42,189 bases of DNA from Candidatus Bipolaricaulis sp. (GTDB taxonomy: Bacteria; Bipolaricaulota; Bipolaricaulia; UBA7950; UBA9294): NCBI GenBank assembly GCA_028713635.1, contig JAQTNX010000005.1:1-42189 (forward strand), given 5' to 3'. A model generated the notes under the pieces. The model did not search any database. It worked only from the letters and a program-made list of their open reading frames with translations, and had not been told where the DNA came from. Each line of letters starts with the position of its first letter. Position 1 is the first letter of the stretch. The translations under genes were made by a program, and so were the position numbers. This document shows positions 1-42,189 of this stretch, in pieces.

Positions 1-126
1 AAGGAAGACCTCACAACGAAGCTCCTTGCCTACATCAGGCGCTTCAACGACGAGAAGCGTCCCTTCCACTGGACGAAGGCCGCGGCGGACATCGTACGAT
101 CATACACTTCAAGGACGCGACACTAG
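1..126 (+). CDS. IS630-family transposase, C-terminal fragment (runs in from the left edge)
   Basis: An open frame enters at base 1 and ends at TAG 124-126, giving 41 residues. The segment LLAYIRRFNDEKRPFHWTKA matches the extreme C-terminus of IS630/Tc1-like DDE transposases, where a helix (xxAFIxxYN) is followed by (H/R)PFxWT(Y/K). The DDE catalytic core lies outside the window. The next gene begins only 11 bp after the stop, so the right end of the element must lie inside the start of that gene or be degraded. Whether the element is intact cannot be judged from here. The family call rests on this tail alone. Confidence 0.7.
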   Translation, partial: KEDLTTKLLAYIRRFNDEKRPFHWTKAAADIVRSYTSRTRH

Positions 127-137
127 GAGAGACGTGG

Positions 138-935
138 TTGGCAAGGGACTCGCCGAGCTGCACGGTGCCGTACGTGCCCCGAACCTACCGACGTACGGAG
201 TCGACTCTCTGTACATTCTGGACGTCTCCGCGTGAAGCCGGCGAGCACCTGAGGCATCTTCGTTCGTGGACTGTCGACGCGGCGCGCTTCCTTTCCGAGA
301 CCCTCGGATTCCGACCGACTCGGCGTCTCCACGTGGTCTCATTCCAGACGAACGAGGAAGCTCGGCGTTTCCTCGGGCGCGAGGTTCCGCCGACGATGGC
401 CCTCGCGCCCTATGCGGGAGACACCCACTGCCTCGTCGCCGTTCAGTCGGCGGATGCCGACGCTCGGAATGACGATCCCCAGCGAATGAGAGGGATTCTC
501 GTGCACGAGATCGCCCACCAACTCATCGCAGAGAAGACGGGGTCAACCAAACGGCTTGGCGATGCGAATCGACTCGTACGCTGTTCGACGTGGCTGAACG
601 AGGGCCTGGCGGAGCTGCTTCGATTCCACTTCCTGCGCGACATGACAAGGATTGAGGACACTCGGGCTGAGTTTGAGAGAGCACAAGACGCCCTGACCTG
701 GCGGGACGTCGACCATCTTCTCGACGATCTCGACGGCGGCCGCCGCGCCGCAGCGTTCGTTCGGGCGACCGGGGCCGTGGCGTGGGTCGCTCAGGACGCC
801 GGGGTTGCGGCGCTCTTCGAGTGCCTGCCTGCCGTCGATGGTGCGGTGGTCCCGAGCAGCGTGTGCGCGGTGTCGGCCCTTCGACGCGCTCGAGAGCTTC
901 TCTCCCTTCTCGAGCGTCGTCGCACAGACCCCTGA
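138..935 (+). CDS. Gluzincin-type (MA clan) zinc metallopeptidase-like protein, probably 5'-truncated
   Basis: This 265-residue product has a clear gluzincin signature: HEIAH at about residues 123-127 (zinc ligands and catalytic Glu), followed about 28 residues later by WLNEGLAE (152-159), whose Glu is the third zinc ligand. This resembles peptidase MA-like domain proteins, many of them secreted. No substrate can be named. The frame opens with TTG at 138 behind AGGAGA (125-130). The first 35 or so residues are Arg/Ser/Thr-rich and not protein-like, and there is no signal peptide. The gene directly abuts an IS630-type transposase end, so the original N-terminus may have been replaced by insertion-sequence DNA. 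Translation from TTG or an inner GTG remains possible. It converges on the large surface protein gene on the minus strand. Confidence 0.6.
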   Translation: MARDSPSCTVPYVPRTYRRTESTLCTFWTSPREAGEHLRHLRSWTVDAARFLSETLGFRPTRRLHVVSFQTNEEARRFLGREVPPTMALAPYAGDTHCLVAVQSADADARNDDPQRMRGILVHEIAHQLIAEKTGSTKRLGDANRLVRCSTWLNEGLAELLRFHFLRDMTRIEDTRAEFERAQDALTWRDVDHLLDDLDGGRRAAAFVRATGAVAWVAQDAGVAALFECLPAVDGAVVPSSVCAVSALRRARELLSLLERRRTDP

Positions 936-1008
936 TCGGCAAGACGCGCGGAGCCCCTCGCGGAGCCCCGCGCCCGGCCGCGCACAAGCTTCCGAACGCC
1001 CTCGCGGT

Positions 1009-4000
1009 CTATCGGTTCACGAACACGATCCCCTTCGCGGACTCCGTGTTGCTCGGGTCGAAAGTGTTCGTCCCGTCCGTTGCCGCGAGGATGTAGATGT
1101 ACGCGCCGTTCGCAAGCGGGTCCCCGCTCTCGTTTACTCCGGTCCAGACGACGTTCGAAACGTTCGCCTCGGTCTTCGCCCACACCACGTGTCCGGCTAG
1201 GTCGTAGATCTCCACCGAGAACGTTGCCGCGATGCCCGAGCCGTCATACGAGAAGGCGACTTCGTCGGCGAATGGGTTCGGCCCGGCGTAGAACGCAGTG
1301 ATGGACAGCTCTCCCGTCACAATGTCGACCGTGGCGGAGCTCGTATCGTTCTGATCCGTTGGGTCGACGTACGTCGCCGTGATCTCATCGCCGGCGGCGA
1401 CATCGAGCAGGATCGGATCCGTGACGAACATGTGGCTCTGGCTTCCGTACGTCGTCAGGTCGTAGACGGCGCCGTCGATGGTGACCGCGTCGGACAAGGA
1501 GACGTCCTGCGTGTGCGAGAGGTCGGTCACCCGGACACGGATCGGCTCCCCTTGGACATACGAGGTCACGACGTCGCCCTGGGCGTCGATGAACTCGGTG
1601 CATGAGGCTTCGGTCGACGTGTCGCCTCCGCCAATCGATACCTTGATCGAGATCATGGTCGAATCGGAGTGGTTCGATGGATCCTGGTAGAAGGCGACGA
1701 TCGTGTCGCCGGGCAAGACGTCGAGTGTCGGCACACACGTGTACACGTGCACGAGGTCCACGCAGATGACCGACACGAAGACCCCGCTCGCCGCGCTCGT
1801 CTCGAGCAGGTCGAGGGCCGCCCAGCGTCCGCTGCGCGGATTCAGGACGTAGATCCTCGGTGCGCCATCATACGCGTAGTTCTGGTATGTAACCGGCGAG
1901 TCGTTGAAGATGTTCGTGTCGCCGAGCAGCGCGTTGACCGGGTGCATGGTGACCCGACCTGGCGTGCAGTCAAATGCGTTCAGCGGCAGCGGGCCGAACG
2001 GCAGATTCTGCCCGCCATCCCAGAAGCCGGCGATCCGCTCGCGCCGATAGACATCCTCGTCCTGGTCGTCATCGACGACCTCGATGAAAACGCAGTCCGA
2101 GTTCACGTAACCCTCGACTCCGTTGCCGTTGCGATCGAGGAAGCGCATCCCCGTCGTCGCCCCGTCGTAGACCTGGGTATCGGCGATGGACATCAGGTCG
2201 AACGAGACGTCGTTCGCGACGCGAATCCGGTCGATGCGGGGGCCGGAGTAGGCGGTGGCCGTGTTTTCGTCGCCGAGCCCGAACATCCCCTGGCTGTTGT
2301 CAACGTAGGAGACGTCGTTGTAGCGGACGTAGACGTCGTCTTCGTTGAACGCCTCGAGCTTCCAATTGTCGAGGACGAGCTGGAAGCCTCCATAGCGGGT
2401 CACAAGGCCCACGCCGAGGGCGTCCCACACGGGGCGAATCTCCATCCCCGCGTTGGAGAAGAAGACGGACGAGTTCGACGACGTCTCGTCGAGGGTCCAG
2501 AACTCTCCGTCATCCTCATCATGCGGATCGCAGATGTGAATCACGACTTGCTCCGGACAGCACGCCTCGATGTTGGCGTTCTCGTCGATGACTTGAACGT
2601 AGAGCGCATCGCGGCCGAGCCAATACACGCTTCTCTCCGTGCGCGTCGCGTCAGTGAAGCTCACCCGCGAGGTCTTCGCCTTCGAACCGATGTACGCCGC
2701 GGCCAGCTTGAAGTCGTCTTCGTCGTTCGGGTCGAGGTAGTACGCGACGAGCGTATCGTTCACGTTCAGGGTGTTGAACCCGAGGTCGACGAGGATCGAG
2801 TTGAGGTTGAGCTCGAAGATCCCCGTGTTCACGCCCGTCTCTCGGGCGTAGAAGGAGACGGCGGTGACGCCGTTGGGGCTCGCTGTGTCGAACAACGACC
2901 CGTGATGCTCGAGGCCGAACACCCCGAGCTTCGGATACTGGATGTAGTAGCGGCCGTCCCGCGCGCCGCTCGTCCCGTAGTCGTTCTTCTCTGCGTTGTA
3001 GATGTTGAACCAGCGTATGGGGCGGTTCGTGTAGTCCCATGAGGACTCTGCTGGATCGCTTGTTGCCGAGTCGCTTCCTTCGACTCCCCCTGTTCGCTTG
3101 AGCATGCAGAAGTTGTTCGCGCGGTCGCCGGTTGCCTCGGTCGCTACGTCTTTGGAGTTGGTGGGGTTCCACGACCCAGGGTTCACGATCACGAACACGG
3201 GCACGTACTCGACCCGGTTGCAGTTCAGGTTCTCGTCGGGATCGACGATCCGGATCGTCGCAGCCTCGTTCCCGTCCTTGTAGATGACGTCGTCGCTCCG
3301 CGAGGTCCCGCCTTCCCACGTGAGCGTTGCCTCGGTGTCGATGATCTTCATCATGGCGATGGCGACGTCAGTCTCGTCGTTCTGATCCTGGATCATGCCG
3401 ATCAGCGTGTCCATGTTCTCGAACCGGCCGATGAGCCACTCCTGGGGGGCGACGCCGTAGTACGCTCGTTCGCGGTCAAGCCCCGAGGGAAGGACCCACT
3501 CCGACAGCCCCAACGTGATGAGCCCAACACCGAAGGCTACTGAGTTGCCTGGCACATGACCGACCCAGTAGAGAAAGTCGCCCAGGGTATTCTCACCACC
3601 TTTGGTGGTTTCGGTGTGCACGTCAAGGTGCGAGTAGTTGCCCCACTTGAACGAGTCAACGCTCGCTCCCGTGTTGCGGGCGGCGTCCTTGGCTCCGGAG
3701 TGCGCGGCGCCGGACGGCATGTCCACGACGTGGGTCCCTTTCCAGAGCTCGCTTGCCCCGAAACCCTCTCGCGTGCCGATCTGGAATGGCCGACTCGACA
3801 CAAAGACGCCTGTGTCGGCCCCAGTCTCCTCGAAGTAGTCTGCACCAAGCCATCCTGGGTTTCCGGGGGAGTGACCCTTGTACGGGACGTAGGCCTCATC
3901 GTCGTACGGCTGGCCGACGGGACTCCCCGTCTCATCGACGTAGCTCTTCCAGACGATGTACGCGCCCGTCTTCGGGTCCATCAGCTTGACGTCGGTCCAG

Positions 4001-4200
4001 ATCTTGTCCCGCACGTCGCAGTCGATGTTTTCGTCTGGATCGTAGACGCAGATCCAAACCTCCGCCCCCTCTTGGACGTTCGTGACGCGGGTTCCGCCGC
4101 CCTGGTCGGACGAGAAGTACATCTCGGCCGTGGTTGCCGCGAGCGGAAGAGCCGTCAGAGCTATGACCACCAAAGTCAGAACCAGACCCCTTCGCACCAT
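1009..4200 (-). CDS. Large secreted multi-domain surface protein with FlgD-like C-terminal domain
   Basis: The product is 1063 residues. I start it at ATG 4200 because GGAAGGGG lies just upstream and the first residues form a signal peptide (MVRRGLVLTLVVIALTALPL, then AATTAE); the longer open frame adds only Arg-rich sequence. The body holds at least five beta-sandwich-like units. Each carries an Asp/Asn-rich start (YDPDENIDC, VDPDENLNC, IDENANIEACC, DDDQDED) and most carry a T-x-x-(T/S)-GVF-type motif (ADTGVF, VNTGIF, NSSVFF, AASGVF). The last 85 or so residues (YAGPNPFADEV ... VEIYDLAGHVVW ... NGAYIYILAA) match the FlgD Ig-like/secretion-tail fold common on exported proteins. It is probably a cell-surface or S-layer-associated protein. 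A consensus promoter lies 67-95 bp upstream. Confidence 0.75.
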   Translation of the reverse strand: MVRRGLVLTLVVIALTALPLAATTAEMYFSSDQGGGTRVTNVQEGAEVWICVYDPDENIDCDVRDKIWTDVKLMDPKTGAYIVWKSYVDETGSPVGQPYDDEAYVPYKGHSPGNPGWLGADYFEETGADTGVFVSSRPFQIGTREGFGASELWKGTHVVDMPSGAAHSGAKDAARNTGASVDSFKWGNYSHLDVHTETTKGGENTLGDFLYWVGHVPGNSVAFGVGLITLGLSEWVLPSGLDRERAYYGVAPQEWLIGRFENMDTLIGMIQDQNDETDVAIAMMKIIDTEATLTWEGGTSRSDDVIYKDGNEAATIRIVDPDENLNCNRVEYVPVFVIVNPGSWNPTNSKDVATEATGDRANNFCMLKRTGGVEGSDSATSDPAESSWDYTNRPIRWFNIYNAEKNDYGTSGARDGRYYIQYPKLGVFGLEHHGSLFDTASPNGVTAVSFYARETGVNTGIFELNLNSILVDLGFNTLNVNDTLVAYYLDPNDEDDFKLAAAYIGSKAKTSRVSFTDATRTERSVYWLGRDALYVQVIDENANIEACCPEQVVIHICDPHDEDDGEFWTLDETSSNSSVFFSNAGMEIRPVWDALGVGLVTRYGGFQLVLDNWKLEAFNEDDVYVRYNDVSYVDNSQGMFGLGDENTATAYSGPRIDRIRVANDVSFDLMSIADTQVYDGATTGMRFLDRNGNGVEGYVNSDCVFIEVVDDDQDEDVYRRERIAGFWDGGQNLPFGPLPLNAFDCTPGRVTMHPVNALLGDTNIFNDSPVTYQNYAYDGAPRIYVLNPRSGRWAALDLLETSAASGVFVSVICVDLVHVYTCVPTLDVLPGDTIVAFYQDPSNHSDSTMISIKVSIGGGDTSTEASCTEFIDAQGDVVTSYVQGEPIRVRVTDLSHTQDVSLSDAVTIDGAVYDLTTYGSQSHMFVTDPILLDVAAGDEITATYVDPTDQNDTSSATVDIVTGELSITAFYAGPNPFADEVAFSYDGSGIAATFSVEIYDLAGHVVWAKTEANVSNVVWTGVNESGDPLANGAYIYILAATDGTNTFDPSNTESAKGIVFVNR

Positions 4201-4266
4201 TGCCTGCCCCTTCCTTCTCGTTGAGCTTCGACGCGGATCCCCTCGCGCCGCACGATAGCCGCGGCC

Positions 4267-4295
4267 AGGGTACGCACCGCAAACGATGGTGTCAA
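4267..4295 (-). promoter_or_regulatory. Sigma70-type promoter for the surface protein gene
   Basis: On the minus strand, TTGACA (4290-4295, perfect -35), a 17-bp spacer and TACCCT (4267-4272, -10) give a predicted start near 4260 and a 5' UTR of about 60 nt before ATG 4200. Confidence 0.7.
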
Positions 4296-4389
4296 GTGAT
4301 TTTGCGCGTCGCGGACGCGACACACGTCCTGAAGGATCCGAACGAGCGGAGCCCATGTCGAGAACGCTCTGGGAAATGGCGAACGACGT

Positions 4390-5460
4390 CTAGCGCGGAG
4401 GACTGAAGCGGATGACCACGACGTCGCCGTCTTGGATCTTGTAGTCGCGGCCCTCGAGGCGACGCCTGCCTGCCTTGGCGGCTGCGGCCTCGGATCCGCA
4501 CTCGATGAGGTCGTCGTAGGCGATGACCTCCATGCGAATGAACCCCCGCTCCATGTCCGTGTGGATCTTCCCCGCAGCGACGGGGGCCTTGTCACCGCGT
4601 CGGGTTGTCCAGACGTGGACCTCCTTCTCCCCCGCCGTGAAGAAGTCCACGAGCCCGAGCTTTCGGTACGCCGCGCGGATCACTCGGTCCACCGACAGCT
4701 CGGAAAGTCCGAGTTCGGCGAGGAACGGGCCCCGATCCTCTGCGGGTAGCTCGCTGATGTCGGCCTCCTCACGCCCGCAGATCGAGACCACCTCGCTCCC
4801 CTCCGCGGATGCCCGTTCGCGGAGCGCAGCCACGTTGGGTCCTTCCACATCTCGCGGGGAGGCGACGTTGGCAACGTAGAGGACCGGCTTCTGCGACATG
4901 AGGTTGCAGTCCGCGACGCTCGTCTCCTCCGACTCCGTCAGCCCCTGGTTTCGCGCCGGAGTGCCTGCGTGAAGGCCCCGCAGCACGTTCCCGCAGTCTT
5001 CGGCCTCTCGAACCGCGAACTTGTCTCCGATGCGAACCCGCTTGGCGAGCCGTTCGATCTTCCGCTCGACGGTCTGCGCGTCGGCCACCATCAGCTCGAG
5101 ATCCACCGTCTCGATGTCGTGAAGTGGGCTTGTCGGCCGCTCCGGGGCAGCAAAGCAGCGAACGACGTGGATGAGCGCGTCGGCCTCCTTGATGTGCGCG
5201 AGCAGGCGGGATCCCCGCCCGCCCTCCGCCGTAGATCCCTCGGAAAGGCCGGGGATGTCGACGATTTCGACGCTTGCGCGGACGATCTTGCCTGTTCGGT
5301 AGAGCGCGACGAGTCGGTCGATACGCGGGTCCGGCACGGCGACGGTGGCGCGGTGAGACTCGGCGGCATCGAAGATCGATGTTCCGGCAGACGTGACGGC
5401 GTTGAAAACCGTCGTCTTGCCGCACCCGGGTACCCCGACGAGACCACAACGAAGCGGCAT
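4390..5460 (-). CDS. ychF: YchF-like (Obg-family) P-loop NTPase, divergent
   Basis: This 356-residue soluble protein has the YchF layout. The P-loop GVPGCGKTT is at the N-terminus, PDPRIDRL follows at about 48-55, then the G3 region VEIVDIPGLSEG, the alpha-hairpin region HVVRCF, and a C-terminal TGS-like domain (VHVWTT ... AAGKIHTDMERGFIRMEVI). YchF proteins bind ATP or GTP and associate with ribosomes. The NKxD/NMxE position reads YVANVAS here, so nucleotide preference cannot be inferred. The P-loop has GCGKT rather than the usual NVGKS, and the region after G1 is unlike standard YchF, so it may be a paralogue. AAGGAG lies 10 nt before ATG 5460. Confidence 0.82.
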   Translation of the reverse strand: MPLRCGLVGVPGCGKTTVFNAVTSAGTSIFDAAESHRATVAVPDPRIDRLVALYRTGKIVRASVEIVDIPGLSEGSTAEGGRGSRLLAHIKEADALIHVVRCFAAPERPTSPLHDIETVDLELMVADAQTVERKIERLAKRVRIGDKFAVREAEDCGNVLRGLHAGTPARNQGLTESEETSVADCNLMSQKPVLYVANVASPRDVEGPNVAALRERASAEGSEVVSICGREEADISELPAEDRGPFLAELGLSELSVDRVIRAAYRKLGLVDFFTAGEKEVHVWTTRRGDKAPVAAGKIHTDMERGFIRMEVIAYDDLIECGSEAAAAKAGRRRLEGRDYKIQDGDVVVIRFSPPR

Positions 5461-5548
5461 GGCTCGAGGACTCCTTCTTGGTTGATGGAGACGCAGAAAA
5501 CCGACGGGCCGATTCTAGCTGCGGTCTCCCGGGGACTCCAGTCGCTCC

Positions 5549-6220
5549 CTACGGGGAACTCGGGACCAAGTACAGAAGGATGGCCACGTAGTGGCACACG
5601 CTTCCGCCAAGGACGAAGAGGTGCCAGATCGCGTGGTTGTAGGGAAGGCGTTTCCACGCGTAGAAGCCGACTCCGGCCGTGTAGAAGAGGCCGCCTGCGG
5701 CGACGTAGGCGATGGCCTCGTGAGGAACGCGCACCCACGCCTCGCGAGCGGCGACGACGATCATCCACCCCATCGCGACGTACAGGACGACCGACGTCCT
5801 CTGAAGACGGCCGATGAACAGACTCTTGAAGACAATCCCGGCCACCGCCAACGCCCAGATCGCGATGAGGAGGGTGAGTCCCCAGCGGCCCCACAACGAG
5901 AGCAACAGGAACGGAGTGTACGTCCCTGCAATCAGGATATAGACCGAGCAGTGATCGAAAATCCGGAACACCCGCCTCGCCCGGGGCGGCTGGATGGCGT
6001 GGTAGAGGGTTGACGAGAGGTGCAGGAGGAAGAGGCTTGCGCCGTACACGGCGAAGGCCACGACGTGTCGAACCGAACCGCTGGGAACGGTGCGGAGGAG
6101 CAGGATGGCTGTTCCGGCGAGGCTGAGCACCGCGCCGACACCGTGGGTCACGCTGTTTGCGATCTGCTCGCCCCGTGTGTACTCCGGAAGTTGTCCACGA
6201 GACGACGCGTTTCGGTTCAT
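5549..6220 (-). CDS. Hemolysin III / adiponectin-receptor-like (PAQR) membrane protein
   Basis: The product is 223 residues from ATG 6220, with seven predicted membrane helices. The family metal-site residues are visible: an N-terminal ANSVTHGVGA segment, SSTLYHA with its His and upstream Ser, FDHCSVYILIAGTYTPF, and the C-terminal HAIWHLFVLGGSVCHY. This is the HlyIII/YqfA family, proposed metal-dependent intramembrane hydrolases; the haemolysin label is historical. The longer open frame upstream has atypical composition, so I use the inner ATG even though only a weak purine-rich site precedes it. It lies 52 bp after the next minus-strand gene and is probably co-transcribed with it. Confidence 0.85.
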   Translation of the reverse strand: MNRNASSRGQLPEYTRGEQIANSVTHGVGAVLSLAGTAILLLRTVPSGSVRHVVAFAVYGASLFLLHLSSTLYHAIQPPRARRVFRIFDHCSVYILIAGTYTPFLLLSLWGRWGLTLLIAIWALAVAGIVFKSLFIGRLQRTSVVLYVAMGWMIVVAAREAWVRVPHEAIAYVAAGGLFYTAGVGFYAWKRLPYNHAIWHLFVLGGSVCHYVAILLYLVPSSP

Positions 6221-6272
6221 GAGGTCATCGTACCCGCCGTAGGGTGCCGTGTCTCCCTGGCGTGGAGGATGG

Positions 6273-6998
6273 CTACTCTCCGACGTTGCGCCGGTACAGA
6301 ATGGCGTTTCCGCGCTTCCCCGTCGGAGCCAGGATGTCCATCTCGCGGAGGACGTAGGCGATTTTCTGCGCCATCCAGCGAGGTTGTCCGATCGATCGAG
6401 CCAGCTCGTCCGTGGTGAACGGCTCCTCGAGCCCAGCGGGCACGACTGCGAGGTAGTCGGCCGGGTGGTGGAACGAGAGGCAGTCAATGACTTCAACGAG
6501 GTGACGTTCCTCGCGCACCGAGCCTCGCCTGCCGCGGCGCGTCCCGTGTGCCCGCCGTAGTTCCGTCTCGTGGATCAGGAGCGCGTCGATCGACAGGTTC
6601 GCATCGCCGAGGAGATCGCGGAGGAAGACGAATTCGCGGAACGCATCGACAGAGCCCCCGTGCCGCGGGGACGTTCGAGTCCGTCGCGCGGCATCGGGCT
6701 CGTCGATGCGAACAATGGTTCGCCTTGCGGGGATCGGAAGGACAAGGCGAACCTGGCGGCGCTTCAGGAGGGTTCGCAGCTTGCGCTCAAGCCCGGACGT
6801 CGATCCCGTTTGGATCTCGATCACGGTGTCGCCACGCAGGATGTCGACGACGAATCCATCGACGGGAACCTCAAACTGGTCTCCATCCTCAGCGAGCCAC
6901 TCCTTGAGCGCCGCGTGGAGCGGCTTCTCATTGAGGGTCCCGATACGCGAGCCGCCGGGGCGGTCATCTTCGCCAGGACTCGGTCCGATTCCGTCCAC
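6273..6998 (-). CDS. Hypothetical protein, PD-(D/E)xK-nuclease-like core with winged-helix-like tail
   Basis: The product is 241 residues from GTG 6998, chosen because GGGAGAGG lies just upstream and the frame before it is low-complexity. The segment PLHAALKEWLAEDGDQFEV ... FVVDILRGDTVIEIQTGS has the layout of a restriction-endonuclease-like fold: Glu/Asp on helix 1, VD on strand 2 and ExQ (IEIQTG) on strand 3. It continues LVLPIPARRTIVRID. The C-terminal 80 or so residues (FTTDELARSIGQPRWMAQKI ... APTGKRGNAILYR) look like a winged helix. I do not recognise a named family with certainty; a DNA or RNA processing role is inferred. It follows the DMT transporter gene by 17 bp. Confidence 0.6.
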   Translation of the reverse strand: MDGIGPSPGEDDRPGGSRIGTLNEKPLHAALKEWLAEDGDQFEVPVDGFVVDILRGDTVIEIQTGSTSGLERKLRTLLKRRQVRLVLPIPARRTIVRIDEPDAARRTRTSPRHGGSVDAFREFVFLRDLLGDANLSIDALLIHETELRRAHGTRRGRRGSVREERHLVEVIDCLSFHHPADYLAVVPAGLEEPFTTDELARSIGQPRWMAQKIAYVLREMDILAPTGKRGNAILYRRNVGE

Positions 6999-7015
6999 GG
7001 GGCGACCTCTCCCTG

Positions 7016-7453
7016 TTAGCGCAGCATGAGCCACGTGCCGACGAGGAGCACGCCCAGTCCAGCCGCTCGAGGCGCGTCGAACGGCCGCGGCCCCGCGCCG
7101 AGCCAACCGAAGTGGTCGAGCACGGCGCCGAGGACGAGCTGAGCCACAATGGTCAGCGTCAGGGTCGCGGCCAGGCCGAGGCGGGGTACGGTGTAGCTCA
7201 CTGCGGCCACGATGCCGACGCCGAGGAAGCCGGCGCACAGCGCGTACCACGGAACGGAGCGCCACGCCGCGAGGGCTCCTCCCCGCGTCCCAAGGATGAA
7301 GAGCGTGGCCAACAACAGCCCGCCGGCATGAATGACGAACACGCTTCCCATCACCCCAACACGCTCTCCCAGGGTCCCTGAGAAGAGCGACTGCAGGCAG
7401 ATGGCAGCTCCTCCGGCCAACGCGGCGACGATCGCGGGAACGCTGACAATCAA
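7016..7453 (-). CDS. DMT-superfamily transporter, DUF606 (YdcZ-like) half-size
   Basis: This 145-residue, highly hydrophobic protein has about five membrane helices (VPAIVAALAGGAAICLQSL ... SVFVIHAGGLLLATLFIL ... WYALCAGFLGVGIVAAVSYTVPRLG ... TLTIVAQLVLGAVLDHFGWLG ... AGLGVLLVGTWLMLR). The Gly/Ala-rich helices, the QLVLGAVLDHFGW motif and the short length fit the DUF606/YdcZ branch of drug/metabolite transporters, which normally act as dimers. Substrate unknown. It sits between two hypothetical genes, with 37 bp upstream and 17 bp downstream. Confidence 0.82.
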   Translation of the reverse strand: MIVSVPAIVAALAGGAAICLQSLFSGTLGERVGVMGSVFVIHAGGLLLATLFILGTRGGALAAWRSVPWYALCAGFLGVGIVAAVSYTVPRLGLAATLTLTIVAQLVLGAVLDHFGWLGAGPRPFDAPRAAGLGVLLVGTWLMLR

Positions 7454-7490
7454 GGTGCCTCCTCCTAGCTCGGGCGTAGCGCAGACGGGG

Positions 7491-8225
7491 CTACGACTTC
7501 GCCCCTCGGTCGTGCTCGATCCGATCGATCAGATGGTAGACGAATCCACACTGGCCGGGGAACAAGAGCAGGAGAGCAAGGGCGCGATCGCGGTCGGCGG
7601 CGGGAATGCGGGGTACGCCGTCTCGATCGTGTGACAGACGAATCACCGTCTCCAAGCCGCCGAGTTGGGGGTCCATGTCGCGGGCAACGTCAGCCGGAAG
7701 CTCGAGCCGGGTGAGGGCCTTCCGCAGAGCATCGATCGACGAGGCTTCGGCCTCGCTCGGGCCGTGCGCGGATCCCTTGGAGAGCGCGGCGGCAAGAGCG
7801 GCTCGTACGTCATCGGCGGCACGTGCGAGGAGGACAACGACGACGCGGTAGAGCCCATGGCTGTACGCAAGCTGAGCGTCTCGCCCGCTCTCGACAACGA
7901 GCGGCGACGCGCGCCCCCCGGACTCCTCGGTGATCTTGGCGACGTACGCGTCCGGGTTGTGCGCGAGTGCCCCTCCCTGCTCAAGACTCTCCGCTCCGTA
8001 CTCCGTGACGTGAACGAACGGCAAGTGGAGGTTGAGCGAGTTCTTTCCCGGCGCGAGCACCCCCTGGACGAGGAGGTCCCACACGACCTCGTGAACGAGC
8101 AAGGCGTCGGAGCGCTCGTAGCCGTCCACTCGCTGCCGGATCTCGTTCTCAATCGCATGAAGGTGCGTCTGGGGAGTCCTGCGCAGGATCTCGAAGATCA
8201 CCGGCCGTAGAGCGGCTTTGTCCAT
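7491..8225 (-). CDS. Hypothetical cytoplasmic protein
   Basis: The product is 244 residues from ATG 8225, preceded by GGGAGGG. The first 85 or so residues (IFEILRRTPQTHLHAIENEI ... LLVHEVVWDLLVQGVLAPG) look like a winged-helix module. The remainder is mainly helical, with HDRDGVP and a C-terminal hydrophobic FPGQCGFVYHLIDRIEHDRG. It has no membrane segment and no catalytic motif I can name. It is first in the minus-strand run 8225 to 4390 and is divergent from corA. I do not recognise the family. Confidence 0.72.
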   Translation of the reverse strand: MDKAALRPVIFEILRRTPQTHLHAIENEIRQRVDGYERSDALLVHEVVWDLLVQGVLAPGKNSLNLHLPFVHVTEYGAESLEQGGALAHNPDAYVAKITEESGGRASPLVVESGRDAQLAYSHGLYRVVVVLLARAADDVRAALAAALSKGSAHGPSEAEASSIDALRKALTRLELPADVARDMDPQLGGLETVIRLSHDRDGVPRIPAADRDRALALLLLFPGQCGFVYHLIDRIEHDRGAKS

Positions 8226-8295
8226 CGACCCTCCCGTTCGTCGTCGTGCGAAACGCAAGAGGATAGCGCCGCGGCGAATCCCTCCACAAGCCTGG

Positions 8296-8324
8296 TTGTC
8301 GAGCCTTTTCTCAGGACGTATTGT
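8296..8324 (+). promoter_or_regulatory. Promoter for corA
   Basis: TTGTCG (8296-8301), a 17-bp spacer and TATTGT (8319-8324) predict a start near 8331, only about 10 nt before ATG 8341. The message would have a very short leader. Confidence 0.5.
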
Positions 8325-8340
8325 TCTCCGCGGTGACGAC

Positions 8341-9402
8341 ATGTCGAGATTCGTGAGGCAGACCCGGCGAACGGTGGGACAGGATCCGGGAGCGCTCGTC
8401 CACGTCGGAGACGCCCGTCCTGAGGCGACCCGCTTGACGCTCTTCCGATATGACGCGGCGTCGGTCGAGGAGACCCGCCCGGATCCGGCGTGCGCTCTTC
8501 CTTGCGACAAGGCTGCCGGCGTGCTCTGGCTCAACGTCGACGGAGTTCATGACGCAGCGGTCATCGAGCAGATCGGGCGGATGGGGGGCATCCATCCGCT
8601 GCTCCTCGAGGACATCATGCACACGCTGCAGCGCCCAAAGCTCGAGGACTACGACTCGCTCCTGTTCGCATCCCTCCGAATGCTTCAGTACCACGAGGAA
8701 CGGCGGGAGATCGAGGACGAGCAGGTGAGCCTCGTGCTGGGCCCGTCGTGGGTCGTCTCGTTCCAGGAGAACCCGGGGGACGTGTTCGACCCAGTTCGGG
8801 AGCGCATCCGCGACGGACGGGGGCGACTCCGCCACGCCGGGGCCGACTTCCTCTTCTACTCCTTGATCGACGCGATCGTCGACAACTACTTCGTCGTGCT
8901 CGAGCACATCGGAGACTGGGTTGAAGAGGTGTACGAGCGCGTGACTCAATCGCCGTCGCACTCAGACGTCGACGAGATCCGTCTTCTGCAGCGCGAGCTC
9001 CTGTACATGCGGAAGTCGATCTGGCCGCTTCGCGAAGTGTTGAGTCGGCTTCAGCACGGCGACTCCCGCCTCCTCGCGCCGGAGACGCTGCCGTACATCC
9101 GAGACGCCTACGATCACGCGGTGCAGATCATCGACACGGTCGAGACGTTCCGCGAGATGCTGAGCAGCGTCATGGACGTCTACCTGTCCAGCCTGAGCAA
9201 TCGGATGAATCAGGTGATGAAGATGCTGACGATCATCACCACCATCTTCATGCCGCTCTCGTTCGTAGCCGGGCTCTACGGGATGAACTTCGCTTGGATG
9301 CCGGGGCTGGCGACGCGGTACGGCTACTTCGGAGTCCTAGGGGGCATGGTTCTCATGGCGCTCGGCATGCTCTACTACTTCCGTCGCCGTCGCTGGCTGT
9401 AG
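8341..9402 (+). CDS. corA: CorA-family divalent metal (Mg2+/Co2+) transporter
   Basis: The product is 353 residues. The N-terminal cytoplasmic alpha/beta domain (LWLNVDGVHDAAVIEQIGRM, IHPLLLEDIMHTLQRPKLEDY) is followed by the long stalk helix with YMRKSIWPLREVLSRL and by two C-terminal membrane helices. The signature YGMNF lies at about 313-317, right after the pore helix ending LSFVAGL, and the tail is Arg-rich (YYFRRRRW), as expected for the cytoplasmic end. I start at ATG 8341 (MSRFVRQ) because the extension to 8218 overlaps the promoter and a divergent gene. It probably forms a pentamer. It ends 8 bp before a strong bidirectional terminator. Confidence 0.93.
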   Translation: MSRFVRQTRRTVGQDPGALVHVGDARPEATRLTLFRYDAASVEETRPDPACALPCDKAAGVLWLNVDGVHDAAVIEQIGRMGGIHPLLLEDIMHTLQRPKLEDYDSLLFASLRMLQYHEERREIEDEQVSLVLGPSWVVSFQENPGDVFDPVRERIRDGRGRLRHAGADFLFYSLIDAIVDNYFVVLEHIGDWVEEVYERVTQSPSHSDVDEIRLLQRELLYMRKSIWPLREVLSRLQHGDSRLLAPETLPYIRDAYDHAVQIIDTVETFREMLSSVMDVYLSSLSNRMNQVMKMLTIITTIFMPLSFVAGLYGMNFAWMPGLATRYGYFGVLGGMVLMALGMLYYFRRRRWL

Positions 9403-9410
9403 AGGTCGAA

Positions 9411-9457
9411 AGGAGAAGGGTGGAGAGCCTCCCTTCGAGGCTTCCCACCCTTCTCCT
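9411..9457. terminator. Bidirectional hairpin terminator between corA and the LysW-like gene
   Basis: AGGAGAAGGGTGG (9411-9423) pairs perfectly with CCACCCTTCTCCT (9445-9457). The inner arms GCCTC/GAGGC extend the helix to a CCTTC loop. It lies between convergent genes and could stop transcripts from both sides. Confidence 0.75.
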
Positions 9458-9489
9458 CCTGTGTCGCGCCCGAGGACGGCGGAGCGCTG

Positions 9490-9702
9490 CTAGATGTAGT
9501 CGTCCTCCTCTTCCTCCTCGTCGAGGTCTTCCTCTTCGTCGAGGTCGTCGTCTTCCTCGATCCATTCGAGGCGAACCGGATCCTCGTCGATGACCTCGAG
9601 CAATGCCTCACACTCCTCGCACCGCAGGCGGTTGAAAAGGCAAAGCTCGTCCTTGTCCACTTCGAACGCCGCGTCGCACACAGGACATACGACCTTGCTC
9701 AT
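9490..9702 (-). CDS. LysW-like small zinc-ribbon protein with acidic tail
   Basis: The product is 70 residues from ATG 9702, with GGAGGAAAC immediately upstream. It has the zinc-ribbon layout CPVC (Cys6, Cys9) and CEEC (Cys28, Cys31), then LEVIDEDPVRLEW, the hallmark of LysW/ArgW amino-group carrier proteins of the AAA lysine/arginine pathway. The last third is almost purely Asp/Glu. LysW ends in EDWGE, and its terminal Glu carries the substrate; this protein ends DDYI, so the carrier function is doubtful. No lysine or arginine biosynthesis genes are nearby. It overlaps the upstream small frame by ATGA. Confidence 0.75.
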   Translation of the reverse strand: MSKVVCPVCDAAFEVDKDELCLFNRLRCEECEALLEVIDEDPVRLEWIEEDDDLDEEEDLDEEEEEDDYI

Positions 9703-9935
9703 GTTTCCTCCATCATCCACCAGTCCCGGCGGTCACGGACCTCGCCCGCCGGAAGCCGATCTTCTCCGACGCTGACTGCTCTTGCCAACCCGACCCGAAG
9801 GGCGGCGATCACCTCCAGCCGAACGCCGAGCCGATCAGGCAGCCCCGGAGTGGGCAGGTCGCTCCACACCGCAAGCCCTGCATTCACTCCGGAAAGCCGT
9901 CCTCCGCTACGTCTCCCCCGCGCGGCGCCCCGCAT
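9699..9935 (-). CDS. Possible small protein coupled to the LysW-like gene
   Basis: The frame encodes 78 residues from ATG 9935, or 60 or so from an inner GTG. It ends with TGA overlapping the LysW-like start (ATGA). A plausible promoter lies 53 bp upstream, so this would be the first frame on that transcript. The sequence (GLAVWSDLPTPGLPDRLGVRLEVIAALRVGLARAVSVG) looks protein-like in the middle, but I recognise no family. The ATGA coupling argues for a gene; the short length and weak ribosome binding site argue against. Confidence 0.4.
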   Translation of the reverse strand: MRGAARGRRSGGRLSGVNAGLAVWSDLPTPGLPDRLGVRLEVIAALRVGLARAVSVGEDRLPAGEVRDRRDWWMMEET

Positions 9936-9987
9936 TCCGTCGTTGGCCGCTCGCGAAGTGAAGAGCCAATCTGTGGTAGAGGCACGC

Positions 9988-10017
9988 AGGATAGCTGCTC
10001 CAGTCGGGGGGAGTCAA
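9988..10017 (-). promoter_or_regulatory. Promoter upstream of the LysW-like unit
   Basis: On the minus strand, TTGACT (10012-10017), an 18-bp spacer and TATCCT (9988-9993) predict a start near 9981. I see no gene, tRNA or repeat in the rest of 9936-10128. Confidence 0.5.
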
Positions 10018-10128
10018 GAGAGCGGGAGGGGCCGTATGTCTCACTGGACGGTTGGGACACCTGATCGCGCAACCGGGCGGGCACGCGGCCGAGCGGAGCC
10101 TTGCCGTCGCCACGAAGGCCATGACGCT

Positions 10129-11496
10129 CTACGGCTCCGCGCTGCAGCCGGGCGCCCGCATGGCGTCGATCGTCAGGGAGGCGAGGAGGCGAACCGCCAG
10201 CGCCATCGCCCGCTCGTCGAAGTCGAACGTCGGCGTGTGACCGCCGAGAACGGACGATCGGTCGAGAGTGCTGCGAAGGACGCCGTGGAAGTCGGCGCCG
10301 ACGCCGATGTTCGTCGCAAGGCCTCCGTGCGATTGGACGCGCCTCATCATCTCCGTGAAGTCCTCGCTTCCGCCCATTCGATCAGCGCTCTCGAAGGTGA
10401 CGTCGCCCCATGGCTCGCCCACCGCCTTCACTCGCTTGGCCAGGATAGGATCGCAGCTCGCAGTTCCCGCCTCACCCATCGAGCGAACGGCGGCGCTACA
10501 GCCGTACATGGACGCCGACGATTCGACCACGCGCATCGCGCGCTCGTACATCGAATCGCACAGAGCCGACGACTCCCCGCGGACCTCCGCGACGAGGAGG
10601 GCGCGGCCTGGGACGATGTTCCGTCCGGTCCCGGCTTCCAGACGGCCGACGTTGACCCGCGTGAACCCGGAGCGATGCCGTGGAAGCGCATGCAGCCCGA
10701 TGGCCGCGGTGGCCGCTGCAAGCAGCGCGTTGCGTCCCTCTTCGGGCGACCCACCGGCATGCGCCGCCGCTCCCTCAAACGTGACATCGAACTTGCGGGT
10801 CGCCGCATAGCCGTTCATCGACGGGGCGATCTCTCCCAGACCCCATCCGGTGATCAGGTGGTGCCCGATCAGAATGTCGACGTCCTCGAGGTGGCCGGCC
10901 TCGACGATCGCCCGCGCGCCGCGCACGCCTTCCTCAGCCGGCTGGAAGATCAGCTTGACTGATCCCCGCAGCAGTCGGCGCAGCTTCATGAGGACTTCGG
11001 CGACCCCCAATCCTACGGCGGCGTGGCCGTCGTGCCCGCACGCGTGGCACGCCCCGACGTTCACGGACGCAAACCCATCCCGCGCCGGACGGTGGGTTGG
11101 CGCGTCGCTCTCGACGAGGTCGAGGGCGTCGATGTCGAATCGCAGGGCCACCGTCGGGCCTGCACCGCCGTCGAGCGACGCGACGACTCCCGTCAACCCG
11201 CCGCGGGCGGCTTCGACGTACTCTGGGTCGCCCCCTTGATCGATGGCTCGGAGGAGGTGTGCGTCGAGGACCGAGGCGGGCGGAACGCCCATCCGAGCGT
11301 CGGCCGCACAGACGCTTCGCCCGGCGAGGACCGCAAAGCCCAGCCTCTCCAGGCGCCGCGCGATCAAGGACGAGGTTCGGAACTCCGTCCACCCGGACTC
11401 GGCGTATCGGTGGAAGTCGCGCCGATCCGCGACAAGCTGATCGGGGGACGCTGCCTGCTCGATGGCTTGGAGAAGGGCACGGTCCACGGCGCTCAC
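10129..11496 (-). CDS. abgA: M20-family amidohydrolase, AbgA-like (aminobenzoyl-glutamate hydrolase subunit A type)
   Basis: This 455-residue product closely follows E. coli AbgA motifs along its length: RRDFHRYAESGWTEFRT, then GRSVCAADARMG, the metal segment ACHACGHDGHAAVGLG, FQPAEEGVRGARAIV with the catalytic Glu pair, and GAAAHAGGSPEEGRNALLAA of the dimerisation domain. SEDFTEMM and HTPTFDFDERAMALAV complete the catalytic domain. M20D enzymes hydrolyse N-acyl bonds of amino acids; AbgA with AbgB cleaves p-aminobenzoyl-glutamate. No AbgB partner is seen here, so the substrate is open. GTG 11496 overlaps the TGA of the M29 peptidase gene (GTGA), so the pair is translationally coupled. Confidence 0.88.
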   Translation of the reverse strand: MSAVDRALLQAIEQAASPDQLVADRRDFHRYAESGWTEFRTSSLIARRLERLGFAVLAGRSVCAADARMGVPPASVLDAHLLRAIDQGGDPEYVEAARGGLTGVVASLDGGAGPTVALRFDIDALDLVESDAPTHRPARDGFASVNVGACHACGHDGHAAVGLGVAEVLMKLRRLLRGSVKLIFQPAEEGVRGARAIVEAGHLEDVDILIGHHLITGWGLGEIAPSMNGYAATRKFDVTFEGAAAHAGGSPEEGRNALLAAATAAIGLHALPRHRSGFTRVNVGRLEAGTGRNIVPGRALLVAEVRGESSALCDSMYERAMRVVESSASMYGCSAAVRSMGEAGTASCDPILAKRVKAVGEPWGDVTFESADRMGGSEDFTEMMRRVQSHGGLATNIGVGADFHGVLRSTLDRSSVLGGHTPTFDFDERAMALAVRLLASLTIDAMRAPGCSAEP

Positions 11497-12602
11497 TTGG
11501 CGATCAGGAACTGCCAGCTTTCGTAGATCAGTTGGTCGTCCACGTAGACCCGGCCGCCCTGCATCAGGTCGCAGACCATGTCCCAGTGAATCGCCGACTC
11601 GTTCTGGCTTCCCGTCTCGGGCATTCCTGCTCCGAGCGCCATGTGGAAGCTCCCGTTGATCTTCTCGTCGAAGAGGGTGTGTCCCGTCGCCCGCGTGATC
11701 CCCTTGTTCGTTCCGATGGCGAACTCTCCGACGAAACGGGCGCCCGCGTCGACGTCCAGCGTCTTCTGGAGGAACTCATCTCCTGTGTCCGCCTTGGCCT
11801 GGGCGACTCTTCCCTTCTTGAACCAGAGCTCGACGCCGGTGAGCTTGCGTCCCTGGAAGACCGTGGGGTACGAGAACCGAACGTGCCCCTCGACGCTGTC
11901 CTCTACGGGGCCCGTGAAGATCTCCCCATCCGGCATGTTGTTCTTCCCGTCGCAGTTCTTGAACGTGCGCCCGGCGATCGTCATCCGCAGGTCGACGTCG
12001 GGCCCCTCGACGCGGAGCTCCTTCTTGCCGTCGAGCCAATCGACGAGCTTCTGTTGCCACGTCGAAAGCTTCCTCCAGACGGAGACGGGATCCTTCGGGT
12101 CGGGGAGGCAGGCGCCGTAGACGAAGTCCTCGTACTCCAGCAGTCCCATCTCAGCGTCCTGCGCGTAGGCGGCCGTCGGGTAGAGCGTGCCCACCCACCG
12201 GAGGTCCTGCGTAGCCATTCGCTGCATGAACGTCCGCGAGACATCCTTCATGGCCTGGTTCGACAGGACAAGCTTCTCCGGCGGCACGTTCGTCAGCGAC
12301 TTCGTGTTGTCGGAGCTCCAGAACGTGATCATGACGTCGTACGTCTCGTAGATGAGGCGGGTGGGCTCCGGAACGTGGCGCAGCTGCGCGTCCGACGCGT
12401 ACCGGTAGACGAGTTCATCCAGCCCAGGCACGGTCATCCGCGTGTAGGGATGACCTCCCGCCCGGAGAACCTCCACGGCCACGGCCTGGATGAGAGGGAT
12501 CGACGTGGCCCCTCCCTGGATGAAGACCTTGTCGTCCGGACGGACACCAACCGAGTACTGGACTAGGACCTCGGCGAGCTTGGAGACGCGAGGATCGAAC
12601 AT
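11493..12602 (-). CDS. M29-family aminopeptidase (AmpS/PepS-like)
   Basis: The product is 369 residues from ATG 12602 with GGAGGA upstream; the longer open frame adds Arg-rich non-protein sequence. The M29 metal-site residues are present in order: Glu in MPDGEIFTGP, Glu in FVGEFAIGTNKG, His in GSFHMALGAGM, and His/Asp in SAIHWDMVCDL. The length matches thermophilic aminopeptidases T/AmpS (about 370-410), which carry two divalent metals. Together with the coupled AbgA-like hydrolase it suggests peptide or N-acyl amino acid scavenging. Confidence 0.92.
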   Translation of the reverse strand: MFDPRVSKLAEVLVQYSVGVRPDDKVFIQGGATSIPLIQAVAVEVLRAGGHPYTRMTVPGLDELVYRYASDAQLRHVPEPTRLIYETYDVMITFWSSDNTKSLTNVPPEKLVLSNQAMKDVSRTFMQRMATQDLRWVGTLYPTAAYAQDAEMGLLEYEDFVYGACLPDPKDPVSVWRKLSTWQQKLVDWLDGKKELRVEGPDVDLRMTIAGRTFKNCDGKNNMPDGEIFTGPVEDSVEGHVRFSYPTVFQGRKLTGVELWFKKGRVAQAKADTGDEFLQKTLDVDAGARFVGEFAIGTNKGITRATGHTLFDEKINGSFHMALGAGMPETGSQNESAIHWDMVCDLMQGGRVYVDDQLIYESWQFLIAK

Positions 12603-12688
12603 CGCAATTCCTCCTTCGTTGGAACGTCGGGCCGTCCCTCCCGATCCGATGGACTCCAAGGTATCGGGCCGCGTCCCCTCAAACAAGG

Positions 12689-13465
12689 TCAAACCTCCGC
12701 AAGAGCGAGGTCCCGAGCCGTTTCGACGTCGGAATTCCGCGGAAGCAAGGCCACGTATCGTCCTCCATCGCCGTACGCCCGAGACGTGAACAGCGTGAGA
12801 CACCGATCCTCGAAGAGGTACGTCGGAGCGTCCGGCTGGTGCGATCGGACGAGGACGCGGACTCCCAGGTGCTGGGTGCGCTCGCGGAACACGGCCGCGC
12901 CGTACACCGGGCGGCTCGCGGGATGTGCGCGCCCATCGATGCGCTCGGCGCTCCGCCAATCGCCCCAGGTGATGTCCCGCCAGGCCGGCGAACCGAGTTC
13001 AACGGAGTCGATGTCCTCCAGCGAAGAGAGGTTGGGGAGCGCGCCGTGGAGGGCGAGAACGCCCGCGGGATGCCACGCCGCGAACGGGAGTCGGCGAAGG
13101 ACTCGTGCGGCGGCCGCCTCCTCGTCGGGCGCGAGACCTTCCCAGAAGTCGGCGGGCGAGAACTTCGCGACGCCCCATGCCTCGTGGTTCCCCATCAGGA
13201 GGGTCGTCCGCTCGGGGTCCGCGGCGACGGCGGTGAGGACCCGTGCCAAGGTCTCCGCGGATTGCGGTCCGCGGTCCACTGTATCCCCGAGGAAGACAAC
13301 CGCGGCGGTGGGGGCGGAGTACCGTGCGAGGACTTCTCGGGTGGCCTCAAGGTCGCCGTGAGTGTCGCCCACGAAGACCGTCTCCCGCTCCGTGCGAAGT
13401 CGAACCAACCTAGGGCGTGCGAGGAGCACGGGCTCCACCGCACGAAGCGCTGCGAAGAGGTCCAG
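12689..13465 (-). CDS. PPP-family metallophosphatase (serine/threonine-phosphatase or ApaH/PrpE-like)
   Basis: All PPP metal motifs are present: GDTHGDL, GDTVDRG and GNHE near the N-terminal half, LHGALPN, and the late RSHQPDAP histidine. CLTLFTSRAY matches the usual C-terminal strand. Length is 258 residues with the start proposed here. An obvious in-frame start is GTG 13438, but it lacks a ribosome binding site. A CTG at 13465 has AAGGAGG 4 nt upstream and adds a plausible helix (DLFAALRAV), so I prefer it. The substrate may be phosphoprotein or dinucleotide; the sequence does not decide. It lies 39 bp downstream of mscL and 86 bp upstream of the peptidase. Confidence 0.85.
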   Translation of the reverse strand: MDLFAALRAVEPVLLARPRLVRLRTERETVFVGDTHGDLEATREVLARYSAPTAAVVFLGDTVDRGPQSAETLARVLTAVAADPERTTLLMGNHEAWGVAKFSPADFWEGLAPDEEAAAARVLRRLPFAAWHPAGVLALHGALPNLSSLEDIDSVELGSPAWRDITWGDWRSAERIDGRAHPASRPVYGAAVFRERTQHLGVRVLVRSHQPDAPTYLFEDRCLTLFTSRAYGDGGRYVALLPRNSDVETARDLALAEV

Positions 13466-13504
13466 CGCGCCTCCTTCCCCGAGATCCGCGTGCGAGCAGC
13501 GATT

Positions 13505-13933
13505 CTACACGTCGGACGTGCAGTGCGGGCACCGCGTCGCGCCGAGAGGAATCTGGGTTCGGCAGCGAGGGCACTCCTTTGTCGTCGGGGCCGCCGCTTC
13601 GGCCTCCTTCTGCATCCGGTTGTAGCCGCGGACGAGGAGGAACATGACGAGCGCGACGATGAGGAACGTGATCACCGTGTTGATGAAGGCGCCGTAGTAG
13701 ACCGCTGCGGCGCCCGCCGCGCGGGCCGCAGCCGCAGACTCGTAGGTCTGTCCGGATAGATTGACGTACAGGTTTGCGAAGTCCACGTTTCCAATCAGCT
13801 TGCCGATGATCGGCATGATCAGATCGTCGACGAACGACTTCGCCACGGTGGCAAACGCTGCACCCATGACAAAGGCGATGGCCAACTGCACCAGGTTCCC
13901 TCGTAGGATGAACTCCTTGAACTCCTTCTTCAC
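13505..13933 (-). CDS. mscL: Large-conductance mechanosensitive channel MscL with C-terminal zinc ribbon
   Basis: The product is 142 residues from GTG 13933, with an unusually complete Shine-Dalgarno (GGAGGTGATCC) upstream. It has the classical MscL features: N-terminal amphipathic KKEFKEFILRGN, TM1 VQLAIAFVMGAAFATVAKSFVDDLIMP with its Gly/Ala constriction, a periplasmic loop (NLYVNLSGQTYESAAAARAAG), and TM2 FINTVITFLIVALVMFLLVRGYNRM. The cytoplasmic bundle is replaced or extended by a zinc-ribbon-like end, CPRCRTQIPLGATRCPHC. It acts as an osmotic safety valve in the inner membrane. Confidence 0.96.
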   Translation of the reverse strand: MKKEFKEFILRGNLVQLAIAFVMGAAFATVAKSFVDDLIMPIIGKLIGNVDFANLYVNLSGQTYESAAAARAAGAAAVYYGAFINTVITFLIVALVMFLLVRGYNRMQKEAEAAAPTTKECPRCRTQIPLGATRCPHCTSDV

Positions 13934-14016
13934 TCGGATCACCTCCGTACGTTGCTGCTGCGATGGTAGTCGGAATCGGGTGGACGAAGAAACGCGGCGC
14001 CGGGGTGCAGAGAGGA

Positions 14017-14045
14017 TTGACGTCCCGGCAGCGGCGTGGTACCCT
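14017..14045 (+). promoter_or_regulatory. Promoter for the leader RNA unit
   Basis: TTGACG (14017-14022), a 17-bp spacer and TACCCT (14040-14045) predict a start near 14052. Confidence 0.55.
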
Positions 14046-14051
14046 GCGTAC

Positions 14052-14231
14052 GTCATGGCACAGGAACGGCATTGTGAGAGGCTGTCAGTGTGGCTCGCGC
14101 GGTGCGGCGCCTGCCTCTCCATGGATCCTGTGAAGCTGACCACGACGACGAAGTAGCCCGCGAAGCCGCTCGAAAGAGGGCGGTTGCGGGCGTGACGACC
14201 GTAGGCCGATGGGCCTTCGGTCTTTCTTTTT
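14052..14231 (+). ncRNA. Candidate structured leader or small RNA, about 180 nt
   Basis: Between the promoter and a terminator the transcript can fold into nested stems. CACAGGA (14059-14065) pairs with TCCTGTG (14126-14132). Inside it, GAGAGGC (14076-14082) pairs with GCCTCTC (14113-14119). Downstream, CCCGC (14157-14161) pairs with GCGGG (14186-14190), enclosing a second stem closed by a GAAA tetraloop. No riboswitch consensus I know (SAM, TPP, cobalamin, glycine, T-box, fluoride, ZTP, GEMM) is recognisable. A 33-codon frame from ATG 14055 overlaps it and might be a leader peptide. It could be a free small RNA or an attenuating 5' leader of the 14256 gene. Confidence 0.4.
14197..14231 (+). 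terminator. Intrinsic terminator 25 nt before the next start codon
   Basis: GACCGTAGGCC (14197-14207) pairs with GGCCTTCGGTC (14212-14222) with one mismatch and is followed by the T-rich run TTTCTTTTT (14223-14231). It stands directly before the ribosome binding site of the 14256 gene, so it can act as an attenuator as well as a terminator. Confidence 0.7.
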
Positions 14232-14255
14232 GCACAGACAAGGAAGGAGGAGGAG

Positions 14256-14735
14256 ATGAACAGGCACGAGGATGGAGCGGCCTTCCCGACCGTCGGGGAG
14301 GATCGGGTAGCGGAGTGGGTTGATGAGATGGGTGCCGCCTACACGGCCGGCGCACGCGTGCTTTGGGTCATCACCGCGGAGCCTCGGCCCGCGCTTTGCG
14401 CCTCCTTCGGAGACTCCGACGCCCTTCGCCTGAGCTACGTCCACCGCGCCGCCGAGCTGCTTCGCGACCGCCCCGAGCGCGCTTCCGTCATCTCGCGCAT
14501 CCATCGGTTCTTCGACGACGTGCGCGCGGAGCACGAGATCGCACGGCCTCTGGAATCGTTGCGCGCCGGCGTGCTGGCCGACGTCCTCGCGTCGCGGGCG
14601 CAGGCCCGCGGTGTCCGGGTGCGCGTAGAACGTCCGGTCCATGGCGAAGGGAGCGCACGTCCCCCCGAGGGCACCGGGGACGCCATCCGCCTGGTGGCGT
14701 CCTCGCCGACCGGGTCGATGGGGGACAAGGAGTGA
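14256..14735 (+). CDS. Hypothetical protein
   Basis: The product is 159 residues from ATG 14256, behind a very strong GGAGGAGGAG site. It is soluble and mainly helical (LSYVHRAAELLRDRPERASV, IHRFFDDVRAEHEIARPLESL), with a strand ARVLWVITAEPRPALCASFG near residues 33-50. The last 30 residues are Gly/Pro/Ser-rich and look disordered. There is no catalytic motif or membrane segment. A terminator hairpin precedes the ribosome binding site, implying attenuation or read-through control. I do not recognise a family. Confidence 0.6.
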   Translation: MNRHEDGAAFPTVGEDRVAEWVDEMGAAYTAGARVLWVITAEPRPALCASFGDSDALRLSYVHRAAELLRDRPERASVISRIHRFFDDVRAEHEIARPLESLRAGVLADVLASRAQARGVRVRVERPVHGEGSARPPEGTGDAIRLVASSPTGSMGDKE

Positions 14736-14798
14736 TTCCAGGGACGGCGTTCCCTCGGGACAGGGACACGAGAGACAACGAGGCGCGAAGGTTGTCCG

Positions 14799-14833
14799 CA
14801 TTACACGAAACGCGCGACCATTTTCGTATAATG
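14799..14833. promoter_or_regulatory. Dyad operator overlapping the promoter of the MerR-like regulator
   Basis: CATTACACGAAA (14799-14810) and TTTCGTATAATG (14822-14833) form an inverted repeat matching at 11 of 12 positions across an 11-nt centre. The right arm contains a perfect TATAAT (14827-14832), and the left arm covers the -35 zone with about a 20-bp spacer, the geometry typical of MerR-family targets. Autoregulation by the gene starting at 14839 is inferred. Confidence 0.65.
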
Positions 14834-14838
14834 AGCCC

Positions 14839-15273
14839 ATGGCCACGTTGGACGAAGTCGCGCGCTTCCTCGGGCTCTCAAAGCGCGCCGTGCGATTGAG
14901 GGTGGATGCTCTTGGCGAGACCCTTCAGCGGTACCTCACGCGGGGAGATCGGAACAGGCTCATCTTTCGCGGCGAAGCCGTGGCCATCCTTCGTCGTCTC
15001 GAGGAGCTTCGTCGGGAGGAAGGTCTCCCCATTCAGCAGGCCGCCGATCGCCTCCGGGGCGAGCTCTGTGACGACGAAGGGGCGAGCGGCATCTGCATCG
15101 TCTTGCGCCCCGAGGTCGAGTTCGCCTTGGCGCACGAGCTCCTGCAGGAAGTCACTCGAGAACGTGACCAGTGGCGCGAATACGCCATCGCTCTCCAGTC
15201 GGTCCTCCCCAATGAGCTCAAGTGGCTGAACTCCGTCGCGCCGGCCACGCCCGGCGACCGGCGGATGAACTAG
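14839..15273 (+). CDS. MerR-like helix-turn-helix transcriptional regulator
   Basis: The product is 144 residues. The N-terminal winged HTH (DEVARFLGLSKRAVRLRVDA, then YLTRGDRNRLIFRGEAVAIL) and the following helix (LRRLEELRREEGLPIQQAADRL) match MerR-type DNA-binding modules. The second half (residues 85-125) is probably a coiled-coil dimerisation helix (EFALAHELLQEVTRERDQWREY). It has no metal-binding Cys cluster, so it is not a classic metal sensor. ATG 14839 lies 7 nt after TATAAT, so the message should be leaderless. The gene converges on glyA::gcvT with a 31-bp gap. Confidence 0.75.
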   Translation: MATLDEVARFLGLSKRAVRLRVDALGETLQRYLTRGDRNRLIFRGEAVAILRRLEELRREEGLPIQQAADRLRGELCDDEGASGICIVLRPEVEFALAHELLQEVTRERDQWREYAIALQSVLPNELKWLNSVAPATPGDRRMN

Positions 15274-15304
15274 CCACCCTCTCATCTCGCAGCGCGAAGC
15301 TGGG

Positions 15305-18300
15305 CTACTCCCCTTCGGGGTCGGGCGGCGTGTTGTCTCGGGACAGGAAGCGCGGGACGATCCGTCCGGACACCCCAAGAGGCAGGCGGTCGCCGGGTTT
15401 CGCGTCCGCCCACGCGGCTTGAGGTCCGACGCCTCTTGGGAGATTGACCAGGGCGATTGCGGTCCCCGCAGGAAGCGCTTCCGCGTCCCCGTCGACGAGG
15501 GCCAGGCCAACCTGACTCCCGCCGAGGCTCACCGAACTCGTGACTCGACCGAGGAGCGTGCCGTTCCGGTCGACCATGAGGGCGCCGTCGCGAATCGGCC
15601 GCGCGCTTTCGTCGACCTGGAAACGAACGACGGACCGCGTAGGCCGATCCAGATAGACCTGTCGGCACGCCGAGCGACCGACGAAGAAGGTCTTGTGGAG
15701 CTTGACGTAGGATCCAAAGCCGGCCTCGTAGGGGTTGACCTCATGAGGGCCGGCCAACTCGTGGCCGTACAGAGGGAGTCCTGCCTCAGTCCGGGTCGAG
15801 TCTCGCGACGCCAGTCCGCAGGGGAGAAGGCCGAGCGGGCGCCCGAGGTCGAGCAGCCGGCTCCAGAGCCAGGCCGCATCGGGGGCGGCGGAGTAGATCT
15901 CGTAGCCCACCGGCTCGCCGGTGTATCCCGTCCGCGCAACCAGGAGCTGATGTCCCTCCGGGACGACCTCGACGAACTGGGTGCGATCGAGCGTTGCCGT
16001 CGCGAGTCGCTCCTGCGGGCCGAGGACGAGGTCCAGGATGGCCCGGCTCTTCGGTCCCTGAATCGCTACGTCGACGACGCCGCGCTCCTTCTTCAGGTCA
16101 CGGATCGTCACGGGGGGGCAGGGAGAGCACGCAGGATTCTCTCGGTCTATGAGGTACGTCCCCTCGTTCACTCCGCAGAGCCAATCCCAATCCTTCTGCT
16201 CGTTGGCGGCGTTGACAACCACGAGGAATCGGTTCCGTGCCCGACGGTACACCATGATGTCGTCGATGACTCGTCCGTCGAGGTCGAAGAGATAGGCGTA
16301 CTGCGACTGCCCGTTCTCCAACCACCCGGCGTAGTTGGACGTGACCGCGTCGAGGAAGTCGACGGCGCGATCGCCCTCGATCTGGAAGACGCCCATGTGC
16401 CCGAGGTCGAACAAGCCGGCGGCGCTTCGCACGGCGGCGTGCTCTTCGAGGGCGGACGTGTACCAGACCGGCATTTCCCACCCGGCGAACGGAACGAGCT
16501 TGGCCCCGAGGGCGACGTGGGCGTCGTAGAGCGGCGTCCTCCGAGGCGGTTCCTTGGCCGCGTTCCATCGAAACTCCGCGGGAGGCGCAGACGGAGTCGC
16601 CGGAGGCAGACGACGTTGAGCGACGAAGTACGGCTTACGAAGAGCGAACCGCTCCGGGTGCTTGGAGAACGCCTCGCGGATGTCGGCGCCGGCCGCATCT
16701 TCTGCCGCGGCGGACGGCTTCCACGCCTGGGCTGACTGGGGGAGGGCTCCCGGTGCAACCTCCTCGATCACGGCGGGGCCCTGGATCTTGCAAAGCACGT
16801 CCCGCAGGTCAAAGATCGCGTACCCGTCGGACAGCCCAGTCAGCCACTCCCGGACGGCGCGGGCGTTGGCTGCAGGTGTATAGAGGAGATAATCGTCGCG
16901 GCCGAGCGCGCCGACGATCACGTTCGAGATGGCATGCCCGTTCTCGTCGAATAGGTAGGCCGGGGCGGCTCCTCCGGGCGGCAGTGCAAAGACGTCGACG
17001 GTCATGCTCTCTTGAAGAAGCTCCCCGGCACGCCCGCCGCGCACGCGGGTCGCCGACCACCCGCCGTTCGTCGTCGGCCGCACATCCCTCGACGGGGCGA
17101 CCCCACGGGGATCGACGCGCCCGATGAGCTCGCGGACGTCGCGCTTTGCCGCCTCGAGCGCCGGGAGAAGGATCTTCCCGCGCGACGAGTCTCCGCGCAG
17201 TCCGCAGTAGGAGAACGGGCGAATCGCCTTCAGCACGTCGGCGATGATCCTGGCCAGATCGCGCATCTCCGCCTCACCCATCCCCCGTTGTGTCACCCAC
17301 GGCGTTCCGAGGCGGATTCCGTGGGCGTCGGCGGCGCTGTGATCTCCAGGGAGGGTGTTCTTGTTGCAGACGATTCCCGCCAGGTCAAGGATGCGCGATG
17401 CGATCTCACCCATCATGACGAACCTTGTGTCCCGCGGAAGGGGCCTCAGGTCGACGAGAAGCAGGTGGGTGTTGGTTCCCCCGTATGCGAGCGTGAGCCC
17501 GTTCGCGGCCAGCGCCTTCGCCAGGGCTTGTGCGTTCTCGACGATACGCCGCTGCAGTGCGGAGAACTCCGGTTGCTGAGCCAGCTTCAAGGCCACGGCA
17601 AGCGCGGCGAACTTGTTCACATGAGGGCCGCCCTGCTGCCCAGGGAAGATCGATGAATCCAGCTTCGCGGCGATCGCTGGGTCGGTCGACAGAAGGACTG
17701 CGCCGCGCCCGCCGCACAGCGTCTTGTGCGTCGTGAACGAAACGACGTGGGCATGGCCGATCGGGTTCGGATAGACGCCGCCCACGATGAGCCCGGCCGT
17801 GTGGGCAACGTCGGCAAGGAGGATCGCCCCGACGGAATCGGCGATCTCGCGGAACTTCGCCCAGTCCGCTTGCCACGGGTACGAGGTGAATCCGCCGATG
17901 ATCATCCGCGGCCGATGCTTCTCCGCGAGGTCGCGGATCTGGTCGTAGTCCAACCTTCCTGTTGTCGGATCGACGGCGTAGGAGACGATCCGGTAGCGGC
18001 GCCCGGTGATGTTGAACTCGGATCCATGCGTGAGGTGGCCGCCCTCGGTGAGCGCCATACCCATGACCGTCTCGCCGGGCGTGACGAAGGCCTCGTAGAC
18101 CGCCAGATTGGCGGCGGCGCCGGAAAGCGCCTGGACGTTGGCGTAGATGCGATCGGCGGGAATGTCGGGCGTCGCAAAGCACTCGGCGGCCCGCCGAGCG
18201 GCGAGCGACTCGACGAGGTCAGCGATCTCGACACCCTTGTAGAAGCGGCGGTCGGCGTACCGGCGGAAGTTCGCGAGCTGCACGTCGAGGTCAGCGAGCT

Positions 18301-18517
18301 GCTCGACGGTCTGCCTCATCATGGCCCTGCGGGGATATCCCTCGGCGTACACGCTCGTGAGCACCGAGCCAAGGGCCTCACGAACGGGAGTGGGCGTCCA
18401 CGACTCCGACGGGATGAGAATGAGCTTCTCTCGCTGTCGACGTTCTTCGGCGGCGATGAGGGCCGCCGTCTGAGCGTCCACGTCGAGAATGCGTTGATTG
18501 GATTGAGACAGAGTCAT
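15305..18517 (-). CDS. glyA-gcvT: Fused serine hydroxymethyltransferase - glycine cleavage T-protein (SHMT-GcvT), with extra half GcvT-like domain
   Basis: One 1070-residue frame joins two folate enzymes. Residues 1-470 are PLP-dependent SHMT: IPSESW, YAEGYP, ADVAHTAGL and the Schiff-base lysine in FTTHKTL (Lys265). They carry an extra stretch of about 28 residues after YAEGYP, before RFYKGVEIADLVE. Residues 661-1055 are a full aminomethyltransferase GcvT (FAGWEMPVWY, FDLGHMGVFQIEGDRAVDFL, VVVNAANEQKDWDWL, GYTGEPVGYEIY). Between them, about 495-590 (LLQESMTVDVFALPPGG, DDYLLYTPAANARAVREWL, CKIQGPAV) resembles a degenerate GcvT N-terminal half. SHMT interconverts Ser/THF and Gly/CH2-THF; GcvT makes CH2-THF from the aminomethyl group on the H-protein. 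ATG 18517 has AAGGAG and overlaps the upstream gene by ATGA. No gcvH or gcvP is in the window. Confidence 0.93.
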   Translation of the reverse strand: MTLSQSNQRILDVDAQTAALIAAEERRQREKLILIPSESWTPTPVREALGSVLTSVYAEGYPRRAMMRQTVEQLADLDVQLANFRRYADRRFYKGVEIADLVESLAARRAAECFATPDIPADRIYANVQALSGAAANLAVYEAFVTPGETVMGMALTEGGHLTHGSEFNITGRRYRIVSYAVDPTTGRLDYDQIRDLAEKHRPRMIIGGFTSYPWQADWAKFREIADSVGAILLADVAHTAGLIVGGVYPNPIGHAHVVSFTTHKTLCGGRGAVLLSTDPAIAAKLDSSIFPGQQGGPHVNKFAALAVALKLAQQPEFSALQRRIVENAQALAKALAANGLTLAYGGTNTHLLLVDLRPLPRDTRFVMMGEIASRILDLAGIVCNKNTLPGDHSAADAHGIRLGTPWVTQRGMGEAEMRDLARIIADVLKAIRPFSYCGLRGDSSRGKILLPALEAAKRDVRELIGRVDPRGVAPSRDVRPTTNGGWSATRVRGGRAGELLQESMTVDVFALPPGGAAPAYLFDENGHAISNVIVGALGRDDYLLYTPAANARAVREWLTGLSDGYAIFDLRDVLCKIQGPAVIEEVAPGALPQSAQAWKPSAAAEDAAGADIREAFSKHPERFALRKPYFVAQRRLPPATPSAPPAEFRWNAAKEPPRRTPLYDAHVALGAKLVPFAGWEMPVWYTSALEEHAAVRSAAGLFDLGHMGVFQIEGDRAVDFLDAVTSNYAGWLENGQSQYAYLFDLDGRVIDDIMVYRRARNRFLVVVNAANEQKDWDWLCGVNEGTYLIDRENPACSPCPPVTIRDLKKERGVVDVAIQGPKSRAILDLVLGPQERLATATLDRTQFVEVVPEGHQLLVARTGYTGEPVGYEIYSAAPDAAWLWSRLLDLGRPLGLLPCGLASRDSTRTEAGLPLYGHELAGPHEVNPYEAGFGSYVKLHKTFFVGRSACRQVYLDRPTRSVVRFQVDESARPIRDGALMVDRNGTLLGRVTSSVSLGGSQVGLALVDGDAEALPAGTAIALVNLPRGVGPQAAWADAKPGDRLPLGVSGRIVPRFLSRDNTPPDPEGE

Positions 18518-19650
18518 GGTCGCTCCTTTTCCCCACCAAACGGTTCCGGGTGAAGTCTACGGACTACGTTTCGAGCTTTCCAGCAGGCCTCTGCAGCGAG
18601 GTAAAGGCCCCCGCTCACGAGGCTGTGTCCGCCGAGAACCACAGGGATGGTGCATCGACGCGCCCGTTCGGTGAAGTCCCGCCAAGCCGGATCGTCGACG
18701 TCGTCGAGCAGGAACAGGTCGCTCGCGAACCGCGTGCTGGCGGGGGGAACATCGTCCCCAGCCGACAGGATGGGGCGCGTGTCGACCCAGGCAGCGTCCG
18801 CGGCGCCCTCGAGGCGCCGGAAGAACTGCTCGGCTCCGTCCTCGAGGACTGCCCGCCGCACCCACGGGACATGGCGCGTCGCCGATGCACGCATGCCGCG
18901 TCCCTCGACGAGGGCGCTCGTGCGGCAGGCGACCTCGCGCTCAAACTGGCTCCACGTCGTCGGATTCACTCGCCCGACGAGGATCGTCGACGCCGAGCGT
19001 TCCGTCAGCACGTCGAGGGCGCGGTCCATGGATGGATGGTCCCACGCACGAGTCTCGAGGAAACAGCGCAGCTCGGGGTTGCCGCGATCCGTTCGCGCGA
19101 GGAGGTGCACGTCGGACGGCGTGTCGATGTCGAACTGCGTGGACGCCGAACGCGGCATGGACAGACACGGAATCCCGGCGTCGGCGAGGGCGAACCCGAG
19201 CGGGTTGTCCGCCGCAGGAAGGGAGATCTCGAGAAGCCGCCTGGCGCTTGCGAAGGCCGCGAAGTCGCACGAGTAGAAGTTGTTGAAGACGGCGGACTCC
19301 GATGGGGCGACGGCAAACTCAATCAGCGTACCGATCTCTTCGTCGGAGAGAAGGCCCCCGCTTCCGCTGCCGAAGTAGAGCAGGCGGTCGAGACTGAGGT
19401 CGACGATCAGCCGCTGAAGGACGTGGCCGAAGTGGAATGCCTCCCCAGAGCCCGGCGGCGTCCGCGTTTCTGCGTCGAAGACTCCCGTACGGAGGACCTC
19501 GGAGGGAGCGACGACGATCGGGTCCGCGCCGCACCTTCGCAGGCTCGCGCACAGGCCGCGCGTCGACGCCTGGCGAGCCTCCTCCACGACACGTTCTCCG
19601 ATGCTTGGGCCGACCGGAGCGTGGAACACCAGAGCCGCCACGCGCCTCAT
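18514..19650 (-). CDS. Putative nucleotidyltransferase-like (GT-A fold) protein
   Basis: The product is 378 residues from ATG 19650 with GGAGGG upstream. The first 190 residues look like a MobA/CofC-type nucleotidyltransferase: the DRLLYFGSGSGGLLSDEEI strand-loop, NNFYSCDFAAFASARRLL, and the hallmark STQFDIDTPSDVHLL at about 170-184. The typical N-terminal GGxSxRxG nucleotide loop is not seen, so activity is uncertain. The second half (VLTERSASTILVGRVNPTTW, FFRRLEGAADAAWVDTRPIL, IPVVLGGHSLVSGGLYLAAEA) may be another domain. It overlaps mrfA upstream and glyA::gcvT downstream by ATGA, so all three are translationally coupled. Substrate unknown. Confidence 0.6.
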   Translation of the reverse strand: MRRVAALVFHAPVGPSIGERVVEEARQASTRGLCASLRRCGADPIVVAPSEVLRTGVFDAETRTPPGSGEAFHFGHVLQRLIVDLSLDRLLYFGSGSGGLLSDEEIGTLIEFAVAPSESAVFNNFYSCDFAAFASARRLLEISLPAADNPLGFALADAGIPCLSMPRSASTQFDIDTPSDVHLLARTDRGNPELRCFLETRAWDHPSMDRALDVLTERSASTILVGRVNPTTWSQFEREVACRTSALVEGRGMRASATRHVPWVRRAVLEDGAEQFFRRLEGAADAAWVDTRPILSAGDDVPPASTRFASDLFLLDDVDDPAWRDFTERARRCTIPVVLGGHSLVSGGLYLAAEACWKARNVVRRLHPEPFGGEKERP

Positions 19651-21869
19651 GTGCCCTCCTTCCGACTCGCGGGGGCCGACAGGGCAAGGATGCGGATTGC
19701 TCCCGGCTTCGACAAGGGCTGGTTCTGACTGCCGCAGCGCGGAGAAAGGAGGCATGCCGGACAGCCGTCGTCACAGGAACATCGAGACACCATGGCGTGT
19801 GCGGCCGCTGCTAGCCTCGACCACTCCCCGAACAGCACCTCAGCGAGGCCTGCCCCATCCTCGATCCCATCGTAGAGAAGAATCGTCGGCGCGCCGGTCT
19901 GCGGGTGAAGGGGCATCGACACGCCGGCGACGTCGGCTGCGTCGCAGAGAACAAGGAGCGGCGCCATCGAGATCAGGGCGTGCTCGGCCCCGTGCAGAGC
20001 CCCGAGAAGTTCGGCTGCTTCGATCTCCTGCGGAATGTCGCGGAACGTCGCCCAGACGCCGTCGGTCTGGTAGACGTGGGGGGGAAGGGCGAGCGGATGA
20101 ACAGAGACGGACCGGTTGTCGTGGATCGTCTTGTACCCGACGAACGACTCCGTCACGCAAACACGGCCGCGAGCAACGTGGGACGCGCCCGACAAGGCCG
20201 TGGCTTCTGCGGAGAGGATCTCGACGGCGCTCGTCCGCAGACCCTGCGTCGAGTAGTCGACGTCCTCGCGCTCCGCCGTCGCCACTCCCTCCGTGAGGTC
20301 GAGAGCTCGAACGACGTACGTCTCCCCGCGGTGGAGTAGGACGGCGCCCGGGAATGCGTCGCGGCGGGCGCGGACTGGATCCATGGTCTCGAGTGTCCGC
20401 CCGTCGCAGACCAGGCGCACGGTCTCTCCCGCCATCTCCTCGAGGGGGAACGCCTCGTGCGCTCGACGCAGGCCGCGGTAGATGGCTCCGGAAGGGGTGT
20501 CGGCGAGGAGGCCGCTCTCGCGAAGCGCCGTTGCGGCCTCTCCGTCTTCCGCGCCGATCTCCTCGGGTCGTAGCGGGAGTTCGGCAGCTGCGCACGCGAG
20601 GTGTCCGGCGCGGTGGCGCAGCGTTCGGCGCGGAAGCACCAACCGCTCGCCCGCGTACGAGAGAAAGCGTTCCGGGTCGCGGAGGAAGTACCGGTCGAGC
20701 GGGTCCTCGTAGGGGATGTAGATGACGAGCGACGGCCGCGATCCTCGGCCTGCGCGGCCCGCCTGCTGCCATGCCGAAAGGAGGCTCCCCGGAAACCCGA
20801 CGAGGATGGCCGCGTCGAGGCCCCCAATGTCGATGCCCGACTCCAACGCCGACGTCGACACGACGCCACGCAAGCGCCCGTCGCGGAGGTCGGCCTCGAG
20901 CTCCCTTCGCTCGTGCGCGAGATAGCCGGCGCGGTACGACTGGATGGCGTCCGTCGCGGAGTCTCGTTTCGCCGTACTCGCAATCCGCTCGGCCATCACG
21001 CGGGACCGCGCGAAGCAGATCGTCTGCATCCCTTGATCCGTCAGGAAGGACAGCAGCGTTGCCGCCTGTCGGGTGATCGACGACGACGGATCGGCCATCG
21101 GATCCCAGAACACGACGCTCCGGGGCCCGCGCGCCGACCCGTCTTTGCTGACTGACACGGCGTCCCGCCCCGTGAGAGCTCGCGCGAAATCCTTGGGGTT
21201 CGCGATGGAGGCCGACGAGACGACAAACTGAGGCTGAGCCCCATAGTGCTTGACGATGCGAGACAGCCTCGCAAGGAGTTCTGCGACGTTCCCGCCGCCG
21301 ACGCCGCGGTAGTGATGCGCCTCGTCGAGGACGACGAGCTTCAGGTTCGCGAAGAGACGGGCCCACTGATGATGCCACGGGAGGTATTGATGAAGCGCGT
21401 GGGGGTTCGTCAGGACGACGCGAGCCGAGCGACGAATCCCGGCGCGCTTCTGCTGCGGTGTGTCTCCGTCGTACGTGCTCGGGAGAAGGTGTGCGCCGCA
21501 CTCCTCATCCAGCGTCGAGAGCTTCTCGAGTTGGTCGTTGGCGAGCGCCTTCAGCGGGTAAAGATAGAGAGCTGTGGCGGTTGGGTCGTCGCTCAACCAC
21601 TCGAGGGTCGGGACATGAAACGCCAGGGTCTTCCCGGACGCGGTCGGCGTGGTGATGACCACGTCGCGGCCGGCGCGCAGGGCTTCGATCGCTTCGGCCT
21701 GATGGCGGTAGAGACGGGTGCCCCGACGGTCGAGGGCCGCGGCGACCCTCGGGCGGAGCGCGATCTCCGCGTACTCCGGGGCGTGAGGGGGGACGGGCGC
21801 CGCGTAGACCACCTGGCCTCGGTAGTCCGGGTTGCGGTCGAGCGCGGACAAGAGCTCGTCAAGCCGCAT
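19647..21869 (-). CDS. mrfA: MrfA-like (Hrq1/YprA) DEAH-box helicase, DNA repair
   Basis: The product is 740 residues from ATG 21869 (GGGAGG upstream). It is an SF2 helicase: Q-motif region TRLYRHQAEAIEAL, Walker A TPTASGKT at about 74-81, DEAH in VVLDEAHHYRG, motif III as SSASIANP (usually SATxxNP), and motif VI QQAGRAGR. The C-terminal DUF1998/MZB region carries the four-Cys zinc site CSCDDGCPACLLSPRC. B. subtilis MrfA with the exonuclease MrfB removes mitomycin C adducts. The exonuclease gene sits immediately upstream with an 11-nt overlap, as in the known pair. Confidence 0.93.
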   Translation of the reverse strand: MRLDELLSALDRNPDYRGQVVYAAPVPPHAPEYAEIALRPRVAAALDRRGTRLYRHQAEAIEALRAGRDVVITTPTASGKTLAFHVPTLEWLSDDPTATALYLYPLKALANDQLEKLSTLDEECGAHLLPSTYDGDTPQQKRAGIRRSARVVLTNPHALHQYLPWHHQWARLFANLKLVVLDEAHHYRGVGGGNVAELLARLSRIVKHYGAQPQFVVSSASIANPKDFARALTGRDAVSVSKDGSARGPRSVVFWDPMADPSSSITRQAATLLSFLTDQGMQTICFARSRVMAERIASTAKRDSATDAIQSYRAGYLAHERRELEADLRDGRLRGVVSTSALESGIDIGGLDAAILVGFPGSLLSAWQQAGRAGRGSRPSLVIYIPYEDPLDRYFLRDPERFLSYAGERLVLPRRTLRHRAGHLACAAAELPLRPEEIGAEDGEAATALRESGLLADTPSGAIYRGLRRAHEAFPLEEMAGETVRLVCDGRTLETMDPVRARRDAFPGAVLLHRGETYVVRALDLTEGVATAEREDVDYSTQGLRTSAVEILSAEATALSGASHVARGRVCVTESFVGYKTIHDNRSVSVHPLALPPHVYQTDGVWATFRDIPQEIEAAELLGALHGAEHALISMAPLLVLCDAADVAGVSMPLHPQTGAPTILLYDGIEDGAGLAEVLFGEWSRLAAAAHAMVSRCSCDDGCPACLLSPRCGSQNQPLSKPGAIRILALSAPASRKEGT

Positions 21870-22848
21870 CGGTCGCCTCCCCGAGGAGTGCGCGCAGGAG
21901 GAGGGCGAGGCTCTCGATGTCTTGCCGGTTGTGGTCGAGGATCGGCCGGAGAGGCGCCGGACTTCCCGTCTCGAGGTACATCGAGTAGAAGGACGGGACG
22001 AGGGAGCTCGGCAAGTCGTTCGCTCGTCGAACGCCGAGCACGTTCTTCTCGATCGTCCCGAGGTGAACGTCGGGGAGAAGCCCCGCGAACCGCCGCCGGA
22101 CGTGATAGAGAAGGTCCGCGTGGATCTCCACGGGGGAAAGGCTCTGGCTGTAGTAGGCGGAGCGCTCCCGCAACAGGGTCCAGTCGAACGCCTTGCCGTT
22201 GTAGGAGACGAGCGCTGTCGCCTTCTCCAGGTCACGGCCGAAGCGGGTCAGCAGGGATCGCTCTCCTGCCAGAGACGTGGCGAGGTCCTGGCGGACGAGG
22301 AGCGCACGATCCGTGAGTCGCGCCGTCGCAATGAGGAAGATCGGGGCGTTGGACAGCCCCAACGTCTCGAGATCGAAGAAGAGGATGCGCTCTCGCGGCA
22401 CGAGGCCCAGGGCGGCGAGGAGCAAAGGGTCCGACGCGGGCAGCCACGTTCTCAGGGTGCGAAAGACGGCCTCGGCGTCCCAGGTGCTTCCCCACGTTCC
22501 GAGCAGCGCCCGCGCGCCTTCTCCCCACTGCGGGTGGGTCGTGAGGTCGGCAAGCGTCTCATAGCCCTGCCGGCGGAGCTGTTCGCTCCGGCACGCCCCA
22601 ATGCCGTAGAGCAGGTGAAGCATGCGTACGACGCTCGCCTGCAGGAGGTCCACCGCCGGGAAGCGGAGGTCGAACGGCGTCTCGGACTCGAACGTGAGGG
22701 TGTCGGGAGACCCCGGCTCCTGGACCCCGGAAAGCACAACCTCCTCGGACGCCTTGTCTGGGACGCCGAGGAGGTTCTTGGCTTCTTGAGAAGGTTCTTG
22801 GGGAGCTGCCCGACCGGCGAGCCATCCCGCGAGTCGGTCATTCCTCAT
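21859..22848 (-). CDS. mrfB: MrfB-like (YprB) DEDD 3'-5' exonuclease, DNA repair
   Basis: The product is 329 residues. The ribonuclease-H-like core starts at about 155: RILFFDLETLG (Asp159, Glu161), then LVSYNGKAFDWTLLR (third acidic residue) and the final HNRQDIESLALLL Asp. The N-terminal half holds a conserved LTFESETPFDLRFPAVDLLQ segment and possible HhH-like helices (YGIGACRSEQLRRQGYETLADL). MrfB digests DNA after MrfA in mitomycin-adduct excision. It starts 33 bp after rpsR without a strong ribosome binding site of its own. Confidence 0.9.
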   Translation of the reverse strand: MRNDRLAGWLAGRAAPQEPSQEAKNLLGVPDKASEEVVLSGVQEPGSPDTLTFESETPFDLRFPAVDLLQASVVRMLHLLYGIGACRSEQLRRQGYETLADLTTHPQWGEGARALLGTWGSTWDAEAVFRTLRTWLPASDPLLLAALGLVPRERILFFDLETLGLSNAPIFLIATARLTDRALLVRQDLATSLAGERSLLTRFGRDLEKATALVSYNGKAFDWTLLRERSAYYSQSLSPVEIHADLLYHVRRRFAGLLPDVHLGTIEKNVLGVRRANDLPSSLVPSFYSMYLETGSPAPLRPILDHNRQDIESLALLLRALLGEATDAA

Positions 22849-22881
22849 GAAAGCGACGCGCGGAGAGAGAGTCTGCGAAGC

Positions 22882-23118
22882 TCAGCGGCGAACCTTCATC
22901 GCTTCTCGCTCCCCGACGTAGGGGAGCAGAGCAAGCTTGCGCGCGCGGTTGATCTCCACGCCCAAGCGGCGCTGATGCTTCGCGCAGAGGCGTGTCGCCC
23001 TCTTCGGGAGGATCTTGCCGAGCCGATTCATATACTGCTTTAGCTCTTCGGGCTTCTTGTAGTCCAGACTTACCTGATTCTCGCACGCACGGCACTTTCG
23101 TCTTCGCTTGTGGAACAT
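22882..23118 (-). CDS. rpsR: Ribosomal protein bS18, zinc-binding form
   Basis: The product is 78 residues: FHKRRRKCRACENQVSLDYK, LKQYMNRLGKILPKRATRLC, HQRRLGVEINRARKLALLPY. The CxxC pair and the later LCAKHQ mark the Cys-plus, zinc-binding S18 version. It binds 16S rRNA next to bS6, which is encoded two genes upstream. It starts 3 nt after the ssb stop codon. Confidence 0.98.
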   Translation of the reverse strand: MFHKRRRKCRACENQVSLDYKKPEELKQYMNRLGKILPKRATRLCAKHQRRLGVEINRARKLALLPYVGEREAMKVRR

Positions 23119-23121
23119 AGC

Positions 23122-23544
23122 TTAGAAAGGAACCTCCTCCTCAGGCGGCTGACTCTCTTCACTCGCTGCGGCCGGCGCGCTGACTGTGCCCGGCTCATCG
23201 CTCGATCGCGTCGGTCCGCCGAGGAATTGGACGGTTGACGCAACGACCTCGGTGATCTTCACTTTCTCGCCTTCAGTGTTCTCGAAGGAATCGATTCGCA
23301 GACGGCCTTCGACGGCGACCGAACGTCCCTTCCGCAGGTAGTTGGCGCAGTTCTCGGCCTGGGAGCCCCACGTCACGATCGGGACGAACGTCACTTCCTC
23401 TTGGAGCTTTCCGGACGCGTCCTTGTACTGCCGATTGATGGCAATGGAAAACCGCGTCCGAGCGGTCCCGCCGGGGGTATACCGCAGCTCAGGGTCTCCC
23501 GTGAGGTTTCCGATCAGGATGACGCGGTTCAGGCTTGCAGACAT
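23122..23544 (-). CDS. ssb: Single-stranded DNA-binding protein
   Basis: The product is 140 residues. The OB-fold (NRVILIGNLTGDPELRYTPG, FSIAINRQYKD, FVPIVTWGSQAENCANYLRK, VEGRLRIDSFENTEGEKV) is followed by a short linker and an acidic C-terminal tip, PPEEEVPF. The tip is the docking site for repair and replication partners. It has the standard place between rpsF and rpsR. AGAGGG precedes ATG 23544. Confidence 0.98.
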   Translation of the reverse strand: MSASLNRVILIGNLTGDPELRYTPGGTARTRFSIAINRQYKDASGKLQEEVTFVPIVTWGSQAENCANYLRKGRSVAVEGRLRIDSFENTEGEKVKITEVVASTVQFLGGPTRSSDEPGTVSAPAAASEESQPPEEEVPF

Positions 23545-23550
23545 GGCCCT

Positions 23551-23835
23551 CTAGTTCTTCACCACGATCTGGTAGCGAAGAAGCTCTTCATCGATGTTCA
23601 GTCGTCCCTCGATCGCCTTCACAGCGGTGGGGGGAAGACGGAACTCCGTGAAGCCGTAGATTCCGTCCGTGTAGTGGCGGATCTGGTAGGCCAAGACGCG
23701 CCGTCCCCAGTCCTCGGTCTTGACGAGTTCGCCACCGTTCTCCGTGATCAGCGACTGGATTCTCTCCACCTTCGCCGATCGCTGCTCGTCGGCCAAGTCC
23801 GGCCGAATCACGTAGACAATCTCGTACTCTCGCAC
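23551..23835 (-). CDS. rpsF: Ribosomal protein bS6
   Basis: The product is 94 residues: REYEIVYVIRPDLADEQ, IQSLITENGGELVKTEDWGR, YQIRHYTDGIYGFTEFRLPP. It partners bS18 on the platform of the 30S subunit. GTG 23835 follows GAGGTG at 5-nt spacing. It is the first gene of the unit running to glyA::gcvT. Confidence 0.98.
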   Translation of the reverse strand: MREYEIVYVIRPDLADEQRSAKVERIQSLITENGGELVKTEDWGRRVLAYQIRHYTDGIYGFTEFRLPPTAVKAIEGRLNIDEELLRYQIVVKN

Positions 23836-23864
23836 TCTGACACCTCTTTATTGGTCTTCGCGAA

Positions 23865-23893
23865 ACTGTATCGCTGGGCTTCAGGGAAGTCAA
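23865..23893 (-). promoter_or_regulatory. Promoter of the rpsF-ssb-rpsR-mrfBA unit
   Basis: On the minus strand, TTGACT (23888-23893), a 17-bp spacer and TACAGT (23865-23870) predict a start near 23858, about 20 nt before the rpsF GTG. Confidence 0.7.
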
Positions 23894-24064
23894 ACTGCAG
23901 GAGGGTGCGCGATTCGGCGCGCCGTCGCTCGCCTGGCGCGGCAGCGCCCCCTCTGCCCGACGCGCTGAGTTTCGTGAGAGCAACGAGCGGCAGGCAATCC
24001 AGAATGGAGGTGACCGACGTCCTGGGCGGAGTCCTGAGGGTTGCCCTATATCTAATATGCAAAG

Positions 24065-24093
24065 TTGATGAAAGAAGCATGGATGGTTATTCT
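24065..24093 (+). promoter_or_regulatory. Possible promoter of the small peptide array
   Basis: TTGATG (24065-24070), a 17-bp spacer and TATTCT (24088-24093) lie about 70 bp before the first peptide gene, in the divergent gap 23836-24161. It is a weak match. Apart from this and the rpsF promoter I see nothing else in that gap. Confidence 0.35.
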
Positions 24094-24161
24094 ATGTCAT
24101 CGGCGGCGGGACTACCCGTCAAGGAACTCTGGATCAATGCGGAGCCAAGGAGGAGACGACC

Positions 24162-24302
24162 ATGAAGTGGGGCGGATTCAACAAGAACGGCGAGGAGAGG
24201 ATGAAGAGGCTGTTTGGCAGCAAGGTAGCGTACTACATGCTGGCGATCGCGACGCTTGGGGTCTTGCTAGGCGCGAGCGTGAAGTGGCACGGCGGGACCT
24301 AG
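24162..24302 (+). CDS. Small one-helix peptide, array copy 1
   Basis: The product is 46 residues, with AAGGAGGAG upstream. It begins MKWGGFNKNG, has a basic stretch (RMKRLFGSK) and one hydrophobic helix (VAYYMLAIATLGVLLGA), and ends SVKWHGGT; the final GT is unique to this copy. The layout is a signal peptide or single membrane anchor with a short polar tail. It belongs to four tandem homologues (24162-24780). Real coding is supported by conserved protein sequence, good ribosome binding sites and the same stop position after KWHG in the other three. Function unknown. Confidence 0.85.
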   Translation: MKWGGFNKNGEERMKRLFGSKVAYYMLAIATLGVLLGASVKWHGGT

Positions 24303-24324
24303 GACTGGGCTAAAGGAGCGAAGC

Positions 24325-24459
24325 ATGAAGTGGTGTGGGTACACGGGCAAAGGAGCTGAGAAGATGACGAAGCTGTTTAGCAGCAAGGCGGCGTACTACC
24401 TGTTGGCGATCGCGACGCTTGGGCTGTTGCTCGGCGCGAGCGTGAAGTGGCACGGCTAG
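24325..24459 (+). CDS. Small one-helix peptide, array copy 2
   Basis: The product is 44 residues with AAAGGAG upstream: MKWCGYTGKGAEKMTKLFSS, then a KAAYYLLAIATLGLLLGA helix, ending SVKWHG. It is nearly identical to copy 3, differing at Lys/Arg9, Thr/Ala15 and Leu/Val34, and starts 163 bp after copy 1. Cys4 is shared only by copies 2 and 3. A membrane-anchored or exported peptide is likely; no database family is known to me. Confidence 0.87.
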   Translation: MKWCGYTGKGAEKMTKLFSSKAAYYLLAIATLGLLLGASVKWHG

Positions 24460-24484
24460 AAGCGGGACGGGGAAGGAACGAGCG

Positions 24485-24619
24485 ATGAAATGGTGCGGGT
24501 ACACGGGCAGAGGAGCGGAGAAGATGGCGAAGCTGTTTAGCAGCAAGGCGGCGTACTACCTGTTGGCAATCGCGACGCTTGGGGTCCTGCTAGGCGCGAG
24601 CGTGAAGTGGCACGGCTAG
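24485..24619 (+). CDS. Small one-helix peptide, array copy 3
   Basis: The product is 44 residues, with AAGGAACGAGCG before ATG. It begins MKWCGYTGRGAEKMAKLFSS and ends in the shared helix plus SVKWHG. It starts exactly 160 bp after copy 2, and the DNA between them is almost a perfect repeat, pointing to recent duplication. Confidence 0.87.
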   Translation: MKWCGYTGRGAEKMAKLFSSKAAYYLLAIATLGVLLGASVKWHG

Positions 24620-24645
24620 AGAGAAGATTGGGGAGGAGGTATGCG

Positions 24646-24780
24646 ATGAGGTGGGGTGGCTACACGGGAGGAGGCATGCGGGTGCTTGCGAGGTTCTTCG
24701 GGCTGAGGACCTTCTACGGACTCCTTCCCATTGCGATGCTCGGGCTCCTGCTTAGCGCGAGCGTCAAGTGGCACGGCTAG
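24646..24780 (+). CDS. Small one-helix peptide, array copy 4 (divergent)
   Basis: The product is 44 residues with GGGAGGAGG upstream. It begins MRWGGYTGGGMRVLARFFGL, followed by RTFYGLLPIAMLGLLLSA and SVKWHG. The middle has diverged from the other copies, while the M(K/R)W(G/C)GY start and the C-terminal SVKWHG are retained. That indicates selection on both ends rather than mere repeat copying. The membrane HD-GYP gene follows after about 98 bp. Confidence 0.86.
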   Translation: MRWGGYTGGGMRVLARFFGLRTFYGLLPIAMLGLLLSASVKWHG

Positions 24781-24878
24781 CGAAGCTACGTGCAGTCCAA
24801 CATCTGAGCCGTGGCCTAGGGTGTCCTTTTCCGCTAGAATAGGAGAGGGCTAGCCCTGTTGCGGCGAGGAAACGTGCA

Positions 24879-26171
24879 GTGACTCTTCCGGCTCGAACGA
24901 AAGCTTACATAGTTGTCATTGGGCTAATGGCGCTAGCCGCCATGGCCTTTTACCTGAGGGACTTCGGATTCCTCTCCGCCCAGAGAACTCTCGCTTTCGC
25001 TCTTTTCCTGGTCCTTGGGCTCCTCTCCGAGATATACGCTGTCTGGATCCCGGCGTACGGTAGCGAGGTCTCAAGCAGCATGGCCATCTACATGGCTTCG
25101 CTGTTCATCCTCGGGCCATCGTCGACGGTGGCCATGGTCTTTGTCACGACTCTTGCCTCTGAAGTCCTGATGCGCTGGGACAAGTTCCGTGCAAACCCAC
25201 ACCGAGTGACCTACGTCTTGGTGTTCAACATAGGCCAGCTCGTCGTGTCCGTTGCCGTAGCGGGAATCCTGTTCTTTCCGTCAGGCAACGCGGCGTTTCC
25301 GCTCGCCTCGGGCGCGGACTACCTGTGGGCAATGCTTGCGTTCGTCTGCTACGCCACTGTGAACTTGGCTCTCGTCACTGGCGTTGTTTCGATGACCGAA
25401 CGGCAGAGGTTCCTCTATCGGTTTCTTTCCTACGCTCGCGACTTCAGTGTGCAGTACCTGGTCCTCGGAGTCCTCGCGCTGCTACTGGCCGTGCTCTACC
25501 TGCAATCCGTCTGGCACATGCTGCTGGCAATCGTGCCCCTGTTCTTGGTACACCTCTCCTTCCGAAGCTACCAGCGCCTGAGAACGGAGGCGCGCAAGAC
25601 CTTCGAAACGATCTCTCGGCTCTTGGACGAGCGGGACCACTACACGGCGGTTCACTCGGGAGACGTTGCGGAACTCGCGGTGCAGATCGCCGAGAAGATC
25701 GGGCTCTCGGAAACGGAGGTCGAGCAAGTCGAGATCGCGGCTCGAGTTCACGATATCGGCAAAGTGGCCGTGCCCGACTCGATCCTGCTAAAACCAGGGC
25801 CGCTCAACGACGAAGAGTGGGAAGTTATGAGGAAACATCCGGAGGTGAGTGCCGAGCTGATCGAGGGCCTCGAAATCTACAAGAAGGTGGCGGGTGCCGT
25901 GCGCCACGAGCACGAACGTTGGGACGGGAGCGGGTATCCGGACGGGCTCGTCGGCGAGCAGATCCCGCTCATCTCGCGGGTCATCGCTGCGGCGGACATC
26001 TACAACGCCTTGGTTACCGATCGGCCGTACCGCCCGGCGTTCTCCCGCGAGGAGACTCTGCAGATGATCGAGGAGATGCGGGGCAAGGACCTCGATCCCG
26101 CGGTGGCCGATGCGCTGCTCGAGGTCCTACGCAAGGCGAACATCGAGTCCGCGGGACCCATCGCGGCCTAG
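24879..26171 (+). CDS. Membrane HD-GYP domain protein (probable cyclic-di-GMP phosphodiesterase/sensor)
   Basis: The product is 430 residues from GTG 24879. Residues 8-228 form about seven membrane helices, an integral-membrane sensor of MASE-like appearance with no large extracellular domain. A linker helix (residues 230-250) leads to the HD-GYP domain. Metal and signature residues are intact: HYTAVHSGDV, RVHDIGK (HD at 291-292), MRKHPEVS, HEHERWDGSGYPDGL (GYP at 352-354), and ISRVIAAADIYNALVTDRPYR. HD-GYP enzymes hydrolyse c-di-GMP and sometimes cGAMP. The peptide array lies immediately upstream on the same strand and a DUF5317 protein follows after 10 bp, so the sensor may respond to the peptides. 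A weak -10 (TAGAAT, 24835-24840) precedes it. Confidence 0.9.
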   Translation: MTLPARTKAYIVVIGLMALAAMAFYLRDFGFLSAQRTLAFALFLVLGLLSEIYAVWIPAYGSEVSSSMAIYMASLFILGPSSTVAMVFVTTLASEVLMRWDKFRANPHRVTYVLVFNIGQLVVSVAVAGILFFPSGNAAFPLASGADYLWAMLAFVCYATVNLALVTGVVSMTERQRFLYRFLSYARDFSVQYLVLGVLALLLAVLYLQSVWHMLLAIVPLFLVHLSFRSYQRLRTEARKTFETISRLLDERDHYTAVHSGDVAELAVQIAEKIGLSETEVEQVEIAARVHDIGKVAVPDSILLKPGPLNDEEWEVMRKHPEVSAELIEGLEIYKKVAGAVRHEHERWDGSGYPDGLVGEQIPLISRVIAAADIYNALVTDRPYRPAFSREETLQMIEEMRGKDLDPAVADALLEVLRKANIESAGPIAA

Positions 26172-26181
26172 GCGCTGACGG

Positions 26182-26733
26182 ATGATCTTCCTCTACGCGC
26201 TCGGCGTGGGAATCCTGCTCGGGTACATGTCGCGAGGACGACTTCGCAAGCTTCCGTCTCTTCCCTTTCGAGCCTTGTGGCTGATCCCGATTGCTCTCCT
26301 TATCCAGCTCCTCATCTTCCCGCTCTTCTCCGACCGCCCCCTGGTTGCCCTTGCCACGCCCGAGCTGCACGTCTTCTCCTACGCCATCCTCTTCCTTTGC
26401 CTTCTCCTGATCCTGTCCGTCCGCCCGGTGTGTGCGATCGGAGTCGGCGCGCTGTTCAACGCGGTCGTCGTCCTTGCGAACGCCGGGTACATGCCCTCTT
26501 CGACGACGGCGCTGGAGCGAGCGGGGCTGGGCTCCGTCGTTGCAGCCCTGCTCGTCGACGGGACCTACGGCAACGTTGTCCTGATGGGAGGAGGCTCGCG
26601 CCTCAACGTCCTCGGCGATTGGCTCTTCCTGCCGTCGTGGATTCCGGGCGCGACAGCGTTTAGCATCGGGGATCTCCTGATCATGGTGGGCCTCGTCTGG
26701 CTCGTGGTGAAGGGAATGAGAGGGAATGGGTAG
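26182..26733 (+). CDS. DUF5317 family membrane protein
   Basis: This 183-residue integral membrane protein has about six helices (MIFLYALGVGILLGYMSRGR, LWLIPIALLIQLLIFPLF, LHVFSYAILFLCLLLILSV, AIGVGALFNAVVVLANAGYM, the re-entrant NVLGDWLFLPSWIPG, FSIGDLLIMVGLVWLVV). The NAGYMPSS and LGDWL...F motifs are those of DUF5317. Function is unknown; relatives often sit beside HD-domain signalling genes. It begins 10 bp after the HD-GYP gene and overlaps the next gene by 8 bp. Confidence 0.85.
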   Translation: MIFLYALGVGILLGYMSRGRLRKLPSLPFRALWLIPIALLIQLLIFPLFSDRPLVALATPELHVFSYAILFLCLLLILSVRPVCAIGVGALFNAVVVLANAGYMPSSTTALERAGLGSVVAALLVDGTYGNVVLMGGGSRLNVLGDWLFLPSWIPGATAFSIGDLLIMVGLVWLVVKGMRGNG

Positions 26734-28816
26734 GGATCTTTCGAGGCTTCTCTCCCCCCGCTCGATCGCCGTCGTCGGAGCAAGCCCGAAGCTGGCGTCG
26801 GTCGCGGGGGAGATCCTGCGCAACTTGAAACGGTGTGGGTTCTCCGGCGAGGTCTACCCCGTCAATCCTAAGTACGGGGAGATCGACGGGGTCCGGTGCT
26901 TCCCGAACGTCGCCGCGCTGCCGGAGGACGTCGATCTCGGGATCCTTGCCGTGAACCGGGATCTCGTGCTCGGCGCCGTCGAGGACTGCGGATGCCGCGG
27001 GATCCGGAACTTGGTCATCATCACCGCGGGCTTCAAGGAGAGCGGCCCGGAGGGTGTGGCGCGCGAGGCGGCGCTTCGGGCGCTGATCGACCGCTACGAC
27101 CTGAACGTCGTCGGCCCGAACTGCATGGGGATCATTCGCAGCATCCCCGACGTCCGTCTGAACGCCTCGTTCTCGCGTTGGTTTCCTCAGGGGGGAGAGA
27201 TCGGCTTCATCTCCCAGAGCGGTTCCGTGGGGGAGACGTTGCTTGAGTGCTTCGAGGATGCCGGGCTGGGCGTCTCTCTCTTCGTAAACCTGGGGAATCG
27301 AGCCGGGCTTTCGGAGAACGATTTCCTCGGACACCTCGAGAACGACCCCGCGTGCTCCGCGGTCTTCCTGTACCTTGAAAGCTTCGCGAACCCGCAAGAG
27401 TTCAGACCCCTGGTGGAGAGGATTTCGCGCCGGAAGCCGGTTGTGGTCTTGAAGGTCGGACGAACTGAGGCCGGAGCGGCGGCCGTGGCGTCGCACACCG
27501 GTTCGCTCGCGAGTCCCGACGCCGTGGTCGACGCGTTCCTTCAGCAGTGCGGAGCGTTGCGCGTCTCGACGATCCAAGAGACGCTGACGGCGTTGCGTGC
27601 CCTCGAGCGCGGAGTCCTTCCTCGCAGCGCCAGCGTCGTGATCCTAACCAACGCCGGAGGAGCGGGGATCATCGCTGCGGACGCGTGCGAGAAGTTCGGC
27701 ATCGAGGTGCCGGCGCTCTCCGAGGACGCGCGGGGTCGACTTGAGGAGTTCCTCCCGCCCGAGGCCGGACTTGGCAACCCGATCGACATGATTGCGACGG
27801 CCGGCGCGGCGGACTACCGGAGGAGTCTCGAAGTCGGCCTCGAAGAGGCCGACGCCGCGATCGTCATCTTCCGCCCACCGCTCGTCCTGAAAGACTCGCC
27901 GGAGGCCGTTGCGGACGGCATCGTCGCCGTCGCCCAGTCGCATGCGGAGAAACCTGTCCTTGTATGCACCTTGAGCGACGAGGCGACCGAGACCGTGCGC
28001 CGGCTCCGCGCCGCCAGACTCCCCGTGTACGCTATGCCCGAAACGGCGGTCGATGCGCTCTCCGTCCTCGACCGCGCGCGTTCCGTGCGCGAAGAGGGGC
28101 GCGCCGTGGAGGAGATCGCGCCCGCCGACCCGGCTGCGGCACAGGCCGTGATTCGGGCTGCAAGGGCGGCCGGTCAACAGGGGCTCTACTTCGACCAGGG
28201 CGCAGAGATCCTTTCTGCATACGGTGTTTCCGTCTGCCCGTATGCGTACGTAGAGCAGGGCGATCGGCCCGGCCGCGCCGTCGTCGAGCGACTCGGGTTT
28301 CCGATGGTCGCCAAGCTCGACTCGCCGCTCCTCTTCCACCGCTTCGAGAAGGGCGCTGTGCTCACCGGCATCAAGAACGAGTCCGAATTGGCCGTGGCGA
28401 TTCTGCAGCTCCGCAAGGTCGCGGAATCCCTTGGCCCGATCGGAGCCCGCGTCATGCTCCAGAAGACGCTCGCCGGACGCGAGCTGATCTACGGCCTGGA
28501 GCGAGACCCTTCGTTCGGATCTGTCGTGATGTTCGGAATCGGCGGCACGTTCGTCGAAGCGCTCCGCGATGTCGCCTTCGCCGTCGCTCCGGTCACCTCG
28601 GCTCAGGCCGAGCGTGCCGTCCGCTCGATCCGGGCGTTCCGGCTTCTCGAGGCGTTTCGTGGCCAGGAGGCCGTCGATCTCGCGGCCCTCGTCCGAACGC
28701 TTCAGGCAGTCGGGCGGCTCGGCGCCGATCTTCCGGAGCTCTGCGAGATCGACCTCAACCCCGTGATCGCCGACGCGCACGGCGCGGCCGTCGTCGACAT
28801 CCTGATGAAGTTCTAG
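26726..28816 (+). CDS. ADP-forming acetate/acyl-CoA synthetase, fused alpha-beta subunits
   Basis: This 696-residue single chain has a CoA-binding Rossmann domain (SPRSIAVVGASPKLASVAGE, YPVNPKYGEIDGVRCFPNV), a succinyl-CoA-synthetase-like domain (NVVGPNCMGI, GFISQSGSVG) with the catalytic histidine loop ASHTGSLAS (His257), and a C-terminal ATP-grasp beta part (ERLGFPMVAKLDSPLLFHRF, LQKTLAGRELIYGLERDPSF, EIDLNPV). It converts acyl-CoA, ADP and Pi to acid, CoA and ATP, an energy-conserving step of fermenters. The beta-loop reads LFHRFEKGAV (His538) rather than the usual HKSDVGGV. ATG 26726 overlaps the DUF5317 stop. Confidence 0.92.
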   Translation: MGRDLSRLLSPRSIAVVGASPKLASVAGEILRNLKRCGFSGEVYPVNPKYGEIDGVRCFPNVAALPEDVDLGILAVNRDLVLGAVEDCGCRGIRNLVIITAGFKESGPEGVAREAALRALIDRYDLNVVGPNCMGIIRSIPDVRLNASFSRWFPQGGEIGFISQSGSVGETLLECFEDAGLGVSLFVNLGNRAGLSENDFLGHLENDPACSAVFLYLESFANPQEFRPLVERISRRKPVVVLKVGRTEAGAAAVASHTGSLASPDAVVDAFLQQCGALRVSTIQETLTALRALERGVLPRSASVVILTNAGGAGIIAADACEKFGIEVPALSEDARGRLEEFLPPEAGLGNPIDMIATAGAADYRRSLEVGLEEADAAIVIFRPPLVLKDSPEAVADGIVAVAQSHAEKPVLVCTLSDEATETVRRLRAARLPVYAMPETAVDALSVLDRARSVREEGRAVEEIAPADPAAAQAVIRAARAAGQQGLYFDQGAEILSAYGVSVCPYAYVEQGDRPGRAVVERLGFPMVAKLDSPLLFHRFEKGAVLTGIKNESELAVAILQLRKVAESLGPIGARVMLQKTLAGRELIYGLERDPSFGSVVMFGIGGTFVEALRDVAFAVAPVTSAQAERAVRSIRAFRLLEAFRGQEAVDLAALVRTLQAVGRLGADLPELCEIDLNPVIADAHGAAVVDILMKF

Positions 28817-28824
28817 CCAACCGA

Positions 28825-30120
28825 CTACGGATAGAGCCGGTTGATCTGCCGCGGGAAGGCGATAACCTCGCGGATGTGCGCGGCTCCGCAGATCCAGGTG
28901 ACCACCCGGGCGAGACCCATGCCGAACCCCGAGTGGGGCACCGACCCGTACTTGCGCAGGTCGATGTACCACTCGTACGGCTCGCGGGGAAGGTGGTTCT
29001 CGTCGAGCTGCCGGAGGAGCTCGTCGACGGTGTCGACGCGTTGGCTTCCGCCGATGATCTCGCCGTACCCCTCCGGAGCAATCAGATCGGCGGCCAGAGC
29101 GCGGCTCAGGTCTCTTGGATCGCGCTTCATGTAGAACGGCTTCATCCCGACCGGGAACCGCTCGATGAACACCGGCTTCTTGAAGTGGTTTCCGAGCGTC
29201 TCTTCCTCGGGGGCACCGAAATCGTCGCCAAAGCTGACTTCGTGGCCCTTCTCCTGGAGAAGCTTCACGGCGTCGCCGTAGTCGATGCGCGGGAACGGGC
29301 CGCGAACCTCCTCGAGAAGCTGATCGACGTCGCGCTTGAGCTGCCCGAGTTCGTCCTTTCGCTCCTTGATGACGGATTCGACGATGTGTCGAACCAGATC
29401 CTCTTGCAGCGCCAGGTTCGCTCGGTGGTCGACGAAGGCCATCTCCGCTTCGGCAATCCAGAACTCCGTGACGTGCTTCCGGGTCTTCGACTTTTCGGCG
29501 CGGAAGGCGGGGCCGATCCAGTACACCCTTCCGAGCGCCATCGCCGTCGCCTCGAGGTAGAGCTGACCGCTCTGGCTCAGGTAGGCCTTCTCGCCGAAGT
29601 AGTCGAGCTCGAACAGCGTTGTCGTGCCCTCGACGGACGCCCCGGTCAGGATCGGGGCTTCCGTGGCGACGAAGCCCCGCTCGTAGAAGAACGTTCGGAA
29701 CGCTCGGAACGTCGCGTCGCTGATCCGTAGCATGGGGACTTGGCTTCCCGTGCGGATCCACAGGTGCCGATGGTCCATGAGAAAGCCGGGGGTCTGCTCT
29801 TTGAGCTCGATCGGGAAGTCTTCCGTCGGCTCCTGGATGACTTCGAGGCTGCCCAGCTGCATTTCGCAGCCGATCGGAGCGCGGCGATCCTCGCGAAGCG
29901 TTCCCGTCACGCGGAGCGACGTCTCGCGCGGAAGGCGGTTGGCCACGGCGAACAGGTTCGGGTTGTCCGGCTCGGCGACGACCGCCTGCAGGACCCCGCT
30001 TCCATCGCGAACTTGCAGGAAGAGGATCTTCCCGCTCGAACGCTTGTTGTACAGCCACCCCTGTAGGGTGACCTCCTCTCCGACGTGGCTCCTTGCCTCG
30101 GAGATGGAAATCGTCGCCAT
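28825..30120 (-). CDS. asnS: Asparaginyl-tRNA synthetase (archaeal-like class IIb)
   Basis: The product is 431 residues from ATG 30120 with GGAGGG upstream. An N-terminal OB anticodon domain (EVTLQGWLYNKRSSGKILFL, DGSGVLQAVV) is followed by the class II core: TEAPILTGASVEGTTTLF, motif 2 (IGPAFRAEKSKTRKHVTEFW), and motif 3 (GFGMGLARVVTWI). EAEMAF and the absence of the GAD insert separate it from bacterial AspRS. It is convergent with the acyl-CoA synthetase gene; the stops are 8 bp apart. Confidence 0.93.
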   Translation of the reverse strand: MATISISEARSHVGEEVTLQGWLYNKRSSGKILFLQVRDGSGVLQAVVAEPDNPNLFAVANRLPRETSLRVTGTLREDRRAPIGCEMQLGSLEVIQEPTEDFPIELKEQTPGFLMDHRHLWIRTGSQVPMLRISDATFRAFRTFFYERGFVATEAPILTGASVEGTTTLFELDYFGEKAYLSQSGQLYLEATAMALGRVYWIGPAFRAEKSKTRKHVTEFWIAEAEMAFVDHRANLALQEDLVRHIVESVIKERKDELGQLKRDVDQLLEEVRGPFPRIDYGDAVKLLQEKGHEVSFGDDFGAPEEETLGNHFKKPVFIERFPVGMKPFYMKRDPRDLSRALAADLIAPEGYGEIIGGSQRVDTVDELLRQLDENHLPREPYEWYIDLRKYGSVPHSGFGMGLARVVTWICGAAHIREVIAFPRQINRLYP

Positions 30121-30151
30121 GAGTGCCCTCCGTCGTTCGTGATGGCGGGAG

Positions 30152-30180
30152 AGGGTAGGACGAGACGATTCCGTTTGCAA
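30152..30180 (-). promoter_or_regulatory. Promoter of asnS
   Basis: On the minus strand, TTGCAA (30175-30180), a 17-bp spacer and TACCCT (30152-30157) predict a start near 30145, about 25 nt before the ATG. Confidence 0.6.
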
Positions 30181-30295
30181 GGACAGGCGGCCAGCGCGGC
30201 CTTCGACCTGTCGGCTACAGCCTACGCCGCCCCCGCGCGGGGTCGACAGACGGGCGGCACCTCCGCAGGTCTTGGCGCCGGTTTCGCATCTTCCT

Positions 30296-33200
30296 CTACT
30301 CGCTCTCGAATCCCTGAGTCCTGAACTTGAGAGCTAGCGCATTCTCGGTGACGGTACGGACGACGTTCTCGGGCGCGCCGTCTGGAATCTCGGCTGAGAT
30401 GTCGAGGGTAACCGTAACGTCTGCCTTCGGGAGGCTGACGAGATGGGCGATGATCTCCTCTGCGATCCGTCCGGCATCGCGCTCGACGCGGGTCTCATCC
30501 AATTCCACGCTGCCGTGGAACCGACGCAGCCGCTTCTCGGGGGCAGGGGAAATGGGCTTCTCGCCGCCTCCGGGCTTCCCGCCCGCCGGAGGTGTCCCCG
30601 CCTTCTCACCCTCCTTCTTCCTGCGCGCGGCCTCCTCTTCATCGAGCTGTTTCTGCGCCACATCAGGCTTGACCAATAGTCCCGGCGGCTCGCGGTCGAC
30701 GAGAGGCAAGTCCCGCCCCGCAACGAGGCTGCGGTACCTTCCCTCCGCTTCGTCGTAGCTCTCGGCGTACGCAAACGAGTCCTTCTGCCACGCGGCGAGA
30801 TCGAGGCCGCGACGCACGGCAGTCACGAGCACTGATGGATCGCGTAGCCGCGGAAGGTAGAGGTACTTCGCGAAGTCGTCGATGAGCACGCGAATCTCAA
30901 CGTGGTCGCCGCGCCACAACGGAACTCGGTCGAGCTCCATCCGGAGAGTCGAGGCTCCGTACGATGCGATCAGGAGCTCGTCCTTCGCCAATCGTTTGCC
31001 AGCACGAGCAGCGAGTGCGTCAGAGCCCGACAGGCGAACAGCCTGCCACTCGACGTCCGTCTGCGGCGTCTTCTGTCCTGGTACGAGCAGCCACTGATAG
31101 GCCTCAGGGAGTTGCGCATCGACCTTCGCGTCGGCCGCGGCCTTCTGCATCTCCGCCTGCTTCACCTGCTGTGCTGTGAGGTCAAGCGCCTCGCGCTCAG
31201 CCACGATGGATTCCCAGGCGAGATAGAGAGCGACAGCCTCCCGCAGGCTCTGGATTCTCGATTGGTCGGCGGCGAGGAAGACGAGCGTGTTGCGGTAGAG
31301 GCGAGGGGCATTCCCTCGCAACTCGAGCATCGCCTTGGCTGTAGCCAATGCCGGGCTGCCCGGCTCCTTGCTGTAGGGGAGTTCGACTCTGAGAACCACC
31401 AGTCGTGCATCGCGGTCGTCGGGCACGTCCTGGCTCGACCGTGGCAACGGATGGACGCGAGAGAAGTCGCTCCTCTTCTGCACGTCTGCGCGAACTCGCG
31501 TCTCGATCTCATGCAGGAGCTTGTCTTCGTCGCGCAGGATCTGGCTTGCCCGATCCTCGGCCGTCTTCGTCACCGTCTGCTGTGTCGAATACCAGTAGCG
31601 GGATCCGTCGGCATACAGGTACGTCGCGGCGGTCGACAATCGGCGGAGCGCGTCGCCGAAGACGGCGAGGCTCTCGCCCGGCATCGCGCAGCCGAGCTTC
31701 ACCCGTCGGTCCTCAAGCCCCTTGTGGGCCGCAGTGGCCAGCGGAGCCGAGCCGAGGTAGATCGTCCGCGCCACGCGTCGACATGCCGCGTGCTTCCCAA
31801 GATTGGTGATCGTGCCGTCCATCTCGAGCGGGAGGGAGCTCGGGCCGTCGACATCCTTCTCAATGACCGGCACCCAGTTGTCGGGCAAGTAGCGAGTCAG
31901 CTCGAACTGCACCCGTTGGTCGTCAATCGGCAGGCTGCACGGCAGGATGAGCGGACTGCGATCGCCGCTCTCCCAGAGGCTGTGAATCACCGCCGCCATC
32001 AGCCGCAGCACGCCGCGGGTGCGCTGGAACTTCACGAGCGTGGACCAATCCGTGTAGAGACGGTCGAACACCTCGGGATGGATGGGGTACGCGGCCTTCA
32101 TGCGACGCTCGTAGTCCGCCTCTTGGCACTCGCGCGGAAACTCCTGCCCTTGAGTGCGGTAGAAGTCGGCGAACGCGCGAGCGACCACGTCGCGATCCTT
32201 GAACTGGGCCGGATCGACCATCGGCTCGAACAGCCGACGACGAACGATCTCGAACCCTTCCTCCGCGCTTGCCGGCCTCCAGGATGACTCGACGCGTCCG
32301 ACCACGTTGCGCAGCCGATCGAGCGCCTCGCGCCCACGCTGGCCACCTACCTCAACGTCGTCGGCTTGAGCGTGCGGCGACGACCCCGAGTCGGACGCTG
32401 GCAGGCTCACCACGAGGAGGCAGTTCTTCGCTGCCTTCGCCGCTTCGGTCAGCGCCTGGGCGAACGTGAACTGCGTGTCGAACGTTCCGCCTGGCAGGTC
32501 CGCACCGTCGTGAAGCTGCCGCGCGTACGCCACCCACTCGTCAATCAAGATGAGACACGGACCGTGCTCGACCATGAGCTCACGGAGAACATCGCCCGGG
32601 CTCGTCGCCTTGCTGTCGTCCTCTGCGACCTTGGCGAATGCCTTTTTCGCAGCCTTGGCGCCGCCGGCCGCGAAGCCGAGCTGCCACGCGAGCTCGCCCC
32701 ACAGAGTCCGCACAACGGTCCCGTCGCTCTTCCTCGCCGGGTTCCCCGGCGAGATCTTGTTGCCCACCAAGACGACTCGACGTGCCGTAGGGATCTTCTT
32801 TGCCGTCGTCGTCTTGAGGAGGTCTTCAACACCGGCCAACTCGTGGGCCGGTGTCCCGGAGAAGAGGTGGTAGAGGGCAAGCATCGAGTGCGTCTTCCCG
32901 CCGCCGAAGTTCGTCTGGAGCTGCACCACCGGGTCGCCGCCCACGCCGGACAACCGATCGACCGCGCCGACCAGCAGACGCTTGAGGCTCTCGGTCAGGA
33001 ACGTGCGGCGGAAGAACTCGACCGGATTGCGGTACTCGTCACTACCTTCGCCAAGGTGGACCTGCCAGAGGTCCGCAGCGAATTCCGCCTGCTGATAGTG
33101 ACCGCTTGCCACGTCCTTGTGCGGCGTCACCACCTCACGCCACGGCTTGAGAGTCCCCGAGACCTGCGTCTCGATCGTCGCCGTGGTCTTCCGTTTCTCG

Positions 33201-33640
33201 GCCCGCACTTGTTCGTCAAAGCGCACGCGCAGGAGCTCCATCTTGATCTTGTCAACCTCTTGCGCTTCGGGCGCCGAAACCGCGGCAAGCAGCCGGCCGA
33301 TCGAGTCGAGAGCGCGGTACGCGTCGTCGCTCGAGAACGTCTCCTGATGCGCCCAGCGGTTGCGGATCTCGCGCAGCTCGCTCACCAAGCTCCGTTCCGC
33401 GTGTCCGAGCGTGTTCTTGAACACGTCATTCCACGATGCCCACATCAGCTTCAGGAGGAGGGAAGCATCTAGCTCGGCGATCGGCTTGTCAGCAAGCGCG
33501 TCGTCGCGCAGGAAGCCGCTCACCTGAAGCTGGAGCTGGTTGCGGTACGCCGCCTTAAGCTCGCGCTCGACAAACGGAGCGAGGCCCTGCTTGAGGAGAT
33601 CGATGCCCTTCCCGACGCGCTCGTGGTTGGTCATTGCCAT
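30296..33640 (-). CDS. Swt1-type HEPN plus DUF499 AAA+ ATPase (COG1483), defence cassette
   Basis: The product is 1114 residues from ATG 33640 (GGGAGG upstream). The N-terminal 120 residues are an Swt1-like HEPN domain with the R-x4-H signature (REIRNRWAH, Arg93/His98), a motif of HEPN ribonucleases. A DUF499 ATPase follows: Walker A TNFGGGKTHS (about 243-252), VVLVGNKISPG, and Walker B CLILIDEW (362-369). Near the C-terminus a low-complexity Glu/Lys/Gly/Pro stretch links to a final domain (VTLDISAEIPDGAPENVVRT). DUF499 proteins recur with DUF1156 methylases and SNF2 helicases in defence islands. It starts 14 bp after the PIN gene and is the last gene of the cassette. Confidence 0.88.
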   Translation of the reverse strand: MAMTNHERVGKGIDLLKQGLAPFVERELKAAYRNQLQLQVSGFLRDDALADKPIAELDASLLLKLMWASWNDVFKNTLGHAERSLVSELREIRNRWAHQETFSSDDAYRALDSIGRLLAAVSAPEAQEVDKIKMELLRVRFDEQVRAEKRKTTATIETQVSGTLKPWREVVTPHKDVASGHYQQAEFAADLWQVHLGEGSDEYRNPVEFFRRTFLTESLKRLLVGAVDRLSGVGGDPVVQLQTNFGGGKTHSMLALYHLFSGTPAHELAGVEDLLKTTTAKKIPTARRVVLVGNKISPGNPARKSDGTVVRTLWGELAWQLGFAAGGAKAAKKAFAKVAEDDSKATSPGDVLRELMVEHGPCLILIDEWVAYARQLHDGADLPGGTFDTQFTFAQALTEAAKAAKNCLLVVSLPASDSGSSPHAQADDVEVGGQRGREALDRLRNVVGRVESSWRPASAEEGFEIVRRRLFEPMVDPAQFKDRDVVARAFADFYRTQGQEFPRECQEADYERRMKAAYPIHPEVFDRLYTDWSTLVKFQRTRGVLRLMAAVIHSLWESGDRSPLILPCSLPIDDQRVQFELTRYLPDNWVPVIEKDVDGPSSLPLEMDGTITNLGKHAACRRVARTIYLGSAPLATAAHKGLEDRRVKLGCAMPGESLAVFGDALRRLSTAATYLYADGSRYWYSTQQTVTKTAEDRASQILRDEDKLLHEIETRVRADVQKRSDFSRVHPLPRSSQDVPDDRDARLVVLRVELPYSKEPGSPALATAKAMLELRGNAPRLYRNTLVFLAADQSRIQSLREAVALYLAWESIVAEREALDLTAQQVKQAEMQKAAADAKVDAQLPEAYQWLLVPGQKTPQTDVEWQAVRLSGSDALAARAGKRLAKDELLIASYGASTLRMELDRVPLWRGDHVEIRVLIDDFAKYLYLPRLRDPSVLVTAVRRGLDLAAWQKDSFAYAESYDEAEGRYRSLVAGRDLPLVDREPPGLLVKPDVAQKQLDEEEAARRKKEGEKAGTPPAGGKPGGGEKPISPAPEKRLRRFHGSVELDETRVERDAGRIAEEIIAHLVSLPKADVTVTLDISAEIPDGAPENVVRTVTENALALKFRTQGFESE

Positions 33641-33654
33641 GTTGGCCTCCCAGC

Positions 33655-34179
33655 TCAGATCCCTTGATGCTGAGCGGCTTGCCACGCGGCCGCTTCGGCG
33701 GAGCACACGTGCTTCACCTTAACACCGTGCCGAGCGAGCACGTCCTCGTGTTCCCACCAATCTGCATCCACGGCATTAAGCACCTGCGGCCTGGCGTCGC
33801 AGGCTCGCGAGATGGCCACGTACACCTGGTCGCTTCGGTCAAACCTACGAAGGTCATCATCATCGGGCACTTCTTCGAAGCGCCGCCACCCACCGCCACT
33901 CAAGAGCGTCACCTCGACCTGTTCACAGTGCGATGGATTCCATCTGTTGTCGTGGACCCACTTCATGAACGCGTCACCGACGCCGTGCTGTCCACTGAGC
34001 GAGAGCCGCTTGCGGTACTCGCCAAACGCGATGTCCGTCTCGTCAAGCGCAAGGCGGCTGCGCCCTTGGGTAATCCGCCATAGGGCTTGGCGACACGCAT
34101 CTTCGCATACGCAGGACGCTTGGGGTGCTCCGCCATTCGCAGTCACCGCGACGTTGGTGTCAACAACGACTGTTCGCAT
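33655..34179 (-). CDS. PIN-like domain nuclease
   Basis: The product is 174 residues. The N-terminal VVVDTNVAVTANGG (Asp7) is the PIN strand-1 motif. Further candidate metal-binding acids are in LALDETDIAFGEY (Asp46, Glu47), RRFDRSDQVYVAIS (Asp114, Asp117) and VLNAVDADWWEHE (Asp138, Asp140). PIN domains are Mg2+-dependent RNases, often toxins or effectors. No VapB-type antitoxin is adjacent. Instead, its first 37 nt overlap the 3' end of the AAA ATPase gene, suggesting an ATPase-controlled effector. Confidence 0.8.
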   Translation of the reverse strand: MRTVVVDTNVAVTANGGAPQASCVCEDACRQALWRITQGRSRLALDETDIAFGEYRKRLSLSGQHGVGDAFMKWVHDNRWNPSHCEQVEVTLLSGGGWRRFEEVPDDDDLRRFDRSDQVYVAISRACDARPQVLNAVDADWWEHEDVLARHGVKVKHVCSAEAAAWQAAQHQGI

Positions 34180-35528
34180 GAGTGATTGACCTTTCGGCGG
34201 CGACGTCCTGCAGCCTTGCTCATCTCCGCAATCTCTCCCATCTCGTCGCCGAAGAAGTCCCTCGGCCAGTTACTGATGGACCCATAGAGATCCAGGTTGA
34301 GAGGCTCGGCTACCGATTCGCCGTTCACCATTTTGCAGAAGTACAGGCTAGTGTCGGAAGCTGCGAAACGTCCTTCTGCGATTCGCCGCTGAATACGCCG
34401 CAACAGATACTCGCTGTGGCTCTCGACTATGATCTGCACCTGCCGCTTCTTTATCGCGTCGACGAGGACGTCGGCCAGCCCCATTTGAACGGCCGGGTGA
34501 AGGTGGATTTCCGGCTGCTCCAGAATGATAGTCGAGCCTCGCGGTGCGTAGTAGCAGAGCACGATCACTGGCAGGATCTGAGAGACGCCAAAGCCCACAT
34601 CCGTGATCAGCACACGCGCGGCCTCCTTCGATGTGGATATGGAAACGCGGTAGAGACTCGTGTCTTTAGCGATTTCCTCGACGTGGAAAGCCGTGGCAAG
34701 CCCGAGGGTCCCAAACCAACGGGCAACGACCTCTTCTAGCGTCAGTCCTCCCCAACCTGGTTCCTTCGCGCCAACCCGCGATGCGATGAGGGCCTCGACC
34801 GCCCGCTCGCCGTTCTTGCCCACATCGGATGGTCGGGTCCCAGTCCACGCATACTCACGGTGCGGATAGTCGCGCAACGGGCCGAGGTAGTAGAGGCGAG
34901 CGAGCTCCTGCTCGAACTCAAGCGTCAGGTCAGCAAGGAACCCAGCATTCTGCCAACCAGCCCTTACCTGGTCTGGGAAGCCGTAGCACTTCACGGGCGC
35001 CGGGATCCGGCTGAACGGGCGGCCTTGGCTCTTGACGAACGCAAACTTGCGTGGTCCTGTGGCTTTGATCTCGTACCCTGTCCGCCCTCCTCTCTCCATT
35101 GAGAAGCGGAAATCCTGAAACTGGTACGCCATCTCCGCAACCTCGGCCGTGCCGTTGTCTACCTGAATGCGGGTCTCGAACCGCATATCCGTGCCGGAGA
35201 GCCAGATCCTACTGCGATCCTCCGGAGCTCTGATACTGAGCGGCTTTGCGCGGCGCCAAGAGAACTGGATCGAAAGCTCAGCGGACTGTGGACGCCGGCA
35301 CAAGATGTCTTTCCACCCACCGATGTCAACAACGACGTGCTTGCTCCCCAGATCCAGCACCGCTGCACGATCCGCCGACTCGGCCGTCTGCTTGAGCAAC
35401 AGAGGAAGCTGGACTAGTCCCGTCTTCCCCGAGCTGTTGCTGCCGAAGAAACCCGTGAGTTTCCCGAAACGGAGCTCGCGGGTATCTGCCCAGCTCTTGA
35501 AGCCTCTTATGCGGAGAGATGTAATCAC
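34143..35528 (-). CDS. AAA (ABC/SMC-like) ATPase, DUF3696-type, partner of the PIN protein
   Basis: The product is 461 residues. It begins ITSLRIRGFKSWADTRELRF, then Walker A GSNSSGKT (29-36). The ABC-type C-terminal half shows a GFGVSQILPVIVLCY signature-like segment, Walker B with EQPEIHLHP, and the H-loop ESHSEYLLRRIQRRI; DUF3696-like sequence follows. These RecF/OLD-like ATPases sense DNA or phage factors and gate nucleases. It starts 57 bp after the DUF1156 methylase stop, and its end overlaps the PIN gene. Confidence 0.87.
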   Translation of the reverse strand: MITSLRIRGFKSWADTRELRFGKLTGFFGSNSSGKTGLVQLPLLLKQTAESADRAAVLDLGSKHVVVDIGGWKDILCRRPQSAELSIQFSWRRAKPLSIRAPEDRSRIWLSGTDMRFETRIQVDNGTAEVAEMAYQFQDFRFSMERGGRTGYEIKATGPRKFAFVKSQGRPFSRIPAPVKCYGFPDQVRAGWQNAGFLADLTLEFEQELARLYYLGPLRDYPHREYAWTGTRPSDVGKNGERAVEALIASRVGAKEPGWGGLTLEEVVARWFGTLGLATAFHVEEIAKDTSLYRVSISTSKEAARVLITDVGFGVSQILPVIVLCYYAPRGSTIILEQPEIHLHPAVQMGLADVLVDAIKKRQVQIIVESHSEYLLRRIQRRIAEGRFAASDTSLYFCKMVNGESVAEPLNLDLYGSISNWPRDFFGDEMGEIAEMSKAAGRRRRKVNHSCEQSLLTPTSR

Positions 35529-35585
35529 AGTCCGGCCTCCCTTGGGCGACGGGGCACACGCCCCAATTCAAGGATGCAGCGCTCG

Positions 35586-38504
35586 CTATTGGAATCCAAG
35601 TTCTCGCTCCTCGGCGACTGGTACCTCTCGAGTAAGACGAAGGATCTCGGGCCAGCTCTGGACGAGGCCGTTGTACGAGAGCGCTTCCGGTGCCCGCTTC
35701 TTGCGCTCGCATTGGGTGTAGAGGCGATAGGCAAGCTCGCGGGCAACCTCAGCTTTCGATCCTAACTTCTGGACAAGCTCAGCTGCAGCACCTTCGCCGC
35801 CGGTTTCGAGAACACGAATGAGTTGATGCACGGTCTCCCAGATGGTCAGCCGCTTGTCGGTACTCGGGTCCCAGGTTGTGTCGAGGTCGGCCGGACGAAG
35901 AAGGCGCACCTTGCCGCTCTTGGATGCAAGGACGCCATCCTGGACCATCCCGGCGATGCTCGTGTTCTTTGCCTTCGAAAGCGTCTCGGCAACGCCAAAC
36001 TCGCCCTCGTCGAAGCCCGACTGCTCGAACCACGCAAGCGCCCAGCGCGTGTCGGCGTCGAAGTCCCCTTCCTGTTCGGCCAGGGCCTCGTCGAGGGTTT
36101 GGTTGATGAGTGCGAGCGCATCGCGCACGGAGACGGGCCCTCCCGAAGCGTCTACCACCTTGGCGTAGCGGGTGTAGATCGCCATTCCGGGACCGATGGC
36201 AGCCTGTGCGAGGTCCACAGGGGCTATGTTGCCCCGTTGGAGTAGCTTGAGCGCCGCGGGCAGCTCCGCCTTGAGAGCGGCCGAGAACTCGCGGCGCGTG
36301 GCGACGGGAGAGTCGGTCGCACGCGGACGGCAGACAAGGATGATGCTTGAGGCCAGCGCATTCGAGTCCATGCTGCGCTTCCGCGTGGCCAGTTCAGTTC
36401 GCATCGGCCAGGTCCCACTGACCGAAAACCCAGCATGGATCACGGCGTCAAGGAAGGTCTCCCACCCGGTGCTGACAGTCCCGGCCTTGCCGTCGCTTTC
36501 CGACTGTTTGAACGCGTAGAAGATGCTGACTGGGAAAGCTGGGTGCGCCTGCTCGGCGATCCGGTGCATCGCTTCCGTCATTCCGTCAAGGAAGAATGCC
36601 TCCGCGCCTGCCTTTCCGTCCTTGTGACGATAGGCGAAGGCGACCAGTTCCTCGGCTTTGGGCACGGCAACCGTGGCGAAGAGGTCCGGGTAGACTGACC
36701 GCAACGAGCGCCGCAGCCAGACGTAGAAGAAGTCGGACAGGTCGGCGTAGGGAACGTTGTCGTAGTAGGGCGGATCTGTGGAGACGATGCGGTCTACGCT
36801 GAGTGACTGGCTTCTTGCGTCTTGTTGTTTGGCGCTGCCCTGGACTGCGGTCATCGGGTTCCCTAGAGCCTCGCATAGCGAGGCTACCGTGCCGTAGATG
36901 TCACCGCCAGCACCGGCAAAAGGATTCGTCTCGACATAGTCCCATGTCATCTGCAGCGCTTGTCTGCCAAACGTCCCGCGAAGCCGATCCATCAGACTCT
37001 CCCAGACACACAGGGCACTGTTGCGATCTACAGCCTTGCTGACTGCGAATCCGAGGTACACAGCCACGGCTTCAGCGTAAGCAGCGGCGCCGGCCCCGCC
37101 TTCGCTGAGGGGGCCGCCGTTGTCGGAGAGTCCCGCAATGGTGGCATCGCGGCGAGCCAACTTGGCTCCCTCCGTGACCAAGTCAGAGAATGTCGTCAGG
37201 GCGACGAGTTGGCGATCAGTGAAGAGCTGGTCGAAGTGCTCCATGCCGTAGGGTTTCACTCCGAGGTATTGTGTGCTGCCTGAGATCAGCACATCTGGTC
37301 GCCAATTGGGCGGGGCACTTAGCGCCGCACTCTCATGCTCCGACGACGGCGCAAGGTAGACACGTCCTCGGTCGCCCTCCGCCACGATCGCCATCAGACG
37401 CGCGCCCATACGCCCAGCCTTGCCCTCGGCCTTGATGTAGTCGCCAGAGATGGGCGTGCCGGACATCAGGCAAACGAAACTCGCTCGCGCGAGCTTGGTG
37501 CCGTTCTTCGCCCTCTCCGCATCCTTCGGCTTCCCCACCTTCACGGTGAAGCGATAGCCGCTGCTCTCGATCACCGGCTCGATGTAGACCTCCCTGTCTG
37601 CCTTTGTCGAGAGCATGAAGCTTGAGACGAGAGGCACATCCACTAGGGCAAAAGCCGGGTTCGGGCTCTTCACCGTACGCGCCCAGAGCCAGGCAATCAC
37701 CTTAAGTCCCTGGCCGACGTAGGGCTTGAGATCAGGCCGCCCCTTCGCCATCTCGGCCGTGATCTCGATCTTCGGATACAGGTGGCCGATCCGCTTCTCG
37801 GCCTCATCGCGCATCCATTTCCCGTAGTAGCGCACATCCTCAGCAAGGCCACGTGCACCCGCCCACGGCGTGAGCGTCTTCGTCCCGGCGGCCTTCTTCT
37901 GCCACTCAGGATTGACTGGCGGGCGGCCCGCGAACTTAGGAGGGATCTCAATCATCGCCTTGCAGATGAGAACAGCCACCGGGTTAAGGTCGCTCGCGAA
38001 GGCTTCGAGCCCAAGTCGCTGCGCTTCGAGCGGAAGCGATCCTCCCCCGGCGAACGGATCGTGGAATGCCGGGAGCTTGTCCCGGTTGAAGAGCTCCTTA
38101 GCGCGGGGATGACCGGCGTTCTCCGCGCAGGCGCGTCGCCAGCTCGCGCGGATCTCGGCCCGTGCCCGCTCGAGGACCTCCTCGTTCGTCGTGTTCTCCC
38201 ACTTCACCAGGTCCTCGATGATGCGGAAGAGGCGCTGGCGCTCCTGTTCCTGCTTCTTCTCTGTCGGGAAGAGATCGGGATAGCTTGAGGGATCGTCGAC
38301 CATCTGGGCAAAGATGACCGCCCTTGCCGCCGCCAACGGGCGACGTGCCCACCAGAGGTGGAGCGTCGAAGGATGCCCGTGGCGAATCGACTTCTCCCGC
38401 GCCGACGCCACGTTGATCGCATCCAGCGGCAGCGCGACTTCGATCAGCTTCTTGCGTATCGGCGTCGCCGCGCCTTTGGCTCTTTCGTCAGCGTTATCTG
38501 TCAT
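35586..38504 (-). CDS. DUF1156 DNA methyltransferase (COG1743), defence cassette
   Basis: The product is 972 residues from ATG 38504; another Met lies 8 codons upstream without a ribosome binding site. The N-terminal DUF1156 block ([34 protein letters not shown]) is at about 21-61. The SAM-binding motif DPFAGGGS is at 149-156 with SDLNPVAV, and the catalytic [10 protein letters not shown] is at 577-586, the order of an amino (N6-adenine-type) methylase. COG1743 members usually have a Cys4 zinc ribbon between these motifs. Here the first pair reads SPNPAF and the second CLMSG, so the ribbon is lost. It presumably marks host DNA for the neighbouring ATPase, helicase and nuclease genes. Confidence 0.88.
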
Positions 38505-39039
38505 AGGACGTCCGTTCCCCTCGCACATTCACACCGCTATGGCTCAAGCCCTTGGCTCACTGTGGCTCACCGCACCCATTCTCCACCATAGCGCGGCTCC
38601 CGCGAGCGGCGATCCCGCACCGTGCGCCCGCGCTCCTGCCGATCGCCGTGCTATCTGGTTGCCCATCGATAGATACATGCTCGGCGTCGATGGATCATCG
38701 ATAGATCTGCGCCCCGTCTGGGAGCACATGGCCGAAGCACTCGGGGCGCTTCCAGACTGCGAAGGCACATCCCAGCAACGACATGATGGTTGAGCCACTG
38801 TTCTTCTCCGTCGCACTCCAGAGACTCCTGTCGAGCTGCACTAGCGCAAGCCGCTTCCTCTTGCCCCGCGATCGGTCGATTCCAGCCGTGCGTCGGTCGA
38901 TTGTCGGTCGATTGCGTGCCATTGCGTCCAGATTGCATCTTGCCCACTTCGCTTTCCTGCCATCTTCTTCGCTAGCTATGGCCATTCCGCGTTTTCGCCC
39001 ACCCTACCCATTACGTTGACATTGCGTCCCGATTGCAGC
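38505..39039. repeat. 535-bp intergenic region with short phased direct repeats
   Basis: I see no credible gene here. TCGGTCGATT occurs at about 38871, 38893 and 38904, so spaced 22 and 11 bp. ATTGCGTCC(A/C)GATTGCA occurs at 38921-38937 and 39021-39037, exactly 100 bp apart, with another ATTGCGT at 38911. CATCGATAGAT occurs at 38664-38674 and 38697-38707, 33 bp apart. Spacing near multiples of the helical turn suggests a protein-binding control region upstream of the DUF1156 gene. Confidence 0.55.
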
Positions 39040-40698
39040 TCAGGATCCACTACGAGGAGTGCCGTCGGCTCCCCCGGAGCCCGGGAACCACCGGCCAGCG
39101 CGAGTCTTGCCACGGACATGGATCTTCCCCTCTTCTTTCAGCTCTCGAAGAAGCGTCTGCACCTGCGCGTAGGAGAGCTTCTCGAGCACGCCGCGGAGAT
39201 CGCCCAGAGGGCTCCCTTCACGTGCGTTCTCCTCGATGTGCTGGATCAGCAGGGCCTTGTTCGCATTGCGGTCGAGCCCCTTCCTCCGCGTGTACTCCCC
39301 TCTCCGCCCGACCATCCGGTAGTAGCGGCGGGACAGAATGTATCGAGTGCCCCGGCCTCGACTGACCCGTTCGAGAGCACCCTCCGCAGCCAGGATGCTC
39401 AGGCGAGGGCGAAGAACATCCGGCACCAGCGCCTCTCTGCTCACTAGATCGAGCACCAAAAGGTCCTGTATGCCGAGGGGCGATTCTCGATCTGCAACAA
39501 ACCCCTGGAGATACTCGACGAACTGCGGGTCACGGATCTGGCCGTCGAGGCTCAGCGCAACCTGATGCTCATCGGTCCCTGTGAAGTCAGGGAGCAGCTT
39601 TCCTTCCTGAATGCAGGAGGCGTAGATTCGGTCAGCTCCCTGCCCCGAACGCTCGACAAGCCCGCACCGGGCAAGCGCCTCGGCGATTCGCCGGTTCCGG
39701 GGATGCTGGTGCCAGAGGATGTTGTCGGCGGTGATCCCAGCGGGAAAACCACCGGGGCTCACGATTTCGAGCCGCTGCGGATACTGGCGCACGAATACCG
39801 ATCCGCCAAGGCGGTAGTCCCTGTGACTGATCGCGTTCAGGAGCGCTTCGCGGACGGCTCCTTCACTGAACGTGGGCACGTCCTCCATGAAGAGCCCGCG
39901 TCGGATCTGCTGGACTTCATTCCGCGAGTTGATGAGCTGCCAGATCTCATCCAGGAACAGCAGGGCGCCTGCCCGATACTCCTTCCTCTGGGAGTACTCG
40001 ATTGTCCCCTCTCGGCTTCTGTACTCGAAGATGGTCTCGGCGTTGGGCAGCAGTCGCCCCAGCGACCGATGTCTGCCTAGCAGCACCAAAGCTGCATACG
40101 TCACGCCCCCATCGACAAGCAGCTCTGCGTCCTCAAGCAGTTGACCTGCAGAGAGCTCCGCAATCCGTGCATTGCCTGACTTCCTTCGCCAGGCGGCGCG
40201 GAACCGCTCAACAGCTTCGGGCTCGAGATCAGACAGCGCCGCTCCGGGGCAGATGGTCGCGGAGTAGTCAGGAGTGGTCTCGCTGAAGATCCGGCGGAGC
40301 ATGTCCTCCGACATCGCAACCAGTTCCTCACCGCGACGCATGAGGTACTTCCCGCGATACGCTATCGGCAGGCCGATGGGACGCGGCGGCACCTCAAACA
40401 CGACAACGCGTCCGCGCGGGTGGTCGAGTTCTGTCGCGTCAATCCGAAGGCGCAGGAGCTCCGTTAGCTTGGCCCGTGTGTGTACGATGTCCGGAAACGC
40501 GCGGCTGCCGACAACCTGCCGGGGAAGCGTGCGGCTGACGCCGAGGATCATCACGCCGCCACGCTCGTTCGCCAGCGCCGAGCAGTACTCCGCCAGGTCA
40601 TCGAAGCTGTAGCTGTTCTTGGCCTCCTTGAACTCCAGGTGCTCATCCTCTCTGCCGACCGCCATCCATGCCTTCAGCTGATCCAGGCTTGCGGTCAT
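39040..40698 (-). CDS. AlbA_2 (Schlafen-like) DNA-binding and HATPase_c_4 protein
   Basis: The product is 552 residues from ATG 40698 with GGAGGAA upstream. The N-terminal AlbA_2/Schlafen-type domain (EDEHLEFKEAKNSYSFDDLA, CSALANERGGVMILGV) is followed by a GHKL-like ATPase region (EGAVREALLNAISHRDYRLG, RLEIVSPGGFPAGITADNIL, RNRRIAEALARCGLVERSGQ) and C-terminal winged helices (LRPRLSILAAEGALERVSRG, LSYAQVQTLLRELKEEGKIH). This is the COG2865 architecture, putative transcriptional regulators often found in defence islands. Its start overlaps the helicase stop by ATGA. It may regulate the cassette. Confidence 0.87.
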   Translation of the reverse strand: MTASLDQLKAWMAVGREDEHLEFKEAKNSYSFDDLAEYCSALANERGGVMILGVSRTLPRQVVGSRAFPDIVHTRAKLTELLRLRIDATELDHPRGRVVVFEVPPRPIGLPIAYRGKYLMRRGEELVAMSEDMLRRIFSETTPDYSATICPGAALSDLEPEAVERFRAAWRRKSGNARIAELSAGQLLEDAELLVDGGVTYAALVLLGRHRSLGRLLPNAETIFEYRSREGTIEYSQRKEYRAGALLFLDEIWQLINSRNEVQQIRRGLFMEDVPTFSEGAVREALLNAISHRDYRLGGSVFVRQYPQRLEIVSPGGFPAGITADNILWHQHPRNRRIAEALARCGLVERSGQGADRIYASCIQEGKLLPDFTGTDEHQVALSLDGQIRDPQFVEYLQGFVADRESPLGIQDLLVLDLVSREALVPDVLRPRLSILAAEGALERVSRGRGTRYILSRRYYRMVGRRGEYTRRKGLDRNANKALLIQHIEENAREGSPLGDLRGVLEKLSYAQVQTLLRELKEEGKIHVRGKTRAGRWFPGSGGADGTPRSGS

Positions 40699-42189
40699 CG
40701 CGGTTCCTCCGCGCCCTCTAGCAGCTGCGCGAAGTTGTAGTTCAGACTCGTGACCTTGAAGTCCGGCTCACGATCGAACGGTCGCCACACGTAGCGGACC
40801 CTATGCCCGCCGTCTGGCAGGAACTCGACCAGGGCGAGAATGAAGTCGTCGGGCTTGTTGAGCGAGTAGAGGACCTCGTTCCTGGTCACGGTGACGGTTT
40901 CGGCGCCGGCGACGCGCCCCTTGACCTCGATGAAGCGGAGCTTCCCAGTGCCGGGGACGCGGCTCTCGATGTCATATCCCAGCCTCTCGAACTCCTTGTC
41001 AGTAGGCTCGAATCCGAGGCCGCGCTCCACGGCCATGACCGCTTCACGAGCCCTCGCCGCGGCCGCCTGGGTGTTGGCGCACATCCGCAGCTCCGGCGCC
41101 GGGGCTCCCTGCAGGACGCGAACGAGCCCGAGGGGGACGACGACGAAGCCGCCTAGGACGACGGGTGGAAGCGGCGCAATCTGGCGCTCGCGCTTGAGCT
41201 CATCCAGCCTCCGCTGAAGGCGTCCTTGGAGGACGTCGGCGCGCTTACGCGCCTCCCCCGAGTTCAGGCGCGCGTTGGGATGGCCGGCCTTCTCTTGGAG
41301 CTCAAGCTCGCCGGCTCGGTGATCCCAGTAGTTGATCTCCTTGACCAGACGGTCTCTCACCGCGGCTTCCGTCTTGTCGATGAGCTCCAGCTTCGCGTCC
41401 CGGACCTCCGCGAGGTGCTCGGGCACGACATGTTCCACGGCATACGCTTGCGCCTTGACCTCCAAGTCGCGCTGGATCCAAGAGCACGCGGGGTGTTGGA
41501 GGATGTCGTCCACCGAGGGCTCGTCCGGCAATAGGGGCCGATAGTCGAGATAGGGCGCGTAGTGCACATGGCCTGCCACGCCGTCCTTGCCGACCTCGAC
41601 GTACAGCACGCGCTTCGAGATGGTCCGCCGCTCGCCGGACCGCGTGAGGCTTGCGTCCTGAAGAGTATGTTCGAGGTAGAGGAGGACACGCGGCGTGGTT
41701 CCCAGATCGCCCTCGTCCACGAGCACGGATCCGCGACGTAGGAGGTCGCGGTCTCGTTCCAGCGTGAGATCGACTACGGCGTCGAGCAACGGATGCCCCG
41801 GGCAGACGAATGCTGCTAGGGGCTGGCCCTGCGGTGCGATCAGCTCCCGCTCGAATACGGCGCGCTCGTACCGCTGCAGAACGGGGTCACGTGCTCCGAT
41901 CAGGCGATCTCGGTCCCGAATGGGAGACGGCACGTGGGTGATCTCGTATCGACGCGGCTCGCGCAGCCGCACTTCTCCGCCGAATCGCCGGAACGCCTCA
42001 AGGAAGAAGGACTCTACATAGTGCGGCTGCAAGCGCCGCGCTTCCGCGCGTTCCATGTCCTCGCGGATCCGCTGGACTCGCGTCGTGTCCATGACGTCGC
42101 GCACGAGGCCTCGCTCATCAAGGAGATTCTGCAGGTGCTCTCGATCCACCGCGTCAGCCACAACCTTCGTAAGTCGGGCTCGGATGTCC
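40695..42189 (-). CDS. SNF2-type helicase C-terminal part with DUF3883 (partial, runs off the right edge)
   Basis: The frame stays open to the last base (reading ...DIRARLTKVVADAVD), so the N-terminus and helicase motors lie outside. About 498 residues are visible. A helical region (LQNLLDERGLVRDVM ... FVCPGHPLLDAVVDLTLERD, IQRDLEVKAQAYAVEHVVPE) resembles the tail of large defence SNF2/HepA-like helicases. A C-terminal DUF3883 domain follows (AVMAVERGLGFEPTDKEFER, YDIESRV...LRFIEVKGRV, NEVLYSLNKPDDFILALVEF), related to restriction-endonuclease folds with an EVK motif. It is the first visible gene of the minus-strand defence cassette. Confidence 0.85.
   Translation of the reverse strand, partial: DIRARLTKVVADAVDREHLQNLLDERGLVRDVMDTTRVQRIREDMERAEARRLQPHYVESFFLEAFRRFGGEVRLREPRRYEITHVPSPIRDRDRLIGARDPVLQRYERAVFERELIAPQGQPLAAFVCPGHPLLDAVVDLTLERDRDLLRRGSVLVDEGDLGTTPRVLLYLEHTLQDASLTRSGERRTISKRVLYVEVGKDGVAGHVHYAPYLDYRPLLPDEPSVDDILQHPACSWIQRDLEVKAQAYAVEHVVPEHLAEVRDAKLELIDKTEAAVRDRLVKEINYWDHRAGELELQEKAGHPNARLNSGEARKRADVLQGRLQRRLDELKRERQIAPLPPVVLGGFVVVPLGLVRVLQGAPAPELRMCANTQAAAARAREAVMAVERGLGFEPTDKEFERLGYDIESRVPGTGKLRFIEVKGRVAGAETVTVTRNEVLYSLNKPDDFILALVEFLPDGGHRVRYVWRPFDREPDFKVTSLNYNFAQLLEGAEEPR

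Follow-up and report, generated by a model that had tools for sequence, protein, structure and literature searches.

A phylum-wide family of one-helix peptides encoded next to a predicted membrane HD-GYP sensor in Bipolaricaulota

MgrB is a peptide of about 47 amino acids with one helix and an N-in/C-out orientation that is dedicated to a single membrane sensor, PhoQ. The peptides of the locus described here resemble it in that each is predicted to be a one-helix N-in/C-out peptide with one dedicated membrane sensor. No sequence relation was seen in family searches, however, and the array peptides are encoded in tandem and adjoin their sensor gene. In addition, PhoQ is a histidine kinase, whereas the sensor of the array is an HD-GYP phosphodiesterase. 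SHP/Rgg-type pheromones, short peptides cleaved from the C-terminal end of small hydrophobic precursors, share with the array a basic N-terminus, a hydrophobic stretch, a short conserved C-terminal tail and an adjoining receptor gene. Their receptor is a cytoplasmic regulator, while that of the array would be a membrane HD-GYP protein; neither processing nor import has been shown for the array peptides, and their KW pair is invariant through the whole phylum.

On the receptor side, the closest described families are MASE9 (PF20972) and HD-GYP (PF13487): HD_5 is matched by all 26 sensor proteins scanned and MASE9 by 12 of them. The sensor differs in that 56 of 57 homologues carry a glutamate where the HH pair has its first histidine, and the upstream peptide family is not described in the literature searched. 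The predicted fold of its membrane half resembles an ECF S-component (TmRibU), but here the domain is fused to a signalling enzyme and does not serve an ECF transporter module. S-components have a substrate pocket that is open to the outside. A small peptide with a dedicated membrane receptor is a known kind of system, and no precedent was found for the receptor type and output. By analogy, the peptides may work like MgrB-type regulators or like C-terminal-tail pheromones; membership of either group has not been shown.

The window, by which we mean the whole stretch of 42,189 nucleotides analysed, contains the following cluster.

24162..24302, + strand: peptide copy 1, 46 amino acids, MKWGGFNKNGEERMKRLFGSKVAYYMLAIATLGVLLGASVKWHGGT; SD aaggagg at 24147-24153
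24325..24459, + strand: peptide copy 2, 44 amino acids; SD aaaggag at 24312-24318
24485..24619, + strand: peptide copy 3, 44 amino acids; SD aagga at 24473-24477
24646..24780, + strand: peptide copy 4, 44 amino acids, middle diverged and both ends kept; SD ggaggagg at 24632-24639
24879..26171, + strand: membrane HD-GYP protein, 430 amino acids; residues 1 to about 235 membrane sensor, about 240-420 HD-GYP phosphodiesterase domain
26182..26733, + strand: DUF5317 membrane protein, 183 amino acids, usually third in the cluster

The four tandem reading frames of the original prediction are all present, each preceded by an SD-like site, and are separated by 22-26 nt. They follow the single peptide plan that had been proposed, with 20 invariant columns in the full-length alignment, including M1, W3, G5 and the whole A-S-V-K-W-H-G tail. 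Copy 4 is the most divergent in the middle (52-57% identity to copies 1 and 2), and its two ends are intact, as had been noted. The pairwise dN/dS values among the four copies are 0.11-0.53 (NG86; imprecise for such short sequences), so synonymous and nonsynonymous change are unequal and the selection at the protein level that had been inferred is purifying. The proposed SVKWHG ending needs a correction: this tail is common to all four copies, but copy 1 continues to KWHGGT and its motif is not at the extreme end. The original prediction gave no function and missed the near-obligate linkage to the membrane HD-GYP sensor that is discussed below.

Homologues, which had been expected in relatives if the array is real, are found throughout Bipolaricaulota. 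A first profile built from the four copies picked up relatives in 26 of the 33 genomes of the window's family, and an enlarged profile extended this across the phylum, to 68 of 100 genomes from 29 of 39 genera; the named relatives with the peptide are Candidatus Bipolaricaulota MAGs. The array is therefore not a chance occurrence. Members are mostly 36-51 amino acids long and consist of M[K/R]W, a basic stretch, one helix that contains conserved small residues (Gly/Ala), and [G/A/S][A/E/S]xxKW followed by 1-8 residues. The K-W pair lies near the C-terminus in 87 of 89 distinct members, and the residue after it varies widely. With a mean N-terminal charge of +3.9 and a best 17-residue hydropathy of 2.08, an N-in/C-out topology is predicted. 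An SD motif of at least 5 nt precedes 83 of 93 family starts, compared with 8% of the 13,178 ATGs in the same loci. The number of copies per locus ranges from one to five; these are lower bounds, as many MAG contigs break off inside the array or have masked stretches there. Taken together, the existence of the family and the selection on it are demonstrated.

Met14 was considered as an internal start, since the codons before it look SD-like in the window's family. It was rejected as the true start: this methionine is absent in many members and in most a strong SD site lies before MKW. Copies in three loci (L043, L061 and L064) lack MKW and may start internally.

The original prediction that no described family carries this signature is upheld within the libraries and literature searched. 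No family was found in Pfam, NCBIfam or PHROGs when 35 members were scanned, the best hits being at chance level and confined to one or two members, and nothing significant was obtained from the PDB. A reading as an RNA element was discarded since neither the window nor 15 related loci match Rfam at the gathering score. A phage origin was likewise rejected, no homologue being found in phages or viral contigs. A scan of genome contigs with narrow patterns, aimed at other phyla, confirmed only Bipolaricaulota. It should be kept in mind that a single phylum was searched in depth and that its genomes are mostly MAGs.

The peptide genes and the sensor gene are linked in both directions. In all readable loci except one rearranged contig, the gene for one membrane HD-GYP protein comes next after the peptide gene or genes, in the same orientation and usually about 100 nt further on, and DUF5317 is the usual next gene. 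The converse search, using the first 235 residues of the sensor, found it in 71 of 100 genomes, as a rule as one gene each. Where the N-terminus of the sensor gene is in hand, a peptide lies upstream on the same strand within 700 nt in 66 of 69 cases, at distances of 22-450 nt. These 69 genes are a mix of loci from the peptide search and from the sensor and DUF5317 searches, and the sensor search itself added no convincing case without a peptide. In two of the three exceptions, 92 and 28 nt separate the start of the gene from the end of the contig. The third, a remote paralogue, is the second such gene of genome G090, and upstream of it a 45-residue reading frame ending in SAANDKFCC looks like a diverged member of the family. 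Both peptide and sensor are present in 65 genomes. Nine have just one of the two, and contig ends, masked repeats or missed copies account for nearly all of these; two genomes scored as peptide-negative (G060 and G067) contain copies on inspection. The divergent rpsF-ssb-rpsR genes upstream are kept only in the window's family and some other groups, and the link between peptide and sensor thus outlasts general synteny.

In the rearranged contig (locus L153, G042:C26:5500-16489), one peptide copy has downstream of it a transposase-like frame in the opposite orientation and oligopeptide-permease-like genes, and a second copy lies about 7.9 kb further on, at the contig end. This sole instance of a copy not followed by the sensor reflects either a rearrangement or a misassembly.

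The C-terminal half of the predicted structure of the sensor protein (mean pLDDT 80) matches HD-GYP structures, in agreement with the HD_5 match of the window protein (E 6.9e-39). His259, His291, Asp292, Lys295, His320, His345 and Asp373, which are likely metal ligands, are invariant in all 57 loci, as is the GYP motif. The glutamate that replaces the first histidine of the HH pair is at position 344; codons 343-346 (25905-25916 of the window) read HEHE, compared with xHHE in typical HD-GYP enzymes. Because of this replacement phosphodiesterase activity is likely but not certain: the catalytic competence of the domain is a prediction, and hydrolysis of c-di-GMP or cGAMP is inferred. c-di-GMP signalling is present in the group, since 39 of 40 relatives encode GGDEF proteins; the window's own genome has ten matches.

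Residues 1 to about 235 are predicted to form a MASE9-like sensor with an S-component fold. The best MASE9 match among the members has an E-value of 8.2e-6, and the window protein itself has no match. In Foldseek the modelled membrane half matches the TmRibU structures 5kbw, 5kc0 and 5kc4 with a probability of 1.00 and a TM-score of 0.60-0.65 by target length, but the E-values of 0.026-0.064 are not significant. On the strength of this model an ECF S-component fold is probable. Asn117, Gln120, Asn162 and Ser65 are invariant or nearly invariant polar residues of this domain, and the peptide tail is predicted to project to the same, outer side as the opening of an S-component pocket. Plasmid matches to the sensor cover the catalytic half only (ten best records). 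No literature was found that links MASE9, or DUF5317 together with HD-GYP, to a peptide.

In most loci the sensor gene comes with one for DUF5317. The PDB contains nothing that matches the predicted structure of DUF5317 (pLDDT 85), which leaves a role as a processing enzyme undecided. The domain also occurs in the Thermotoga maritima and Thermus control genomes, and it has no match in plasmids.

The region before the sensor gene carries a further signal. Of 62 loci, 20 have a terminator-like hairpin after the last peptide gene and before the sensor, where shuffled sequences would give 0.9. The loci with a hairpin are mostly outside the window's family, and none is found between the peptides and the sensor in the window. 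By eye, L144, L157, L137, L142 and other loci have a TATAAT-like box after the hairpin, a few bases before the sensor start. Such a box suggests that the sensor has its own promoter, with sensor mRNAs that are nearly leaderless in these genomes. From the hairpins and boxes it follows that the peptides are probably an independent and possibly more abundant product.

The tails of the window copies differ by one synonymous base only, and the argument from tail invariance therefore rests on the family. In 16 of 17 reliably read multi-copy arrays, xxKWx is identical in all copies despite synonymous change at these codons; the exception (L041) has Arg or Ser at the last position, a difference of one residue. 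The helix before the tail has changed both synonymously and nonsynonymously within arrays. Over all same-contig pairs of the window's family, pN is 0.007 against a pS of 0.40 for the last six codons, compared with 0.090 and 0.34 for the helix. Apparent tail changes in L062, L151 and L153 were discarded as a decayed copy, a frame artefact and the rearranged contig, respectively. Between genomes the tail does differ (SVKWH, NIKWR, TLKWR, GFKWH, GDKWG, NHKWG and others). Invariance within a genome is what would be expected if a single partner common to all copies recognized their tails; this reading is an inference. Distances between peptides correlate more with those of the sensor domain than with those of the catalytic domain (partial r of 0.38 versus 0.25), although this is a weak test, and the correlation between tail and sensor distances is itself weak and not corrected for phylogeny.

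Position K-3 is mostly Ala and K-4 mostly Gly, Ala or Ser, and the (S/L)-G-A often seen ahead of xxKW would be compatible with cleavage by signal peptidase I. Release of the tail is not universal, since K-3 is Glu in 15 of 87 members, with A/S/T-E in place of G-A. What all members have in common may be the tethered form.

We propose that the peptides are a dedicated ligand or regulatory partner of the adjoining membrane sensor, the tail being read by the sensor domain to control cyclic-dinucleotide hydrolysis. This is the reading we lean towards, if only slightly; binding, the sign of the regulation and the tethered or released state are all inferred. The basic N-terminus would remain inside, the helix would cross the membrane and the short xxKWx tail would be exposed outside, where it could stay tethered to the helix or be clipped at the frequent (S/L)-G-A site. 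The S-component-like domain would then read the K-W tail and gate the cytoplasmic HD-GYP phosphodiesterase, and through it the level of c-di-GMP or a similar cyclic dinucleotide. The tandem arrangement would increase the dose of one identical tail. This proposal is limited by the lack of any data on physical interaction, expression or processing. A more specific version, in which a released Trp-Lys oligopeptide (here probably SVKWHG) serves as a phylum-wide peptide signal bound by an S-component-fold receptor fused to a cyclic-dinucleotide phosphodiesterase, without an intervening kinase or transcription factor, is speculative and we consider it rather unlikely.

What such a secreted-ligand model does not need is the MKW N-terminus, which is predicted to be cytoplasmic and is conserved nearly as strongly as the tail. 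An explanation modelled on MgrB-PhoQ or KdpF therefore stays alive: the peptide could be a constitutive accessory subunit, its helix packing on the membrane domain of the sensor to stabilize or restrain it, with a tail that has no signalling role and KW ends that anchor at the membrane surfaces. The single helix, its small Gly/Ala residues, the near-obligate partner gene and the KW conserved at both ends all fit this, and the Trp and Lys at the two helix ends could be mere interfacial anchors. The copies differ in the helix and N-terminus, yet share one identical tail, an indication that it is the tail that is recognized; moreover, the hairpins in 20 of 62 loci suggest separate and probably unequal expression, not a fixed stoichiometry. 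We regard a subunit role as unlikely on the present evidence, without dismissing it.

The same hairpins, together with a short conserved reading frame directly upstream of the sensor and a KW(H/R)P close to the stop codon that recalls arrest motifs, could also be taken as signs of a cis-acting leader, in which translation of the small frame controls the sensor gene by stalling or attenuation and the peptide product is unused. Such a leader calls for a single frame, a fixed C-terminal motif and a conserved RNA switch, a combination that these loci do not show, with one to five copies, each with its own SD site, a KW-to-stop distance that varies from 1 to 8 residues and a widely varying residue after KW. 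The hairpin is absent from many loci, the window among them, and the boxes seen by eye after some hairpins, like the independent peptide product deduced from them, count against control in cis. Purifying selection acts on a membrane-peptide design over its whole length, and we find this explanation improbable. Least credible of all is that the peptides are membrane-active toxins or antimicrobial peptides comparable to tandem type I toxins such as Ldr or Fst, in which case the HD-GYP operon would be a neighbour or would serve for protection. Tandem hydrophobic one-helix peptides of 30-50 amino acids do have the size and shape of type I toxins, but with 22-26 nt between copies an antisense antitoxin RNA for each of them would hardly fit. 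There is no Rfam match (unannotated antisense transcripts are not excluded), the peptides are absent from the phages and viral contigs searched, and they are deeply conserved with the same partner gene.

On the preferred reading, in which the sensor reads the tail, the peptides provide a dedicated partner, probably a ligand, for a class of membrane HD-GYP sensor without a known input. They also constitute a gene family that is conserved across a phylum with hardly any cultured members. From the predicted fold, signalling enzymes too may make use of ligand-binding folds of the S-component type. Should the tail prove to be the ligand, peptide control of c-di-GMP can be tested directly with a synthetic six-residue peptide.

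Elsewhere in the window, the following features were identified.

15305-18517, - strand: fusion of SHMT (serine hydroxymethyltransferase) and GCV_T (aminomethyltransferase), 1070 amino acids
30296-42161, - strand: Hma (helicase-methylase-ATPase) anti-phage system
30296-33706, - strand: HmaC
33655-34179 and 34143-35528, - strand: HEC-03A/HEC-03B candidate pair, between Hma genes
35586-38528, - strand: HmaB
39040-40698, - strand: Schlafen/AlbA_2 protein, between Hma genes
40695-42161, - strand: HmaA, C-terminal part (cut by the contig end)

Open frames of a length similar to that of the SHMT-GCV_T fusion are found at the same place in many relatives.
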